From the NCBI GenBank assembly GCA_016192145.1, contig JACPUT010000008.1:186001-250000 (forward strand): DNA of 64,000 nucleotides. Direction: 5' to 3'. This document shows, piece by piece, positions 1 through 64,000 of the stretch (position 1 is the stretch's first letter; each line of letters starts with the position of its first letter). Under the pieces are notes generated by a model. The model was not told the DNA's origin. It saw only the letters and a list, made by a program, of their open reading frames with translations, and searched no databases. This DNA is from Acidobacteriota bacterium (GTDB lineage: Bacteria > Acidobacteriota > Holophagae > Holophagales > Holophagaceae). Made by a program: the position numbers and the translations under genes.

Positions 1-490
1 GATCCGGGGGCTCCCCCTCGTAGAGCGAAGCGAACCCTTCGCGGTGCAGGCCCAGCCGCTCCAGTAGCGAGATGGAGGGCCCATTGTGGGGCTTGGTCAC
101 GCCGAGGATCCGGTTCAAACCCAGCTTGCCGTGGCCCCAGGCCATGCAGGCCGCGGCCGCTTCGAAGGCGTAGCCGGATCCCCACCAGGCCGGTAGGAGG
201 GCGAAGCCGATATCGGGATCCTCCAGAACCCCCGGCCGCCGCAGCAGCCCGCAGATCCCGATGGAGGTCCCGCTTTCCCGATGCCCCACATGCAATAGGC
301 CGTGGCCGTGCCGGGCGTAGCTGTCCAGGGGGCCGGCCAGCAGGTAGGTGCGCGCGCTTTCGAGATCCCGCACGCCCTTGTCCCCGATGTATTCCAGGAA
401 GGAAGGCTCATTGAGGAGCCCGAGGATGAAGGGGGCGTCCTCCAGGGCGAGGGGGCGTAGGCTCAGGCGTTCGGTTTCGAGAGGTTCCAT
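1..490 (-). CDS. GNAT-family N-acetyltransferase (RimJ/RimL type), 3' end cut by window edge
   Basis: Reading the minus strand from an ATG at 490 gives an open frame to the window edge. It begins MEPLETERLSLRPLALEDA, the usual start of RimJ/RimL-type acetyltransferases, which move an acetyl group from acetyl-CoA to an amine. It continues with a GNAT core (SIGICGLLRRP, then DIGFALLPAWWGSGYA, then GVTKPHNGPSISLLERLGL). GGAG lies 6 nt before the ATG. About 163 residues are visible and the C-terminus is outside the window. The gene diverges from the integron integrase with 96 bp between starts, the position of a first gene cassette in an integron, but no attI core site was found in that gap. The substrate cannot be told. 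Confidence 0.85.
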   Translation of the reverse strand, partial: MEPLETERLSLRPLALEDAPFILGLLNEPSFLEYIGDKGVRDLESARTYLLAGPLDSYARHGHGLLHVGHRESGTSIGICGLLRRPGVLEDPDIGFALLPAWWGSGYAFEAAAACMAWGHGKLGLNRILGVTKPHNGPSISLLERLGLHREGFASLYEGEPPD

Positions 491-586
491 GGATCTCCAG
501 GTCAGGGGGCTCAAATCGAGGGAGGAAAGGCGCCAAAATGGCGATCAAGGCTTGCGCGAAAAAAAGACGAACGTAGATTGATTCCC

Positions 587-1627
587 ATGGACACCCCGGA
601 TCAAGGTCAGAGGCCGACGCCGCGCCTGCTCGACAGCTTGCGGCAGGAGCTGCGGCTCCGCCATTACAGCTTGCGCACGGAAGGGGCCTATGTGGACTGG
701 GTGCGGCGGTTCGTGAAGTTCCATGAGCTCCGGCATCCCCGCGACATGGGCGGGGGGGAGGTGGAGGCCTTTCTTTCGCACCTCGCCTCGGAGCGCAAGG
801 TCTCCAGCTCCACGCAAAATCAGGCCAAGGCGGCCCTGCTCTTCCTTTTCAAGCATGTGGTGAAGGTGGACCTGCCCTGGCTGCAAACGGTGGTTCAAGC
901 CAAGGGGCCCAAACGCCTGCCGGTGGTGCTCAGCCCGGGTGAAGTGCGCAAACTGCTCGATCAGCTGGATGGCACCATGGGCTTGGTGGCGCAGATGCTC
1001 TTCGGCACGGGCATGCGGCTCATGGAGGTGCTGCGCCTGCGGGTGAAGGATCTGGAGTTCGACCGCCTCGAGGTGGTGGTGCGGCAGGGCAAGGGCGGCA
1101 AGGACCGGGTGACCATGCTCCCCGAGGTGCTCGTGGGGCCCCTCACGGCCCACTTGGCGAAGGTGAGAGCGCTCCACGCGCGGGATCTGGAGCAGGGCTT
1201 CGGTGAGGTGTGGATGCCCGATGCGCTGGAGGCCAAGTTCCGCCACGCGGCGAAGGCCTGGGGGTGGCAGTGGGTATTCCCCTCGACGCTGCGCTCCCCG
1301 GATCCCCGCTCCGGCAAGGTGCGCCGGCATCACCTCTATCCGGAGAGCGTGCAGCGGGCGGTGCGGGAGGCCGCCCGGGCGGCGGAACTGGCCAAGCTGG
1401 TGACGCCCCACGCCCTGCGCCACTCCTTCGCCACCCACCTGCTGGCCTCCGGCCACGATATCCGCACGGTGCAGGAGCTGCTGGGGCACAAGGATGTGGA
1501 GACCACCATGATCTACACCCACGTGTTGAACCGGGGAGGCCGTGGCGTGCCGAGCCCGCTGGACATGGTGAAGGAGGATTCGGGACGCGGCGCCTATTCG
1601 GCCAAGGGCGGGGCGGGGGCGGCTTGA
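587..1627 (+). CDS. intI: Integron-type tyrosine recombinase IntI
   Basis: A 346-residue site-specific tyrosine recombinase of the integron integrase class, which recombines attC and attI sites to capture gene cassettes. The catalytic set is complete: Arg144 (GTGMRLMEVLRLR), His275 and Arg278 (PHALRHSF), His301 (LLGHKD) and Tyr310 (MIYTHV). These numbers are two less than those known for IntI1. The IntI-specific insertion is present around residues 205-225 (ALEAKFRHAAKAWGWQWVFP), and the C-terminus has the IntI-typical YTHVLNRGGRGVPSPLD. A TTG at 578 is in frame, but the ATG at 587 fits better. The 3' end overlaps the convergent DUF1287 gene by 34 bp. No attC array is visible inside the window. 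Confidence 0.93.
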   Translation: MDTPDQGQRPTPRLLDSLRQELRLRHYSLRTEGAYVDWVRRFVKFHELRHPRDMGGGEVEAFLSHLASERKVSSSTQNQAKAALLFLFKHVVKVDLPWLQTVVQAKGPKRLPVVLSPGEVRKLLDQLDGTMGLVAQMLFGTGMRLMEVLRLRVKDLEFDRLEVVVRQGKGGKDRVTMLPEVLVGPLTAHLAKVRALHARDLEQGFGEVWMPDALEAKFRHAAKAWGWQWVFPSTLRSPDPRSGKVRRHHLYPESVQRAVREAARAAELAKLVTPHALRHSFATHLLASGHDIRTVQELLGHKDVETTMIYTHVLNRGGRGVPSPLDMVKEDSGRGAYSAKGGAGAA

Positions 1628-2229
1628 AGCGGCGCATCGGGGTGGGTGGAGGCGGGATACCTGAAGTGGCCCGTCAACGTGTAGACGAAGAGGCGATCCT
1701 GCTCCTGCGTGCCCCAACCGATGTTGTGGATTATCAAGGGGGTGCCGTTCGCGGTGCGGCGGTCCGAGATGAGCCCCGTGTGCGGCACTCCTGAGGCGAG
1801 CCGCCAGGTGACGACGTCTCCGGGAAGGTAGGCCTTGGGATCGCGACTTGGCGGCAAGGTGCGCCCATGGCGCATGAAAAAGGTGGCGAGGTTGGGCACC
1901 CGGCGGTGATCGATGTTCCGGTCGGGGGCCTTCAGGCCCCAGCTCTTGGGATAGGCATCCCAGGCGCGCCTCATGTCCTCATGCACGAGTTTCTGGAGGT
2001 CGATGCCCTGGGCCCGGAAGGCGCGGATGAGCACGCCCGTGCAGACGCCGCGATCCTGGGCCACGTCCCCACCCGGGTAGGGGATTCGCGTGTAGCGGGG
2101 ATCGTAGGCGCGGGTGACGCCGATCTGGGCCCGCGCCGCGGCTGCGAGCCGGATCCCCGGCGTCGGCGTGCCCGGCGGGGAAGGGGCCACGGCGAGCAGC
2201 ATGGCCAAGAGGAGGGATCCCGGGTTCAT
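1594..2229 (-). CDS. DUF1287-family exported protein
   Basis: A 211-residue protein with an N-terminal hydrophobic export signal (MNPGSLLLAMLLAVAPS) followed by one DUF1287 domain. Family-typical stretches are AQIGVTRAYDPRYTRI, YPGGDVAQDRGVCTGVLIRA, DLQKLVHEDM and PGDVVTWRL. The conserved Cys (GVC) and His residues suggest a periplasmic NlpC/P60-like hydrolase fold; the function is not established. Its ATG overlaps the stop codon of the upstream SnoaL-like gene by 4 bp (ATGA), so the two are probably translationally coupled. The 3' end runs 34 bp into the end of intI on the other strand. Confidence 0.85.
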   Translation of the reverse strand: MNPGSLLLAMLLAVAPSPPGTPTPGIRLAAAARAQIGVTRAYDPRYTRIPYPGGDVAQDRGVCTGVLIRAFRAQGIDLQKLVHEDMRRAWDAYPKSWGLKAPDRNIDHRRVPNLATFFMRHGRTLPPSRDPKAYLPGDVVTWRLASGVPHTGLISDRRTANGTPLIIHNIGWGTQEQDRLFVYTLTGHFRYPASTHPDAPLQAAPAPPLAE

Positions 2230-2666
2230 GGAATGGGGGCCGGGGGGGCCGGGGCGGGGTGGACCGGGCCGTTCCCATTGTCCATGTCGCTGAAGATGCG
2301 CCAGCGATCATCCGGGCCCCTCCGAAGGGTGAGGGTGAACTTCCCGACATCGGGACCTCCGGGCTGCGTGGCGTAAGCCCCGAGGATCACGGCCAGGCGC
2401 CCCTCGCCTTGAACCGCCAAGGCCCGGAGGCTGAGCGGGCCGCCCGCGCTTGCGTAGGCCGCCTTGATCGCGGCGCGCCCCCGCACGGGGGGCCGGTTGA
2501 GGGCCAGCACGAACCCATCCTCCGTGAAGAGGTCCGCGAGGGCGCTCGCATCCTTCACCTGCCAGGCGCGCTCGTAGTCGCGGAGCACCCGATCGAGGCC
2601 CGGGGGCAGGGGCACGGAGGGGAGGGGGGCCGGGGCCTGGAGCAGAACCAGGAGGGGCAAGGGCAT
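2226..2666 (-). CDS. Exported SnoaL-like / DUF4440 (NTF2-fold) protein
   Basis: A 146-residue protein with a short hydrophobic N-terminus (MPLPLLVLLQAPAPLPS), then an NTF2-like fold. Typical of DUF4440/SnoaL-like proteins are VLRDYERAWQVKDASALADL, FTEDGFVLA, RGRAAIKAAY and a C-terminal RWRIFSDMDNG strand. The ATG at 2666 is preferred over an upstream in-frame start at 2753 because CGGAGG sits 5 nt before it and the signal-like sequence starts there. It forms a two-gene operon with the DUF1287 gene, overlapping by 4 bp. Such domains are often small-molecule binding or detoxifying; no catalytic residues could be assigned. Confidence 0.75.
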   Translation of the reverse strand: MPLPLLVLLQAPAPLPSVPLPPGLDRVLRDYERAWQVKDASALADLFTEDGFVLALNRPPVRGRAAIKAAYASAGGPLSLRALAVQGEGRLAVILGAYATQPGGPDVGKFTLTLRRGPDDRWRIFSDMDNGNGPVHPAPAPPAPIP

Positions 2667-2734
2667 GGGAGCCTCCGGAATGCGTTCAAGGTACCCCGGG
2701 GCGCTTCCCTGGGGTCCCCTGATAATCTCGCCCC

Positions 2735-5641
2735 ATGGCCTTCCAGGATTCACTCCGCTCCCTCCTTCGCCGCTTTCGTTGGCCCCTGCGGATCCTGGGT
2801 GGGCTCTACGCCCTTTATGCGCTCTTCGGCTTCCTCATCCTGCCGGGCATCCTGCAGCGGCGGCTCGTGGCGGGGACGTCGGCCGCCCTGCACCGCGAGG
2901 TGCGCATCGCGAAGGTCAAGGTGAACCCGCTGGCCCTCTCCCTCACCCTCGAGGGGCTCGAGATCCGCACCCGGAAAGGGGGGCCCTGGGTGAGCTGCGC
3001 CCGCATCTACGCCAACGCGGAGCTCTGGCCCCTGCTCGCCCGCACCGCGAAGGTGAAAGACCTCGAGCTGGACCGCCCCAGGTGGGTCCTGACCTTGGAC
3101 GAGCAGGGGCGGCCCGAGTTCATGGATCTGATGGCTCCCGACGCCGAAGCTGACAAGCCCAAGGTGGTTGCGGAAGGTGCACCGTGGATTTTGGCCCTCG
3201 ATCACTTCGCGCTGCGCGAGGGGCGGGTGGACTTCACCGACGCCAGCCCCAAGGAGGATTTCAAGAGCGCGCTCGGGCCGCTTTCCCTGAGCCTCCATGA
3301 TTTCCGAACCTCCGTGGGATCCCGCAGCGGCGGCCGCTTCGAGGCCCGCACGGAGGCCGGCGAGCGGATCGCCTGGGAGGGCAGTCTCGTGGCCGAGCCC
3401 TTCAGTTCCCAGGGCACGCTCAAGGTCACCCAGCTCTTGCTGCCGAAGTACGCCCCCTACGTGCATGAATCCGTGAACCTCGATGTAAAGTCGGGGCGGC
3501 TGGACCTCACGTTGCCCTACACCTTCACCCTGGCGCCGGCCGCATCGCTCCGCCTCACGGGCGGCTCGGGCTCGATCACGGATCTGGCGGTGGCCGAGCG
3601 TGGCGGAGCCCAGGCCCTGAGGCTCCCGGGCCTCAGCCTGGATGGCCTCGCAGGCGACCTGCTGAAGCCCGAGCTCATCATCGGGCGCTTGGCCCTCTCC
3701 GGCGGCGATCTCGACGTCTCCCGCCGGGCGGATGGCACCCTGAATTGGACGCGGTTGTTGGACCTCCCTCCGGGCGTGAAGCCCAAGCCCAAGGACCCCA
3801 ACGCGAAGCCCCTGGCCCTCACCGTGAAGGAGCTGGCCCTGGTGAAGGCATCCCTTCGGTGGGAAGACGCGGTTCCCCCCCGGCCCGTGGCGTTGGCGAT
3901 GACGGAGGTGGACCTCACCCTGAAGGGTCTCAGCTTGGATCCGCAGGGCAACGCGGGCCTCACCTTCACCGCGAAGCTGGGGGAAACGGGCCGCCTGGGC
4001 CTCCAGGGCACCGTGAAACCCCTGGCTGCCGCCGCGGATCTGCAGGCGGACGTGGAGGGGATCGCCCTGCCGGCCGTGGACCCCTACCTCTCGCCGGCCA
4101 CCGACCTCCGGATCAACCAGGGGCGCATCGGCCTCAAGGGCCGCCTCCGAGCGGATTTCAGCGGCCAGAAGACCGATGGCATCACCTATGCCGGGGATGT
4201 GTGGGTGGATCAGCTGGAGGCCGCCGATGGCCGCGATCGGGAAGTCGCCCTGCGCTGGAAGCGCCTGGCGTTGAAGGGCCTCGAAGCCGCCACGGCGCCG
4301 CTCTCGGTGAAGCTGAAGACCCTCGATTGGATCGCGCCCGAAGGCCGCCTCGTCATCGCCCCGGATGGCACCACCAACGTGAACCGGGCCTTCAAGATCG
4401 AGCCGGAGGCGCCGCCCGCGCCGACTGCGGCGGTGGTGCAGCCCACCCCCAAGGTGGCGGGTGCGGCCATGCCCCTCACCATCAACCTCATGAAAGTGGC
4501 CCAGGGGCGCCTCAGCTTCATCGACCGCAGCCTCAGCCCCAACGCGGCTCTGCTGCTCAGCGATCTGGAGGGCACCTATGATCAGCTCTCCTCGGCGCCG
4601 GGCGCCCGCAGCCAGGTGTTGTTCACGGGCAAGGCCGGTGGCGTGGGGCCCCTGCGCATCGAAGGCAAGGCCTATCCCCTCCGCACGGATGAAGACACGG
4701 ACGTGCGCATGAGCCTGCAGGGCGCCGAGCTCACGGACCTCGATCCCTACAGCCGCAAGTACCTGGGCTACACCCTCCAGAAGGGCAAGCTGGGCGCGAA
4801 CCTGCGGCTCCACATCCAGAAGCGAAAGCTCAGTGCCGTGGCCCAGGCCAAGCTGGATCAGCTCTACCTGGGCGACAAGGTGGAGAGCAAGGACGCCACC
4901 TGGATCCCCGTGAAGCTGGGCCTCGCGCTGCTGCGCGATCGCCACGGCGTCATCGACATGGAAGTCCCCGTGGACGGCAGCCTCGACGATCCCAACATCC
5001 ACTGGGGCGGCATGGCCTGGAAGGCGCTGCTCAACCTTTTCGCCAAGGCCGCCACCAGTCCCTTCAGCCTGCTGGGCAATCTCTTCGGGGGTGGAGCCGA
5101 CCTTAGCTCCGTGGCCTTCGCGCCGGGGGAATCGGAGCTGACCGCCGACGCCCCCAAGGTGATCCAGGGGCTCGTGAAGAGCCTGCAGGAGCGGCCTGCC
5201 CTCGGCCTCGAGTTGGAAGGCGCCGCGGATCCCCTGGCCGATGGCGGCGCGCTGAGGCGACGAGTGCTGGAAGATCGTGTGCGGGCCCAGGCCTGGAGCC
5301 TGGCCGGAAAAGGGGGCGCCGCCGATTCGGCCTACGTCCCCTCCGCGCCGGCTCGGGCGACCGCCCTGCGTGCGCTGCACGATAAGGCCTTTCCGGTGCC
5401 GCCGCGGGATCCCAAGGCGACGAAGGCTCCCGAGGCCCCCCTGACGGAGGTCGAATCCAGGCTTCTGGGCTCCATTCCCGAAGATGCTGAAGCTCTGCGC
5501 CTCTTGGCGGAGGCGCGCACCGACGTGGTTCAAAAGGCCCTGATGGAAGCCGGCGTCCCTGGGGATCGCGTGTTCGCGGTGAAGGGCACCCTGAAACCCG
5601 AGCAGGGGAAAACGTCGAAGGTGTGGTTCGCGGTGAAGTAG
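2735..5641 (+). CDS. DUF748 / AsmA-like envelope protein
   Basis: A 968-residue protein with one N-terminal membrane anchor (about residues 15-38, ILGGLYALYALFGFLILPGI). A long beta-rich periplasmic part follows, with repeated lines of the type LSLTLEGLEIRT, LALDHFALREGRVDFTDAS and PLTINLMKVAQGRLSFIDRS, as in DUF748/AsmA-like proteins. The region near residue 730 (VDGSLDDPNIHWGGMAWKAL) matches the usual C-terminal part of DUF748. AsmA-like proteins are linked to phospholipid transport and outer-membrane homeostasis; a role here is inferred only from family. The last 200 residues are Ala-rich and resemble an OmpA-like tail. GATAATCT lies 14-21 nt before the ATG and could be a -10 element. Confidence 0.85.
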   Translation: MAFQDSLRSLLRRFRWPLRILGGLYALYALFGFLILPGILQRRLVAGTSAALHREVRIAKVKVNPLALSLTLEGLEIRTRKGGPWVSCARIYANAELWPLLARTAKVKDLELDRPRWVLTLDEQGRPEFMDLMAPDAEADKPKVVAEGAPWILALDHFALREGRVDFTDASPKEDFKSALGPLSLSLHDFRTSVGSRSGGRFEARTEAGERIAWEGSLVAEPFSSQGTLKVTQLLLPKYAPYVHESVNLDVKSGRLDLTLPYTFTLAPAASLRLTGGSGSITDLAVAERGGAQALRLPGLSLDGLAGDLLKPELIIGRLALSGGDLDVSRRADGTLNWTRLLDLPPGVKPKPKDPNAKPLALTVKELALVKASLRWEDAVPPRPVALAMTEVDLTLKGLSLDPQGNAGLTFTAKLGETGRLGLQGTVKPLAAAADLQADVEGIALPAVDPYLSPATDLRINQGRIGLKGRLRADFSGQKTDGITYAGDVWVDQLEAADGRDREVALRWKRLALKGLEAATAPLSVKLKTLDWIAPEGRLVIAPDGTTNVNRAFKIEPEAPPAPTAAVVQPTPKVAGAAMPLTINLMKVAQGRLSFIDRSLSPNAALLLSDLEGTYDQLSSAPGARSQVLFTGKAGGVGPLRIEGKAYPLRTDEDTDVRMSLQGAELTDLDPYSRKYLGYTLQKGKLGANLRLHIQKRKLSAVAQAKLDQLYLGDKVESKDATWIPVKLGLALLRDRHGVIDMEVPVDGSLDDPNIHWGGMAWKALLNLFAKAATSPFSLLGNLFGGGADLSSVAFAPGESELTADAPKVIQGLVKSLQERPALGLELEGAADPLADGGALRRRVLEDRVRAQAWSLAGKGGAADSAYVPSAPARATALRALHDKAFPVPPRDPKATKAPEAPLTEVESRLLGSIPEDAEALRLLAEARTDVVQKALMEAGVPGDRVFAVKGTLKPEQGKTSKVWFAVK

Positions 5642-5863
5642 ATTCGACAGGCCTCGCCCCAGCCCGTCGCCCTCGGCAATTCCGGCCTGAGGCCTGAGCG
5701 CCTCTCCACCTCGGAGGTGGACCACGGATGGCCGGCGAGTTGACCCTCGTCCACGCTTCGGGGGCGATGAGGCGTTCGCCGGCGGGGCGGGGGCTTTCGC
5801 CGATGTCCCGGCTCGCCTCGCCATCCAGGAGGTGAGGCTGGACCGATCCCTCCGGAGACAGCC

Positions 5864-6736
5864 ATGCTCACCCTCGCGAATCTCACGAAGACCTACCCCG
5901 GTGGCGCCGCCGCCTTGAAGGGCGTGGACCTGGAGCTCGGTCCGGGTCTCTTCGGCCTGTTGGGGCCCAACGGCGCAGGCAAATCCACGCTCATGCGCAT
6001 CCTCGCCACGCTGCAACGTCCCGATGGGGGGAGCGTTGCCTTCGAGGGCGTGGACGTGTTGGCGGATCCCCAATCGCTGCGGCGCCGCCTGGGCTACCTG
6101 CCCCAGGAATTCGGAGTGCTTCCCAAGGTCCCCGCCCTAGTCCTGCTGGATCACCTGGCCGTGCTCAAGGGCGTCGCGGATCGGCGCTCCCGCGAGGCGC
6201 AGGTGGAGACCCTGCTGCACCTCACCAATCTCCATGCCGTGCGGAAGGAACCCGTCGCCTCCTTCAGCGGCGGAATGAAGCAGCGCTTCGGCATCGCCCA
6301 GGCCCTCCTGGGCGACCCCGGCCTGATCATCGTGGATGAGCCCACGGCGGGACTGGATCCCGAGGAGAGGAACCGCTTCCACAACCTGCTGAGCGAGATC
6401 TCCGAGCGGGTGGTCGTGCTGCTCTCCACCCACATCGTGGAGGACGTGCGCGACCTCTGCCCGCGCATGGCCATCCTCGCGGAAGGGCGCATCCTCCTCC
6501 AGGGCGAGCCGGATCGCCTCGTGGCGGGACTGGAGGGCCGGATCTGGCGCCGCGTCGCGGCGCGGGAGGAGGTACCGGAATTGCGGGCGGCCCACCGGGT
6601 CCTGTCCACCCAACTGCACGGCGGGCAGACCCGCGTCCGCGTGCTCTCCGAGGCTCGGCCCGATCCCGCCTTCGAGCCCGCGGCGCCGGATCTGGAGGAT
6701 GTCTACTTCGCCGCCCTCGGCGCCCAGGCCGCCTGA
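5864..6736 (+). CDS. ABC transporter ATP-binding protein (ABC-2 type)
   Basis: A 290-residue ATPase subunit. Walker A is GPNGAGKS near residue 36, the signature is SFSGGMKQR, Walker B is LIIVDEPTAGLDP, and the switch His is in LLSTHIVEDV. The C-terminal 70 residues are the variable extension typical of ABC-2 exporters of the NatA/CcmA type. The next gene starts 9 bp downstream and carries the membrane part, so the two should form one transporter. The 222-bp gap upstream shows only a small hairpin (CCACCT/AGGTGG near 5706-5720). CCGGAG precedes the ATG as ribosome binding site. Confidence 0.92.
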   Translation: MLTLANLTKTYPGGAAALKGVDLELGPGLFGLLGPNGAGKSTLMRILATLQRPDGGSVAFEGVDVLADPQSLRRRLGYLPQEFGVLPKVPALVLLDHLAVLKGVADRRSREAQVETLLHLTNLHAVRKEPVASFSGGMKQRFGIAQALLGDPGLIIVDEPTAGLDPEERNRFHNLLSEISERVVVLLSTHIVEDVRDLCPRMAILAEGRILLQGEPDRLVAGLEGRIWRRVAAREEVPELRAAHRVLSTQLHGGQTRVRVLSEARPDPAFEPAAPDLEDVYFAALGAQAA

Positions 6737-6745
6737 GGGAAGGCC

Positions 6746-9700
6746 ATGACCTCCCTGCTCGCCTTCGAATGGCGCTACCAGACGCGCCAGATCGCCTTCG
6801 CCCTCGCCGCCGGCCTCTTCTTGTTTTTCGGGGTGATCCTCGGCCGCAACTACAACTCCCTCATGATGCTGGTGAACGGCCCCTACAACGTGGTGCAGAG
6901 CATGGGGCTCCTGAGCCTCGTCGCCCTCTTCCCCCTCGGCGTCTTCACGGCCGGGGCCATGCTGCGGGATCGCGAGCATGGGATGGAGGAACTGATCTAC
7001 GCCACCCCCATCGGCCGGAGGCCCTTCCTCGCGGCCCGTTTCGCCGGGGCCTCCCTGGCCACGCTGGCCGTCTTCGCCTTCGCCCTCCTGGGGCTCTGCC
7101 TCGGGCCGCGCCTGCCCGGGCTCGATCCGGCGCAGGTGGGCGCCTTCCGCGTCGCGCCCTATGCCTTCGCCTTCCTGGTCGTCGCCCTTCCCAACCTGCT
7201 CCTCGCGGGCGCGCTGCTCTTCGCGGTGGCGGCCCTGGGGCGGAAGGCGGTCCTCTGCCATGGGGCGGCCCTCCTGCTCTACCTCCTCTACTGGGTGGGG
7301 GCGGCCCTGACGAACTCGCCGATCATGGCCGGTTCCACGCCGGAGGCCCAGGGCGGCCTGGGCCTCTCCGGCCTGCTGGACCCCTTCGGCCTGGCGCCCT
7401 TCTACGCCCAGGCCCGCTATTGGACGCCCTATCAGCAGAACACGCAGCTGCCCTCCCTGGATGGCGTGCTCCTGGGCAATCGCCTGCTCTGGGCCGCCGT
7501 GGCCGCGGGCGTGCTCGCCTTCGTCCACCGGACCTTCCCCTTCCGTTTGCTGGAGGGGCGGAGGCTTGGCCGAAAGCCCGCGGCTGAACCGGGGCCGGCG
7601 GATGCCGAGCGGCGCGATCTCGAGGCGCTTCCCTGCACACCCAGCGCGTCGCGGGCCTTCGCCGCCAGCCTTCGCCTGGATCTGGCGCTGCTCCTTCGGA
7701 ACCCGCTGCTGCCGCTTTTCCTCCTGGTCTGGGTGGCCTTCGCCGCCCCCGAAGCCTGGGCTCGCGTCGCCGGTGGGGAATACGGTTCGGCCTCCTACGC
7801 GGTGCCCAGCCTCCTCGTGGAGGATCTGGGGCGCTCCCTCGCCGGCCTCGGGCCCCTGCTCGTCCTCTTCGCCGCCTCGGAGCTCTTCACCCGGGATCGG
7901 GAGCTGCGCTGGAGCCCCCTCCTGGATGCCCTGCCCGTGTCGGGCCGGACGATCTTCGCCGCCCGGCTGGCGGTGCTGGCCGTGCTGGTGGGCGCAATCA
8001 TCGCCCTGGGCATCGCGGCCGGCGTGGGCGTCCAGCTCCTGCGAGGTGGCGGGCTTCGGGGCGTCGGGCTCCACGCCTCCCTTTTCCTCTACTCGGGCCT
8101 GCCCCTGTTGCTCTTCGCCGTGGCCTGCGGCGCGGTCCATGCTCTGGCACCGGGGAAGTACACCGGCCTGCTGCTGACGGTGGGGCTGCTCATCCTCGTG
8201 CAGAAGGGGGAGGCCCTCGGCCTGGAGCACCCGCTCCTCCGCCCCCTCGACCTTCCCTCCGTGCCCCATTCGGATTTGGACGGTTTCGGGGAGGGCGCGC
8301 GGGCCTTCCTCCTTCACGGCGCCTATGGCACCGCCTTCGGCGGCCTCCTCTTCCTGCTGGGTGGGGCCCTTTGGCGGCGTGAGCCCGGCGCGCGACTTGG
8401 CCATCGCCTGAGGGGCCTGAGGGTTGGCTCCGCTGCTGCGGGCTTCGCCATCGTTTTCCTCGCGACGGGCGGCCTCTTCGCCCTGCGGATCCATCAGGGG
8501 GGCGGCTTTGAAAGTCGCCGGGCCAGCCTGGATTGGCGGGCCGGCTACGAGCGGGCCTACGCGGCCCTCGCGGCCCTTCCCCAACCCCGCCCCACGGAGC
8601 TGACGGCCCAGGTGGATCTGGACCCTTCGGCCCGGACCTGCCGCGTGGAGGGCCGCTTGCGCCTGCTCAACGATGGCGCCGAACCCCTTGGGACGGTGGT
8701 GGCCATGCAGCGCCGGGACGCCCTGGACACGCGCCTTTCCATCGAGGGGGCCCGGGTCGTGCGGGATGCCCGCTTCGGCGTGTGGCGCTTCGAGCTGGGG
8801 CAGCCCCTGCTTCCCGGGCAGTCCGTGGACCTGGCCTTCGCCTCGACCTTCCGAGGGGGCGCCTTGCCGGAGCCGGATCCCATGCTGACGACCAATGGAT
8901 CCCTCCTCTTCGGCCATCGAATCGTGCCGGCCCTCGGCTACCGGCGGGCCTACGAGCTCACCCGGGATGCCGATCGCATGGCCCGGGGCCTGCCCGCCCG
9001 GGGGGTGAAGGCGGACGAAGGAGGCGAGGACGAGGACGCGGGGGAGGGATCCGTGGTGCATCGGCGACCGGATTGGGTGCGCACGGATATCACCGTCTCG
9101 ACTTCGCCGGATCAGGTGGTCGTGGCCCCCGGGACGTTCATGGGGGAATGGAGGGCGCAGGGGAAGCGGTATTTCCGCTACGCCTCCGCCAGGCCCCAGA
9201 GCTTCGCCCTCGCCATCGCCTCGGCGCGCTACGAGATCCACCGGGCCCGGCGGGGCGGCGTGGCGCTGGAGGTCTACGCCCACCCGGGCCACGGGCGGAA
9301 CGCCGCCGCCATCCTCGAGATCGCGGGCGCCTCCCTGGAGCGCTTCCAGGCCGCCTTCGGGCCCTACCCCCACGACACCTTGAGGCTGGTGGAAAACACG
9401 GCGCGCTGGCCCTTCGGGGGCTTCGCGACCCCCGGGATGATCCTGCTGGGTGAACGGCGGGCCTTCCTCCTTCAGCCCGGCACCGGCGAAGTGGACCTCC
9501 TCACCCGGCGCGTCGCCCACGAAGTGGGCCACCAATGGTGGGGCCATCAGCTCGCCGCGGCCCCGGGTCCCGGCGCGTCCATGCTCACGGAGAGCCTCAC
9601 CAAATACGCGGAGCTGCTCGTCGTGGACGCGGTGCGGGGCAGGGGGGAGGTGGAGCGGTTGCTGGCCCTGGAGCGGGATCGCTACCTCAGGGGCCGGACG

Positions 9701-10288
9701 ACGGAGACCGAACCGGTCCTGGCCGCCGCGGAGGGGCAGGCCTTCCTCGCCTACGGAAAGGGGGCCCTCGCGATGTGGTCCCTGCGGGACCTCCTGGGTG
9801 AGGAAAAGCTGAACCGGACCCTGCGCGATCTGCTGGCCGAGCAGGGCGCGCCCGGCACCCGGCCGACGACGGCGGATCTGCAGCGGCACCTCTTCGCCGC
9901 CGCAGAGCCCGCCCAGCAAACCCTCATTCGGGAATGGATGCAGCAAGTGGTGCTTTACGACCTGAAGCTGGACGCGGCCACCTGGCGGCGCCGGGCCGAC
10001 GGTCGGGTGGACCTGGACCTCCGCATCCAGGCCGGGAAGCGGCGCACCCATGCGAACGGGGGCGAGGAGGCCCTGACCTTCGAGGAAGCCATCGAGGTGG
10101 GAGTCCTCTCCGGGGATGAGGGACCGGAGGGCCGGGTGGCGACGGCTCGGCCCATGCTCAGGACGGGGCTGAACGAGGTGCGCCTGGTGCTGGACGCGCC
10201 TCCCGGCGAGGTCGTGGTGGATCCGGGCTGCCTGCGGATCGAGACGGATCGACGGGACAATCGGCGGAGAGTCACTGAAGTGAGGTAG
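6746..10288 (+). CDS. ABC-2 permease fused to an M1-family aminopeptidase domain
   Basis: A 1180-residue fusion. Residues 1-580 hold about twelve hydrophobic segments in two sets (from ALAAGLFLFFGVILG to AAAGFAIVFLATGGLFALRI), typical of an ABC-2 permease. The C-terminal half is a gluzincin peptidase: an FGGFATPGMILL substrate strand near residue 890, zinc ligands His925 and His929 in HEVGHQWWGH, and a third ligand Glu949 in LTESLTKYAEL. By my count 19 residues lie between HEVGH and this Glu, against 18 in standard M1 enzymes. The peptidase part should face the periplasm. Such fusions next to an ABC ATPase recur in Acidobacteriota and Bacteroidota; the substrate is unknown. Confidence 0.9.
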   Translation: MTSLLAFEWRYQTRQIAFALAAGLFLFFGVILGRNYNSLMMLVNGPYNVVQSMGLLSLVALFPLGVFTAGAMLRDREHGMEELIYATPIGRRPFLAARFAGASLATLAVFAFALLGLCLGPRLPGLDPAQVGAFRVAPYAFAFLVVALPNLLLAGALLFAVAALGRKAVLCHGAALLLYLLYWVGAALTNSPIMAGSTPEAQGGLGLSGLLDPFGLAPFYAQARYWTPYQQNTQLPSLDGVLLGNRLLWAAVAAGVLAFVHRTFPFRLLEGRRLGRKPAAEPGPADAERRDLEALPCTPSASRAFAASLRLDLALLLRNPLLPLFLLVWVAFAAPEAWARVAGGEYGSASYAVPSLLVEDLGRSLAGLGPLLVLFAASELFTRDRELRWSPLLDALPVSGRTIFAARLAVLAVLVGAIIALGIAAGVGVQLLRGGGLRGVGLHASLFLYSGLPLLLFAVACGAVHALAPGKYTGLLLTVGLLILVQKGEALGLEHPLLRPLDLPSVPHSDLDGFGEGARAFLLHGAYGTAFGGLLFLLGGALWRREPGARLGHRLRGLRVGSAAAGFAIVFLATGGLFALRIHQGGGFESRRASLDWRAGYERAYAALAALPQPRPTELTAQVDLDPSARTCRVEGRLRLLNDGAEPLGTVVAMQRRDALDTRLSIEGARVVRDARFGVWRFELGQPLLPGQSVDLAFASTFRGGALPEPDPMLTTNGSLLFGHRIVPALGYRRAYELTRDADRMARGLPARGVKADEGGEDEDAGEGSVVHRRPDWVRTDITVSTSPDQVVVAPGTFMGEWRAQGKRYFRYASARPQSFALAIASARYEIHRARRGGVALEVYAHPGHGRNAAAILEIAGASLERFQAAFGPYPHDTLRLVENTARWPFGGFATPGMILLGERRAFLLQPGTGEVDLLTRRVAHEVGHQWWGHQLAAAPGPGASMLTESLTKYAELLVVDAVRGRGEVERLLALERDRYLRGRTTETEPVLAAAEGQAFLAYGKGALAMWSLRDLLGEEKLNRTLRDLLAEQGAPGTRPTTADLQRHLFAAAEPAQQTLIREWMQQVVLYDLKLDAATWRRRADGRVDLDLRIQAGKRRTHANGGEEALTFEEAIEVGVLSGDEGPEGRVATARPMLRTGLNEVRLVLDAPPGEVVVDPGCLRIETDRRDNRRRVTEVR

Positions 10289-10340
10289 GCCAACCCTCAT
10301 GGCCTTCGGGAACGAATCTCAACGCGACCGACAACGGGAA

Positions 10341-10362
10341 AGGGGCGCCATGGGGCGCCCCT
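10341..10362. terminator. Hairpin terminator-like structure
   Basis: A perfect 9-bp stem (AGGGGCGCC / GGCGCCCCT) with a 4-nt loop lies 53 bp after the permease-M1 stop codon. It has no strong T-run. It also sits 22 bp beyond the decayed peroxiredoxin tail on the minus strand, mirroring the hairpin that follows the intact peroxiredoxin gene. Confidence 0.55.
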
Positions 10363-10384
10363 CGTCTCCCCGAGTGGGAATCAC

Positions 10385-10507
10385 TTACTTGGAAGCGACT
10401 TACTCCTTGAGGGAAGCCGCGTTGGGCTTGACTCGGCCCATCCTGGGCCTCGCCCTTCGGGCCCGCGCTTCGCGCAGGTCGGCCTCCGCATCCTGCTTCG
10501 GCTTCAT
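10385..10507 (-). pseudogene. Decayed duplicate of the peroxiredoxin 3' end (or a small chimeric ORF)
   Basis: Positions 10385-10429 match the 3' end of the adjacent peroxiredoxin (10601-10645) at 41 of 45 bases by my alignment. The last 29 bases are identical. In the copy the Tyr codon of KPNAASLKEYVASK has become a TAA stop, so the tail reads KPNAASLKE then stop. A 35-codon minus-strand ORF starts at 10507 with MKPKQDAEADLREARARR and runs into this tail. It has only weak ribosome-binding support and no recognisable domain. Most likely it is the relic of a tandem peroxiredoxin copy or of a local duplication. The rest of the 10289-10600 gap shows only the two hairpins listed separately. Confidence 0.6.
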
Positions 10508-10552
10508 CGCCCCATCAAGGCCATTCCGCCGAACGCCGCCCCTCAATGCAAC

Positions 10553-10574
10553 GCGGGCGCCTTTCGGCGCCCGC
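10553..10574 (-). terminator. Hairpin terminator-like structure after the peroxiredoxin gene
   Basis: A perfect 9-bp stem (GCGGGCGCC / GGCGCCCGC) with loop TTTC starts 26 bp beyond the peroxiredoxin stop codon. It lacks a clear T-tract on the minus strand, so intrinsic termination is likely but not certain. Confidence 0.6.
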
Positions 10575-10600
10575 TATTGGTGTGCATTTGGAACGGCGCC

Positions 10601-11182
10601 TTACTTGCTGGCGACGTACTCCTTGAGGGAAGCCGCGTTGGGCTTCATGGCCTTTTCGCCCTTGTGCCAGTTGGCGGGGCACACTTCGCCGTGCTCTTCG
10701 CTGAAGTCGACGGCGTCGAGGAGGCGCAGGACCTCATCCACGTTGCGGCCCAGGTCGTTGTGGTTCACGGTGATGTGCTTCAGCACGCCGTCCTTGTTGA
10801 TGATGAAGAGGCCGCGCAGGGCGATGCCGATGGGCAGGAGGACGTTGTAGTCCTGGGCGATGGTCTTGTTGAGGTCGGCCACGAGGGGGAACTGGATGCC
10901 CTTGATGCCGCCTTCCTTGCGGTCCATCTGGGTCCAGGCGAAGTGGCTGAACTTGGAGTCGACGGAGACGCCGATCACCTGGGTGTTGCGGGCCTCGAAC
11001 TCCTTGATGGCGTCGGAGAAGGCCAGGATCTCGGTGGGGCAGACGAAGGTGAAGTCGAGGGGGTAGAAGAAGAGGACGACCTTCTTGCCCTTGTAGTCGG
11101 ACAGGGAGATGTCCTTGAACTCGCCGTTCACGAGGGCGGCGGCCTTGAAATCGGGGGCGGGCTGGGTCACGAACGCGGCCAT
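10601..11182 (-). CDS. Typical 2-Cys peroxiredoxin (AhpC/Prx1 type)
   Basis: A 193-residue thiol peroxidase that reduces hydrogen peroxide and organic peroxides. The peroxidatic cysteine is Cys48 in FTFVCPTE and the resolving cysteine is Cys168 in GEVCPANW, both in the usual places for the typical 2-Cys class. The ATG at 11182 (MAAFVTQPAPDF) is chosen over an in-frame ATG at 11194 because GGAGG lies 6 nt before it. No reductase partner (AhpF or thioredoxin reductase) is next to it. A damaged duplicate of its last codons lies downstream. The promoter region upstream is shared with the divergent arcA gene and holds repeat element E1. Confidence 0.95.
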   Translation of the reverse strand: MAAFVTQPAPDFKAAALVNGEFKDISLSDYKGKKVVLFFYPLDFTFVCPTEILAFSDAIKEFEARNTQVIGVSVDSKFSHFAWTQMDRKEGGIKGIQFPLVADLNKTIAQDYNVLLPIGIALRGLFIINKDGVLKHITVNHNDLGRNVDEVLRLLDAVDFSEEHGEVCPANWHKGEKAMKPNAASLKEYVASK

Positions 11183-11273
11183 GGAGACCTCCATAAAAGG
11201 GAATTTCCAGGCTAGCCCCGGGGGCCAGAGGGGGCAAGGGTAATTCCTACTGGAATGGTCGGGAATTGGGGAG

Positions 11274-11455
11274 TCCTTAGTCCTTAGTCCTTAGTCCTTA
11301 GTCCTTGGTCCTTAGTCGCATGCCTCGGGCACGGCTCACCCATTTCGGCCCGATCCTGCAAGTCCAAAGCCCTGCCCCCAAGCTGGGTCGGCGCCAGCCA
11401 AGGACCAAGGACCAAGGACCAAGGACCAAGGACCAAGGACCAAGGACCAAGGACC
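11274..11455. repeat. E1: heptamer inverted-repeat element
   Basis: The left array has six 7-nt units at 11274-11315 (TCCTTAG five times, TCCTTGG once). The right array has eight exact AAGGACC units at 11400-11455. The arrays are inverted relative to each other and separated by 84 bp ending in GGGTCGGCGCCAGCC. That end is shared, as reverse complement, with E4 and E9. In a minus-strand transcript the unit pairs would be complementary allowing one G-U wobble each. The element fills the gap between two divergent genes, so unit-number change would alter promoter spacing. The 11183-11566 gap holds nothing else I can assign except a possible TACACT -10 hexamer near 11467. Confidence 0.85.
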
Positions 11456-11566
11456 CGATCCCTCCGCTACACTGTTCCCCTTCCCCTGGCCTCGCCTGGC
11501 GGCCCCCGCGGGTTGCCCTTCAGCTGGTGTGATATCGGCGCGATGGTCAGGAACAGAGCCCCTTCC

Positions 11567-12871
11567 ATGTCGAATCCGATCCAGTTGTCGGTCTTCTCGG
11601 AAATCCACCGCCTCCGCCAGGTCGTCGTCCACAGCCCCGGTCCCGAGGTGGACCTCATGGTCCCCGGGATGATGGAGAAGCTCCTCTTCGACGACATCCT
11701 CTACGGCGACCAGGCCCGCAGCGAACACGCCCAGTTCCGGCAAGTGCTGCGCAAGGTGGCCGACGAGGTGCTCGACGTGCAGGACCTCTTCGTGGAGGCC
11801 ATGGCCTCGGATTCCGTGAAGTTCAGCTTCATCGAGGACCTCCGCAAGCTGGTGGACCTGCCCGACGACACCTGCAACCGCCTGCGGGACATGCCCGCGG
11901 CGGACGTGGCCCGCAGCGTCATCACCGGGATCCCATGGGCGGACATGCAGCTCCAGACCCACTGGCAACGGGAGTTCGACTACCAGCTGAACCCCATCCC
12001 GAACCTGCTATTCATGCGCGATCCCGCCTCCGTGGTGGGCGACGGCTACACGGTGAACGCCATGGCCACGCCGGCGCGGCAGCGGGAGAGCCTCGTGATG
12101 GCGACGATCTTCCGCCACCACCCCCGCTTCAGCCACCTCACGGACAACGACCTCTGGTTCGACCAGACGACGCCCCTCATCCGCGGCGAGATCAAGGTGC
12201 CCCAGAGCCTGGAAGGCGGCGACATCCTCGTGCTCAGCGACAAGGTGCTGGCCGTGGGTTGCAGCGAGCGCACCACCACGGACGCCGTGCACATCCTCGC
12301 CGAGAGCCTGCGCCAGGACTTCCGCCGGGGCGAGGGCACCTTCGAGTGGCTCTTCATGGTGCTCATGCCCAAGAAGCGCTCGGCCATGCACCTGGACACG
12401 ATCTTCACGCGCATCAATGAAGATGAATGCCTCGTCTACCCGCCCTACTTCACGGATGGCAGCCGCGAATTGCTCAACGTCGTGAAGATCGACCTGCGCC
12501 AGGAGGAGCTGCGATTCACCACGCAGCCCAACCTCCTCAAGGCCCTGCGCCCCGTGGGCATCGACTTAAAGCCCATCTTCTGCGGCGGGCAGGACTACAT
12601 CAAGCAGCAGCGGGAGCAGTGGACGGACGGCGCCAACGCCTTCGCCCTGGCTCCCGGCGTCATCACCAGCTACACCCGCAACGAGGCCACGGCGGAGGAG
12701 CTTTCCCGGGCGGGCTACCGCGTGGTGCCCGCGCGGGAGCTGCTGAACGGCGATTCGATCAACCTGCTCGATGGCGGCAAGTATCTGGTGCAGATCGAGA
12801 GCGGGGAACTGAGCCGCGCTCGCGGCGGCCCGCGCTGCATGACCATGCCCCTGAGCCGAGATGGACGCTGA
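11567..12871 (+). CDS. arcA: Arginine deiminase
   Basis: A 434-residue enzyme that hydrolyses L-arginine to citrulline and ammonia. Guanidino-modifying-enzyme motifs are all present: FMRDPASVVGDG (substrate Asp), EGGDILVLSDKVLAVG, the catalytic His in AMHLDTIF, and the catalytic Cys near the C-terminus in GGPRCMTMPLSRD. Length fits the family (about 410). The ATG at 11567 is preferred; an in-frame ATG at 11543 would add 8 residues. No arcB, arcC or arginine/ornithine antiporter lies nearby, so a complete arginine deiminase energy pathway is not encoded here. The 3' end overlaps the next gene by 11 bp. Confidence 0.93.
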   Translation: MSNPIQLSVFSEIHRLRQVVVHSPGPEVDLMVPGMMEKLLFDDILYGDQARSEHAQFRQVLRKVADEVLDVQDLFVEAMASDSVKFSFIEDLRKLVDLPDDTCNRLRDMPAADVARSVITGIPWADMQLQTHWQREFDYQLNPIPNLLFMRDPASVVGDGYTVNAMATPARQRESLVMATIFRHHPRFSHLTDNDLWFDQTTPLIRGEIKVPQSLEGGDILVLSDKVLAVGCSERTTTDAVHILAESLRQDFRRGEGTFEWLFMVLMPKKRSAMHLDTIFTRINEDECLVYPPYFTDGSRELLNVVKIDLRQEELRFTTQPNLLKALRPVGIDLKPIFCGGQDYIKQQREQWTDGANAFALAPGVITSYTRNEATAEELSRAGYRVVPARELLNGDSINLLDGGKYLVQIESGELSRARGGPRCMTMPLSRDGR

Positions 12872-14666
12872 ATCCCTGATCCACCGCCCCTGGGCGCGGC
12901 TGGCGGGGTTCACGCTGGCGCTGCACCTGGGGGCATTGGTTTTCGTAGGGCCCCGGCCCCACGGGGCCCAGTGGCTGGCCCTGGGGTTGGGCCCCCTGGT
13001 GGCCTGGGGCCTCCTGCGGCCCCTGATCCATCGACTCTCACCGCGGGGGCTGAGCCTGCTCTTCGCCGCCTGGGGGGCCTGGATGGCCTTCTGCCTGGGC
13101 CATCGGCTCTTCCTGGGAACCTATCCCGATCACGGAACGCTGGAGTTCACCTTCTCCGAGCCGAGCTATGCCTGGACGCTGGTGAAGGATCGGCTCCGCC
13201 TGGGCACGTTCGCCTTCCTGGGGGGCGGGGCCCTGCTGGGTTGGGTGGCTTCGATGAACCTGGGGCAGGAGCGGCGCGGGGGCGTGCGCGCCCGCTGGGC
13301 CGGGATCCTGATCGCGATCGCGGGCCTCGGATTCGTGGACGCCAAGGGCTTCTCCCTCTCCGGGGTGTCGCCGGAGGCGAGCACCCTCCTCATGTTCGGG
13401 CAGACCCGAGCCCGTCGCATCGGCCTGGGGGGCCTGCGGCGGGCCCTGGGCCGCCAGTTGCCGGCTCAGGGCCCGACCCCTCCCTTTTCCGTGCTGCTTC
13501 TCGTCCATGAGAGCCTGGGGCCGCTGGCCCTCGACGCGGAAGTCGCGCCCTTCCTCCATGGCGCGCTGGAGCGAGGGGATCTCCGGGGCTTTCCGAGAGC
13601 CTATGCCTCCGCGTCCATGACGGACGTGGCGCTGCCGAGCCTCCTCAGCGGCGTGAATCCCGTGCAGGGGTCCCAGCTCTACCACCGTGTGCCCCTGCTC
13701 TGGCACCGGGCCAAGGCCGCGGGGCTTTCCACGGGCTTCTTCTCCGTGCAGCGCCTGAACTACTATGGCTTCCCCGATTTCCTGCTGGCGGATGGCCTCG
13801 ACGCCTGGGAGAGCGCCGATCATGCCGGCCTGTCCCTCGTGAACGATACGGGCGCCGACGATGGCTGGCTGGAGGGCCAGCTGGAGGCGTGGCTCCAGCG
13901 CCAGGGAGACCGCCCCACCTTCACCGTGCTGCAGTTCAATGCCACGCATGCGCCCGGCCTGGAGCGGCCGGAATACAAGGCCTGGACGGCCGCGCGGGTG
14001 GCCGCCCGCTGGCCCGAGGTGCATCCCCTCCGCCGGGAAGCCCTCGCCCGTTACCTCAACGCCTGCGCCTACCTGGATGCGGTGCAGGCCCGGATCTTCC
14101 GGATCCTGGAGGCGAAGGGGCGATTGGACCGGACCTGGATCATCGCCACCGCCGATCATGGCGAGGCGTGGGAAGGCCCCCCCCGGGGGCGCCTGGACGA
14201 TCTGCGGGCCGCGGCCCTGCAGGTCCCCCTCTGGATGCGCCTGCCGAAGGGTTTCCCGGAGGCCTGGCGCGCGAACCTCGAAGCCAGCCGCGGCCGCCTC
14301 GTGGGCAATCAGGATTTGATGCCGACGTTGGCGGAAGCCTTCGGCCAGCTCCCGGCCACCTTCCCGGGCACCCTGGGCGCCTCCCTCCTCTCCCCGCTGC
14401 CCCCGGATCGGACCTTGCTCTCCCACAACAGCGGGGAAATCCGTCGCCGGGATCCCGAAGCCCTCTCGGTGCTCATGGAGGAAGGTGAGGCGCTGTATCA
14501 GGTGCGGTGGCACACCGCGGAGGGTCTCCAGGCGGCCCGCCCGGCGGGGCTCTGGGAATCCCGGGTCGAACCCGATGCCGGTCATAAGTTGCGAGCGCGG
14601 AAGGCGTTGGAGGACGCGGGCTCGGGTGGGCCGGCCAAATCCCTGGCCCGGCATCTGGTAGACTAA
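12861..14666 (+). CDS. Membrane-anchored sulfatase / phosphoethanolamine-transferase-like protein
   Basis: A 601-residue protein with about four N-terminal membrane helices (residues 12-180, such as LAGFTLALHLGALVFVG). An alkaline-phosphatase-superfamily domain follows. Visible features are the core strand FSVLLLVHESLG, the region of the nucleophile (SASMTDVALPSLLSGV), FTVLQFNATHAPG, and a metal-binding TADHGEAWEG. This layout is that of LtaS/EptA-like enzymes, which move phospho-groups onto envelope molecules or cleave sulfate esters; the substrate cannot be told. The gene overlaps arcA by 11 bp and ends just before a strong terminator. Confidence 0.82.
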   Translation: MDAESLIHRPWARLAGFTLALHLGALVFVGPRPHGAQWLALGLGPLVAWGLLRPLIHRLSPRGLSLLFAAWGAWMAFCLGHRLFLGTYPDHGTLEFTFSEPSYAWTLVKDRLRLGTFAFLGGGALLGWVASMNLGQERRGGVRARWAGILIAIAGLGFVDAKGFSLSGVSPEASTLLMFGQTRARRIGLGGLRRALGRQLPAQGPTPPFSVLLLVHESLGPLALDAEVAPFLHGALERGDLRGFPRAYASASMTDVALPSLLSGVNPVQGSQLYHRVPLLWHRAKAAGLSTGFFSVQRLNYYGFPDFLLADGLDAWESADHAGLSLVNDTGADDGWLEGQLEAWLQRQGDRPTFTVLQFNATHAPGLERPEYKAWTAARVAARWPEVHPLRREALARYLNACAYLDAVQARIFRILEAKGRLDRTWIIATADHGEAWEGPPRGRLDDLRAAALQVPLWMRLPKGFPEAWRANLEASRGRLVGNQDLMPTLAEAFGQLPATFPGTLGASLLSPLPPDRTLLSHNSGEIRRRDPEALSVLMEEGEALYQVRWHTAEGLQAARPAGLWESRVEPDAGHKLRARKALEDAGSGGPAKSLARHLVD

Positions 14667-14674
14667 GGTCTGGT

Positions 14675-14704
14675 CGCCTCGGATTCCCCGAGGCGCCTTT
14701 TTTT
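14675..14704 (+). terminator. Rho-independent terminator
   Basis: An 8-bp stem (CGCCTCGG at 14675-14682, CCGAGGCG at 14688-14695) with a 5-nt loop is followed by CC and seven T at 14698-14704. It ends the arcA-sulfatase transcript only 18 bp before the GTG of lpxL. Confidence 0.9.
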
Positions 14705-14722
14705 CATCCCCATCCCCATCCC

Positions 14723-15682
14723 GTGACCTCGACCCTGACCTTCCGCCATCGCCTGGAATTCATCGTGGCCCGCGCCATCGAGCAGATGATGTCCATCTTC
14801 CCGCGCCCCACGGTGCTGACCTTCGGGGAGATGCTTGGCGAGGTGTTCTACCGAGTGGATGCCCGCCATCGGCGGGTGGCCCAGGACAACCTCCGGGAGG
14901 CCGCCTTGGGGCTGGATGAGGCCGGGATCCGGGCGACGGCCCGGGCCAGCTTCCGGCACTTCGGCGCCATGTTCCTTTCGAACATCGTCATGGCCAAGGC
15001 CGATCCCGAGGAGTTGGCCTCCTGGATCGAACTGGAGGGGCTGGAGCACTTCGATGCCGCCCGCGCCAGCGGCAAGGGCTTCATCCAACTCACGGGCCAC
15101 TATGGGGATTGGGAAGCGCTCGCGCTGGCCCAGAGCCAGGCGGGCCGCCACCTCTCCGTCATCGCCAGGGAGCTGGACAACCCGGCGCTGGAAGCCTGGA
15201 TGATGGCCTTCCGGACGCGCTTCGGGAACCGGGTCATCACCAAGGACGGCGGCGCCCGCGGGGCCATCAAGGCCTTCCGCCAGGGCGATGGCGTGGGCTA
15301 CCTCCTGGATCAGGACGCCCTCGGCATGGGCCTCTTCGTCCCCTTCCTGGGGCGTTGGGCGAGCACCTTCAGCAGCGCGGGCACCATGGCGGTGCGCCTG
15401 CAGGTGCCCGTGCTGCCCGTCTTCAGCTGGCCCACGCCCGAGGGCAAGGTCCACGTCCGGTTCCATGCGCCCTTCACCGTGGAGCCCACCGGGGATGATT
15501 CCCGGGATGTCTGGGAGGCCACGCGCCAAATGGTGGCTTGCATTGAAACCCAGATCCGCCAGGACCCCCGCTGGTGGTTCTGGATGCACAACCGATTCAA
15601 GACCCGCCCCGGCTCCCCGGGTGCGCCTCCCCTGCCGCCGGCGGAGTGGCTAGACTACTCCTCCACCCCCGCCTCCAACTGA
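14723..15682 (+). CDS. lpxL: Lipid A biosynthesis acyltransferase (LpxL/HtrB family)
   Basis: A 319-residue acyltransferase that adds secondary acyl chains to lipid A on the inner membrane. The catalytic H-x4-D/E motif is GHYGDWE near residue 129. Other family stretches are DGGARGAIKAFRQGDGVGYLLDQD, VPFLGRWASTFSSAGTMA and WWFWMHNRFKTRP. It starts with GTG at 14723. A terminator ends 18 bp upstream, so either a promoter lies very close or expression depends on read-through. greA begins 24 bp after its stop. This gene is direct evidence for a Gram-negative outer membrane. Confidence 0.92.
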   Translation: MTSTLTFRHRLEFIVARAIEQMMSIFPRPTVLTFGEMLGEVFYRVDARHRRVAQDNLREAALGLDEAGIRATARASFRHFGAMFLSNIVMAKADPEELASWIELEGLEHFDAARASGKGFIQLTGHYGDWEALALAQSQAGRHLSVIARELDNPALEAWMMAFRTRFGNRVITKDGGARGAIKAFRQGDGVGYLLDQDALGMGLFVPFLGRWASTFSSAGTMAVRLQVPVLPVFSWPTPEGKVHVRFHAPFTVEPTGDDSRDVWEATRQMVACIETQIRQDPRWWFWMHNRFKTRPGSPGAPPLPPAEWLDYSSTPASN

Positions 15683-15705
15683 ACTCGAACGATTCCGGAT
15701 TCATC

Positions 15706-16176
15706 ATGCCCAAGCACGTTCTCGCCAAACTGGAATTCGAGCTCCGCGAGCTCCGCCAGGCCCTCCTCGTGGAAATCCCCCAGGAGATCGCCCGGGCCGC
15801 CGGCCAGGGTGACCTTTCCGAAAACGCCGAATACGAACAAGCCTTGGCCAAGCGCGATATGTTCCAGGCCAAGGTGGTGTCCATGGAAAAGCGCATCGCC
15901 GAGCTGGCGAGCCTCGACATCGCCCGCCTTCCCCGGAACAAGGTGGCCTACGGCTCCAGGATCACGGTGCTCGACCTGGATAGCGAGGTCGAATATACCT
16001 ATCGGCTGGTTCTGCCTGAAGAGCTGGGTGAGGATCCCGGCCTTTTGAGCATCAGCAGCCCCATCGGCATGGCCCTGGTGGGCCACGAAGAAGGCAGCGA
16101 AATTAGGATTCAGATTCCCGCCGGAGTTAGGCGATACGAGATTCTGGAGCTCAAGACCATCCACGACGTGGCCTGA
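15706..16176 (+). CDS. greA: Transcription elongation factor GreA/GreB family
   Basis: A 156-residue factor that stimulates transcript cleavage in backtracked RNA polymerase. The N-terminal coiled coil carries the acidic tip motif [14 protein letters not shown]. The C-terminal FKBP-like domain has [25 protein letters not shown] and [18 protein letters not shown]. The ATG at 15706 gives the canonical start ([16 protein letters not shown]). The stop codon overlaps an ATG at 16176 (TGATG) that is in frame with clpX. Confidence 0.95.
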
Positions 16177-16253
16177 TGCTCGGCCCGGATGAACCGCAAG
16201 ACCCCAAGGAACCCAAGAACCTGGATAAGCCCAAGGAAAGGGGTCGCGCCACC

Positions 16254-17501
16254 ATGAACAAATACAAGCGCGAACAGAAATGCTCCTTCTGCGGCAAGGG
16301 CCCGCAGGAAGTGGAACAGCTCCTCGCGGGGCCCGACGCCTTCATCTGCAACGAGTGCGTGGAAGCGGGCAACCTGCAGCTGCGCCTGGGCCGCCAAGGC
16401 AAGGGCGGCGTGGGCCGCCACGAGACGAAGCTGGCCCGCCCCAAGGAGATCAAAGCCAACCTGGATGACTACGTCATCGGGCAGGAGGAGGCCAAGAAGC
16501 GCCTCTCCGTGGCCGTGTACAACCACTACAAGCGCATCCTCACCCCCAAGAAGGCCCTGGGCGCCACGGAGGTGGAACTCTCCAAGAGCAACATCCTGCT
16601 CATCGGCCCCACGGGCACGGGCAAGACGCTGCTGGCCCAGACCCTGGCGCGCTTCCTGGATGTTCCCCTCGCCATGGCCGACGCCACCACGCTGACGGAA
16701 GCCGGCTACGTGGGCGAGGACGTGGAGAACATCCTCACCAAGCTCCTGCAGGCCGCCAACTACGACGTGGAGCGGGCCCAGCGCGGCATCGTCTTCATCG
16801 ACGAAATCGACAAGATCGGCCGCAAGAGCGAGAACCCCTCCATCACCCGCGACGTCTCCGGCGAGGGCGTGCAGCAGGCCCTCCTCAAGCTCGTGGAAGG
16901 CACCGTGGCCAACGTGCCCCCGCAGGGCGGCCGCAAGCACCCCCACCAGGAGTTCATCCAGCTGGACACGGCCAACATCCTGTTCATCTGCGGCGGTGCC
17001 TTCGTGGGCATCGAGGACATCATCAAGCAGCGCGTGCGGGCCAAGGCCGTGGGCTTCGGCGCCTCCCCCAACTCCAAGGAGTCCAAGGAGAACCTGCTGG
17101 CGCTGGCCGAGCCCGAGGACATCATCAAATTCGGCCTCATCCCCGAGCTGGTGGGCCGCCTCCCCGTGATGGCGAGCCTCACGCCCCTGGACCGCGAGGC
17201 CCTCGTGCGCATCCTCACCCAGCCCAAGAACGCCGTCTCCAAGCAGTTCCAGAAGCTCTTCGAGATGGATGACGTGGAGCTCACCTTCGACGAGGGGGCC
17301 CTGGAGGCCATCGCCGACCAGGCCCTCACCCGCAAGCTGGGCGCCCGCGGCCTGCGGAGCCTCCTGGAGCAGATCCTCCTGGAGCCCATGTTCGAGCTCC
17401 CCTCCGCCGAACGCACCCAGAAGGAGAGCCTCCGGCTCACCCGGGCCAAGGTCGAGGAAGTGCTGGGCCTGCCCCCCACGGAGATCTCGGCCGCGGGCTG
17501 A
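16254..17501 (+). CDS. clpX: ATP-dependent Clp protease ATP-binding subunit ClpX
   Basis: A 415-residue AAA+ unfoldase that feeds substrates to ClpP. The N-terminal zinc-binding domain has CSFC and CNEC. Walker A is GPTGTGKT near residue 118, Walker B is IVFIDEIDK, the RKH pore residues are in [10 protein letters not shown], and sensor II is in [13 protein letters not shown]. The ATG at 16254 has AAGGAAAGGGG before it and gives the usual start ([15 protein letters not shown]). An in-frame ATG at 16176, overlapping the greA stop, would add 26 Pro/Lys-rich residues not usual in ClpX. No clpP lies in the window. Confidence 0.96.
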
Positions 17502-17514
17502 TGAGGCCTGGAAC

Positions 17515-17598
17515 CGCGAATGACGCGAATTTTCGCGAATGAAAGGCCGGCTCGATCCATTCCCGGCTTTTAATTCGCGTCCATTCGCGTCATTCGCG
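17515..17598. repeat. E2: CGCGAAT inverted-repeat element between clpX and lon
   Basis: The left arm has CGCGAAT at 17515, 17524 and 17534, with spacers GA and TTT. The right arm has ATTCGCG at 17573, 17583 and 17592, with spacers TCC and TC. Outside the units both arms continue the match (GGAAC on the left, GTTCC on the right). The 32-nt middle is unpaired. The left arm starts 13 nt after the clpX stop codon, so it would be transcribed as a long hairpin. The arm with TTT comes first in the direction of transcription, as in E5 and E6. Confidence 0.85.
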
Positions 17599-17659
17599 GT
17601 TCCCTTCTTGTCGTTTCCTTCCCACCCGCCGATAGAATGAGCCTGGAGCCTTCCGCCGC

Positions 17660-20077
17660 ATGAGCGTTCCCAAGACCCTCACCCTGCCCGCCATCCCGAT
17701 CCGTGACCTGGTGCTGTTTCCGGGCGCCCGGGTTCCATTCGTGGTGGGGCGGCGGGGTTCGGTGCGGACGCTGGAGCTGGCCATCAAGGCGGGCGACCAC
17801 CTGCTCATGCTCACGCAGAAGGATCCCCGCCAGGAGTCTCCCAAGTCGGAGGACCTGTTCGAAGTGGGGACGCTGGCCCTGGTCGAGAGCGTCATCGCGC
17901 TCCCCAAGGACTACTACAAGGTGGGCGTGAAGGGCGTGGCCCGGGTGCGGTTGCGGAAGTACCTCGATGAGGGCGAAGTCATCCAGGCCGAGGCCTACAT
18001 GCTGCCCGAGCCCGCGGCCACGGGGCAGGAGGGGCTCGCCCCCTTCCACGCCGCCGTCGAAGGGTTCCTGGGCCGCAATCCCGACGCCAGCCGCCTCCTG
18101 AGCCTGGATCAGATCCGGGAACTCCCCTTGGGCAAGGCCATCGATACCGTCGCCGGCCTAGTGCCCGCGGAGGTGCGGCAGAAGCAGCACGTGCTTGAGC
18201 AGGTGGACCTGAACTCCCGTCTCCAGAGCCTCCTGGAGCTGTTGGAAGTGGATACCACCCGCAGCGAGGTGGATCGCACGCTGGAAGAGAAGACCCGCCA
18301 GCGCCTGGATCAGGACCACAAGCAGTACGTGCTCAACGAGAAGATGCGCGTCATCCAGCAGGAGCTGGGGAAGAAGGATGAGAAGGACGAATCGGGCCGA
18401 CTCCGTGCCGCCATCGAAGAAGCGGGCATGACCGAGGAAGCCAAGGGGAAGGCCCTGGAGGAGCTGGAACGGCTGGAGGCCATGCCGCCCCAGAGCGCCG
18501 AGGCCACCGTCAGCCGCACCTACATCGAATGGCTCATCGCGCTGCCCTGGAAGGCCATGGCCGATGAGCGCCTGGATCTCACCGAGGCCGAGAAGGTGCT
18601 GGATGAGGATCACGCCGGCCTGGAGAAGATCAAGGCGCGCATCCTCGAGCACCTGGCCGTCATGAAACGATTGAAGGATGAAGCGGGCGAGGCGGGGGAG
18701 ACCCGGGCCCTGCGCGGCCCCATCCTCTGCCTCGTGGGCCCTCCGGGCGTCGGCAAGACGTCGCTGGCCCGCAGCATCGCCCGGGCCCTGAACCGGCCCT
18801 TCGTGCGCCTGTCCTTGGGCGGCGTGCGCGACGAAGCGGAGATCCGCGGCCACCGCCGCACCTACATCGGCTCCATGCCCGGCCGGATCATCAGCCTCAT
18901 GAAGAAGGCCAAGGTCCGCAACCCGCTCATGCTGCTGGATGAGATCGACAAGATGGCCCACGACTACCGGGGCGATCCCAGTTCGGCTCTCCTCGAAGTG
19001 CTCGACCCCGAGCAGAACAGCGCCTTCCAGGACCACTACCTGGACGTGGGCTACGACCTCAGCCAGGTGCTCTTCCTGGCCACGGCCAACGTGCGCCATC
19101 AGATCCCGGAGCCCCTGGAGGATCGCCTGGAGGTGCTGGATCTCAGCGGCTACACGCTGCGGGAGAAACTGGCCATCGCCGAGGCCCACCTCATCCCCCG
19201 CGCCCTGGAAGCCACGGGCATGAAGGGCATGGCGGTGAAGTTCGAGAAGGCGGCGCTGGAGAAGCTCATCCAGCACTACACGCGGGAAGCCGGCGTGCGG
19301 CAGCTGGAGCGGGAGCTCTCCAACGTCCTGCGCAAGCTGGCCCGCCACAGCCTGCAGCCCCACAAGGGGGACATGGCCGGGGAAGCCTTCAACCCCGTCG
19401 TCACCGCCGAGCGCCTGCCGAAGCTCCTGGGCCCCGAGAAGGTGCTGGATCCCAAGCTCGATGAACACGCCGTGCCCGGCGTCGTGAACGGCCTCGCCTG
19501 GACGCCCACGGGCGGCGACCTGCTCACCATCGAAGCCTCCGTCCTGCCCGGCAAGGGCGTGCTCAAGCTCACGGGCAAGCTGGGCGAAGTCATGCAGGAG
19601 AGCGCCAACATCGCCCTCTCCTTCGTGCGCGCCCGCGCCGAGCGCCTGGGCCTCGCGCCCGACTTCCTGGAGAAGGTGGACATCCACCTCCACGTGCCCG
19701 AGGGCGCCATCCCCAAGGACGGACCCAGCGCCGGCATCACCCTGGCCACGGCCCTCATCAGCGTGCTCACGGGCATCCCCGCCCGCCCCGACATGGCCAT
19801 GACCGGCGAACTCACCCTGCGCGGCATGGTGCTGCCCATCGGGGGCGTGAAGGAAAAGCTCCTGGCCGCCCACCACATGGGGCGCAAGGCCGTCCTCCTG
19901 CCCGCCGAGAACGCCCGGCACCTGGAAGAGGTGCCCGCCGAAGTGCGGGAGCAGCTCAGCATCCACCTCGTGGGCCACATGGACGAGGTCATCGAGCTGG
20001 CCCTGACCCGGCGGCCCACGCCCCGGGCCTCGGAACCCGCGAAGCCCGCCCCGGACCAGAGCCAGACGGCCCAATAG
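17660..20077 (+). CDS. lon: ATP-dependent protease Lon
   Basis: An 805-residue cytoplasmic AAA+ serine protease that degrades damaged and regulatory proteins. The N-terminal substrate domain begins with [18 protein letters not shown]. Walker A is GPPGVGKTS near residue 360 and Walker B is [10 protein letters not shown]. The protease domain has the catalytic Ser in PKDGPSAG near residue 690 and the catalytic Lys in [10 protein letters not shown] near 731. Length is as expected. TAGAAT at 17634 is a possible -10 hexamer upstream. A methyltransferase gene follows after 15 bp. Confidence 0.97.
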
Positions 20078-20092
20078 GAATTCCCCGGAACC

Positions 20093-20866
20093 ATGGACGA
20101 AGCCGCTGCACGGATCCGGGATCTGCTGGCGGCCGGGCTGCCCGTGTCGGATAAGGCCTTCGACGCCTGCCTTCCGGAGTCCCAGCAGCGGGCTTCCGCG
20201 CGGTACTGGACGCCCGTGCGGGTCGCCGTCCGCCTGGCGGGCTGGCTTGCCCAGGCGGGGGTGGAGCAGGTGCTGGACGTGGGCTCCGGGGCCGGGAAGT
20301 TCTGCGTGGTGGGGGCACTCGCGAGCGACCTCACCTTCTCGGGCGTGGAGCATCGCGCCCACCTCGTGGGGGCCGCCGAGGAGCTGGCGGAACGCTTCGG
20401 TGTTTCCGGGCGGGCCACATTCCAGGCCGGCACGCTGGATGCCGTGGACTTCAACCGGTTCGGCGCGCTCTATTTCTACAACCCCTTCGGTGAAAACCAC
20501 TTCACCGCCACGGACCACCTGGATGGCACCGTGGAGCTGAACCGCCGCCGCTTCGATCGCGAGGTGGCGAGGGTCGAGCACCTGCTCGAGCGCGTCCCCC
20601 TTGGGATGCACCTGGCGACCTACAACGCCTATGGCGGCCGGGTACCGGACACCTTCGACCTCGTGCAGGCCCAGACCGCCGAAGTCAGCCTGTTGAGGCT
20701 GTGGCGGAAAGTCCGGCGCAGGACTTCCGGGGGCTATTGGCTGGAGGTGGAGGACACCACGGTGCTGAGGCAGCCCGGAGGCGGGGAGATCACGCACCTT
20801 CCGGATCCTGACGGGCCGGCGGAGGCACCCCCACGCGAGGGCGACCAGCCCGAAGCTCGCTGCTAG
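20093..20866 (+). CDS. Class I SAM-dependent methyltransferase
   Basis: A 257-residue protein with a Rossmann-type methyltransferase core. Motif I is VLDVGSGAGKF near residue 60, followed by an acidic strand end (FSGVEHRAHLV) and a motif IV-like LYFYNPFGEN. The last 40 residues are Pro/Gly-rich and probably unstructured. The substrate is not evident. It starts 15 bp after lon and is followed within 9 bp by a small membrane protein gene, suggesting co-transcription with lon. Confidence 0.8.
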   Translation: MDEAAARIRDLLAAGLPVSDKAFDACLPESQQRASARYWTPVRVAVRLAGWLAQAGVEQVLDVGSGAGKFCVVGALASDLTFSGVEHRAHLVGAAEELAERFGVSGRATFQAGTLDAVDFNRFGALYFYNPFGENHFTATDHLDGTVELNRRRFDREVARVEHLLERVPLGMHLATYNAYGGRVPDTFDLVQAQTAEVSLLRLWRKVRRRTSGGYWLEVEDTTVLRQPGGGEITHLPDPDGPAEAPPREGDQPEARC

Positions 20867-20875
20867 ACTGATCCC

Positions 20876-21076
20876 ATGCGCTTCCTCAGCAGTCACGCGA
20901 TCCATTTCCTGCTGATGGGATCAGGCCTCAGCCTGATCCTGGGACTGCTGCACCCCACCACGCGGCCGGATCGCACCAAACTGAGCATCCTCAAGCATGC
21001 CGGGGGCTTCCTGGGCATCGGGCTCCTGCTCGCCTGGGTGATGTACCTGCTGCCGCGCCACCCCGTACGATTCTGA
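20876..21076 (+). CDS. Small two-helix membrane protein, unknown
   Basis: A 66-residue protein with two hydrophobic helices (IHFLLMGSGLSLILGLL and FLGIGLLLAWVMYLL) joined by a charged loop (HPTTRPDRTKLSILKHAG). No family is recognised. It lies between the methyltransferase and the YihY gene with gaps of 9 and 7 bp, so it is probably part of the same operon. Tight spacing and a plausible membrane topology argue that it is real. Confidence 0.65.
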   Translation: MRFLSSHAIHFLLMGSGLSLILGLLHPTTRPDRTKLSILKHAGGFLGIGLLLAWVMYLLPRHPVRF

Positions 21077-21083
21077 GGCTCCG

Positions 21084-22001
21084 TTGGTCGAGAAGGTGCT
21101 GGGGCGCTGGCCCCACCTCGTAACGGCCCTGGAAGCGGCCTGGAAGCGGTTTGAGGGGATGTTCCCCCTGGGCGGCCGCATGGCGCGCTTCTCCTGGGAG
21201 GTCGCCCGCAAATTCCAGAAGGACGATTGCCTCAGCTACGCGGCGGGCCTGAGCTTCTGGCTCACGGTGAGCCTCGTGCCCCTGGCGACGCTGCTCTTCA
21301 AGGTGCTGGTGCTCGTGCTGGGTTCCAAGGCCTACGCCCAAAGCACCCAAGGGCTCCTGGAAACCCTCATTCCCTACCTCCCCGGCAGTTTCGTGGAGGA
21401 CATCATCAAGAACAGCCAGAAGCTGAATGGCGTGTGGTTCTCCTGGTTCGTGCTCTTCTTCGGCAGCTACTGGGGCATCAGCCAGCTGGACACGACCCTG
21501 GCCCACGTCTTCGGCACCCGTGCCAAGAAGCACCGGGAGACCCGCAAGAACCACTTCATCCGCCAGATCTCCATCCTGCTGGGCGGCATCGTGGTGCTGG
21601 TGACCTTCATGGTCCTGTTGGTGGGCGGCCTGCTTCACCGGTATTTCGGGTTCAAGACGGGCGCCCTGCTCCCCATCTTCACGCCGCTGCTGGGCTTCGT
21701 CGTGGTCGCCGCCATCCTCCAGCACCTGCCCCGCATCCACGTGAAGCTGAAGCACGCCCTGCTGGGCGCGGGCATCAGCTCCGGCTTCTGGTGGCTCGCC
21801 AAGTGGGGTTTCGGCATCTACCTGGAGCACACCATGACCTGGGGCATCATGTACGGCTCCATGCTGGGCATCGTGGCCGGGCTCACCTTCCTCTACTACA
21901 GCTGCGCCATTTTCCTGCTCGGCGCCGAAGTCACCGCCGCGTTCTACCGGCATGAGACGGGGGCGCATCCGATTCCCAGGAATCTGCTGAAGGGGCAGTG
22001 A
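21084..22001 (+). CDS. YihY/virulence factor BrkB family inner-membrane protein
   Basis: A 305-residue membrane protein with about six helices. Family features are DDCLSYAAGLSFWLTVSLVPLATLLFKVL, SSGFWWLAKWGFGIYL, TWGIMYGSMLGIVAGLTFLYYSCAIFLLGAEVTAAF. These match the YihY/BrkB family, once mis-annotated as RNase BN; its transport or envelope role is not settled. Translation appears to start at TTG 21084, with GAGG 6 nt upstream. Repeat element E3 begins on the base right after its TGA stop. Confidence 0.88.
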   Translation: MVEKVLGRWPHLVTALEAAWKRFEGMFPLGGRMARFSWEVARKFQKDDCLSYAAGLSFWLTVSLVPLATLLFKVLVLVLGSKAYAQSTQGLLETLIPYLPGSFVEDIIKNSQKLNGVWFSWFVLFFGSYWGISQLDTTLAHVFGTRAKKHRETRKNHFIRQISILLGGIVVLVTFMVLLVGGLLHRYFGFKTGALLPIFTPLLGFVVVAAILQHLPRIHVKLKHALLGAGISSGFWWLAKWGFGIYLEHTMTWGIMYGSMLGIVAGLTFLYYSCAIFLLGAEVTAAFYRHETGAHPIPRNLLKGQ

Positions 22002-22128
22002 GGCTGGAGGCCGGAGGCTGGAGGTTGGAAACGGTGTGTGGGCGCTTCGCGCCCGCACCTTAACTTTCAATGCGGGGCTATGCCCCGCCTCGAATTCCGC
22101 CTCCGGTCTCCAGCCTCCAGCCTGAAGC

Positions 22129-22129
<1 letters not shown>
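22002..22129. repeat. E3: GGCTGGA heptamer inverted-repeat element filling a convergent gap
   Basis: Four tandem 7-nt units at 22002-22029 (GGCTGGA, GGCCGGA, GGCTGGA, GGTTGGA) face five complementary-sense units at 22095-22129 (TTCCGCC, TCCGGTC, TCCAGCC twice, TGAAGCC). The first unit begins directly after the YihY stop. The last base of the array is the first base of the convergent gene's stop triplet. The 65-nt middle holds two further hairpins (GGGCGC-TTC-GCGCCC and GCGGGGC-TAT-GCCCCGC), so the structure could end transcription from both sides. Confidence 0.85.
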
Positions 22130-23673
<1,544 letters not shown>

Positions 23674-23712
23674 TTTGAAAACCTGCCAAGGGGACACAGG
23701 GTCCTGGCTGGC

Positions 23713-24450
23713 TTATCGGGGCTCTTTGCTTCGACTTGCGTTTTGCGCACGGAGGAGGCGTTTGGGGGGGGTGCCGTTGCCCGTTTCCCCCCGTACCGGA
23801 TCCCCGTGACGCTCGATGAGCAGGTAGAGGTGGCGCCGGCTCACGGCCAGCCGCTTGGCCGCCTCCACCCGGTTCCCGTAGCTGCGGCGCAGGGCCCGGT
23901 GGAGGAGGAAGGCTTCCAGTGAGTGCAGGTTGGTCGCGAGGTCTTCCGCCTCGAAGGTGGGGGCCTCCGCCAGGGGACGCTCCGGCAGCTGACCCAGGAG
24001 CTGCCATCGCACCACCCGCGTGCGCAGCTCCCGGAGGTTGCCGGGGCAGGGCAGGGCACCGAGGGCGGCGGGCAGGGACTGGCCCACCTCGGCCCCCAGG
24101 GCCGCGAGCAGGCCGGGGATGGCCTCGGGATGCTCGTCCAGGGAGGCCAGGCGCAATTCGAGGAAGTGTTCAGGATCCGGGCAGGGACCGTGGGCCGCGC
24201 AGATCCCATGGGGGTGGGCCGTGCGCCAGGCAGCCAGGGCGGCGGGTGGAAGTGTATGGGCCCCTTCCAACACGGTGGAGGTTCGGGAAGCCGCAAGCTG
24301 GGCGGCCAGCGTGCTCACGCCAAGGCCAGGGCCGCCGTGGATCCAAAGGGGTTCGGGCCGGGCCGCCAAGGCCTCGAGGCGGCTCGCCCAAGCGGAGGCT
24401 CCGGGCCAGAGATCCCAGGGCAATGGGGCGTGTTGGGAACCGGAGTCCAT
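23713..24450 (-). CDS. Degenerate sigma-54-activator-like protein with Fis-type DNA-binding domain
   Basis: A 245-residue protein that looks like a shrunken bacterial enhancer-binding protein. It has a P-loop-like GGPGLGVSTLAAQLA near residue 39 in which the Walker Lys is replaced by Val. No GAFTGA loop or receiver domain is present. LPCPGNLRELRTRVVRW matches the PGNIREL segment at the end of sigma-54 AAA+ domains. The C-terminus is a Fis-like helix-turn-helix (YGNRVEAAKRLAVSRRHLYLLIERHG). It probably binds DNA without ATPase-driven open-complex formation; this is inference. An in-frame ATG at 24459 is the alternative start. It ends 39 bp before the start of the intact activator. Confidence 0.7.
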   Translation of the reverse strand: MDSGSQHAPLPWDLWPGASAWASRLEALAARPEPLWIHGGPGLGVSTLAAQLAASRTSTVLEGAHTLPPAALAAWRTAHPHGICAAHGPCPDPEHFLELRLASLDEHPEAIPGLLAALGAEVGQSLPAALGALPCPGNLRELRTRVVRWQLLGQLPERPLAEAPTFEAEDLATNLHSLEAFLLHRALRRSYGNRVEAAKRLAVSRRHLYLLIERHGDPVRGETGNGTPPKRLLRAQNASRSKEPR

Positions 24451-24493
24451 GGGGACCATGGTACGGCTGGGTGATGCTCGCGCCTACGCGCCT

Positions 24494-25147
24494 TCAAACC
24501 GCCGGCTTGGGAATCACATGGAACAGCACGCAGAACACGTGGCAGGCGCTGCCCGCGAGGACGCAGAGGTGCCAGAGCGCGTGGTGGTGCCGATAGCTCT
24601 CCCAGCGGTAGAACAGCACGCCGCCGGAGTAGCAGAGCCCCCCGCCGAAGAGCCACGCGAGGCCCGCCGGGGAGAGGGTGCGCATGAGGGGCACGATGGC
24701 GATGAGCGCGATCCAGCCCATGAGCAGGTAGGTGGCCGTGCTGAGCCAGGCCCAACGGTGGAAGAGGGTCGCCTTGAACACGATGCCCATCACGGCGAGC
24801 CCCCACACGATGCCGAAGAGGCTCCAGCCCCAGGAGCCCTTCAGGGGGCCCAGGCAGAGGGGGGTGTAGGTGCCCGCGATGAGCAGGAAGATGGCGGAGT
24901 GATCCAGGATGCGGAACACCTTCTTGGCCCTGGGCGGCCGGAGGGCGTGATACAGCGTGGACATGAGGTAGAGCAGCACGAGCATGGCGCCGAAGAGGCT
25001 GGCGCCCACGATGTGGCGGGCGGAGCCACGCAGCGCCGCGAAGGTCACCATGACGGAAAGGGCGGCGATGGAAAGGGCGGTGCCCAGGCCATGGGTGATG
25101 GCGTTCCAAAGCTCCTGATCGCGATCCTGCATTTGTTCGGAAGTCAT
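24494..25147 (-). CDS. Hemolysin III family (PAQR-like) membrane protein
   Basis: A 217-residue, seven-helix membrane protein. Family motifs are ELWNAITHGLGTALSIAAL, STLYHAL, FRILDHSAIFLLIAGTYTP, and the C-terminal HHHALWHLCVLAGSACHVFCVLF. The conserved Ser, Asp and His residues would form the metal site proposed for the PAQR/HlyIII superfamily. The physiological role in bacteria is unclear despite the name. It diverges from ggt with a 90-bp gap. Confidence 0.9.
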   Translation of the reverse strand: MTSEQMQDRDQELWNAITHGLGTALSIAALSVMVTFAALRGSARHIVGASLFGAMLVLLYLMSTLYHALRPPRAKKVFRILDHSAIFLLIAGTYTPLCLGPLKGSWGWSLFGIVWGLAVMGIVFKATLFHRWAWLSTATYLLMGWIALIAIVPLMRTLSPAGLAWLFGGGLCYSGGVLFYRWESYRHHHALWHLCVLAGSACHVFCVLFHVIPKPAV

Positions 25148-25237
25148 GAGTGCTCCGGGTTCGAGGATCCCACGCCCGCTGTGGGCAAGGGGGGGCTACC
25201 ATCGGTCAATCTCGTGATCGCGTCCCAAGGGGCCCTT

Positions 25238-26854
25238 ATGCGCAGCCTGATCCTTGGCCTGATGATCTCCCTGCCCCTCGCGGCCCAGGGCATGGTGGTG
25301 AGCCAGGATCGCCTCGCCTCGGAAGCGGGCGCCCAGGTGCTACGCCAGGGCGGTAACGCCGTGGATGCGGCCGTGGCCACGGCCTTCGCGCTGGCGGTCA
25401 CCCATCCGGCCGCCGGAAATATCGGCGGCGGGGGATTCCTCGTCCTTCGCGAGCCCGGGGGGGAGACCACCACCTTTGACTTCCGGGAGCGCGCCCCAGG
25501 GGCGGCGCGGCCCGGGATGTTCCTGCGGGATGGCCAGCCCCAGGACAGCCTCCGCCATGAAGGCGCGGCGAGCGCGGGCGTGCCCGGCAGCGTCGCTGGG
25601 CTGCACCTGGCCTGGCAGCGGCGGGGCAGGCTCGCCTGGAAGGCGTTGCTCGCGCCCGCCATCCACCTGGCCGAGCACGGATTCCCCGTCAGCCCGACCC
25701 TGGCCGGCAGTCTGAAGGTGGAATGGCCCAAACTTTCACGGCACGCCGGAAGCCGGGCCCAGTTCGGCCGGAGCGGTGAGCCCTACCCGGCCGGTGAACG
25801 CCTGGTGCAGGTGGACCTCGGCCGAACCTTGCGGCGCATCGCGGAGCGGGGGCCCCGGGGCTTCTACGAAGGACCCACCGCCAAGGCGCTCCTTCGCGAG
25901 ATGAGAAGGGGCGGGGGCCTGATCACCGCAGCCGATCTGAAGCAGTACCGGGCGGTGGAGCGGCCCGCGCTGAAGGGCGCCTATCGCGGCTGGGAGATCA
26001 CGGCCATGGGCCCACCGAGCAGCGGGGGCCAGGTGCTCATCCAGGGCCTCAATCTGCTGGAGGGGTTCGACCTGGAGACGGTGGCTGAATCGACCCGCAT
26101 CCACCTCATGGCCGAGAGCCTCCGCCGGGCCTACCTGGATCGGGCCCGCCACCTGGGCGATCCGGACGCCAACCCGGCCATGCCCCTGGCCCGTCTCACG
26201 GACAAGGCCTATGCCGCCGAATTGCGCAGGGGCATCGACCCCGCGAAGGCCTCCAGCTCCGCTCCCGCCCAAGTCATGGAGGAGCCCGAGCACACCACCC
26301 ACCTTTCCGTCGTGGATGGCGAAGGCCGCGCCGTGGCCCTCACGACGACCCTGGAGGACAGCTACGGAAGCCGCGTGCTGGTGCGGGGGGCCGGGTTCCT
26401 GCTCAACAACGAGATGGGGGATTTCAACGCGGCGCCGGGGCTCACGGATGCCACCGGCCTCATCGGCACCTCGCCCAACCTGGCCCGGCCCGGCGCCCGG
26501 ATGCTCTCGAGCATGTGTCCCGCCATCCTAATGAAGGAGGGCACCCTGCTCATCCTCGGCAGCCCCGGCGGGCGGACCATCCCGAGCACCGTGCTGGGCC
26601 TGGCCGTGGGCCTCGTGGACCTGGCCCGGGATCCCCAGGCCGCGGTGGACGCTCCCCGCTTCCATCATCAGTGGTTGCCGGATCGCATCCAGGCGGAGCC
26701 CGGGATTCCCATCGAGGCGCTGCAAGCCCTTGGACACATCGTCAAACCGGTGGCCAAGCAAGGGGTGGCCCAGGTGATCCGTTGGCGCGCGGGGAAGGCG
26801 GAGGGGGGCGCGGACGTGAAGCGGTGGGGCGATTCCGCCGCGGTCGCGCAGTGA
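25238..26854 (+). CDS. ggt: Gamma-glutamyltransferase (gamma-glutamyltranspeptidase)
   Basis: A 538-residue Ntn-hydrolase, exported by an N-terminal signal (MRSLILGLMISLPLAAQG) and self-cleaved into two chains. It hydrolyses or transfers the gamma-glutamyl group of glutathione. The catalytic Thr is predicted at residue 353 in EHTTHLSVVD, the start of the small subunit. GNAVDAAVATAFALAVTHP, GNIGGGGFLVL, LLNNEMGDF, SSMCPAILMKEG and LGSPGGRTIPSTV are family-typical. The start at 25238 is set by the signal peptide. Confidence 0.94.
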   Translation: MRSLILGLMISLPLAAQGMVVSQDRLASEAGAQVLRQGGNAVDAAVATAFALAVTHPAAGNIGGGGFLVLREPGGETTTFDFRERAPGAARPGMFLRDGQPQDSLRHEGAASAGVPGSVAGLHLAWQRRGRLAWKALLAPAIHLAEHGFPVSPTLAGSLKVEWPKLSRHAGSRAQFGRSGEPYPAGERLVQVDLGRTLRRIAERGPRGFYEGPTAKALLREMRRGGGLITAADLKQYRAVERPALKGAYRGWEITAMGPPSSGGQVLIQGLNLLEGFDLETVAESTRIHLMAESLRRAYLDRARHLGDPDANPAMPLARLTDKAYAAELRRGIDPAKASSSAPAQVMEEPEHTTHLSVVDGEGRAVALTTTLEDSYGSRVLVRGAGFLLNNEMGDFNAAPGLTDATGLIGTSPNLARPGARMLSSMCPAILMKEGTLLILGSPGGRTIPSTVLGLAVGLVDLARDPQAAVDAPRFHHQWLPDRIQAEPGIPIEALQALGHIVKPVAKQGVAQVIRWRAGKAEGGADVKRWGDSAAVAQ

Positions 26855-26970
26855 ACCCTCCCGGGAAAACCGATGATCCTTCGGCGTTCGGTGCCGCCTT
26901 GGCTCCGCCACTTTCGCCTTGGGAGAGGCTTCCGCCCGGCGGATACTGGAGTCTCGCCATTGGGTGTCCC

Positions 26971-28137
26971 GTGTCCCGTTCCCGCATCGCCTCCCGCATC
27001 CACGATGTTCCCGCTTCGGGGATCCGGAAGTTCTTCGACATCGCCGCCACGATGCAGGACGTCATCTCCCTGGGTATCGGCGAGCCGGATTTCGTGACGC
27101 CGGAACCCATCCGGGAAGCGGCCATCCGCAGCCTGCGCGAGGGGCGCACGGCCTACACCTCCAACGCTGGACTCATCGAGCTCCGGCAGGAGATCGCCGG
27201 CCTGCTCAAGCGGCGTTACGGCGTGGACTACGATCCCGCCACCGAGATCCTGCTCACCGTGGGCGTGAGCGAAGGCCTGCAGAACCTTTGCTTGGCCACC
27301 CTCGAGCCCGGCGACGAGGTGGTGATCCCCGAGCCCTGCTTCGTCTCCTACGTGCCCTCCGTGCGCTTCGCGGAAGGCCGGCCCGTGCTCGTGCCCAGCC
27401 GCCGCGATGAGGGCTTCCAGCCCGACGTGCAGCGCATCGCCGACGCCATCACGCCCCGCACCAAGGCCCTGCTGCTGGGCTACCCCTCCAATCCCACCGG
27501 CGCCGTGCTGGCTCGGGATCGCGCCGAGGCGCTGGCGGAGCTGGCCGAGAGGCACGACCTCCTCGTCTACAGCGATGAGATCTACGACCGCCTCGTCTAC
27601 GGCGATGCCCAGCACGTGAACTTCTCCAGCCTGCCAGGCATGAAGGCCCGCACGGCGCTGCTGGGCGGCTTCTCCAAGGCTTACGCCATGACGGGCTGGC
27701 GCCTGGGCTGGGTGGCCGGGCCCCCGGATGTCATCGCCGCCGTCACCAAGGCCCATCAGTACAACATCATGAGCGCGCCCACCATGGCCCAATACGCGGG
27801 CCTGGCGGCCATCCGCGAAGGCGAGCCCTTCGTGGAGAAGATGCGGCAGGAGTACGATCGACGCCGGCAGGCCCTCCTGGCCGGCTTCCAGGAACTGGGC
27901 CTGCCCTGCGTGGCGCCCCAGGGTGCCTTCTACGCCTTCCCCTCCATCGCCCCCACGGGGCTGGATGCGGAGACCTTCTGCGAGCGCCTGTTGCGCGAGG
28001 AACACGTGGCCGTGATCCCCGGGGGCAACTTCGGACCAAGCGGCGCCGAGCACGTGCGCATCTGTTACGCCAATAGCCTTGGCAACATCCAGATGGCCTT
28101 GGAGCGCATGGGGAACTTCCTGAAGGCGAAGGTTTAG
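26971..28137 (+). CDS. Class I/II pyridoxal-phosphate aminotransferase
   Basis: A 388-residue fold-type I aminotransferase. The PLP-binding Lys is in GGFSKAYAMTGWRLGW near residue 235. Other motifs are SLGIGEPDFVTPEPI, LLGYPSNPTGAV, LVYSDEIYDRLVY and the carboxylate-binding Arg in HVRICYANS. It resembles aspartate/aromatic aminotransferases (AspC/PatA group); substrate choice cannot be read directly. No ATG fits, so GTG at 26971 is taken as start, giving MSRSRIASRIHDVPASGIRK; ribosome-binding support is weak. It ends at a terminator shared with convergent rpsA. Confidence 0.9.
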   Translation: MSRSRIASRIHDVPASGIRKFFDIAATMQDVISLGIGEPDFVTPEPIREAAIRSLREGRTAYTSNAGLIELRQEIAGLLKRRYGVDYDPATEILLTVGVSEGLQNLCLATLEPGDEVVIPEPCFVSYVPSVRFAEGRPVLVPSRRDEGFQPDVQRIADAITPRTKALLLGYPSNPTGAVLARDRAEALAELAERHDLLVYSDEIYDRLVYGDAQHVNFSSLPGMKARTALLGGFSKAYAMTGWRLGWVAGPPDVIAAVTKAHQYNIMSAPTMAQYAGLAAIREGEPFVEKMRQEYDRRRQALLAGFQELGLPCVAPQGAFYAFPSIAPTGLDAETFCERLLREEHVAVIPGGNFGPSGAEHVRICYANSLGNIQMALERMGNFLKAKV

Positions 28138-28178
28138 GGCCTTCCTTACCTCGGGAACGAATTCCTCAGCATCAACGA

Positions 28179-28200
28179 AAAGGGCCCTTGCGGGCCCTTT
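28179..28200. terminator. Bidirectional rho-independent terminator
   Basis: A 9-bp perfect stem (AAAGGGCCC / GGGCCCTTT) with loop TTGC lies between the convergent aminotransferase and rpsA genes. A/T-runs at both ends allow it to serve both strands. Confidence 0.88.
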
Positions 28201-28219
28201 CCTGAGTACTCAGTGCGGA

Positions 28220-29980
28220 CTATTCTTCGCGCTTGGCCTGGGCGAAGGCATCCGCGAGGGTCGCCTTCTTGAAGCCGGGCTGCGCGGCCTTGGTGGCTTC
28301 GATGTCGCCACGGTCCTGGTCCTGGAGCAGCTGCTTCACGGAGAGGCCGATGCGGCGCTCCACGGGATCCAGCTTCACGATCTTCATCGTGAGCTCCTGG
28401 CCGGGCTGGAATTCCTTGGTGATATCGTCCACGCGGTTGCGGGAGATCTCGGACACGTGCACCAGACCCTCGATGCCATCGCCGAGGTCGACGAAGGCGC
28501 CGAAATCGGTCAGGCGGGCGATCTTGCCGGTGACGGTGGTGCCCACGTTGTGGTTCTGGAAGAACATCTCCCAGACGTTGGGCTCCATCTGTTTCACGCC
28601 GAGGCTCATGCGCTGGGCGAGGGGATCCAGGGCCAGCACCTTGGCGGTGATGACATCGCCCTTCTTCGTGATCTCGGAGGGATGCTTGATCTTCTTGGTC
28701 CAAGAGAAGTCGGACACGTGGATCAGGCCATCGATGCCGTCTTCCAGCTCGATGAAGGCGCCGAACTCCGTGATGTTGCGCACGGTGCCGGACACGGTGG
28801 TGCCCACGATGTACTTCTCGGCGATCGCCATCCAGGGGTTAGGGGTGATCTGCTTCATGCCCAAGGAGATGCGGCGGTTCTCGGTGTCCACGGCGAGGAT
28901 CTGGGCCTCGACCTGGTCGCCCAGGTTGACCATGCCCTTGGCGGACTTGACCTTCTTGGTCCAGGACATCTCGGAGACGTGCACGAGGCCTTCCACACCG
29001 GGCTCCAGCTCGACGAACGCGCCGTAATCGGTGATGGAGACGACCTTGCCCTTGACGAGCTGGTTGACGGGGAAACGCTCCTCGGCGGAAAGCCAGGGAT
29101 CCGGGAACTTCTGCTTGTAGCCCAGGGAGACGCGCTCGGTGTCCTTGTCGTACTTGAGGACGGCCACTTCGACCTTGTCGCCCACCTGGAACATCTCGCC
29201 GGGGTGCGACAGACGGCCCCAGGACATGTCGGTGATGTGCAGCAGGCCATCCACACCGCCGAGGTCGACGAAGGCGCCGTACTCGGTGATGTTCTTGACC
29301 GTGCCCTCGACCAGCTTGCCCTCTTCGAGGCCGGCCAGCGTCTCTTCCTTGAGGGAAGCGTTGATGGTCTCGAGGAAGAGCTTGCGGGAGAGGACGATGT
29401 TGCCGCGGCGGCGGTTGACCTTGATGACCTTCATATCGAAGGACTTCCCGATGAAGGGATCCAGGTTGCGCACGGGCTTGACGTCCACCTGGCTGCCGGG
29501 CAGGAAGGCGCGGATGCCGATATCCACGGCCAGGCCGCCCTTGACCTTCTCGAGCACGGTGCCGTGCACGGTGAGGTTGGCCTTGAAGGCCTTCTCGACC
29601 TCGTCCCAGATCTTCATCTTCTCGGCGCGGTCGCGGGAGAGGCGCACGTTGCCGTTGGCGTCTTCCAGGTGCTCGACCAGCACTTCGACGACGTCACCCA
29701 CGGCCAGCGTGTTGGTGCCATCGGGGTTGTTGAACTCTTCCAGGTTCACCGTGCCGCTACCCTTGTAGCCGATGTCGACGATGACGTCCTTGCCGCGGAT
29801 TTCCACGACGACGCCACGGACGACTTCCTCCTCGCGGAGGGCGCGGGTCTCACCCTGAAGGGCCTCAAAGAACTCGTTGCCTTCCGCAGTCTCGTCCGCG
29901 AAGTCCGCGGCGTCGAGGACGCGGATGCGCCCCATCTGCTTGGAGCCGTGCCCCTTGATCTGAGCTAGTAGTTTGGACAT
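28220..29980 (-). CDS. rpsA: 30S ribosomal protein S1
   Basis: A 586-residue RNA-binding protein that brings mRNA to the 30S subunit. Six S1 (OB-fold) domains can be counted from about residues 55, 140, 225, 310, 395 and 480. Domains 3-6 carry the GAFV(D/E)L...GL(V/L)H(V/I)S(E/D) pattern. The first 50 residues are an acidic leader. AGAGGGA lies 5 nt before the ATG. The four C-terminal domains are similar enough at DNA level to be possible recombination targets. It follows the suf-nfu genes on the same strand but is separated by E4 and about 120 bp, so it probably has its own promoter. Confidence 0.97.
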   Translation of the reverse strand: MSKLLAQIKGHGSKQMGRIRVLDAADFADETAEGNEFFEALQGETRALREEEVVRGVVVEIRGKDVIVDIGYKGSGTVNLEEFNNPDGTNTLAVGDVVEVLVEHLEDANGNVRLSRDRAEKMKIWDEVEKAFKANLTVHGTVLEKVKGGLAVDIGIRAFLPGSQVDVKPVRNLDPFIGKSFDMKVIKVNRRRGNIVLSRKLFLETINASLKEETLAGLEEGKLVEGTVKNITEYGAFVDLGGVDGLLHITDMSWGRLSHPGEMFQVGDKVEVAVLKYDKDTERVSLGYKQKFPDPWLSAEERFPVNQLVKGKVVSITDYGAFVELEPGVEGLVHVSEMSWTKKVKSAKGMVNLGDQVEAQILAVDTENRRISLGMKQITPNPWMAIAEKYIVGTTVSGTVRNITEFGAFIELEDGIDGLIHVSDFSWTKKIKHPSEITKKGDVITAKVLALDPLAQRMSLGVKQMEPNVWEMFFQNHNVGTTVTGKIARLTDFGAFVDLGDGIEGLVHVSEISRNRVDDITKEFQPGQELTMKIVKLDPVERRIGLSVKQLLQDQDRGDIEATKAAQPGFKKATLADAFAQAKREE

Positions 29981-30100
29981 TTAGTCCCTCTTTTTTTTAG
30001 CCTCACCCGTTCTTCAGGCGGGGGGCTGGAATCCCGGCACTTTCGTCCGGCAGAACGATCAGTGTGGCTGGGAATGGGCGGATTCCCAAGGGAAATTGAG

Positions 30101-30206
30101 GCTCTGGGCTCCAGGCTCTGGGCTTTGGCTGGCCCCGACCCACCCAACCGGGCCGGATGGGTCGGGCTCAGCCAGAGCCTAAAGCCCAGAGCCCAGAGCC
30201 CAGAGC
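30101..30206. repeat. E4: GCTCTGG heptamer inverted-repeat element between nfu and rpsA
   Basis: Four tandem 7-nt units at 30101-30128 (GCTCTGG, GCTCCAG, GCTCTGG, GCTTTGG) face five at 30172-30206 (CCAGAGC, CTAAAGC, then CCAGAGC three times). The middle holds a second inverted repeat (GGCCCCGACCCA and TGGGTCGGGCTC), so the element folds as one long stem. The right array ends on the base before the nfu stop triplet. The GACCCA/TGGGTC core is shared with E9 and partly with E1, although the heptamers differ. Confidence 0.85.
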
Positions 30207-30764
30207 CTATACGGAAATCACCACCAGCTCCGAATCCACTTCCTTCTGCAGGATGCCCTCGATGGCGGCCAGCGTGCCCGTGAGGCTGCTGGGGCAGGTC
30301 CCGCAGGCGCCCTGGTAGCGGATGAGGATCTGCTTGTCGTGGCGGCCCACCACTTCCAGACCACCGCCATCGGCGGCCAGGGCGGGGAGGATGTTCTCGT
30401 CCAGGACGGCCTGCACCTTCTGGATGATCGGATCGTTGGGATCGGCCTGGGAGGAGAACTCCCGCTTGGGGGCCTCACCCGGGGCGCCCCCGGTGGCGCT
30501 GGGGGCCGTGCGGATGGGGGCCGCCAGTTTGGGGAGGAGGTCGGGCCAGGTGGCGTCGTCATCCTTGGTGATGGTGAGCCACTTGTCCTGCATGAAGACA
30601 GACACGACCGGCCCCACCTCGAACAGCGCCGCGGCCAGGGGATCCGACTGGGCGATCTCCTTGTTCGGGTAGCTCTTGGCGAAACCCACGGACACGGGCT
30701 CTTTGAGCACGAATTTCACGGCGTTGGGGTTCGGGGTGTATTCGATTTCGGCGATTTTCGGCAT
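30207..30764 (-). CDS. nfu: NifU-like / Nfu iron-sulfur cluster carrier
   Basis: A 185-residue Fe-S carrier. The N-terminal Nfu_N domain (IEYTPNPNAVKFVL ... GPVVSVFMQDKWLTITKDDDATW) is followed by a linker of about 25 residues. The NifU C-terminal domain comes next (VQAVLDENILPALAADGGGLEVV) with the cluster-binding CxxC in GACGTCPSSLTGTLAAIEG. It would receive clusters from the SufBCD scaffold and pass them to target proteins. It is last in the suf gene order, 74 bp beyond sufU, with E5 in the gap. Confidence 0.93.
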   Translation of the reverse strand: MPKIAEIEYTPNPNAVKFVLKEPVSVGFAKSYPNKEIAQSDPLAAALFEVGPVVSVFMQDKWLTITKDDDATWPDLLPKLAAPIRTAPSATGGAPGEAPKREFSSQADPNDPIIQKVQAVLDENILPALAADGGGLEVVGRHDKQILIRYQGACGTCPSSLTGTLAAIEGILQKEVDSELVVISV

Positions 30765-30777
30765 GGGATTCCTTAAC

Positions 30778-30834
30778 CGCGAATGTCGCGAATGGACGCG
30801 AATGGGGAATTTGCGAAAATTCGCGTCATTCGCG
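30778..30834. repeat. E5: CGCGAAT inverted-repeat element between sufU and nfu
   Basis: CGCGAAT occurs at 30778, 30787 and 30797 with spacers GT and GGA. On the other side ATTTGCG at 30809 and ATTCGCG at 30819 and 30828 follow with spacers AAA and TC. The loop is only 5 nt, giving a nearly closed hairpin of about 57 nt. It begins 4 bp after the sufU stop and ends about 13 bp before the nfu ATG, so it would be inside the suf transcript. Confidence 0.87.
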
Positions 30835-30838
30835 GTTC

Positions 30839-31288
30839 CTATTCAGTAGAAGCAACATCTTCGCCCTGGAGGGCGCTGCGCAGGGTCGCCCAGGGGAGGA
30901 CGGCGCACTTCACGCGGGAGGGGAGGTCCTTCACACCCTGGAAGAGGGTGAGCTTGCCGAGGGTGTGGGGGGTGGCGGCGGGATCCAATTCGCCCCGCAC
31001 CATTCCGCGGAACTCATCGGCCATGGCTTCGGCCGCCTCGACCGTCTTGCCCTTCACGGCGCCGGTCATGAGGGAGGCGCTGGCCACGTCGATGGCGCAG
31101 CCGTGGCCATCGAACTTGATGTCCTGGATGATGCCGTCCTTCACGTCGATGAAGAGCTCCAGCTGGTCGCCGCAGAGGGGGTTGTGGCCGTGGGCGTGAT
31201 GGGAGCAGGCCTCCAGCTTCCCGAAGTTCCGGGGCTTCTTGTTGTGCTCCAGGATCACCTGTTGGTAGAGCTCGCGGGGATCAGCCAT
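30839..31288 (-). CDS. sufU: SufU-type iron-sulfur scaffold / sulfur-transfer protein
   Basis: A 149-residue IscU/SufU-family protein. The three ligand Cys are in NPLCGDQLEL, GHGCAIDVASASLM and RVKCAVLPWATL, with the conserved Asp in the first motif. The roughly 20-residue insertion between the second and third Cys (around GELDPAATPHTLGKL) marks SufU rather than IscU. SufU takes persulfide sulfur from SufS. Its start overlaps the sufS stop by 8 bp, so the two are co-translated. Its TAG stop directly abuts E5. Confidence 0.95.
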   Translation of the reverse strand: MADPRELYQQVILEHNKKPRNFGKLEACSHHAHGHNPLCGDQLELFIDVKDGIIQDIKFDGHGCAIDVASASLMTGAVKGKTVEAAEAMADEFRGMVRGELDPAATPHTLGKLTLFQGVKDLPSRVKCAVLPWATLRSALQGEDVASTE

Positions 31289-32525
31289 GAAAGATCTCCA
31301 GGGTTTTCTTCACGGCGTCCACAAGCGCATCCACGTCGTCGGTCGTATTGAAGTAGGCGAAGGAGGCGCGGGTCGTGGCGGGAACATTCATTCGCTTCAT
31401 CAGCGGTTGCGCGCAGTGGTGGCCGGCGCGGACGACGATGCCTTCGTGATCGAGGATGCTGCCGGCGTCGTGGGGATGCACGCCTTCCAGCACGAAGGAG
31501 ATGACGCTGGCCTTCCCAGGGGCCGTGCCGATGATGCGCAGGCCGGGTAGGGCGGAGAGACGCTCGGTGGCGTACTCGAGGAGGGCGTGCTCGTAGGCCT
31601 GCACCTTCTCCCAGCCCAGGGCCTCCATGTAGTCCAGGGCGGCGCCGAGGCCGATGGCGGCGGCGATGGGGGGCGTGCCGGCTTCGAACTTGCCGGGGAG
31701 GCCGATGAAGGTGGTCTTCTCCCAGGCGACGGAGAGGATCATGTTGCCGCCGCCGTGCCAGGGGGGCATGGCTTCGAGCAGGGCCTGCTTGCCGTAGAGG
31801 GCGCCGATGCCCGTGGGGCCGCTGAGCTTGTGGCCGCTGAAGGCGTAGAAGTCGGCGCCGAGATCCTGCACGTCGGGCCTCAGGTGCGGCACGGCCTGGG
31901 CGCCGTCGATGACGGCTACGAGGTTTGGATTCTTGGCCTTGGCCCGGGCGATGATGTCCTTCACGGGGTTCACGGTGCCCAGCACGTTGCTCACGTGGGT
32001 GAGGCCCAGCACCTTGGTGCGCTCGGTGACCAACTCTTCGATCGCATCGAGGAGGATCTCGCCCTGATCGGTGATGGGTAGCACCTTGATGGTGGCGCCC
32101 TTCTCCTGGGCCAGCAGCTGCCAGGGCACGATGTTGGCGTGGTGCTCCATGGCGCTGAGGAGGATCTCGTCGCCCCCCAGCACGTTCACGCGGCCCCAGG
32201 CCTGGGCCACGAGGTTGAGGCTCTCCGTGGTGCCCCGGGTCCAGATGATCTCCTTGAGGGAGCCGGCGTTGAGGAAGCGGCGCACCTTTTCGCGGGCCTC
32301 TTCGTAGCGGTCCGTGGCCTCCTGGCTGAGGGTGCTGACGCCCCGGTGCACGTTGGTGTGCTCGAACTGGGCGTAGTGCGCCATGCGCTCCACCACGGGC
32401 TTCGGCATCTGGCCGCTCACGGCGGAATCGAGGTAATGCAGGGGCTTGCCGTGGAAGGGCGTGGTGAGGAGGGGGAAGTCCTCGCGCACCTTCTGGAGGT
32501 CGAAGGGGGCCGTCAGCGTCGTCAT
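31281..32525 (-). CDS. sufS: Cysteine desulfurase SufS
   Basis: A 414-residue PLP enzyme that takes sulfur from cysteine for Fe-S clusters. The PLP Lys is in FYAFSGHKLSGPTGIG. The active-site Cys is in RAGHHCAQPLM close to the C-terminus, in the short-loop setting of SufS-type (group II) enzymes. MEHHANIVPWQ and VIDGAQAVPHLRPDVQ are family motifs. Longer upstream reading is excluded: the ATG at 32525 overlaps the sufD stop as ATGA and gives the normal start (MTTLTAPFDLQKVREDFP). Confidence 0.96.
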   Translation of the reverse strand: MTTLTAPFDLQKVREDFPLLTTPFHGKPLHYLDSAVSGQMPKPVVERMAHYAQFEHTNVHRGVSTLSQEATDRYEEAREKVRRFLNAGSLKEIIWTRGTTESLNLVAQAWGRVNVLGGDEILLSAMEHHANIVPWQLLAQEKGATIKVLPITDQGEILLDAIEELVTERTKVLGLTHVSNVLGTVNPVKDIIARAKAKNPNLVAVIDGAQAVPHLRPDVQDLGADFYAFSGHKLSGPTGIGALYGKQALLEAMPPWHGGGNMILSVAWEKTTFIGLPGKFEAGTPPIAAAIGLGAALDYMEALGWEKVQAYEHALLEYATERLSALPGLRIIGTAPGKASVISFVLEGVHPHDAGSILDHEGIVVRAGHHCAQPLMKRMNVPATTRASFAYFNTTDDVDALVDAVKKTLEIFHG

Positions 32526-33807
32526 CCCAGCTCTCCCAGGCCCTCGCCGTGGGTGCGGGCGAGCACGAGCTGTCGCAGGGCGCGGCGCAGGCTCGTGACG
32601 GGCACGTGGGCGAGGAGGTCGGCGGCGAAGCCGTAGGTGAGGAGGTTGCGGGCCAGCTCCTCGTTCATGCCGCGGCTGCGGAGGTAGAAGAGCTCCTCCG
32701 GGTCCAGCTGGCCGATGGCGGCGCCGTGGCTGCACTTCACGTCGTCCGCGTGGATTTCCAGTTGGGGCTTGGCATCCACCCGGGCGTGGTCGGAGAGGAG
32801 GAGCGTGCGCACCTGCTGCTGGCCGTCGGTGACCTGGGCATGCTTGTCCACCAGCACCCGGCCGTTGAAGATGGCCCGGGCGGTGCCGTCCACGATGCAC
32901 TTGTGGAGCTGGCGGCTGGTGCCCTGGGGCTTCGCGTGGTGCATGAAGCTGTGGGTATCGGCGATCTGATCGGCGCCCAGCAGGGCGAGGCCATCCAGGG
33001 TGGCGGAGGCGCCGTGTTCCAAGATCACGTGGGGATTCTGGCGGCTGATCCGGGCGCCGAAGGTGAGGGTGCGGCTGTGATACTGGGCGTCGCGGCCCAC
33101 CTGGGCGTAGAGGTTGGAGACGTGGAAGGCCTGCGCATCCTCGCGCTGCACCCGCTCGTGGTGCAGGATGGCGCCCTCGGCAAGGCAGATCTCGACCACC
33201 GTGTTGACGAGGCTCCGCCCTTCGCCCTGGTGGTCCTCCACGAGGCGGGCTTCGGCACCGCGCTCCAGGATGAGCAGCAGGCGGGGCTGGGCCAGCAAGC
33301 CCTCCCCCTTGGTGATGGAGAGGAGGTGCAGGGGCGCCTCCACCTTCACGTTGCGGGGCACGAAGAGCAGGGCCCCATCCTCGAAGCGGGCGGTGTTCAG
33401 ATCCTGGAAGGCATCCCCCACGAAGCCCGCGGCGATCTGGCCGAGCTTGGAGGCGGCATCCTCGGCCTTGCGCAGGGGCATGAAGCGCACGCCCGCGGGC
33501 AGGCCCGAGATGCAGGAGTGGTGGGCCTCATAGCGCCCGTTCACGAAGACGAGGCGATTACCGCGAGCTTCCGGAAGAATGGCTTCTTTGATGTTCACAG
33601 CTTCCGAATTCGCGTTCGCGAATTCGGAAGAGGGGGCGAAGGCTCTGAGGGGACCCAAGTCCAAATATTTCCAATCCTCCTGCCGCGTGGTGGGCAGGTC
33701 GCGGCCGTCGAGCCTGGCCTCGGCCTCGGCGCGAAGGGCGGGCCAGCCTTCAGGCCGCGGGGCGGCGAGGGCCTGCTCCAGGAGCGTACAGCTCGCGACG
33801 GCTTCCA

Positions 33808-33808
<1 letters not shown>
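32522..33808 (-). CDS. sufD: Fe-S cluster assembly protein SufD
   Basis: A 428-residue SufB/D-family beta-helix protein, part of the SufBCD scaffold. An N-terminal helical part has LPTTRQEDWKYLDLGPLR. The C-terminal core has SRQLHKCIVDGTARAIFNGRVLVDKHAQVTDGQQ and VKCSHGAAIGQLDPEELFYLRSRGM, both SufD hallmarks. Its start shares one base with the sufC stop (TGATG) and its stop overlaps sufS by 4 bp. Translational coupling along C-D-S is therefore strong. Confidence 0.95.
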
Positions 33809-34569
<761 letters not shown>

Positions 34570-34593
34570 TGGGACCTCAAAAAAACTTTGAAC

Positions 34594-34661
34594 CGCGAAT
34601 GACGCGAATGGGCGCGAATAAAAGCTGGAATCCCCATTCGCGGAAATTCGCGTCATTCGCG
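34594..34661. repeat. E6: CGCGAAT inverted-repeat element between sufB and sufC
   Basis: CGCGAAT occurs at 34594, 34603 and 34613 with spacers GA and GGG. ATTCGCG occurs at 34636, 34646 and 34655 with spacers GAA and TC. The loop is 16 nt. The right arm lies 10 bp after the sufB stop and the left arm ends 24 bp before the sufC start, so it would form a hairpin within the suf mRNA. Unit order and spacing match E2 and E5. Confidence 0.87.
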
Positions 34662-34671
34662 GTCAATGATT

Positions 34672-36111
34672 TCATCCGACGCTGCCTTCGAGCTTGAGGC
34701 TGAGCAGCTTGGTGGCTTCGACGGCGAACTCCATGGGAAGCTCGCGGAATACGTCCTTGCAGAAGCCGTTGATGATCATGCTGATGGCGTCTTCGGCGGG
34801 GATGCCGCGCTGCTGGAAGTAGAAGAGCTGCTCTTCGCCGATTTTGCTCGTGGTGGCCTCGTGCTCCACCTTGGCGGTGCGGTTCTGCACTTCCAGGTAG
34901 GGGAAGGTGTGGGCGCTGCACTGGTCGCCGATGAGCATGGAGTCGCACTGGCTGAAGTTGCGGGCGCCCTCGGCCTTGGGATGCACCTTCACGAGGCCCC
35001 GGTAGGCGTTGGAGCTGTCGCCGGCGCTGATGCCCTTGGAGATGATCGTGGAGCGGGTGTTCTTCCCCACGTGGATCATCTTCGTGCCTGTGTCGGCCTG
35101 CTGCTTGTGGTTGGTGAGGGCCACGGAGTAGAACTCGCCCACGCTCTCGTCGCCCAGCAGCACGCAGGAGGGGTACTTCCACGTGATGGCGCTGCCCGTC
35201 TCCACCTGCGTCCAGCTGATGTGGCTGCGCTTGCCTTTGCAGAGCCCGCGTTTGGTGACGAAGTTGTAGATGCCGCCCACGCCATCCTTGTCGCCCGCGT
35301 ACCAGTTCTGCACGGTGCTGTATTTGATGTCGGCGTCATCCAGGGCCACGAGCTCCACCACGGCGGCGTGGAGCTGGTTCGTGTCGAACTTGGGGGCCGT
35401 GCAGCCCTCCAGGTAGGACACGGAGGCGCCTTCCTCGGCCACGATGAGCGTGCGCTCGAACTGGCCCGAGTCCTTGTTGTTGATGCGGAAGTAGGTGGAG
35501 AGCTCCATGGGGCTCTTCACCCCTTTCGGGATGAAGACGAAAGAGCCATCCGTGAACACGGCGCTGTTGAGCGCGGCGTAGAAGTTGTCCGATGTGGGGA
35601 CCACGGAGCCCAGGTACTTCTTCACCAGCTCCGGGTGCTCCTTCACGGCCTCGCTGAGCGCGCAGAAGATGATGCCCACCTTGCCCAGCTTCTCCTTGTA
35701 AGTGGTGGTGACACTCACGGAGTCGAAGACCACGTCCACGGCCACGCCCGCCAGGGCTTCGCGCTCGTGCATGGGCACGCCCAGCTTCTCGAAGGTGCGC
35801 AGGAGCTCGGGATCCACCTCGTCCAGGCTCTTGTACTTCGCCTCCTGGGCCTTGGGGGCGCTGTAGAAGACGATCTTTTGGAAGTCGGGCTTCTCATAGG
35901 TGACGTTGGCCCAATCGGGCTCTTCCATGGTCAGCCAGTGGCGGTAGGCCTTCAGGCGCCACTCCAGGAGCCACTCGGGCTCCTCCTTCTTGGCGGAGAT
36001 CAGGCGGATCACGTCTTCCGACAGGCCCGCGGCCACGGATTCCGTGGCGATGTCCGTCACGAAGCCGTACTTGTATTCCTGGCTGGTAAGGCCCTGCAGG
36101 GCAGCGCTCAT
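34672..36111 (-). CDS. sufB: Fe-S cluster assembly scaffold SufB
   Basis: A 479-residue scaffold subunit on which new Fe-S clusters form. SufB-specific stretches are [54 protein letters not shown] (cluster-ligand Cys region), [20 protein letters not shown] and [14 protein letters not shown]. First gene of the sufBCDSU-nfu order. A good sigma-70 type promoter with an overlapping palindrome lies just upstream. Confidence 0.97.
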
Positions 36112-36129
36112 GAAGGTCCCTCGACCCTC

Positions 36130-36158
36130 TATTCTCTAATCTTGACCAAAGTTGTCAA
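36130..36158 (-). promoter_or_regulatory. suf operon promoter with overlapping palindrome
   Basis: On the minus strand, TTGACA (36158-36153) and AGAATA (36135-36130) are 17 nt apart, 19 nt before the sufB ATG. An inverted repeat TTGAC-N7-GTCAA at 36142-36158 overlaps the -35. Such placement would suit a repressor, for example of the Rrf2/IscR/SufR kind; the regulator is not in the window. The rest of 36112-36325 shows nothing else assignable. Confidence 0.55.
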
Positions 36159-36325
36159 CAAAGAAGGGTGTGACGGGGTGCGCAGGGGGGCTTGGCTAGG
36201 GACCCTATTCCATAGAGGAAGGGTTGCGGGGGAACCCGGTCGAGTGGGCGGGTAGGGGCTTGGGAGTCACGTAGGATGAGGAGGTGCGATTATCGGCGCA
36301 CAGGAGTCACTTCTGGAGCCCCTTC

Positions 36326-37501
36326 ATGAGACCTGCTCCCAGCCTCCCGAATCGCCCCGGTCGACTGCTCGGCCTGGCGGCAGCCGCCTTCCTGTCGGCA
36401 GGGCTTCAGGCACAGACCTACCGGGGTCCCGCGCTCCGCAGCCCGGTGATCCTTCCTGAAGAACGGGAGCTTGGCTCCTTCCCGGCGGCCCCCCTCCCGG
36501 GGGACCTCCAGCAGGGGCTGGATGCGGCACTCAGGATCGCCCAGGAGAAGACCAAGGCACCCGCCATCACTGCAGCCGTGGCAGTGCCGGGGCGTGGTCT
36601 TTGGACGGGCTCCCGGGGCCTCGATCCCGCCCCGCCCTCGCCGCGACTCTTCTACTGGGCCAGCGCGGGGAAACCCTTCACGGCCGTGCTGGTCATCCAG
36701 CTCATCGAGGAAGGCAAGCTGACGCTGGCCACGACGATCGATCGCTGGTTTCCTGACTTTCCAGAAGCCAGGCGCATCACGGTCGAGCAGTTGCTGTCGC
36801 ACACGAGCGGAATCTTCAGTTGGCAGCAGGATCGGAAGTTGCGGAAGACTCCAGGCTACAAGACCCCCGAACGGCTCATTGCCATCGCCCTCAGCCACCC
36901 CATGGATTTCGCGCCAGGCGAGCACTGGTCCTACTCCAACACGGGCTATACGATGTTGGGCCGCATCATTGAAATCGTAGATGGGCGGTCCTATGCGGAT
37001 GCCGTCCAGGCCCGGATCCTGAAACGCCTGGGGCTGGCCAACACCACCGTGGCGCGCCCCCACGCCCCCGAACCACCCTGTCCAAGGCCCCACCCCCAGG
37101 CCAGCGATGAGCTCCCCATGGATACCTCGCTAGCCACGCCCTTCGCCGCGGGTTCCGTGGTGGCCTCCGCCGAAGACATGATTCGGTTTTGGCACGGGCT
37201 CCTGGGCGGCCGACTGGTCTCTAGGGCCGGGCTGGAGGCCATGTTCTCGAAGCTCTATCCCATGTTCAACCAGCGCGTCTCGTTCTACGGCCTGGGCGTC
37301 ATGGTGCAGGATGTGCCAGGCGGGACCCCTCAGGTTTGGCTGGGTCACAGTGGCGGCACCCCTGGAATCAAGGCAGAGGTCGCCTATTCACGGGAGGTCA
37401 ATGCCTTCGCCGCCGTGGCACTGAACAACGATGGATCAGCCCAGGCCACCATCAACCTGCTCCTCAGGGCCCTGCGCGGAGAACCCATGGCTGGGCCCTG
37501 A
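36326..37501 (+). CDS. Exported serine hydrolase, beta-lactamase (class C)/DD-peptidase family
   Basis: A 391-residue protein with an N-terminal signal (LLGLAAAAFLSAGLQAQ). The penicillin-binding fold has the nucleophile SxxK motif SAGK near residue 115, the YxN motif YSN in HWSYSNTGYTMLGRI, and HSGG near the C-terminus in place of KTG. These families cleave or transfer D-amino-acid peptides or esters; beta-lactam resistance is not implied. The ATG at 36326 follows GGAG by 8 nt; an in-frame GTG at 36284 is less likely. It diverges from sufB. Confidence 0.88.
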   Translation: MRPAPSLPNRPGRLLGLAAAAFLSAGLQAQTYRGPALRSPVILPEERELGSFPAAPLPGDLQQGLDAALRIAQEKTKAPAITAAVAVPGRGLWTGSRGLDPAPPSPRLFYWASAGKPFTAVLVIQLIEEGKLTLATTIDRWFPDFPEARRITVEQLLSHTSGIFSWQQDRKLRKTPGYKTPERLIAIALSHPMDFAPGEHWSYSNTGYTMLGRIIEIVDGRSYADAVQARILKRLGLANTTVARPHAPEPPCPRPHPQASDELPMDTSLATPFAAGSVVASAEDMIRFWHGLLGGRLVSRAGLEAMFSKLYPMFNQRVSFYGLGVMVQDVPGGTPQVWLGHSGGTPGIKAEVAYSREVNAFAAVALNNDGSAQATINLLLRALRGEPMAGP

Positions 37502-37553
37502 GGGCCAGCCATTCAGGGACTCCCTAATAACCGCGGGCCTGGAAGGGTAGCCC

Positions 37554-39401
37554 TCAGCCCTTCGCCCCCAGCTCCTTGAGCAGCCCCTGGATCTGATTCC
37601 GCACGCTCTGGGCCTGCTCCTCGCTGAGGTCGCCCTCGTCGGCTTCCAGGCCGGCCCGGAGGATGCCCTGGGCTTCCTTCTTGTCTCCCATCTGCGCCAA
37701 AGCGGCTCCGAGCTGGAAGTGGTTCATGACGGTGGGTTCCTTCTCCAGCACGGGATCCAGCAGTTCCAGCACTTCCTGGGGCTTCTGGAGGGCGAGGAGG
37801 AACTGGCCCAGCAGGCCGCGGGAACGGGACTCCAGTCCGGGCAGGGGCTGGGAGGCGAGGCGCTTCACTTCCCGCAGATCCGCTTCGGTGACGGTCTGGT
37901 GCAGCAGCTTGTGGGCCGAGCGCATGAGGGCGGCCTCGAAGGCGCCGCTGCTCTTGGGGTGGGCCTTGAGGAAGCCCTCCAGGGCCTTTTGGATCAGCGC
38001 CTCGTCGCTGAGCGCCATGGCGTGTTCCAGCACCAGGCGGAGGGCCTGGAAGCAGAGCCGGGGATGGCGCCTGCTGCGGCTGAAGGTGAGGGCGTCCTCC
38101 AGGTGGTTCTCGGGATCCCGCTGGAAATCCATGCGGAGCTCCAACCAGTCGGAGCGCTCGCTGCTGCCCTTGCGCTTCACGCGGCGGAGGATCTGATCGG
38201 CTTCCTCCAGCAGGCCCTCGGTGAGGAGGGTCTCCACTTCATCCAGGAGTCCCTGGGTGCCGGGTTTGCCATCCCGGGCGGCGCGGAGCTGGACGACGTT
38301 CTCCGCATCCAGCAGCAACAGCAGATCGTGATCCCCGGGGTGCTGCTGGAGCAGCTCATGAAGGATGGCGAAGGCCTTGGAGCGCTCCTCCAACACGAGG
38401 TACCCCTCGGCCAGATGCTCCCGCACCCCGGCATCGCCGGGGAGCATTTCCGTGGCGTCCTTGAAGATGGCCACCGCCTTGGCACCTTCCCCCCGGGCGA
38501 GGTGGACGGAGCCCAGGCGAAGCAGCGTCTCGCCATCCTTGCGGCGGGCCACGGCCTCCTGGGCGGCTTCGAGGGCGCCCTGGAGGTCCTCCTGGTGCTC
38601 CAGCAGCTCCGCGAGGAGCAGGCGGGGGTCGGCGTCGTCGGGGCGTAGGTCCGAGGCCTTGTTCAGGGCCTCCACGGCCTCGTCGGCGCGATCGGGGTCA
38701 TCCATGATGAGCCGGCCGAGCATCATCCAGGCCTCGAAGTGGCGGGGGCTCTGCTGGATGGCCCGGCGGGCCAGGGTCTCGGCGCTATCCCAGGCCTGGG
38801 CGGCCTCCTGGAGGCTCGCCACGGTGAAGAGCAACTCATAGTTCTTGGGGTCCTGCTGCAGGGCCTGATCCAGGCGTTCGGCGGCCTCGGGCAGGTTGCC
38901 CTGCTCCAGGAGGGCCGCCGTCTCCGCCAGGGCCCGGCGCAGCTGCGCCATGCTCTTGGGCCGGGCGATGGGCAGGATGCGGGCGCGGTAGCGGGTGAAC
39001 AGCTCCCGGGCCCGGATGAGGTGGAGGTTCTCGTCCACCAGGTGTTCCCAGCGATCGCTGAAGGCCTGGGGATCCAGCTGCTTGCGGGCGTCCATTTCCT
39101 GCACGAGGGCCATGAGTCCGTTGCGGAGCATCACTTCGGAGCGCTCCAGCTTGGCCAGCTGATCACTCACGGTCTCCAGGTAGGTCTCCACGCGCCGGAG
39201 CCCCTCCTCGAGATTGGTGATGCGCTCGATCAGGTGTTCTTCGAGATCCTCGCCCGCATCCTCCTCGCTCTCGTCCTCCCAGGTCTGGTCGCCCAGGACG
39301 ATCATCAGCCGGGTGCCGCACTTCTGGCAGGTCTCCCGATCGCCGGGGTTCCAGGCGAGGCAGTTCTGACAGTAGGAGCCGGGGACTTGTTCAGTGGCCA
39401 T
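37554..39401 (-). CDS. Zinc-ribbon and TPR repeat protein
   Basis: A 615-residue protein. The N-terminus is a four-Cys zinc ribbon (Cys11, Cys14, Cys25, Cys28), then an acidic segment (DESEEDAGEDLEEHL) and a coiled coil (about 60-105). About ten TPR-like helix pairs follow (such as EAAERLDQALQQDPKNYELLFTVAS and AIFKDATEMLPGDAGVREHLAEGYL). No catalytic domain is seen, so it is probably a cytoplasmic scaffold. The zinc ribbon may bind nucleic acid or a partner. Repeat E7 starts 44 bp upstream of its ATG. Confidence 0.8.
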   Translation of the reverse strand: MATEQVPGSYCQNCLAWNPGDRETCQKCGTRLMIVLGDQTWEDESEEDAGEDLEEHLIERITNLEEGLRRVETYLETVSDQLAKLERSEVMLRNGLMALVQEMDARKQLDPQAFSDRWEHLVDENLHLIRARELFTRYRARILPIARPKSMAQLRRALAETAALLEQGNLPEAAERLDQALQQDPKNYELLFTVASLQEAAQAWDSAETLARRAIQQSPRHFEAWMMLGRLIMDDPDRADEAVEALNKASDLRPDDADPRLLLAELLEHQEDLQGALEAAQEAVARRKDGETLLRLGSVHLARGEGAKAVAIFKDATEMLPGDAGVREHLAEGYLVLEERSKAFAILHELLQQHPGDHDLLLLLDAENVVQLRAARDGKPGTQGLLDEVETLLTEGLLEEADQILRRVKRKGSSERSDWLELRMDFQRDPENHLEDALTFSRSRRHPRLCFQALRLVLEHAMALSDEALIQKALEGFLKAHPKSSGAFEAALMRSAHKLLHQTVTEADLREVKRLASQPLPGLESRSRGLLGQFLLALQKPQEVLELLDPVLEKEPTVMNHFQLGAALAQMGDKKEAQGILRAGLEADEGDLSEEQAQSVRNQIQGLLKELGAKG

Positions 39402-39444
39402 GGAAGGAGGATAGCGCCGCTCCGCCCAGGTGGTTGGGGGGGAA

Positions 39445-39549
39445 CGCGAAGAGCGCCAAGAACTGCGCTAAGAGCGCGAAGAAAGACCGCCAAGACTCAG
39501 GAATCTCCCTGCCTTGGTGCTCTTCGCGCTTTTCTTCGCGCTCTTCGCG
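39445..39549. repeat. E7: CGCGAAG inverted-repeat element upstream of the TPR gene
   Basis: The left arm has CGCGAAG at 39445 and 39475, CGCCAAG at 39454 and 39488, and CGCTAAG at 39466. Spacers are 2, 5, 2 and 6 nt. The right arm has CTTGGTG at 39513 and CTTCGCG at 39522, 39534 and 39543, with spacers 2, 5 and 2. The unit closest to the loop is the CCAAG variant on both sides. The right end is 15 bp after the formate dehydrogenase stop, on that gene's transcript. Confidence 0.83.
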
Positions 39550-39563
39550 TTCCAATGCCGTTT

Positions 39564-42230
39564 CTACGCTTGGACCATCTTCCGGATGCGCACGGCCGTG
39601 CGCTTGAATTCGGGGGTGTGGGTCTTGGGGTCCCTTCCGGGGCCCATGGCCCGGTTCACGAAGGCCTTGGCGGAGTGGAAGATGCCGAAGGGCTCGCCGG
39701 GGCGCACGCGGTCGGTGAGGTGGGCGTGGGCCTGGAAGGCGCCGTGGTGGCTTTCCACGGTGACTTCCTCGTCGTCCAGGACGCCCAGGGCGGCGGCGTC
39801 GGCGGGGTTCAGCTCCAGGACGTCATCCCGGGTGAGCTTCGTGTTCTCCGTGCGGACGGTCATGGTGCCGGCGTTGAAGTGCTGGAGGGAGCGGCCCGTG
39901 TTGAGGAGGAAGGGAAAGGCCTCGTCCACCACCTCGGCGCTGGGGTGGAAGGCGATGGGGCGGAACTGGGCCCGGTCGCCCACGGGGAAGGTCTTCGCGT
40001 GGAGGATGGACGTGCCCGGGTGCAGCTCGTCGGGGCAGGGCCATTGGAGGCCGCCTGGGTGCTCCAGGCGGTGGTAGGCCACGCCGGCCACGGCGGTCCA
40101 GAGCTTGCGGACTTCGTTCCAGACATCTTCGGGGCTGTGGTATTGGAATTGATCCCCCACGCCCAGGCGCTTGGCCAGCTCCAGGAGGATGTCCAGGTCG
40201 CTGCGGCTCTGCCCCCGGGGGGCGATGGCGGCGCGCACTCGCTGCACGCGGCGCTCGCCGTTCATGAAGGTGCCCTCCTTCTCGAAGGTGCTGGCGGCGG
40301 GCAGGAAGACGGTGCCGAAGGCCTTGGCGGTCTCCGTCATGAAGAGATCGACGACGACCATGCCCTCGAGCTGGGCCAGGGCCGCGGCGGTGCGGTGGGC
40401 GTTGGCGGTGGTGAGGTAGAGGTCGTAGCCGAACACGAGCATGGCCCGGAGTCGGCCCTCGCCCGCGGCGTCCAGCATCTCCAGCAGGTCCAGGCCGGGC
40501 GGGGGCAGGGGCCCCCACAGGGCCTCGTGCTTGGCGATGACCTGGTCGTAGGGCTGGTAGCCCGTGAGCCGCTTGGGCTCGCAGCCCATCTGGGCGCAGC
40601 CCTGCACGTTATTTTGGCCCCGGAGCGGATTCACGCCGGATCCGGGCTTGCCCAAGTTACCCGTAAGCAGGGCGAGGTGGACGAGGGCGAGGATGCCGTC
40701 GGAGCCCTGCACCTGCTCGGTGACGCCCAGGCCGTTGCACATGTAGGCGGGGCCCGTGGTGGCGTAGAGGCGGGCGGCCTTGCGGATGTCGTCGGCGTCC
40801 ACGCCGCAGGTGGCCGCGGCCCGTTCCGGCGCCCATTCCTGCAGGGAGGCCAGGTAGGCCTCGAAGCCCTCGGTGCGGGCGGCCACGAAGGGGTGGTCAT
40901 AGAGCCCCTCGTTCACGATGACGTGGGCCAGGGCTTGGAAGAGGGGGATGTTGGTGCCGGGCCGTGGTCTCAGGTGCACGGTGGCGAGCTCCGCCAGCTC
41001 CGTGCGCCGGGGGTCGATGACGATGAGGGGCATGCCCTTCAGGGCCCGGTGCTTGATGCGCAGGCCCACGATGGGGTGGTTTTCCGTGGGGTTGGCGCCC
41101 ACCACCATGACGAGCGCGGCGAGGTCGATGTCGGCGAAGCTGTTGGTGGCGGCGCCCGTGCCCAGCGCCAGACCCAGCCCCGCGGCGCTGGGGGCGTGGC
41201 AGACGCGGGCGCAGCAATCCACGTTGCCGGTGCCGAGGCCCACCCGGGCCAGCTTCTGGGTGAGGAAGGCCTCCTCGTTGGTGCCGCGGGAGGAGCCCAG
41301 CACCCCGATGGCAGTGGGGCCGTGCGCTTCCTTCACCCGCAGGAGCAGGGCGGCGGCCTCGTCCAGGGCCTCGTCCCAGGTCACGGCCTCCCACTCGCCC
41401 CCGCGGCGGACCATGGGGGAGGTGACGCGGTCCTCGGCGTCGTTGAAGCCCAGGCCGAAGCGGCCCTTCACGCAGAGGTGGCCCCGGTTCACGGGGGCGT
41501 CCTGGGCGGGGCGGATGTCCACGAGGCGGTCGCTGGTGCTGCCGATCTCCAGTTCGCAGCCGGTGCCGCAGTAGGAGCAGACGGAACGGGTCCAGGTGAT
41601 GGGGGTGCCGTGCCGGTAGCGGGCCCAATCCTGGATGGCACCCGTGGGGCAGGTGTCGGCGCAGGCGCCGCAGCTCACGCAGGGGCTGTCCAGGAGGCGG
41701 CCGGCGTCGCCGGGTTCCACGTGGGCCTCGGCGCCCCGGCCCACCACCTTCCAGATGGAGTGGCCCTGCACTTCCTCGCAGATGTGGACGCAGCGGTAGC
41801 AATCCACGCAGCGGTTCATGTCCAGGCGCAGGTAGGGATGGGATTCGTCCAACTTCGAGGGCACCCAGGGGCCCGTGGCGGGCACTTGGTAATGCAGCAG
41901 GAGGCGATGGAAGGGGTGATCCGGATCCAGGGCGGGAATCTCCCCCGGATACCGGCGGGCCAGCATCTCGATCAGCCCCTTGCGGTAGCCCTCCAAGGCC
42001 TCGCCATGGGTGTGCACGGACATACCTTCGGCCACGGGCGTGGCACAGGCGCACAGGGGCCGTTCCTGGCCGTCCACCTCCACCTCGCAGAGGCGGCAGG
42101 CGCTGGCGGGTTGCATGCGCGCGTCGTGGCAGAGCGTGGGCACGTTGAGCCCGTGGGCCCGCAGCGCCTGCAGGAGGGTGGCGCCCTCGGGGGCGTCGAC
42201 GGGGGTGCCGTTCAGGAGGAGGCGGACCAT
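39564..42230 (-). CDS. Formate dehydrogenase alpha subunit (NuoG-like N-terminus plus molybdopterin domain)
   Basis: An 888-residue soluble molybdo-enzyme subunit oxidising formate to CO2. The order is a [2Fe-2S] domain (CRLCEVEVDG), a His-Cys region, two [4Fe-4S] motifs (CVDCYRCVHIC and CVSCGACADTCPTGAI), and the domain-I cluster of the Mo-bis-MGD part (CSYCGTGCELEI). The active-site loop DCCARVCHAPSAAG has Cys, not selenocysteine, as Mo ligand. This layout fits FdhF/FdsA-type alpha subunits. No beta/gamma subunits, fdhD or Mo-cofactor genes are adjacent. The start could also be at 42266-42269, since the ATG at 42230 has no clear ribosome site. Confidence 0.92.
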   Translation of the reverse strand: MVRLLLNGTPVDAPEGATLLQALRAHGLNVPTLCHDARMQPASACRLCEVEVDGQERPLCACATPVAEGMSVHTHGEALEGYRKGLIEMLARRYPGEIPALDPDHPFHRLLLHYQVPATGPWVPSKLDESHPYLRLDMNRCVDCYRCVHICEEVQGHSIWKVVGRGAEAHVEPGDAGRLLDSPCVSCGACADTCPTGAIQDWARYRHGTPITWTRSVCSYCGTGCELEIGSTSDRLVDIRPAQDAPVNRGHLCVKGRFGLGFNDAEDRVTSPMVRRGGEWEAVTWDEALDEAAALLLRVKEAHGPTAIGVLGSSRGTNEEAFLTQKLARVGLGTGNVDCCARVCHAPSAAGLGLALGTGAATNSFADIDLAALVMVVGANPTENHPIVGLRIKHRALKGMPLIVIDPRRTELAELATVHLRPRPGTNIPLFQALAHVIVNEGLYDHPFVAARTEGFEAYLASLQEWAPERAAATCGVDADDIRKAARLYATTGPAYMCNGLGVTEQVQGSDGILALVHLALLTGNLGKPGSGVNPLRGQNNVQGCAQMGCEPKRLTGYQPYDQVIAKHEALWGPLPPPGLDLLEMLDAAGEGRLRAMLVFGYDLYLTTANAHRTAAALAQLEGMVVVDLFMTETAKAFGTVFLPAASTFEKEGTFMNGERRVQRVRAAIAPRGQSRSDLDILLELAKRLGVGDQFQYHSPEDVWNEVRKLWTAVAGVAYHRLEHPGGLQWPCPDELHPGTSILHAKTFPVGDRAQFRPIAFHPSAEVVDEAFPFLLNTGRSLQHFNAGTMTVRTENTKLTRDDVLELNPADAAALGVLDDEEVTVESHHGAFQAHAHLTDRVRPGEPFGIFHSAKAFVNRAMGPGRDPKTHTPEFKRTAVRIRKMVQA

Positions 42231-42308
42231 GGAGCAAAGGTGCGCTCTGGGGCCTGTGATGGTCATCAACCTGTGCGGCGAGGCCTTTTCATGGGCGGAA
42301 ACCGGCCC

Positions 42309-43658
42309 TCAATCCACTCGCAGAGCTACGGGATCGGCCTCGCCGCCATCCTCATAGCGCTGAACGGCCGTGGCGCGCCCCTGTTCGAGCGTAAAGCGGA
42401 GGCGCATTTCCTGGCCGGGTAGGAAGAAGGTGGTGGGCGAGGCGGCTTCGAGGGCCACGGGTTCCCCGCCATTGTGCCGACTCACGAGGCGACCCCCTTC
42501 GAGGGAGAGGACGCGCTGGCCGGAGGGGCCAACGTAGGTGCCGGCCAGGGGAGCCAGGTGCTCCGGGCCGAGGGCCACGGCGGCCGGTTCGAGCAAGGGC
42601 TTGCCTTGGGCGAGGGCCAGCATCCGCCGGCTCAGATATTCCGCGGCCACGGTGCGATGGGCGCCGAACTGGTCCCCGTTGTGGAGCACCACGGCCACGG
42701 CCCGGGCTTCGGGATCGGCCTCCAGCTCCCCGTGGAAGCCGAAAATGTCGCCGCCGTGCCCGTAGAGGATATGGCCATTGGAGGTGCGGATGAAGAGGCC
42801 GAAGCCGTACTCCGTCGCATGCCCGTTGGCGGTGCGGAAGGGGGTGGTCATGCGCCTGTAGGTTTCAGGCTTCAGCAGCTTTCCCCCGTGCAGGGCTTCA
42901 GCGAAGGCGGCAAGGTCATCCACGGTGCTGGTCATGCATCCATCCGTGTAGGCGCCATCCAGGTAGGCGATGAAGGCGGGATGGGCCCCGTTCGTGTAAC
43001 CCGTCACGAGGCCCGGAGTAAGGGCGTCGGGATCGCCGCCGCTGGTATGCCGGAGGCCCAAAGGTCCCGTGATCCGGGCGGCCAGTTCCTGGGGGAAGGC
43101 GCGCCCGGTGGCCGCAACGATGAGCTGGCCGAGAAGGAGGTAGCCGCTGTTGCTGTAGCGGAAGGCCGATCCGGGCTCGAATTGAAGGGGCCAGGATCGA
43201 AAGGTGTTGATGAGCTGATCCAGACTCAGGCGTTTGGTACGCAGGGCTCCGTAGCCGCCTTGGGGGCCGCTCAAGTAGTCGGTGATGCCCGAAGTGTGGC
43301 TGAGGAGGTGGGCCACGGTGACTTTCTCCCAGGCCTTGGGCGCGTCCTTGAGGTAGGCAGAGATCGGGGAATCGAGGGCGAGCTTCCCCTCCTCCACCAA
43401 CTGGAGCACCACCACCGCTACAAATGTTTTAGTGATGGAGCCGATGCGGAAGACGTGATCGGGCCGCATGGCCACGCCGAGCTCCAGGCTCGCCATTCCG
43501 TAGGCCTTGCGGACCTGCACTTTCCCATTCGTCCTCAGCAGCGCTGCAACCCCAGGTTGGTCCGGAGCGAAGTGGCGGGCGAAGAGTTCATCCACAGGTT
43601 CGCCGGCGAACACGGCTAGGCCGCAGGCGAGGAGGCTGGGAAGGGCGCGGAAGGCCAT
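42309..43658 (-). CDS. Exported serine hydrolase, beta-lactamase family
   Basis: A 449-residue protein with a signal peptide (MAFRALPSLLACGLAVFAG). Active-site motifs are SITK (nucleophile Ser in RIGSITKTFVAVVV near residue 75), YSN in FRYSNSGYLLLGQL, and GHGG in HILYGHGGDIFGFHG. After residue 350 comes a lipocalin-like C-terminal domain (LAPLAGTYVGPSGQRVLSL) often seen in this family. Substrate unknown. It is a distant paralogue of the hydrolase at 36326, differing in the tail domain. It lies 79 bp upstream of the formate dehydrogenase. Confidence 0.88.
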   Translation of the reverse strand: MAFRALPSLLACGLAVFAGEPVDELFARHFAPDQPGVAALLRTNGKVQVRKAYGMASLELGVAMRPDHVFRIGSITKTFVAVVVLQLVEEGKLALDSPISAYLKDAPKAWEKVTVAHLLSHTSGITDYLSGPQGGYGALRTKRLSLDQLINTFRSWPLQFEPGSAFRYSNSGYLLLGQLIVAATGRAFPQELAARITGPLGLRHTSGGDPDALTPGLVTGYTNGAHPAFIAYLDGAYTDGCMTSTVDDLAAFAEALHGGKLLKPETYRRMTTPFRTANGHATEYGFGLFIRTSNGHILYGHGGDIFGFHGELEADPEARAVAVVLHNGDQFGAHRTVAAEYLSRRMLALAQGKPLLEPAAVALGPEHLAPLAGTYVGPSGQRVLSLEGGRLVSRHNGGEPVALEAASPTTFFLPGQEMRLRFTLEQGRATAVQRYEDGGEADPVALRVD

Positions 43659-43711
43659 GAAGGGATCCTTGAAGTTGGCCCTTCAGAAAACCAGATTAGG
43701 AGGGACAAGAA

Positions 43712-43734
43712 AAGGCCCCGCGATGCGGGGCCTT
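43712..43734 (-). terminator. Rho-independent terminator of pckG
   Basis: A 10-bp perfect stem (AAGGCCCCGC / GCGGGGCCTT) with a 3-nt loop is followed on the minus strand by TTTTCTT shortly after the stem. It lies 23 bp beyond the PEP carboxykinase stop. Confidence 0.9.
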
Positions 43735-43756
43735 GGCGGTACGGTTCGGGACCGAA

Positions 43757-45610
43757 CTACTCGATCTCGGTCTCAGGCATGTCCATCTTCTTGGGCGTGC
43801 GCCACAGGGCGGAGAGCAGGAGCTGGCGCATGGGGGGAAACTCCTTGGGGAGGCGGTCGAAGAGCTGCTCGAAGAGCTCCTCGTGGAGCAGGAGCTCCCG
43901 ACGCCACTCCTCGCGGTTGATGGCGGTGAGCTCGGAGTAGCGGCTCTCGTCCAGGCCCTTGATGCCGGTGAGATCCAGATCCTCCTTGCGGGGCATCCAG
44001 CCCAGGGGCGTCTCCATGGCGAAGGCCTTGCTGTGGACGCGGTCCACGATCCAGTTCAGCACGCGCATGTTCTCGGTGTAGCCGGGCCACAGGAACTTGC
44101 CGTCGCTGCCTTTGCGGAACCAGTTCACGATGAACATCTTGGGCGGGTTGGTGAGCTCGCGGCCGATCTGGAGCCAGTGGTCGAAGTAGTCGCCCATGTG
44201 GTAGCCGCAGAATGGCAGCATGGCGAAGGGATCGCGGCGCACCTGGCCGATGGTGCCGGCGGCGGCCGCGGTCATCTCGCTTCCGATGGTGGCGGCGAAG
44301 TAGACGCCGAAGCTCCAGTTCACGGCCTGCATCACCAGGGGAACCGTCGTCGCGCGGCGGCCGCCGTAGATGAAGGCGCTGATGGGGACGCCCGCGGGAT
44401 CCTCCCACTTGGGGTCGATGGTGGGGCACTGGGCGGCGGGGGCCGTGAAGCGGCTGTTCGGATGGGCCGCGGGCTTGCCGGAGGTCTTGTCGTAGGGCTT
44501 GCCGTTCCAGTCGGTGAGGCCTTCGGGCACTTCTTCCGTCATGCCCTCCCACCACACGTCGCCGTCGGCGGTCATGGCCACGTTCGTGAAGATGGTGTTC
44601 TTCGTGATCGTGAGCATGGCGTTGGGGTTGGACTTCATGGAGGTGCCGGGGGCCACGCCGAAGAAACCGGCCTCGGGGTTGATGGCGTAGAGGCGGCCGT
44701 CCTTGCCAGGCTTGATCCAGGCGATGTCATCGCCCACGGTCGTGACCTTGCACTGCTTCATGGCCTCGGGGCTCTGGATCATGGCGAAGTTGGTCTTGCC
44801 GCAGGCCGATGGGAAGGCGGCGGCCACGTAGGTCTTTTCGCCGTTCTTCTCCATGCCGAGGATCAGCATGTGCTCGGCCAGCCAGCCCTCTTCGCGGGCC
44901 ATGTTGGAGGCGATGCGCAGGGCGAAGCACTTCTTCCCCAGCAGGGCGTTGCCGCCGTAACCGGAGCCGAAGGACCAGATCTCCCGGGTCTCGGGGAAGT
45001 GGCAGATGTACTTGTTGTCGGGGTTGCAGGGCCAGGCCACGTCCTTCTGGCCCTCGGCCAGGGGGGCGCCGATGCTGTGCAGGGCGGGGACGAAGTCACC
45101 ATCGCCGAGCACGTCGAAGACGGCCTTGCCCATGCGGGTCATGATCTTCATGTTCACGGCCACGTAAGGGCTATCCGTGAGCTCCACCCCGATATGGGCG
45201 ATCTTGGAGCCCAGGGGGCCCATGCTGAAGGGCACGACGTAGAGGGTGCGGCCCTTCATGCAGCCCTTGAAGAGGCCGCGCAGCTTGGCCTTCATCTCCG
45301 CGGGCGCCATCCAGTTGTTGTTCGGGCCGGCGTCCTCCTTGCGGGTGGGGCACACGAAGGTGCGATCCTCCACGCGGGCCACGTCGCCGGGATCCGAGAG
45401 GGCGAGGTAGGAGTTGGGGCGCTTGGCGGGGTTCAGCTTCTTGAACGTGCCTGCGTCCACCATCATCTGGCAGAGACGGTCGTACTCCTCATCGGAGCCA
45501 TCGCACCAATACACGTCCTTGGGCTGGCAGAGTTCCACCACCTCTTCCACCCAGGTGATGAGCTTCTGATTCTTGACATGGCTCGGCACAGCCAATGCAG
45601 TCACGGACAT
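43757..45610 (-). CDS. pckG: Phosphoenolpyruvate carboxykinase, GTP-dependent
   Basis: A 617-residue enzyme interconverting oxaloacetate plus GTP and phosphoenolpyruvate plus CO2 plus GDP. The P-loop is [14 protein letters not shown] near residue 270, which holds the reactive Cys of the GTP class. The metal site is in VGDDIAWI and the nucleotide contact region is FFGVAPGTS ... [11 protein letters not shown]. Length fits the GTP family (about 600) and not the ATP family. The ATG at 45610 has GAGGAG upstream. It stands alone with its own terminator. Confidence 0.97.
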
Positions 45611-45715
45611 GAAAGATCTCCTCAAGGGATGCCCTGGGGCGAAAAAACCATTCTAGCGAGCGGGTCGGAGGGGGCAAACCACTGGTTTTGCCGAGGGGTG
45701 GGGTAGCCTGGACGG

Positions 45716-46477
45716 ATGCTTGAAAACTGGCTGAACCATCCCCATGCCATGCCTTGGCTCCTCGTCATGTGGGTGGCGGGCGTCCTGGGCAGCATCGGCC
45801 ACTGCGCGGGCATGTGCGGTCCCATCGTGGCGGCCTTTGGCATGGCCCAGGCCAAGCAGGGAGGCCGGCCCTGGGTGCGGCACCTCCAATTCCAGTTGGG
45901 CCGAGTCACTACCTACGCCATCCTCGGCGGCGCCATCGGGTACCTGGGCGGTTTCGCCCGGATCCAGAGCATCCAGGACATGCACGAATGCTGTCGGCCG
46001 GATGGGGCCGCCCTGGTCGCCGCCCAGGCCTGGCCCTGGCAAGTGTGGGTCAAACTGGGCATCGGTTTCCTGATGCTGCTGCTGGGCCTGTTCATGCTTT
46101 TGGGCCGCCGGGCGGACGCCCTCATGGAATTCCCGCTGCCCAAGCCCCTCCAGAACCTCCTCTCCAAGGGGCTCCGGGCCTCGGGCGCCCCCTGGTTCCT
46201 GGGCTTGCTCTGGGGGCTGATCCCCTGCGGCTTGGTCTACATGATGCTGTTGAAGAGCCTGGACGCCGGCACCTGGCGCATGGGCGCGGCCGGGATGGCG
46301 GCCTTCGGCTTCGGGAACATGCCCCTGTTGCTGGGGCTGGGTCTCGCCAGCACCAAGTTGAGCCAGGTCTGGAAATCCCGGCTATTGCGCCTGGGGGGCC
46401 TGACGGTGGCCCTCATGGGCGCCACCATCCTCTGGCAGGCCGTCACGCTCCTTCGCCTTCAAGCGGGCGGGGTCTGA
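45716..46477 (+). CDS. TauE/SafE-like (UreH-type) membrane transporter
   Basis: A 253-residue membrane protein with about six helices. GSIGHCAGMCGPIVAAF in helix 1 and GLLWGLIPCGLVYMMLL in helix 4 are the paired Cys-containing motifs of the UreH/DsbD-like sulfite exporter group. These proteins are often placed with cytochrome oxidase or metal-handling genes; no such neighbour is seen here. Two adjacent Cys (DMHECCRPD) in the loop could bind metal. Its cargo is not known. A TPR gene follows after 34 bp. Confidence 0.82.
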   Translation: MLENWLNHPHAMPWLLVMWVAGVLGSIGHCAGMCGPIVAAFGMAQAKQGGRPWVRHLQFQLGRVTTYAILGGAIGYLGGFARIQSIQDMHECCRPDGAALVAAQAWPWQVWVKLGIGFLMLLLGLFMLLGRRADALMEFPLPKPLQNLLSKGLRASGAPWFLGLLWGLIPCGLVYMMLLKSLDAGTWRMGAAGMAAFGFGNMPLLLGLGLASTKLSQVWKSRLLRLGGLTVALMGATILWQAVTLLRLQAGGV

Positions 46478-46511
46478 TTCCCCTTCCCTGGATTCAAGCC
46501 AGGTCTATCCT

Positions 46512-47045
46512 ATGGGCACCGAGGTCGGGATGAGTGAGGACCAGGACAAGCGGCAGGAAGCCATGGAGTGGGTGGGCAAGGCCTATCAGCTCCATATGAA
46601 GGGCGAGATCGAGAAGGCCGTCTCCCTCTACACCAAGAGCCTCGAAATCCACCCCACCGCCGAGGCCTACGAGTTCCGCGGTTGGGCCCGCAGCTTCGAA
46701 AAGGACTACGTGGCCGCCATCGAGGACTGCCACCGCGCCATCGATCTGGATCCCGAGTTCGGTGGTCCCTACAACGACATCGGCGCCTACCACATCGAGC
46801 AGGGCGAGCTGGACGACGCCGTGCCCTGGCTCCGCATGGCCCTCAAGGCCAAGCGCTATGAGAGCTACTGTTTTCCCCATTTCAACCTGGGCCGCATCTA
46901 CGAAACGAAGGGGCAACTGGAGAAGTCCCTGGAGCACTACAGGCAGGCCCTCGAAGAAAATCCCCGCTATGCGTTGGCGGCCAAGGCCGTGGACCGCGTG
47001 AAGGGGAAGCTGGCGGTGCGGGAGTCCGAGCCTTCGGCGAACTGA
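46512..47045 (+). CDS. Small TPR-repeat protein
   Basis: A 177-residue soluble protein made of about four TPR units (EWVGKAYQLHMKGEIEKAVSLYTKSLEIHPTA is the first; PHFNLGRIYETKGQLEKSLEHYRQALEENPRY the last). No signal peptide or catalytic domain. An in-frame ATG at 46530 (MSEDQDKRQEAMEW) is an alternative start. It probably acts as a protein-interaction module; partner unknown. Its TGA stop is 6 bp before repeat E8. Confidence 0.8.
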   Translation: MGTEVGMSEDQDKRQEAMEWVGKAYQLHMKGEIEKAVSLYTKSLEIHPTAEAYEFRGWARSFEKDYVAAIEDCHRAIDLDPEFGGPYNDIGAYHIEQGELDDAVPWLRMALKAKRYESYCFPHFNLGRIYETKGQLEKSLEHYRQALEENPRYALAAKAVDRVKGKLAVRESEPSAN

Positions 47046-47051
47046 GCTGAA

Positions 47052-47134
47052 CGCGGAGATCGCGGAGGGGCGCGGAGATCGCGGAGAAGGTATGCTTTTC
47101 TCCGCGTCCTCCGCGAAACTCCGCGTACTCCGCG
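47052..47134. repeat. E8: CGCGGAG inverted-repeat element
   Basis: CGCGGAG occurs at 47052, 47061, 47071 and 47080 with spacers 2, 3 and 2 nt. CTCCGCG occurs at 47100, 47109, 47119 and 47128 with spacers 2, 3 and 2 nt, an exact mirror. GCTGAA before and TTCAGC after extend the pairing. The loop is 13 nt. The outer stem includes the last two bases of the upstream gene's TGA stop codon. It lies between two same-strand genes, so it should be in the mRNA. Confidence 0.88.
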
Positions 47135-47158
47135 TTCAGCCCTTTTTCAGAGGTTTCC

Positions 47159-47647
47159 ATGTCCGATTTGAAGACCACCGCCGGCCCCGCCTTGGGCAAG
47201 CTGCCCTCCGGTCTCGCCATCTGCACGGCCCAGCACGGCGGCGAGCGCACGGGCTTCCTGGCTTCCTGGGCCCAGCAAGTGAGCTTCGAGCCCCCCCTCG
47301 TGGCCGTGTGCATCAAGGCGGGGCGCCCCATCGAAAAGCTCATCGAGGGCAGCGGCCACTTCGCCTTGAACATCCTCGCCGAGGGCGACTTCGCCAGCTT
47401 GAAGCGCTACGGCAAGGGCTTCGAGCCCGGCGTGGATCCCTGGGCCGAGGACCCCCAGAGCCTGCTGGAAGGTCAGCCCGCCCCCGTGTTCGCCAACGGC
47501 TACGCCTACCTCGTGCTCAAGCACACCAAGGTGCTGGAGACCGGTGGTGACCACCAGATCCACATCGGCGAGTTGGTGAGCGGCGCCCTGCTCGATGCCG
47601 AGAAAAAGCCCTACGTGCACATCCGCAAGGATGGGTTCGGGTACTGA
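47159..47647 (+). CDS. Flavin reductase-like domain protein
   Basis: A 162-residue protein of the flavin-reductase/flavoredoxin split-barrel family, which binds FMN. Typical stretches are LGKLPSGLAICTAQHGGERTGF, PPLVAVCIKAGRPIEKLIEGSGHFALNIL and HQIHIGELVSGALLD. Such proteins reduce free flavin or act as FMN electron carriers; the partner is unknown. It is flanked by repeat elements E8 and E9, so it is isolated between two hairpins. Confidence 0.88.
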   Translation: MSDLKTTAGPALGKLPSGLAICTAQHGGERTGFLASWAQQVSFEPPLVAVCIKAGRPIEKLIEGSGHFALNILAEGDFASLKRYGKGFEPGVDPWAEDPQSLLEGQPAPVFANGYAYLVLKHTKVLETGGDHQIHIGELVSGALLDAEKKPYVHIRKDGFGY

Positions 47648-47653
47648 GAACCG

Positions 47654-47758
47654 GGCTCTCGGCTCTAGGCTTTTGGCTCTAGCTAGCGCCGACCCATCAG
47701 GCCTTCATCTTCGGGTGGGCCGGCCTCAGCTAGAGCCAAAAGCCCACAGCCAAGAGTC
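47654..47758. repeat. E9: GGCTCTA heptamer inverted-repeat element
   Basis: Four tandem units at 47654-47681 (GGCTCTC, GGCTCTA, GGCTTTT, GGCTCTA) face four at 47731-47758 (TAGAGCC, AAAAGCC, CACAGCC, AAGAGTC). The two units nearest the loop are exact complements; the two outer pairs have drifted. The middle has GCGCCGACCCA and GGGTGGGCCGGC, a core shared with E4. It lies 6 bp after the flavin reductase stop and 4 bp before the next ATG, so it covers the ribosome-binding region of the MqnD-like gene. Confidence 0.85.
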
Positions 47759-47762
47759 CCCC

Positions 47763-48572
47763 ATGCACCTCACCATCGCCCACAGCCCCGATAGCGACGA
47801 CGCCTACATGATGGCGCCCCTGGCCCTGGGCTGGATGGATCCGGAGGGCTTCACCTTCGAGTTTGTCCGCAAGGACATCGAGCAGTTGAACACGGAGGCC
47901 CTGGAGGCGAAGTACCACGTCACGGCCATCAGCTTCGGCGCCTATCCGGAGCTGAAGGACCGCTACGCCCTGCTCACGGCGGGCAGCTCCATCCAGGAGG
48001 GCACGGGGCCGCTGGTGGTCTCCCGCGCGCCGATGCAGGCCGATGAGCTGCGCGGCGTCACCATCGCCATCCCCGGTGTGCGCACCAGCGCCTACCTGAG
48101 CATGCGCCGCTGGTGCGACACCCTCGGCTTCGAGCCCAAGGTGGAGCTGCGGCCCTTCGACGAGATCCTGCCGGCCGTGCAGCGGGGCGAGTTCGAGGCG
48201 GGCCTGCTCATCCACGAAAGCCAGCTCATGTACCGGGAGGCGGGGCTTCACCTCGTGGAGGACATGGGCGCCTGGTGGAAGGCCGCCCACGATCTGCCGC
48301 TGCCCATGGGCGGCAACGCCATCCGCACGGATTTGGGTGCGGACGTGATGCAGCGCTTCGCCACGGTCATGCGCAAGAGCGTGGAATTGGCCCGGGAGCG
48401 CCACTGGGAGAGCGTGGACTACAGCCAGTCCTTCGGGCGCGGCATGGATCGCGAGATGATCGGCCGCTACGTGAACGCCTGGGTGAATGAGTTCACCGTG
48501 GATCCGGGGCCGCGAGGGCGGAAGGCCGTGGATCTGCTCCTGGGGCTTGAAGCCACCTGGATCCAGGGCTGA
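47763..48572 (+). CDS. MqnD/MqnA-like protein (futalosine menaquinone pathway family)
   Basis: A 269-residue periplasmic-binding-protein-fold enzyme. MHLTIAHSPDSDDAYMMAPLALGW and YHVTAISFGAYPELKDRYALLTAGSS resemble 1,4-dihydroxy-6-naphthoate synthase (MqnD), which makes a menaquinone precursor from cyclic dehypoxanthine futalosine. GEFEAGLLIHESQLMY carries the conserved His region. No other mqn gene is nearby, so a related binding-protein role is possible. The ATG at 47763 is chosen because it gives the normal N-terminus; a longer reading would run through E9. No good ribosome site lies outside the hairpin. Confidence 0.78.
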   Translation: MHLTIAHSPDSDDAYMMAPLALGWMDPEGFTFEFVRKDIEQLNTEALEAKYHVTAISFGAYPELKDRYALLTAGSSIQEGTGPLVVSRAPMQADELRGVTIAIPGVRTSAYLSMRRWCDTLGFEPKVELRPFDEILPAVQRGEFEAGLLIHESQLMYREAGLHLVEDMGAWWKAAHDLPLPMGGNAIRTDLGADVMQRFATVMRKSVELARERHWESVDYSQSFGRGMDREMIGRYVNAWVNEFTVDPGPRGRKAVDLLLGLEATWIQG

Positions 48573-48601
48573 TCAGGTTTCGCGAGAAAAGCGAATTTTA
48601 C

Positions 48602-48722
48602 AGGGATGAAGGGGATGGAGGGGATGGGGTACGGCCATCGCCCGTTGATTCCCTGAGGAGCCAAAGGAAGGATTCATTCGGAACCAACCGGATGGCATCC
48701 CCTTCATCCCCTTTATCCCTGT
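48602..48722. repeat. E10: GGGATGA period-9 inverted-repeat element in a convergent gap
   Basis: Three 9-nt steps at 48602-48628 (AGGGATGAA, GGGGATGGA, GGGGATGGG) face three at 48696-48722 (CATCCCCTT twice, TATCCCTGT). This is the same 7+2 design as the CGCGAAT class. The 67-nt middle has no strong pairing that I can see. It lies between convergent genes; the left arm starts 30 bp after the MqnD-like stop and the right arm ends 38 bp before the acyltransferase stop. Confidence 0.82.
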
Positions 48723-48759
48723 GAATTTCATCCTTGTTATGGAGCCGACCCGGGCCGGG

Positions 48760-49551
48760 CTACTTCTTCTGCTCCGAGGGGGCCGCCACATGCGCCGGGG
48801 CGTTCGGCTTGAGCCGGGCGGGGTGGGCGGGGAGGCCGATGGAGACGGTGTAATCGGGCACGTCCTTCGTGACGAGGCCGCCCGTGCCCACCATGGCGTA
48901 ATCACCCACCTTTGTGCCGCTGAGTACCGTGCTGTGGTACGTGACGCGGGCACCTTCACCGATCACGGTGTCGCCCAGGTAGACGATGGAGGGGTCCACC
49001 AGATCGTGCCAGTGGCTGTAGATGTTGGCGTAGTCGCTGATGCTCGCCTTCTTCTTGATGGTGATGCTGCCGCGGTCATCCAGCAGCACGAAGCGGTGGA
49101 TCACCACGTCGTCGCCGAGGCTGATGTTGTAGCCGAAGCTCCACTCGATCCCGGTGAAGAACTTCACGTTCTGGCCCACGGACTTGAAGATGTGCGGCGC
49201 GAGCATGGCGCGGAACTTCAACCCGAGCCACACGTTCGCGTTGAGCGGGCTGTTGTCGAACATCTGCCAGAGCCAGGTGAGGGGCTTCACCGGAGCCCAC
49301 TTCTCCGGATCGATCTCGCTGTAGTACTCGGCCTCGGTGGTCGCGTTCCGGGGGTCGAGGTTCAGGTGGAGCACTTCCTCATGGATGTTGCGAGGCGCAT
49401 CGGAGAGGCCGTAGAACCCACGGGCCAACTCGACGCAGAGCGCGTTGCGATCGGTGCCGGGATCACAGATCCGGGCATCGATCTCCTGGAGCCAGGCTTC
49501 GAGCTTGGCTTTGACATCTGTATTTTCCAGGTCGAGGGGGCGGGTTGCCAC
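48760..49551 (-). CDS. Left-handed beta-helix (hexapeptide) acyltransferase-like protein
   Basis: A 263-residue protein. The second half has hexapeptide-repeat turns (YNISLGDDVVIHRFVLLDD, VIGEGARVTYHSTVLSGTKVGDYAMVGTGGLVTKDVP) of the LbH acyltransferase fold. The first 110 residues are a helical domain without recognised family. The GTG at 49551 is chosen: GGAG lies 6 nt before it and it avoids the terminator that a longer reading from 49644 would cross. The acceptor is unknown; His residues (YSHWHDLVDP) are candidates for the catalytic base. Confidence 0.8.
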   Translation of the reverse strand: MATRPLDLENTDVKAKLEAWLQEIDARICDPGTDRNALCVELARGFYGLSDAPRNIHEEVLHLNLDPRNATTEAEYYSEIDPEKWAPVKPLTWLWQMFDNSPLNANVWLGLKFRAMLAPHIFKSVGQNVKFFTGIEWSFGYNISLGDDVVIHRFVLLDDRGSITIKKKASISDYANIYSHWHDLVDPSIVYLGDTVIGEGARVTYHSTVLSGTKVGDYAMVGTGGLVTKDVPDYTVSIGLPAHPARLKPNAPAHVAAPSEQKK

Positions 49552-49620
49552 GAAGTCTCCAAAACAGAGCGGAATAGTCAACTTTAGTAGCCTCACCGGG
49601 GCCTTCGCCACGGGAATGTC

Positions 49621-49652
49621 AAAAAAAGGGGTGCCCGGGGGCACCCCTTTTT
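49621..49652 (-). terminator. Rho-independent terminator
   Basis: A 13-bp stem (AAAAAGGGGTGCC / GGCACCCCTTTTT) with a short loop and a T-run on the minus strand lies 19 bp after the small membrane protein gene. It separates that gene from the acyltransferase. Confidence 0.92.
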
Positions 49653-49670
49653 GTTGGGAAGTCCAAACCC

Positions 49671-50009
49671 CTAATGGTGGCCGTGATCATCCGTCGGCTT
49701 GCCGATGAATTCCACGGTGCGGGCGGCGAAGAGCAGCCAGCAGGTGTAGATGGCGAGGATCAGGGCCCCGAGGCCGAACACGGCGGGGCGGGCGGGGAGG
49801 AAGAAGGGCCATTGGAACCCGGCCAGCCCGACGAGGGCGGCGAGGGCCCCGTAGGTCATCAGGAAGGCGCCCCACTTCTTGGAGGGCTCGGGGGCCTGGC
49901 CCACCTCTTCGGGCAGGGTTCCCAGGGGCTGGGATACCTCGCCGGACAGGTGCAGCCCCTGGAACAGGAGCACGGCCGACAGGATGAAGTAGAAGACCAG
50001 GAACACCAT
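49671..50009 (-). CDS. Small membrane protein, unknown
   Basis: A 112-residue protein with three predicted helices (MVFLVFYFILSAVLLFQGL, WGAFLMTYGALAALVGLAG, AVFGLGALILAIYTCWLLF) and a His-rich C-terminus (DDHGHH). No family is recognised. It has its own strong terminator and diverges from the TetR efflux operon, so the operators at 50069-50127 could also affect it. The His-rich tail could bind metal, but this is a guess. Confidence 0.7.
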   Translation of the reverse strand: MVFLVFYFILSAVLLFQGLHLSGEVSQPLGTLPEEVGQAPEPSKKWGAFLMTYGALAALVGLAGFQWPFFLPARPAVFGLGALILAIYTCWLLFAARTVEFIGKPTDDHGHH

Positions 50010-50068
50010 GGTGGACTCCGCAATCCACTAGGAATACCACGGCTGGGGAAATGTCCGAAAATGGGGGG

Positions 50069-50127
50069 TTGACCTAATCAATCGATTGATTAATCTGAGG
50101 TGGTCGCACTAATCAATCGATTGATTG
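50069..50127 (+). promoter_or_regulatory. Efflux operon promoter with two palindromic operators
   Basis: Two copies of the palindrome AATCAATCGATTGATT lie at 50076-50091 and 50111-50126, centres 35 bp apart. The first extends to the 18-bp palindrome TAATCAATCGATTGATTA. TTGACC (50069-50074) and TAATCT (50091-50096), 16 nt apart, form a -35/-10 pair around the first operator. The second operator ends 11 bp before the ATG of the TetR gene and directly abuts its GAGG ribosome site. These are the expected autoregulatory sites of the TetR protein. Confidence 0.8.
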
Positions 50128-50136
50128 AGGTCCTTG

Positions 50137-50805
50137 ATGAACGCAGAACCCGAACCCCGCAGTGATGTGAAGCAGCGCCTCGTGGAGGCGGCCACCCTGC
50201 TGTTCGCCCAGCACGGTTTCGATGGCGTGGGCATCCGCGAGATCGCCGCCGCCGCCGATGCGAATTCGGCCATGGTGGCCTACCACTTCGGGAGCAAGGA
50301 GGGCCTCTACCGGGCCGTGCTGCGGGCGGGCTTCGAAAAGGGCTGCGCGAAGGATCTGCCCCCGCCCCCCCAGGCGGATGCGCCCGAAGCCAAAATGGCT
50401 GCCCTGGCGGGGCTCAGGGCCCACATCGAGACCATGGCCTCCGATCTGAAGCTGGGAGAGCACACCTCTGGGTTGGACGAGGCCTTCATGGGCATCCTCA
50501 TGCGGGAGCTGGGGCGTGTGGACAGCCCCTACCTGCCGGAGTTGGATCGCGAATTCATGGCCGGCAAGTTCGAACAGCTCGCCGCCTGCCTCCGCATCCT
50601 CCGCCCCGGGCTCACGGAGGATCAGGTCATGTACCTCTGCGGCACCGTGAGCGGCCCGCTGCTGCTGTACCGCTTTATCCCCGGCGTCATCCGCCTCCGC
50701 ACGGGCGGCAAGCCCTTCCCCGAGGACCGCGAAGCCCTCTGCGCCTTCCTCTACGACCACACCCTGCGAGCCCTCGGCGTCTCGCCCGCCGACGCTGGAG
50801 CCTGA
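50137..50805 (+). CDS. TetR/AcrR-family transcriptional regulator (CecR-like C-terminal domain)
   Basis: A 222-residue repressor. The N-terminal helix-turn-helix is RLVEAATLLFAQHGFDGVGIREIAAAADANSAMVAYHFGSKEGLYRAVL. The C-terminal ligand domain resembles the CecR/YbiH (DUF1956) group (LMRELGRVDSPYLPELDREFMAGKFEQL). The ATG at 50137 follows GAGG by 6 nt. It is first in an operon with TolC, adaptor and RND pump (gaps 3, 23 and 3 bp) and is preceded by twin palindromes that it most likely binds. Confidence 0.93.
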   Translation: MNAEPEPRSDVKQRLVEAATLLFAQHGFDGVGIREIAAAADANSAMVAYHFGSKEGLYRAVLRAGFEKGCAKDLPPPPQADAPEAKMAALAGLRAHIETMASDLKLGEHTSGLDEAFMGILMRELGRVDSPYLPELDREFMAGKFEQLAACLRILRPGLTEDQVMYLCGTVSGPLLLYRFIPGVIRLRTGGKPFPEDREALCAFLYDHTLRALGVSPADAGA

Positions 50806-50808
50806 TCC

Positions 50809-52098
50809 ATGCTCATGATCCTGCCCGCCCTCGTGGCCCTCCAATCGCCCATCGCCCCGATCCGTGTCGATCTCCCCAGCGCCCTCTCCCGCGCCAGGGC
50901 CGAGAACGCCCTCCTGAAGGCCGCCGCGGCCCGGGTGGAGGAACGCCGCAGCTACATCACGACCGCCCGGGCCGACGCGCTGCCCCAGCTCACGGCCGTC
51001 GGCGATTTCACCCGCGCCCGCGACGTCTCCATCCTGAACAGCGGCTTCGCCGATAGCGCGGCGTCCTTCGGCATCTCCCCCAGCAACCTCGTGGGCGCCC
51101 GTTCCGTCTACACGACGCAGCTGAACCTCGTGCAGCCCATCTTCGCCTGGGGCAAGCTCTCGGGGGCCGTGGACGTGGCCAAGGTCGGCGAAGCCGAAGC
51201 CCGCGCCGCCTACACCACCGCCGAACTGGACATCCTCCACGGCGTCGCCAAGGCCTACCTGGGCGTGCTCCAGGCCCAGGCCCAGCTGGACGTGGTGAAG
51301 GTGAAGCTCGAAACGGCCACCAAGCTGCTCGAGGACATCCAGAACAAGCTTGAGGCCCAGAGCGCCACCCAGCTGGATCTGCTGCGCGCCCAGGCCGAGC
51401 TGCAGGGCGTGGCGCCCGAGGCCCTCCAAGCCCAGGCCAACCACCAGCGGGCCCTGGAGGTGCTGAACGGGCAGCTGGGCCTGGATCCCCGTACGCCCCT
51501 GGAGGTGGCTTCGCTGCCGCCCGCCGAGATCCCGGCGGACCTCAAGGGCGTCGATCGAAGCGAGCTGCTGCAGCTCCGCGAGCAGGAGAAGGGCTACCGG
51601 ATCAACGACCAGATCATCACCTCCGACCTGCGCCCCCGGCTGGATTTCTCGGCCAGCACGGGTTACCAGGCGGGCAAGACGGACAACCTCTTCAAGGAAC
51701 CCTATGACACCTGGCGCGTGAGCCTCACCCTGAAGGTGCCCATCTTCGATGGCCTCCGCACCAGCGGCAAGCGCGCCCAGAACCGGGCCGTGCTGGAGCA
51801 GATCAAGCAGAGCCGCGTGGATGTGGAGCGCCAAGTGCAGGTGCAGCAGGCCTCCGCCAAGCGGGAGGTGGGCAAGGCCCAGGCCTTCCAGGAGGCGGCC
51901 ACCAAGGCCCACGATGCGGGCCAGGAGGCGCTGCGCGTCAGCCGCGAATCCTTCGCCGAAGGCCTCATCAGCTCCCTGGATCTGCTCCAGGCCGAGCGCC
52001 AGGAACGCAACCTGGAGAGCCAGCGGGTGCAGGCGCAGCTGGCCGTCTGGTCCGCCCTCCTGGATCTGCGCCGCTCCCTCGGCCTCGCCCCCCTCTGA
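50809..52098 (+). CDS. TolC-family outer-membrane efflux protein
   Basis: A 429-residue outer-membrane factor with a short export signal (MLMILPALVALQSPIA). Two repeats of the TolC fold are visible: long helices such as AYLGVLQAQAQLDVVKVKLETATKLLEDIQ and SAKREVGKAQAFQEAATKAHDAG, and strands such as DALPQLTAVGDFTRARD and RPRLDFSASTGYQAG. No lipobox Cys is seen. It forms the exit channel for the RND pump encoded two genes downstream. Confidence 0.92.
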   Translation: MLMILPALVALQSPIAPIRVDLPSALSRARAENALLKAAAARVEERRSYITTARADALPQLTAVGDFTRARDVSILNSGFADSAASFGISPSNLVGARSVYTTQLNLVQPIFAWGKLSGAVDVAKVGEAEARAAYTTAELDILHGVAKAYLGVLQAQAQLDVVKVKLETATKLLEDIQNKLEAQSATQLDLLRAQAELQGVAPEALQAQANHQRALEVLNGQLGLDPRTPLEVASLPPAEIPADLKGVDRSELLQLREQEKGYRINDQIITSDLRPRLDFSASTGYQAGKTDNLFKEPYDTWRVSLTLKVPIFDGLRTSGKRAQNRAVLEQIKQSRVDVERQVQVQQASAKREVGKAQAFQEAATKAHDAGQEALRVSRESFAEGLISSLDLLQAERQERNLESQRVQAQLAVWSALLDLRRSLGLAPL

Positions 52099-52121
52099 TC
52101 ATCCGACATGAAAGGAACCCC

Positions 52122-53192
52122 ATGAACCGCAACGTGCTCATCTTCTCAGGCCTGGCCCTCGTGCTCGTCATCGGCGGATCCGCCACCTACCATCGGAGCC
52201 AGCGCAACGCCGAGCTGGCCCGGCAGCAGGTGGTGAAGGATGCCGCCGAGCTCTCCGTCAGCACCGTCGCCGTGGAGAACCGGAGTTTCCGCCCCAGCTT
52301 CGCCTTCACGGGCGACCTGCTCGCCGTGAACCGGGCGGAGCTTCGCGCCGAAGTGCCCGGCCGGGTCACGCGCGTCCTGGTGCAGGAGGGCGACTCCGTG
52401 AAAGGGGGCTCTCTCCTGAGCACCCAGGATGAGGATGATCTGGCCCTGGCACTGCGGGCCGCCGAGGCCCAGGCCGCGCAAGCCAAGGCCGATCACGATC
52501 GGGCCGAAACCCTGCTCGCCAAGCGCAGCATCACCAAGCAGGCGGCCCAGCAGGCGGAAACGATGTGGCAGACGGCCGACAGCCAGGCCGGAGTCGCCCG
52601 GGTGCGCTTGAAGAAGGCCCGCATCACCGCGCCCTTCGATGGCCAGGTGGCGCGCCGGACGATCCAGCCTGGGGACGTCATCAGTCCCGGCCAGCCCGTC
52701 TTCGAAGTGGTGGACAACCGGCGGATGGAAATCCAGGCGGACCTGCCCGCCGCCGCCGCCGCCGTGGTGAAGCCCGGCCAGACCATCCGTTTCCGGGTGG
52801 CCGGCTTCGATCGCCCCTTCGATGGCAAGGTCACCCAGGTGAGCCCCAGCCTCGGCCAGGACGGCCGCACCCTGAAGGTGCGCATGGAGGTGCCCAACCC
52901 GGAGCGCACGCTGAAGAGCGGCACCTTCGTGGAGGGCGAAATCCTGGGCGAGGGTGAACAGGCCCTGCCCGCCCTGCCCGCGACCCTCCTCAAGGCCGAA
53001 GGCCGCGAGGGCAAGCTGTGGCTGGCCTCCGGCGGCGTCGCCAAGGGCGTCACCGTCACCTTCGGGGTGGAGCAGGGGGGCTGGCGCGCCGTGAGCGGCC
53101 TCAATCCCGGCGATATCGTCGTGGCCGACGGCAAGGACCTGGTGAAGGAGGGCACTCGCCTGAAGCTCACTTCCATGGCGAAGGGGAACTGA
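52122..53192 (+). CDS. RND efflux periplasmic adaptor (membrane fusion protein)
   Basis: A 356-residue adaptor anchored by one N-terminal helix (VLIFSGLALVLVIGGSATY). It has the barrel-sandwich/lipoyl halves (VPGRVTRVLVQEGDSVKGGSLLS and ITAPFDGQVARRTIQPGDVISPGQPVFEVV), an alpha-hairpin between them, and a beta-barrel region (AAAAVVKPGQTIRFRVAGFDRPFDGKVTQVSP). It bridges the inner-membrane pump and the TolC channel. AAAGGAAC lies before the ATG. The pump gene follows after 3 bp. Confidence 0.94.
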   Translation: MNRNVLIFSGLALVLVIGGSATYHRSQRNAELARQQVVKDAAELSVSTVAVENRSFRPSFAFTGDLLAVNRAELRAEVPGRVTRVLVQEGDSVKGGSLLSTQDEDDLALALRAAEAQAAQAKADHDRAETLLAKRSITKQAAQQAETMWQTADSQAGVARVRLKKARITAPFDGQVARRTIQPGDVISPGQPVFEVVDNRRMEIQADLPAAAAAVVKPGQTIRFRVAGFDRPFDGKVTQVSPSLGQDGRTLKVRMEVPNPERTLKSGTFVEGEILGEGEQALPALPATLLKAEGREGKLWLASGGVAKGVTVTFGVEQGGWRAVSGLNPGDIVVADGKDLVKEGTRLKLTSMAKGN

Positions 53193-53195
53193 CCG

Positions 53196-56100
53196 ATGTT
53201 TTTGTCCGACTTCTCCATCCGGCGGCCCGTCTTCACCACCTGCATCATGCTGGCCCTCATGGTGCTGGGCCTCTTCAGCGTGAAGGGCCTGGGCATCGAT
53301 CAATACCCGAACACCGACATCCCCACGGTCACCGTCTCCATCGTCTATCCCGGGGCCAGCCCCGAGAGCGTCAAGCAGGACGTGATCAAGAAGATCGAGG
53401 AGGCCGTCAACCCCATCGAGAAGATCAAGGAGATCAGCTCCACGAGCCAGGAGTCCGTGGGCACGCTCATCATCCAGTTCCAGCTGGACCGCGACGTGGA
53501 CAAGGCCCTGGATGACGTGCGCACGCGCATCGGCCAGATCCGCCGCAACCTCCCCGACACCATCGAAGAGCCCGTCATCTCCAAGTTCGATCCGGCCCAG
53601 CTGCCCGTGCTCTCCCTCGTCGTGCGACCCGATGAGGCCCACGCCGGCAAGATCCGGGACAAGGAACTCACCCGCATCGCCGAGGACTTCCTCAAGCGCC
53701 GCCTCGAGAACGTGCCGGGCGTGGGCAAGGTGGACGTCGTCGGCGGCTCCACCCGCGAGATCCAGGTGCAGGTGGATCCCCAGAAGCTGGAATCCCTGGG
53801 CCTCTCCCTGGGCCAGGTCATGAACGCCGTGGGCGGCGACACCTCCGACGTGCCCAGCGGCAACCTGCTGCAGGGCAGCCGCGAAGTGGCCGTGAAGGTG
53901 GACGCCAAGGTCCGCACCGTGGAGGCCTACCGCAACGTCATCGTCGGCAACAAGCAGGGCCGCCCCATCGAACTGTGGGAAGTCGCCAACGTCGTGGATG
54001 GCGTGAAGGAGAAGCGCAGCCTCGCCCGCCTGGATGGCCAGGACGTGGTGGCCCTGGAAGTGCAGCGGCAGACGGGCGGCAACACCGTGGCCATGGTGGA
54101 GAGCGTCAACCAGGTGCTCAAGGTCCTGGAGCCCGAGCTCAAGGAGCAGGGCGTCACCCTCGTCACCGCCAAGGACAACGCCAAGTTCATCTCCGAGAGC
54201 GTGGAGGACGTGGAAGTCGCCATCTACCTGGGCGGCTTGCTGACCATCCTCATCGTCTTCTACTTCCTGAAGAGCTGGCGCTCCACGCTGATCACCAGCC
54301 TCACCCTGCCCGTGTCCATCGTGGGCACCTTCATCATCATGAAGGCGATGAACTTCACCCTGAACACGATGACCCTCATGGGGTTGTCCCTGGCGGTGGG
54401 CATCCTCATCGATGATGCCATCGTGGTCCGCGAGAACATCAGCCGCCACGCGGAGATGGGCAAGGACCACGTCACGGCGGCCCGGGAAGGCACGGCGGAG
54501 ATCGGGCAGGCGGTCATCGCCACCACCCTCTCCATCCTCGCCGTGTTCGTGCCCGTGGCCTTCATGGGCGGGATCGTGGGGCGCTTCTTCTTCCCCTTCG
54601 GCATCACGGTGGCCTTCGCCGTGGCCCTCTCGCTGTTCGTCAGCTTCACCCTCGACCCCATGCTCAGCGCCGTGTGGCCGGATCCCGAGCACGAGAAACA
54701 CGAGGAGTCCGACAAGCCCCGCCACCGCAACGCCATCATGCGCAGCGTGGATTCCTTCGGCCGCATGCTCGACGGCTGGGAGCTGACCTACGAAAAGATC
54801 ATCCGCTGGGCCCTGGCCCACCGGAAGGCCACCATGGCCATCGGTTTCGGAAGCTTCTTCCTGGCCATGGGGCTCTCCGGCCTCCTGGGCAACAACTTCA
54901 TGCCCGACTACGATCGCGGCGACCTCGCCGTCACTTTCAAGACGGCCCCGGGCGCCAGCCTCGAGGCCACCCAGGCCAAGGCCCTGGAGCTGGAGCTGCT
55001 CGTCAAGAAGACGGAAGGGGTGAGGCTCGCCTACACCACCATCGGCACGGGACTCTCCGGTTCCATCAACCAGGGCGGGATCTACGTGAAGCTCGAGGAA
55101 GGGAAGCGCCCCTCCCAGGTGCAGATCCGGCGGCACCTCCGCGAGGCCTTCCGCTCCGTGGCCGGCGTGGAGACCACCGTGGGCGCCGTGAACGACTTCG
55201 GCGCCGTGAGCCCCATCCAATTGGCCATCCAGGGTCCCGATCGGGCCGCCGTGCTCAAGGCGGAACCCATGGTGAAGGAGGCCCTGCGCCAGGTGCCCGG
55301 GGCCGTGGACATCCTCAGCTCCCTGGACCAGGGCAAGCCGGAGCTCCGCCTCGTGGTGGACCGCAAGGCCGCCTCGGATCTCGGCGTGTCCCCGGCCCTC
55401 GTGGCCCAGATGGTGCGCCCCCTCGTGGATGGCCGCGTCGTCGCCAAGTTCGAGGATGAAACGGGCGAGCAGCGCGACGTCCGCGTCCGCCTCTCCGATG
55501 CGGGTCGCCGCCTGGCCTCCCAGCTCTCCATGATCACCGTGCAGAGCACCAAGGATCTCGGCGGCGGCAAGCACCCCCTGATCCGCCTCAGCCAGGTGGC
55601 CCGCTTCGAGGAATCCATCGCGCCCGCCAAGATCCAGCGCCATGATCTGCAGGAGGAGATCGAGCTCGATGCGGGCTACGAAGGCTCCACCTTGGGTGAG
55701 GTGAGCGCCGGCGTCGCCGCGAAGGTGGTGGAGCTCCAGAAGTCCGGTCAGCTCCCCGAGGGCGTCCGCGTGGAGCCCCTGGGCCAGGCGCGCGACCAGG
55801 TGGAGACGGGCAAATACATGGGCGCCGCCCTGCTGCTCGCCGTGATCTTCATCTACTTCGTGCTGGCCAGCCAGTTCGAGAGCTTCAAGCTGCCCATCAC
55901 CATCATGCTGAGCCTCCCCCTCTCCATGGTGGGCATGGTGCTCATGCTGCTCGTGACGGGCGACTCGAACTCGATCATGACGAGCATCGGCCTCATCCTC
56001 CTTATGGGCCTCGTGACGAAGAACGCCATCCTGCTCGTGGACAACGCCATCCAGCATCGCAAGGACGGCATGGATCGCACCCAGGCTCTGGTCCACGCGG

Positions 56101-56366
56101 GCAAGACCCGACTCCGGCCCATCCTCATGACCACCTTCGCCATGATCTTCGGCATGCTGCCCCTCTTCTTCGCCTTGGGCAGCGGCGCCGAGATGCGGGC
56201 CCCCATGGCCCGGGCCGTGGTGGGCGGCATCATCACCTCCACGCTGCTCACGCTCATCGTGGTGCCCGTGTTCTACGAGATCCTGGATGACATGACCTGG
56301 CGGCGCCTGTTCACCTGGGCCAAGGGGTTCCTGCCTCGCCCCTCCCCGACGGAAGGCCAGTCATGA
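53196..56366 (+). CDS. RND-family efflux permease (HAE1-like, AcrB/MdtB type)
   Basis: A 1056-residue proton-driven exporter with twelve helices and two large periplasmic loops. The N-terminus is FLSDFSIRRPVFTTCIMLAL. The proton-relay Asp pair is in helix 4 (LSLAVGILIDDAIVVREN) and the relay Lys in LILLMGLVTKNAILLVDNAI. DPMLSAVWP and MGGIVGRFFFPFGITVA are family-typical. Likely substrates are hydrophobic toxic compounds, but sequence does not define them. The stop overlaps the start of the nitroreductase as ATGA. Confidence 0.96.
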   Translation: MFLSDFSIRRPVFTTCIMLALMVLGLFSVKGLGIDQYPNTDIPTVTVSIVYPGASPESVKQDVIKKIEEAVNPIEKIKEISSTSQESVGTLIIQFQLDRDVDKALDDVRTRIGQIRRNLPDTIEEPVISKFDPAQLPVLSLVVRPDEAHAGKIRDKELTRIAEDFLKRRLENVPGVGKVDVVGGSTREIQVQVDPQKLESLGLSLGQVMNAVGGDTSDVPSGNLLQGSREVAVKVDAKVRTVEAYRNVIVGNKQGRPIELWEVANVVDGVKEKRSLARLDGQDVVALEVQRQTGGNTVAMVESVNQVLKVLEPELKEQGVTLVTAKDNAKFISESVEDVEVAIYLGGLLTILIVFYFLKSWRSTLITSLTLPVSIVGTFIIMKAMNFTLNTMTLMGLSLAVGILIDDAIVVRENISRHAEMGKDHVTAAREGTAEIGQAVIATTLSILAVFVPVAFMGGIVGRFFFPFGITVAFAVALSLFVSFTLDPMLSAVWPDPEHEKHEESDKPRHRNAIMRSVDSFGRMLDGWELTYEKIIRWALAHRKATMAIGFGSFFLAMGLSGLLGNNFMPDYDRGDLAVTFKTAPGASLEATQAKALELELLVKKTEGVRLAYTTIGTGLSGSINQGGIYVKLEEGKRPSQVQIRRHLREAFRSVAGVETTVGAVNDFGAVSPIQLAIQGPDRAAVLKAEPMVKEALRQVPGAVDILSSLDQGKPELRLVVDRKAASDLGVSPALVAQMVRPLVDGRVVAKFEDETGEQRDVRVRLSDAGRRLASQLSMITVQSTKDLGGGKHPLIRLSQVARFEESIAPAKIQRHDLQEEIELDAGYEGSTLGEVSAGVAAKVVELQKSGQLPEGVRVEPLGQARDQVETGKYMGAALLLAVIFIYFVLASQFESFKLPITIMLSLPLSMVGMVLMLLVTGDSNSIMTSIGLILLMGLVTKNAILLVDNAIQHRKDGMDRTQALVHAGKTRLRPILMTTFAMIFGMLPLFFALGSGAEMRAPMARAVVGGIITSTLLTLIVVPVFYEILDDMTWRRLFTWAKGFLPRPSPTEGQS

Positions 56367-57335
56367 CCCTCCCGTTCTACGAAGCCGTCGAGACCCGGCG
56401 CACGGTCCGCGACTTCCTTCCGGATCCCGTGCCCCAGGAGGTGCTGGACCGCTGCCTGGACGCCGCCCTCAAGGCGCATGGAGCCTGTCTCCGCATCCGA
56501 CGGGGGGCGCGCTGAGGCGCCGGCCAAGCGCCCCAAGGCGGCCGACCGAGGGTGGTGCGGGCTCACCACCGAGGGAGGCCAACGCAAGGGCGAGACGGCC
56601 GCCGCCCCAGCCCGCGGGGTTGAATTCCAAGGGGCCTGATCCGGCGTCGGGCCGCTTGAACGATGAACCCGCATCGCTCCGCGCGGCCCTCCTTGGCTGA
56701 GGCCCCTTGGAATTCAACGCGCCCCCCGTCGGATGCGGAGACAGGCTCCGGGCAGCTCCAACCTGCAGCCTTGGGAATTCGTGATCCTCAAGAGCGAGGC
56801 CGCCAAGGAACAGGGGGAGAAGGTCTGCCTGGATCAAACCGCCGCGAAGCGGGCGCCCCTGCTCATCGCCATCGTGGCCCACACCGACACCTGGCGCCGG
56901 AACCGCGACCTCATCATGGCGACCTTCACGAAGCGGGGCACCCTGCGCAAACGCCAGGGCACCTACTACCGAAAGCTCATCCCCCTGGTCTACACCAACG
57001 GCCCCCTCGGAGTGCTGGGCTGGTGGAAGCACCTCGTCGGCCCCGTGGGCAGCCTCTTCCGCCCCGTGCCGAACATGATGCCCCGCCACGATACGCGCGT
57101 GATGGTGCACAAGAGCGCCGCCCTCGCTGCCGCCACCTTCATGCTCGCCCTGCGGGCCGAAGGCTACGACAGCTGCCCCATGGAGGGCTTCGATCCCTGG
57201 CGCGCAAAGAAACTCCTCAACCTGCCCCGGGGCGCCGAAGTCTGCATGTTCCTCGCCGTGGGCAAGCGAAGCGACAAGGGCGTGTGGTGGGATCGGATCC
57301 TCGTGCCGCGGGAGTGGGTGGTGCGGGAGCTCTGA
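56363..57335 (+). pseudogene. Nitroreductase gene split by an inverted-repeat insertion
   Basis: The ATG at 56363 overlaps the RND stop and starts a normal nitroreductase (MTLPFYEAVETRRTVRDFLP, FMN-phosphate Arg pair included). After DRCLDAALKA the frame enters the insertion and stops at about 56514. Beyond the insertion the family sequence resumes with APGSSNLQPWEFVILKSEAA and runs intact to WDRILVPREWVVREL. Joining the two parts gives a full-length flavin nitroreductase of roughly 230 residues. A 3' fragment could start at ATG 56733, supplied by the insertion, but it would lack the N-terminal FMN-binding Arg. The break looks recent, as no other frameshift or stop is seen. Confidence 0.87.
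56480..56749. mobile_element. 270-bp nested inverted-repeat (MITE-like) insertion
   Basis: Ends are a perfect 32-bp inverted repeat (56480-56511 and 56718-56749, outermost GGAGCCTGTCTCCGCATCCG). Inside lies a second perfect 19-bp inverted repeat (56619-56637 and 56700-56718, GTTGAATTCCAAGGGGCCT) that touches the outer right arm. A small hairpin GGTGGTG/CACCACC is at 56551-56570. There is no coding potential of its own and I see no clear target-site duplication. It interrupts the nitroreductase gene, so it has moved or been inserted. It would be a non-autonomous element relying on a transposase elsewhere; that is inference. Confidence 0.8.
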
Positions 57336-57494
57336 AGCCGCCCCGGAGGGCCTTCTCCCGTTCAGCGGACGTTTCTCCGTTCGGTATGGCCCAAAGCTGT
57401 GACTCCGCCGGTCCGATGCCCGATTTTGTAAGGTCGAGAAAAATTGGCACTAAGGCATCCGTCGGCCTATGGTCATTGTGACCTGGGGGCTGAC

Positions 57495-59864
57495 GTGGGC
57501 GAGTGGCTTGGGCGCTTCTTCGACAATTCCGAGTTCATGCCCCATGGGAAGTGTTGGTCGTGGGAACCCTGGGTGGTCTGGTCCAACGTCATCTCGGACG
57601 TGGTCATCACCCTCTCCTACCTCACCATCGGCGCCACCCTGTGGTGGTTCGTAAGGCGGAGGAGGGACTTGGCCTTCGATTGGATGTTCCTCATGTTCGC
57701 CACCTTCATCGTGGCGTGTGGCCTCACCCATGCCATGGAAGTCTTGAATACCTGGAACGGGTATTTCAGGATCGCGGGTGTCGTGAAGATCATCACCGCC
57801 ATCGCGAGCCTTCCCACGGCCCTCTTCCTCATCCGCATCATGCCCACCGCGTTGGGCCTTCCTACCCCTGAAGGGTTGGAACGGATCAACGACACGCTGA
57901 GGGAACGGGAAGCTGGGATGAGGTTGCTCGTGGAGAACGTGAAGGATTGCGCGATCTACATGGTCGACCCCCAAGGCCGCATCGCCGGTTGGAATCTTGG
58001 GGCGGAACGAATGTACGGGTATGGCGCGGAAGACATCCTAGGGCGCCCATTCGGGATGCTCTTCACCCCCGAAGATCAGGCTTCGGGGGTGCCTGAATGC
58101 TCCCTGGCTGCCGCCCGGGATGAAGGGCATTTCGAGGGTGAAGGGTGGCGGCTCAAGAAGGATGGCAGCCGGTTTTTCGCGGATGTCGTGCTGACACCGG
58201 CGAACCGGCCCGATGGGTCCTTGCAGGGGTTCGTCAAGGTGACCCGGGATATCACCGAACGGCAGGACATGCTGAAGCAGCTCGAGGCGCATCGGGACCT
58301 GTTGGAGAACACCGTCGCCGAGCGCACCCGCGAATTGAATGAAAGCCAGGAAATACTCCGGCTGATCTACGAATCGACGCAAGACCCCCTGATGCTGCTG
58401 AAGGCGCAACCCGACGGGCGGCTGGAGGTGGTGAGCTGCAACCAGGCCCAGGCCGCATTGGTAGATCGCTCGGCAGATGAATTGGCGGGCCAGCTGGTCG
58501 AGGGGGCCATCGCACCTCCTGCCGAGCCCCTGCTGGATGCATTGCAGGGGGTCATCAGGGATGGCAGGGAGCGGCGCTTGGAGCGGCATGCGGCGCTTCG
58601 GGATGGGGAGCGGGTCTTTGATTCACAGATCATCCCCATCAAGGATGGCCCCGGAGGGGATACGCATGTCCTGATCGCATCGCGGGATATCACGGAACGG
58701 AACCGGGTGGAGGAGGCGCTCCGCCAATCCCAGAAGTTGGAGAGCCTCGGCGTGCTCGCGGGTGGCATCGCCCACGATTTCAACAACCTACTTACCTCCA
58801 TTTTGGGTAATGCCAATTTGGGGACGATGGTGCTCCCCGTGGAAAGCCCTGGGCATGCCTACTTCGCTCAGATCGAAGAGGCTTCCCTTCGGGCAGCGGA
58901 TTTGACCCGGCAGCTGTTGGCCTACGCGGGAAAAGGGAATTTCGTCGTGGCCGAGGTGGATCTGAACCGCGTCGTGGCGGAGATGACCAAGCTCCTTGCC
59001 GTATCTATCTCCAAGAAGGCCGCCCTGCGGTTCGACTTGTCCGAAATCCAACCGAAGGTGCTGGGCGATCCGTCTCAGATTCAGCAGCTCATCATGAATC
59101 TGGTGACGAACGCCTCGGAGGCCATCGGTGAAGAGACCAGCGGCCTCATCACCATCCGAACCGGAATCCAGTTCCTGGACGAATCCTACGTCCAGCCATT
59201 GGCGCCAGCCTTCCCGCTTGAACCGGGCCTCTATGCCACGTTGGAGGTGAGTGACACGGGCTGCGGAATGAGCCTGGATACCCAGTCCAGGATCTTCGAC
59301 CCCTTCTACACCACAAAATTCACGGGCAGGGGTCTCGGGCTCTCCGCGATGACGGGTATCCTGCGTAGCCACCGGGGCAGCTTGAAGCTATACAGCGAAG
59401 TGGGCAAAGGCTCCACGTTCAAGCTTTTCCTCCCCGCCCTGGAAGCAACCCTGGAGCCTCATGCCGGCGAGGTGGAACAGCCGCCATGGCGGGGAACGGG
59501 GCAGATCCTGGTGGTGGATGATGAAGCCGCCGCCCGGTCCGTCGCGAGGCAAATGGCGGAAGGCCTGGGGTTCAAGGTATTGGAAGCCGTGGATGGGCGG
59601 GAAGCCGTCGAGGTCTTCAGGGCCCGGCATCGGGAACTCGTGCTCGTGCTCATGGATCTCACGATGCCGCACCTGGATGGAAGGGAGGCCTTCGCTCAGA
59701 TGCAGGCGATCGATTCCACCATCCCCGTGGTGCTCTGCAGCGGGTACAGCGAAATGGACGCGGCCCAGGCCTTTGTGGGGCGGGGATTGGCTGGTTTCAT
59801 CCAAAAACCGTACCGGTTCTCGGAACTCAGCTCGATCTTGCGGAAGGGGTTGGAAGGCCACTGA
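57495..59864 (+). CDS. Hybrid histidine kinase with ethylene-receptor-like membrane sensor
   Basis: A 789-residue sensor. Residues 25-130 form three helices matching the plant ETR1 ethylene-binding domain. Asp35 and Tyr42 (ISDVVITLSYL) and Cys75 and His79 (FIVACGLTHAME) have the same spacing as ETR1 Asp25, Tyr32, Cys65 and His69. ETR1 Pro36 is Gly here. Then come two PAS domains (about 150-275 and 300-415), a HisKA domain with the phospho-His in GIAHDFNNLLTSILG, an ATPase domain (NLVTNASEAI, DTGCGM, GRGLGLSAMTGI) and a C-terminal receiver with Asp in VLMDLTMPHLDG. GTG 57495 is chosen for its GGGGG site and for the typical FMPHG start region; TTG 57444 or ATG 57537 are alternatives. Confidence 0.88.
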   Translation: MGEWLGRFFDNSEFMPHGKCWSWEPWVVWSNVISDVVITLSYLTIGATLWWFVRRRRDLAFDWMFLMFATFIVACGLTHAMEVLNTWNGYFRIAGVVKIITAIASLPTALFLIRIMPTALGLPTPEGLERINDTLREREAGMRLLVENVKDCAIYMVDPQGRIAGWNLGAERMYGYGAEDILGRPFGMLFTPEDQASGVPECSLAAARDEGHFEGEGWRLKKDGSRFFADVVLTPANRPDGSLQGFVKVTRDITERQDMLKQLEAHRDLLENTVAERTRELNESQEILRLIYESTQDPLMLLKAQPDGRLEVVSCNQAQAALVDRSADELAGQLVEGAIAPPAEPLLDALQGVIRDGRERRLERHAALRDGERVFDSQIIPIKDGPGGDTHVLIASRDITERNRVEEALRQSQKLESLGVLAGGIAHDFNNLLTSILGNANLGTMVLPVESPGHAYFAQIEEASLRAADLTRQLLAYAGKGNFVVAEVDLNRVVAEMTKLLAVSISKKAALRFDLSEIQPKVLGDPSQIQQLIMNLVTNASEAIGEETSGLITIRTGIQFLDESYVQPLAPAFPLEPGLYATLEVSDTGCGMSLDTQSRIFDPFYTTKFTGRGLGLSAMTGILRSHRGSLKLYSEVGKGSTFKLFLPALEATLEPHAGEVEQPPWRGTGQILVVDDEAAARSVARQMAEGLGFKVLEAVDGREAVEVFRARHRELVLVLMDLTMPHLDGREAFAQMQAIDSTIPVVLCSGYSEMDAAQAFVGRGLAGFIQKPYRFSELSSILRKGLEGH

Positions 59865-59892
59865 AGGCTGCCGTGCCACCCGAGGAGGCCGC

Positions 59893-61086
59893 TCAGCGGA
59901 GGGAACCAAAACAGGCCGCGGGCAGTTGCGCGCCGGTTTTCGGATGCCGAAGCGTCCGCTTGAGGACGAAGTCGAAGAGCAGCGGATTCACTTTCCAGAT
60001 TTCATTCAACGCCTTGCGTTCCGCCTTCGTGATGAAGCCCTGCTTGGCGAAGCTGCGCGTCCAGATCACGAGATCGATGGCGGGCAGGGGGAAGTCGCTG
60101 CCGTTGACGAAGCGGCGGGCCCATTCGGGATGCTCCAGGATGGAAGTCAGCGGGCCGGGCATGCGATTGGCCTGGGTGATGGCGCTGAGGTCGGCGTAGA
60201 GGCGGCCCTCATAGTTGGGTTCGTCCAGCAGGCGGGTGAAGAGGTCGAAGTTGCTGGCCTGAGCGCCGGGATGGTCCAAGTCCTCGTTCATGCCGAGGCT
60301 GGCGCCGTGGGCGATGATCACGCGCACGCCCAAGTCCAGGGGGCGGCGCAGCTTCAGGGGATTGCCCATGGCCTGGGCGCCGGCGATGGTCACGGCCTTC
60401 TCTTCGCCGGCGTGGGTGAGGAGGGTGATGTGGCGCTCGGCCATGCGGCGGTAGAAGGCGTCGTAGCGGGGATCCGCGGGGTCGATGTTCTGGGCGTTGG
60501 GGAGCCACTTCAAGAAGCGGGCACCCCGATCCGCGCATCGGTCCAGTTCCTGGAGGGCGTCGGGCCGCGCCGGGTGGATGCTCACCACGGGCACGAAGAG
60601 GCCGGGATGGGCCTCGGCGGCCTTCAGCACGGCGTCGTTGGGCACGTAGAACTCGGTGTTTTCTCCATCCACGGTGCCATCGGGCCGATGGTTGCGGTCC
60701 AGGGCCAGCAGGTGGATGCGCACGGGCCGACCGAAGGCCTTGGCCATCTCCGCCAGGCGGGCGAGGTAGGCCTCGTCGAAATGGGCATCATCCGGCAGCC
60801 CCACCCCGCCCAGATAGGCGGAGGTCATGAGCCGCTTCTTGGGGTGAAGCCAGCTGCGCATCACGGGATTCACTTCGATGCCGCTGGCCCCCTTCCCGTT
60901 GCCGATGAGGTGGGTGTGATGGTCCACGAGGGGCAGGGCGGGATCCAGGCCTTCCATGGCCTTGGCGATGAGGGCCCGGGCCTCCGGGGAGAGGGGTTTT
61001 GGCGGCTGGGCCGGCAGCAGGGCGCAGGTCCCCAGGGCGAGACCCAAGGTCATCACCAGCATCAAAGCCCATCGGCGTCGGACCAT
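59893..61086 (-). CDS. Exported metal-dependent amidohydrolase-family protein
   Basis: A 397-residue TIM-barrel hydrolase with an N-terminal hydrophobic segment (ALMLVMTLGLALGTCALL). Metal-site motifs are VDHHTHLIG, LLTHAGEEKAV, IIAHGASLGMNED and the C-terminal Asp in VNGSDFPLPAID. This is the amidohydrolase_2-like arrangement. Cys in GTCALL could be a lipobox, but it is not a good match. Substrate unknown. A palindrome CCATAC-N6-GTATGG at 61094-61111 just upstream could be an operator. The start at 61086 is likely; a more upstream start would run through E11. Confidence 0.8.
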   Translation of the reverse strand: MVRRRWALMLVMTLGLALGTCALLPAQPPKPLSPEARALIAKAMEGLDPALPLVDHHTHLIGNGKGASGIEVNPVMRSWLHPKKRLMTSAYLGGVGLPDDAHFDEAYLARLAEMAKAFGRPVRIHLLALDRNHRPDGTVDGENTEFYVPNDAVLKAAEAHPGLFVPVVSIHPARPDALQELDRCADRGARFLKWLPNAQNIDPADPRYDAFYRRMAERHITLLTHAGEEKAVTIAGAQAMGNPLKLRRPLDLGVRVIIAHGASLGMNEDLDHPGAQASNFDLFTRLLDEPNYEGRLYADLSAITQANRMPGPLTSILEHPEWARRFVNGSDFPLPAIDLVIWTRSFAKQGFITKAERKALNEIWKVNPLLFDFVLKRTLRHPKTGAQLPAACFGSLR

Positions 61087-61153
61087 CACATCACCATACC
61101 TTTGCGTATGGTAGGTTGCATCCCGCCCGAATGCAAGGTGGAGCAAGTGGAAA

Positions 61154-61240
61154 CGCGAAGGGCGCGAAGTAAGCGCGAAGAGCGCCAAGGTCGGTGATCG
61201 GCCCTCCTTGGCGCTCTTCGCCTCCTTCGCGCTCTTCGCG
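61154..61240. repeat. E11: CGCGAAG inverted-repeat element upstream of mfd
   Basis: The left arm has CGCGAAG at 61154, 61163 and 61174 and CGCCAAG at 61183, with spacers 2, 4 and 2. The right arm has CTTGGCG at 61207, CTTCGCC at 61216, and CTTCGCG at 61225 and 61234, with 2-nt spacers. The CCAAG variant is nearest the loop on both sides, as in E7. The loop is 17 nt. It lies between two divergent genes, 41 bp before the mfd ATG. Confidence 0.85.
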
Positions 61241-61280
61241 TTCCATAGGGGGCCTCTCTTTAAGGCACACTGGATGGCTG

Positions 61281-64000
61281 ATGGACACGCACGACCTCGG
61301 ATCTTTGCAGGAGCTGCTTCGCCTGGTGGATGGGCCCGCCTCGGCCCTTCAGGCGGGGGTGCGCCTGCGCTGGACCTCGCCCACGGCTCTCGCAGTGCTC
61401 CTGGCCCGCCGCATTACCCGCGAAGGTCGCATCGAGCCCCTCTGGGTGGATGCCCCCAGCGAGGCCGAAGCCGAGGCCCTGGCCCGGGCCCTCACGGCCC
61501 TGCTGCCCCAGGCCACCGTGGCCCACTTCCCGGGCATGGCGCCCTACGCCGGCGGCGAGAGCAGCCCGCCGGGCCTCGTGCTGCGGGATCGCCTCGCCAC
61601 CCTCGTGGGCCTGCTGGAGCGCAAGGTCCACGTGCTCGTCGCGGGGCCCCTCGCCCCCTTCGAGAAGCTGCCCCACCCCACCTGGTTCCAGAAGCAGAAG
61701 CTGGAACTGCGCAAGGGCGCCGAGGTACCGCGCGAACTCCTGCTGGAAACCCTGGTGGCCCTGGGTTACCGCCGAACGGAACTGGCATCCTCGCCGGGCG
61801 AATTCAGCGCCCGGGGCCTCGTGGTGGACCTCTGGCCCGATCACCTGGACAAGCCCCTGCGCCTGGAGACCTTCGGCGATGAGCTGGAGCGCCTCTCCCC
61901 CTTCGATCCCGATAGCCAGCGCCGCACGGGCGACGAGTTGGAGCTGCTGACGCTCTACCCCCGCTATGAGGGCGAGCGCGGCGAGGGCCAGCCCCTGTTG
62001 GACGCGGTGAAGGCGAAGTCCGCCAAGTCCCACGATCCCGACGAGGACCTCAGCTTCCGCCGCCAGCGGCTGGCCAGCCACGGCCACTTCCCCGGCGAAG
62101 AACTCTTCTACCCGCTGCTCTCCCAGGCCAAGGGCCAGCTCGTCCACTGGGTCACGCCCTGCCTGCGCCTCACGCTGCAGGACGAGTGGCGGGAAGGGAT
62201 CATCCAACAAGAACGGGAGCGCATCGAAAAGGGATTGGAGACGCTGCGGCGAGGCGGGGTGGTGTGCCCCGACTTCGAGGATCGCTTCGCGGAAAAGGAT
62301 CAAAGCCGCGCCACGGCCCACCTCGTGGAGTGGCAGGCGGATGCCACGATCACCTTCCTCGCCCAGCCGCCCCTGGAGTTCCAGGGCCGCCTCACGGACT
62401 TCACGGGCCACCTGCAGCAGCAGACCCACATGGGCGTCCGCACCTTCCTCGCGGGCTCCACCTCGGGCATGCGGGATCGCTTCCGGGAGATCATGGGCGA
62501 CCATGACCTCGTGGAGGCCCGCGGCTCCGAGCCCGGCTGCCGGGCCCTGCACCTGGGCCTGGACACGGGCACCTGGCTGCCCGACGCCAAGGTGCTGCTG
62601 CTCACGGAGCGGGAGGCCTTCGGCCGCCGGGCCCTCCCCGCGGCGCCCAAGCGCAGCGCCGCCGCGGCCTTCCTCAGCGACTTCCGGGATCTGAAACCCG
62701 GCGACCGCATCGTCCACCTGGATCACGGCATCGGCGAGTTCCTGGGCTTCGAGACGCAGAGCATCGGCGGCCTGGAGATTGAGGTGCTCAAGCTCCGCTA
62801 CGCCGATGGCGGCCAGCTCTCCGTGAGCCTGGAGCGGGCGGACCTCCTGCAGAAGTACACGAGCGAGGGCGGCACCCTGCCGCCCCTGGACAAGCTGGGT
62901 GGTGCCGCCTGGGCCAAGGTGAAGCGGCGGGCCAAGAAGGCCATCCGCGACATGGCCGAGGAACTGCTCAAGCTCTACGCCAAGCGCAAGGCCGAGAAGG
63001 GCATGGCCTGCAAACCCGATGGCCCCGAAATGGCGGAGTTCGAGGCCAGCTTCGCGTATGAGGCCACGGCGGATCAGTTGGAGGCCACGGAGGCCATCAA
63101 GAAGGATCTGGAGGGCGAGCGCCCCATGGATCGCCTCCTCGTGGGCGACGTGGGCTTCGGCAAGACGGAAGTGGCCATGCGCGCCGCCGCCAAGGTGGTC
63201 TTCGACGGCCGCCAGGTGGCGGTGCTCTGCCCCACGACCATCCTCTGCTTCCAGCACGCCCGCACCTTCAAGGAGCGCTTCGCCGCCTTCCCCATCCGCG
63301 TGGAGCAGGTGAACCGCTTCGTCTCCTCGGAGGATCAGAAACGCATCTTCCAGGATCTGGAGGCGGGCCGCGTGGACATCCTCGTGGGCACCCACCAGGC
63401 CCTCAGCGCCAAGGCCCATTTCGCGGATCTCGGCCTCGTCGTGGTGGACGAGGAGCAGCGCTTCGGCGTGGCCCACAAGGAAAAGCTCAAAAAGCTCCGC
63501 GTGAACGTGGATCAGCTGGCCATGAGCGCCACGCCCATCCCGAGAACCCTGCACATGAGCCTCACGGGCCTGCGGGAGATCAGCCTCATCGAAACGCCCC
63601 CCAAGAACCGCCTCGCCATCGAGACGGTGACGGCGCCTTGGAGCGACGAGCTCATCCAGACGGCCATCCAGTTCGAGCTGCGTCGCAATGGCCAGGTGTA
63701 CGTGGTGCACAACCGCGTGGAGAGCATCGATAGCATCGCCGAGCGCATCCGCGACCTGGTTCCCGAGGCCCGCATCGGCATCGGCCACGGCCAGCTGGCG
63801 GAGCACGAGCTGGAAGAGGTGATGCTGGGCTTCATGGAGGGCCGCATCGATGTGCTCGTGGCCACCACCATCGTGGAGAACGGCCTCGACGTGCCCAACG
63901 CCAACACCCTCATCGTGCATCGGGCCGACACCTTCGGCCTCAGCCAGCTCTACCAGCTGCGGGGCCGCGTGGGCCGCAGCGACGTGCCCGCCTACGCCTA
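61281..64000 (+). CDS. mfd: Transcription-repair coupling factor Mfd, 3' end cut by window edge
   Basis: About 906 residues of the ATP-dependent translocase that removes stalled RNA polymerase and recruits UvrA. The UvrB-homology N-terminal part ([35 protein letters not shown]) is followed by the RNA-polymerase-interaction domain ([20 protein letters not shown]). The helicase domain comes next with Walker [12 protein letters not shown], the DEEQ box [10 protein letters not shown], the [13 protein letters not shown]-equivalent [13 protein letters not shown], and the second RecA lobe ([29 protein letters not shown]). The reading frame is open to the window end; the last part is missing. The ATG at 61281 fits the usual length of the N-terminus. 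Confidence 0.96.

Follow-up and report, generated by a model that had tools for sequence, protein, structure and literature searches.

Sensor kinase gene and its surroundings

The window (the whole stretch of DNA analysed, 64,000 nucleotides) carries a gene for a hybrid sensor histidine kinase, present in a single copy in the host genome. An ethylene-binding-type membrane domain, ETR1_N, forms the N-terminus of this long protein, which ends at position 59864. The main features of the locus are the following.

50125-56366, + strand: TetR-type regulator, then an RND efflux operon that is complete with outer membrane factor, HlyD-type fusion protein and AcrB-type pump; both lie upstream of the sensor
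57495..59864, + strand: hybrid sensor histidine kinase gene, 789 aa (Pfam domains, motifs, starts of relatives)
57495..57890, + strand: ETR1_N (ethylene-binding-type) membrane sensor domain (PF25487 match, AlphaFold2 model, hydropathy peaks)
57897..58710, + strand: two PAS domains, approximate extent (PAS_4 and PAS_9, two stretches each; TIGR00229 sensory_box, two stretches)
58770..59490, + strand: histidine kinase core with the phosphoacceptor motif AHDFNN (aa 426-431) and the N-box, G1 and G2 motifs (Pfam, motifs)
59500..59864, + strand: C-terminal receiver domain with the motif LMDLTMP at aa 719 (PF00072, E 2.2e-21)

The open reading frame may start at GTG 57495, giving 789 residues, or at TTG 57444, giving 806, and in both cases stops at 59864 on the + strand. 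The GTG appears to be the likelier start, because the relatives start at this position and a GGGGG run lies just 5' of it; the TTG is possible. The frame has no internal stops and a GC3 as high as 0.78; the other two frames contain 26 and 14 stops.

In the 806-aa frame read from the TTG, residues 44-138 match Pfam PF25487 (ETR1_N) with an E-value of 6.6e-31 (106.9 bits, for a cut-off of 27 bits). HATPase_c (E 2.4e-19) and Response_reg (PF00072, E 2.2e-21) are also above their cut-offs, and HisKA is slightly below (24.2 bits versus 26.9). All the motifs of a hybrid histidine kinase are intact: AHDFNN at 426, NLVTNA at 535, DTGCGM at 587, GRGLGL at 611 and LMDLTMP at 719. No photoreceptor domain was found by Pfam. 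On these matches, the protein encoded at 57495..59864 can be assigned firmly to the hybrid histidine kinases of the ethylene-receptor sensor family. That an unrelated membrane protein merely happens to have a few residues at the right spacing is thereby of negligible probability: such a resemblance would not give a whole-domain match at E 6.6e-31, and it is further ruled out by the placement of the protein in the tree and by the 36-54% identity of its sensor to 48 relatives, aligned over the whole domain.

The AlphaFold2 monomer model of the sensor alone (49 sequences) is confident, with a pLDDT of 90.1 and a pTM of 0.78. It has three transmembrane helices at the N-terminus (25-55, 62-87 and 91-119), in agreement with the hydropathy peaks. 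Neither the PDB sequence search nor the fold search returned a solved structure matching the sensor. AlphaFold models of an ETR1_N-type domain are reported to fit EPR distances imperfectly (PMC13012798).

The neighbours of the sensor gene in the window are the TetR-type regulator, the RND efflux operon, a nitroreductase-type open reading frame, a converging amidohydrolase and a transcription-repair coupling helicase. Those scanned include neither a response regulator nor an HPt gene, and none suggests ethylene metabolism. An operon link between the sensor and these genes was considered and dropped: they are not shared with the closest relative, locus L022 (described below), whose neighbours are unlike those of the window gene among the open reading frames scanned. 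Among the genes of the host genome are copper P-type ATPases, with two above the curated cut-off, which indicates that copper handling is present; the same holds for all of the control genomes in that search.

Ligand-site residues

The sequence-only reading proposed that Asp35, Tyr42, Cys75 and His79 correspond to Asp25, Tyr32, Cys65 and His69 of ETR1 with a constant offset of 10, and that Gly46 occupies the position of Pro36. Both statements are borne out by the translation of 57495-57890 and by alignment with ETR1, in which the five residues fall in the columns D25, Y32, P36, C65 and H69.

57597..57599, + strand: Asp35 codon, ETR1 Asp25 (translation, ETR1 alignment)
57618..57620, + strand: Tyr42 codon, ETR1 Tyr32 (translation, ETR1 alignment)
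57630..57632, + strand: Gly46 codon, ETR1 Pro36, the sole departure among seven binding residues (alignments)
57717..57719, + strand: Cys75 codon, ETR1 Cys65, copper ligand (translation, ETR1 alignment)
57729..57731, + strand: His79 codon, ETR1 His69, copper ligand (translation, ETR1 alignment)
57786..57788, + strand: Lys98 codon, ETR1 Lys91, proposed partner of Asp25 (alignment; K98 of AzoEtr1 in PMC11819568)

Ile35 and Ile62 of ETR1 are likewise retained in the alignment, as Ile45 and Ile72. This leaves Pro36, replaced by Gly46, as the single exception among the seven residues that ETR1 requires; the other six are present. According to papers citing the primary work (Wang et al. 2006; Azhar et al. 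2023), ethylene binding in ETR1 requires all seven, Pro36 included (PMC11819568, PMC6586836). The earlier suggestion that Gly46 may change the affinity is thus reasonable. Pro36 immediately adjoins the modelled ethylene sites of ETR1 (PMC6586836), and upon ethylene binding the Cu(I) bound to Cys65 and His69 shifts its coordination (PMC13012798). Of the broader proposal of an ethylene-receptor-like copper sensor, the family membership stands firmly and the copper ligands are kept; that the sensor depends on copper can fairly be inferred from these residues.

Comparison with known ethylene receptors

AzoEtr1 of Azospirillum brasilense has an ethylene-binding domain followed by a PAS domain and a histidine kinase, the same order as in the window protein, and its residues D35, C75, H79 and K98 carry identical numbers (PMC11819568). 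The residue pattern of the window protein is accordingly an ordinary one for bacterial members. AzoEtr1 has been shown to bind ethylene, with D35A and C75A used as predicted non-binders (PMC11819568). It retains all seven binding residues including Pro36 and is accompanied by a separate, adjoining response regulator gene, whereas the window protein has Gly at this position, a second PAS domain and a fused receiver. Homologues on Azospirillum plasmids are about 42% identical to the window sensor.

The PF25487 sensor is also common to SynEtr1 of Synechocystis and the other cyanobacterial receptors (PMC6682694). SynEtr1 is a receptor of both light and ethylene (PMC11819568); the window protein differs in the absence of a Pfam photoreceptor domain and in the Gly at Pro36. 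With plant ETR1 it shares the three-helix sensor, the residues equivalent to Asp25, Tyr32, Ile35, Ile62, Cys65, His69 and Lys91, and the C-terminal kinase and receiver, but it is bacterial and distant in sequence, has PAS domains instead of GAF and lacks Pro36.

Bacterial ethylene receptors are already established, and the window protein is a further member of a known family. The view that an ethylene sensor in a bacterium is notable in itself was overstated, as SynEtr1 and AzoEtr1 have been published as functional receptors (PMC11819568, PMC6682694) and the family extends over many phyla. Ethylene sensing by the window protein is plausible, and the change at Pro36 is its sole point of special interest.

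Distribution of the sensor family

A scan of genome contigs with the window protein as the single query recovered no relatives; the same scan with a four-row alignment yielded 70 loci. The family is scattered over Cyanobacteria, Pseudomonadota, Bacteroidota, Myxococcota, Verrucomicrobiota and Acidobacteriota. A match is present in 6 of the 77 genomes of the window's own family, 9 of 93 in its class and 13 of 297 in the phylum sample. The corresponding phylum samples gave 15/237 genomes for the Myxococcota locus, 29/398 for the Teredinibacter locus, 16/247 for the Bacteroidota locus and 45/146 for the cyanobacterial locus. Many cyanobacterial genomes, including that of a Tolypothrix (G350), have multiple ETR1_N genes, with up to nine matches per genome. 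The phylum of the window is taken to be Acidobacteriota, since two loci from it, L003 and L004, match L029 (Acidobacteria MAG) and L033 (Blastocatellia MAG) exactly in the sensor core. A nucleotide search of the phage collection gave no matches. The window protein adds this patchy receptor to an acidobacterial family in which ethylene sensing is, as far as could be found, undescribed.

Replacement of Pro36 and the nearest relative

We compared 177 distinct sequences. The Asp, Tyr, Cys and His residues are all kept in 143 of them, and 134 of these 143 have Pro36. The nine others (6%, a rough figure since the sequences come from profile and pattern searches and are not a random sample) have Ser (five sequences), Ala, Thr, Phe or, in the window protein alone, Gly.

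The only close relative is L022 (genome G341), which belongs to a different genus within the bacterial family of the window. It has the same domain order, with one PAS region instead of two, and it also lacks Pro36, with Ala in this column and Thr in the Ile62 column. The pair is supported at 100/99, and at 98 in a tree from which the columns of Asp25, Pro36 and Lys91 had been left out. It lies near the acidobacterial receptors of the Pro36 type, with weak support for the deeper placement. The phylogenetic check called for by the sequence-only reading thus revealed no clustering with a family known for another ligand.

Gly is found at the ETR1 Ala29 column in nine of 13 non-Pro members versus eight of 144 Pro members. 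The window protein has Thr and L022 Ala in this column, which hints that their lineage may have lost Pro36 separately from many of the other non-Pro members. The best trees require three to four changes at Pro36, but a tree that unites all the non-Pro rows is not rejected by the AU test (p 0.39). The same column bears on the rather unlikely explanation that the sensor, its copper site kept, now answers to a different small ligand (for instance CO, acetylene, an isocyanide or copper itself), with the change at Pro36 as part of the shift. The preservation of Cys/His and Asp/Lys while Pro36 varies (9/143 non-Pro) fits such retuning, and the Gly-rich Ala29 column points to a remodelled helix 1 in part of the group; the window protein, with its Thr, does not follow this pattern and is nearest to receptors of the Pro36 type. 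Moreover, to our knowledge only ethylene-like ligands have been established for ETR1_N-type domains.

The window protein and L022 are 50% identical in the sensor and 43% in the kinase-receiver part. The higher conservation of the sensor indicates that it is under selection, which is difficult to reconcile with a degenerate sensor that folds and may bind copper but is deaf to the gas, the protein responding through its PAS domains. The remaining key residues are retained together with Lys91, which would be unexpected in a decaying domain. Degeneration would agree with the requirement for Pro36 in ETR1 stated in the citing papers, with the further relaxation of L022 (I62T) and with the presence of two PAS domains that could sense in place of the membrane domain. 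In an ethylene receptor of tomato, the first-helix Pro-to-Leu change P51L (Sletr1-1) causes complete ethylene insensitivity (PMC9911886), and P51 is presumably the equivalent of ETR1 Pro36. On balance, we regard a degenerate sensor as improbable.

Proposed function

The preferred explanation, to which we assign a probability of roughly 0.55, is that the window protein is a bacterial ethylene-receptor family member acting as a Cu(I) sensor whose small pi-ligand is most likely ethylene, bound with altered affinity, and feeding a PAS-kinase-receiver module. In its favour are the ETR1_N profile match, six of the seven binding residues together with Lys91, the intact kinase and receiver, the confident three-helix model, the position in the tree, the copper P-type ATPases of the host and the precedent of AzoEtr1; the Gly at Pro36, the Ala36 and Thr62 of L022 and the lack of a telling neighbour gene count against it.

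In the proposed mechanism, the three-helix membrane sensor would be a dimer in which Cys75 and His79 hold Cu(I) and Lys98 positions Asp35. Binding of the small pi-ligand would rearrange the copper site, and this would change how active the cytoplasmic PAS-kinase-receiver module is. The histidine of AHDFNN would then hand its phosphate to the fused receiver, from which it would reach unlinked partners.

The Gly at Pro36 would probably alter the affinity for ethylene, in the direction of weaker binding; a reduction is the leading guess because Gly46 is expected to alter helix 1 beside the pocket. The combination of Ala36 and Thr62 in L022 suggests that the constraint on the ligand pocket was relaxed or shifted in the lineage of this pair. 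It is conceivable, though doubtful, that by swapping the near-universal Pro36 while keeping the copper site, this lineage moved to another affinity range or another gaseous ligand. Variants that occur in nature at a residue regarded as essential offer a cheap test of its role, and a comparison of copper and ethylene binding by the window protein and L022 with that by AzoEtr1 would tell whether affinity, choice of ligand or only folding depends on Pro36.

Other ETR1_N variants

Four loci of the same phylum (L011, L013, L015 and L017) match ETR1_N without Tyr32 or the Cys/His copper ligands; judged by these residues, ETR1-type binding of ethylene through copper is unlikely for them. The bacterial family of the window contains a second, distinct ETR1_N group (L018-L021), with Pro36, Cys65 and His69 but Asn25. 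Its members have very long open frames (1462-1947 aa) and are without the PHGHC-type N-terminal motif.

Asn25 is found in this group, in L148 and in others. An Asp-to-Asn change in a receptor is reported to lower affinity about 100-fold (PMC13012798). Lys91 is absent in 12 of 14 sequences with Asn25 but in only 16 of 143 with Asp25 (Fisher p 7e-9, kinship ignored; independent pairs are few), a covariation that fits the proposed Asp25-Lys91 salt bridge. In five sequences, Asn25 is combined with Asp91.
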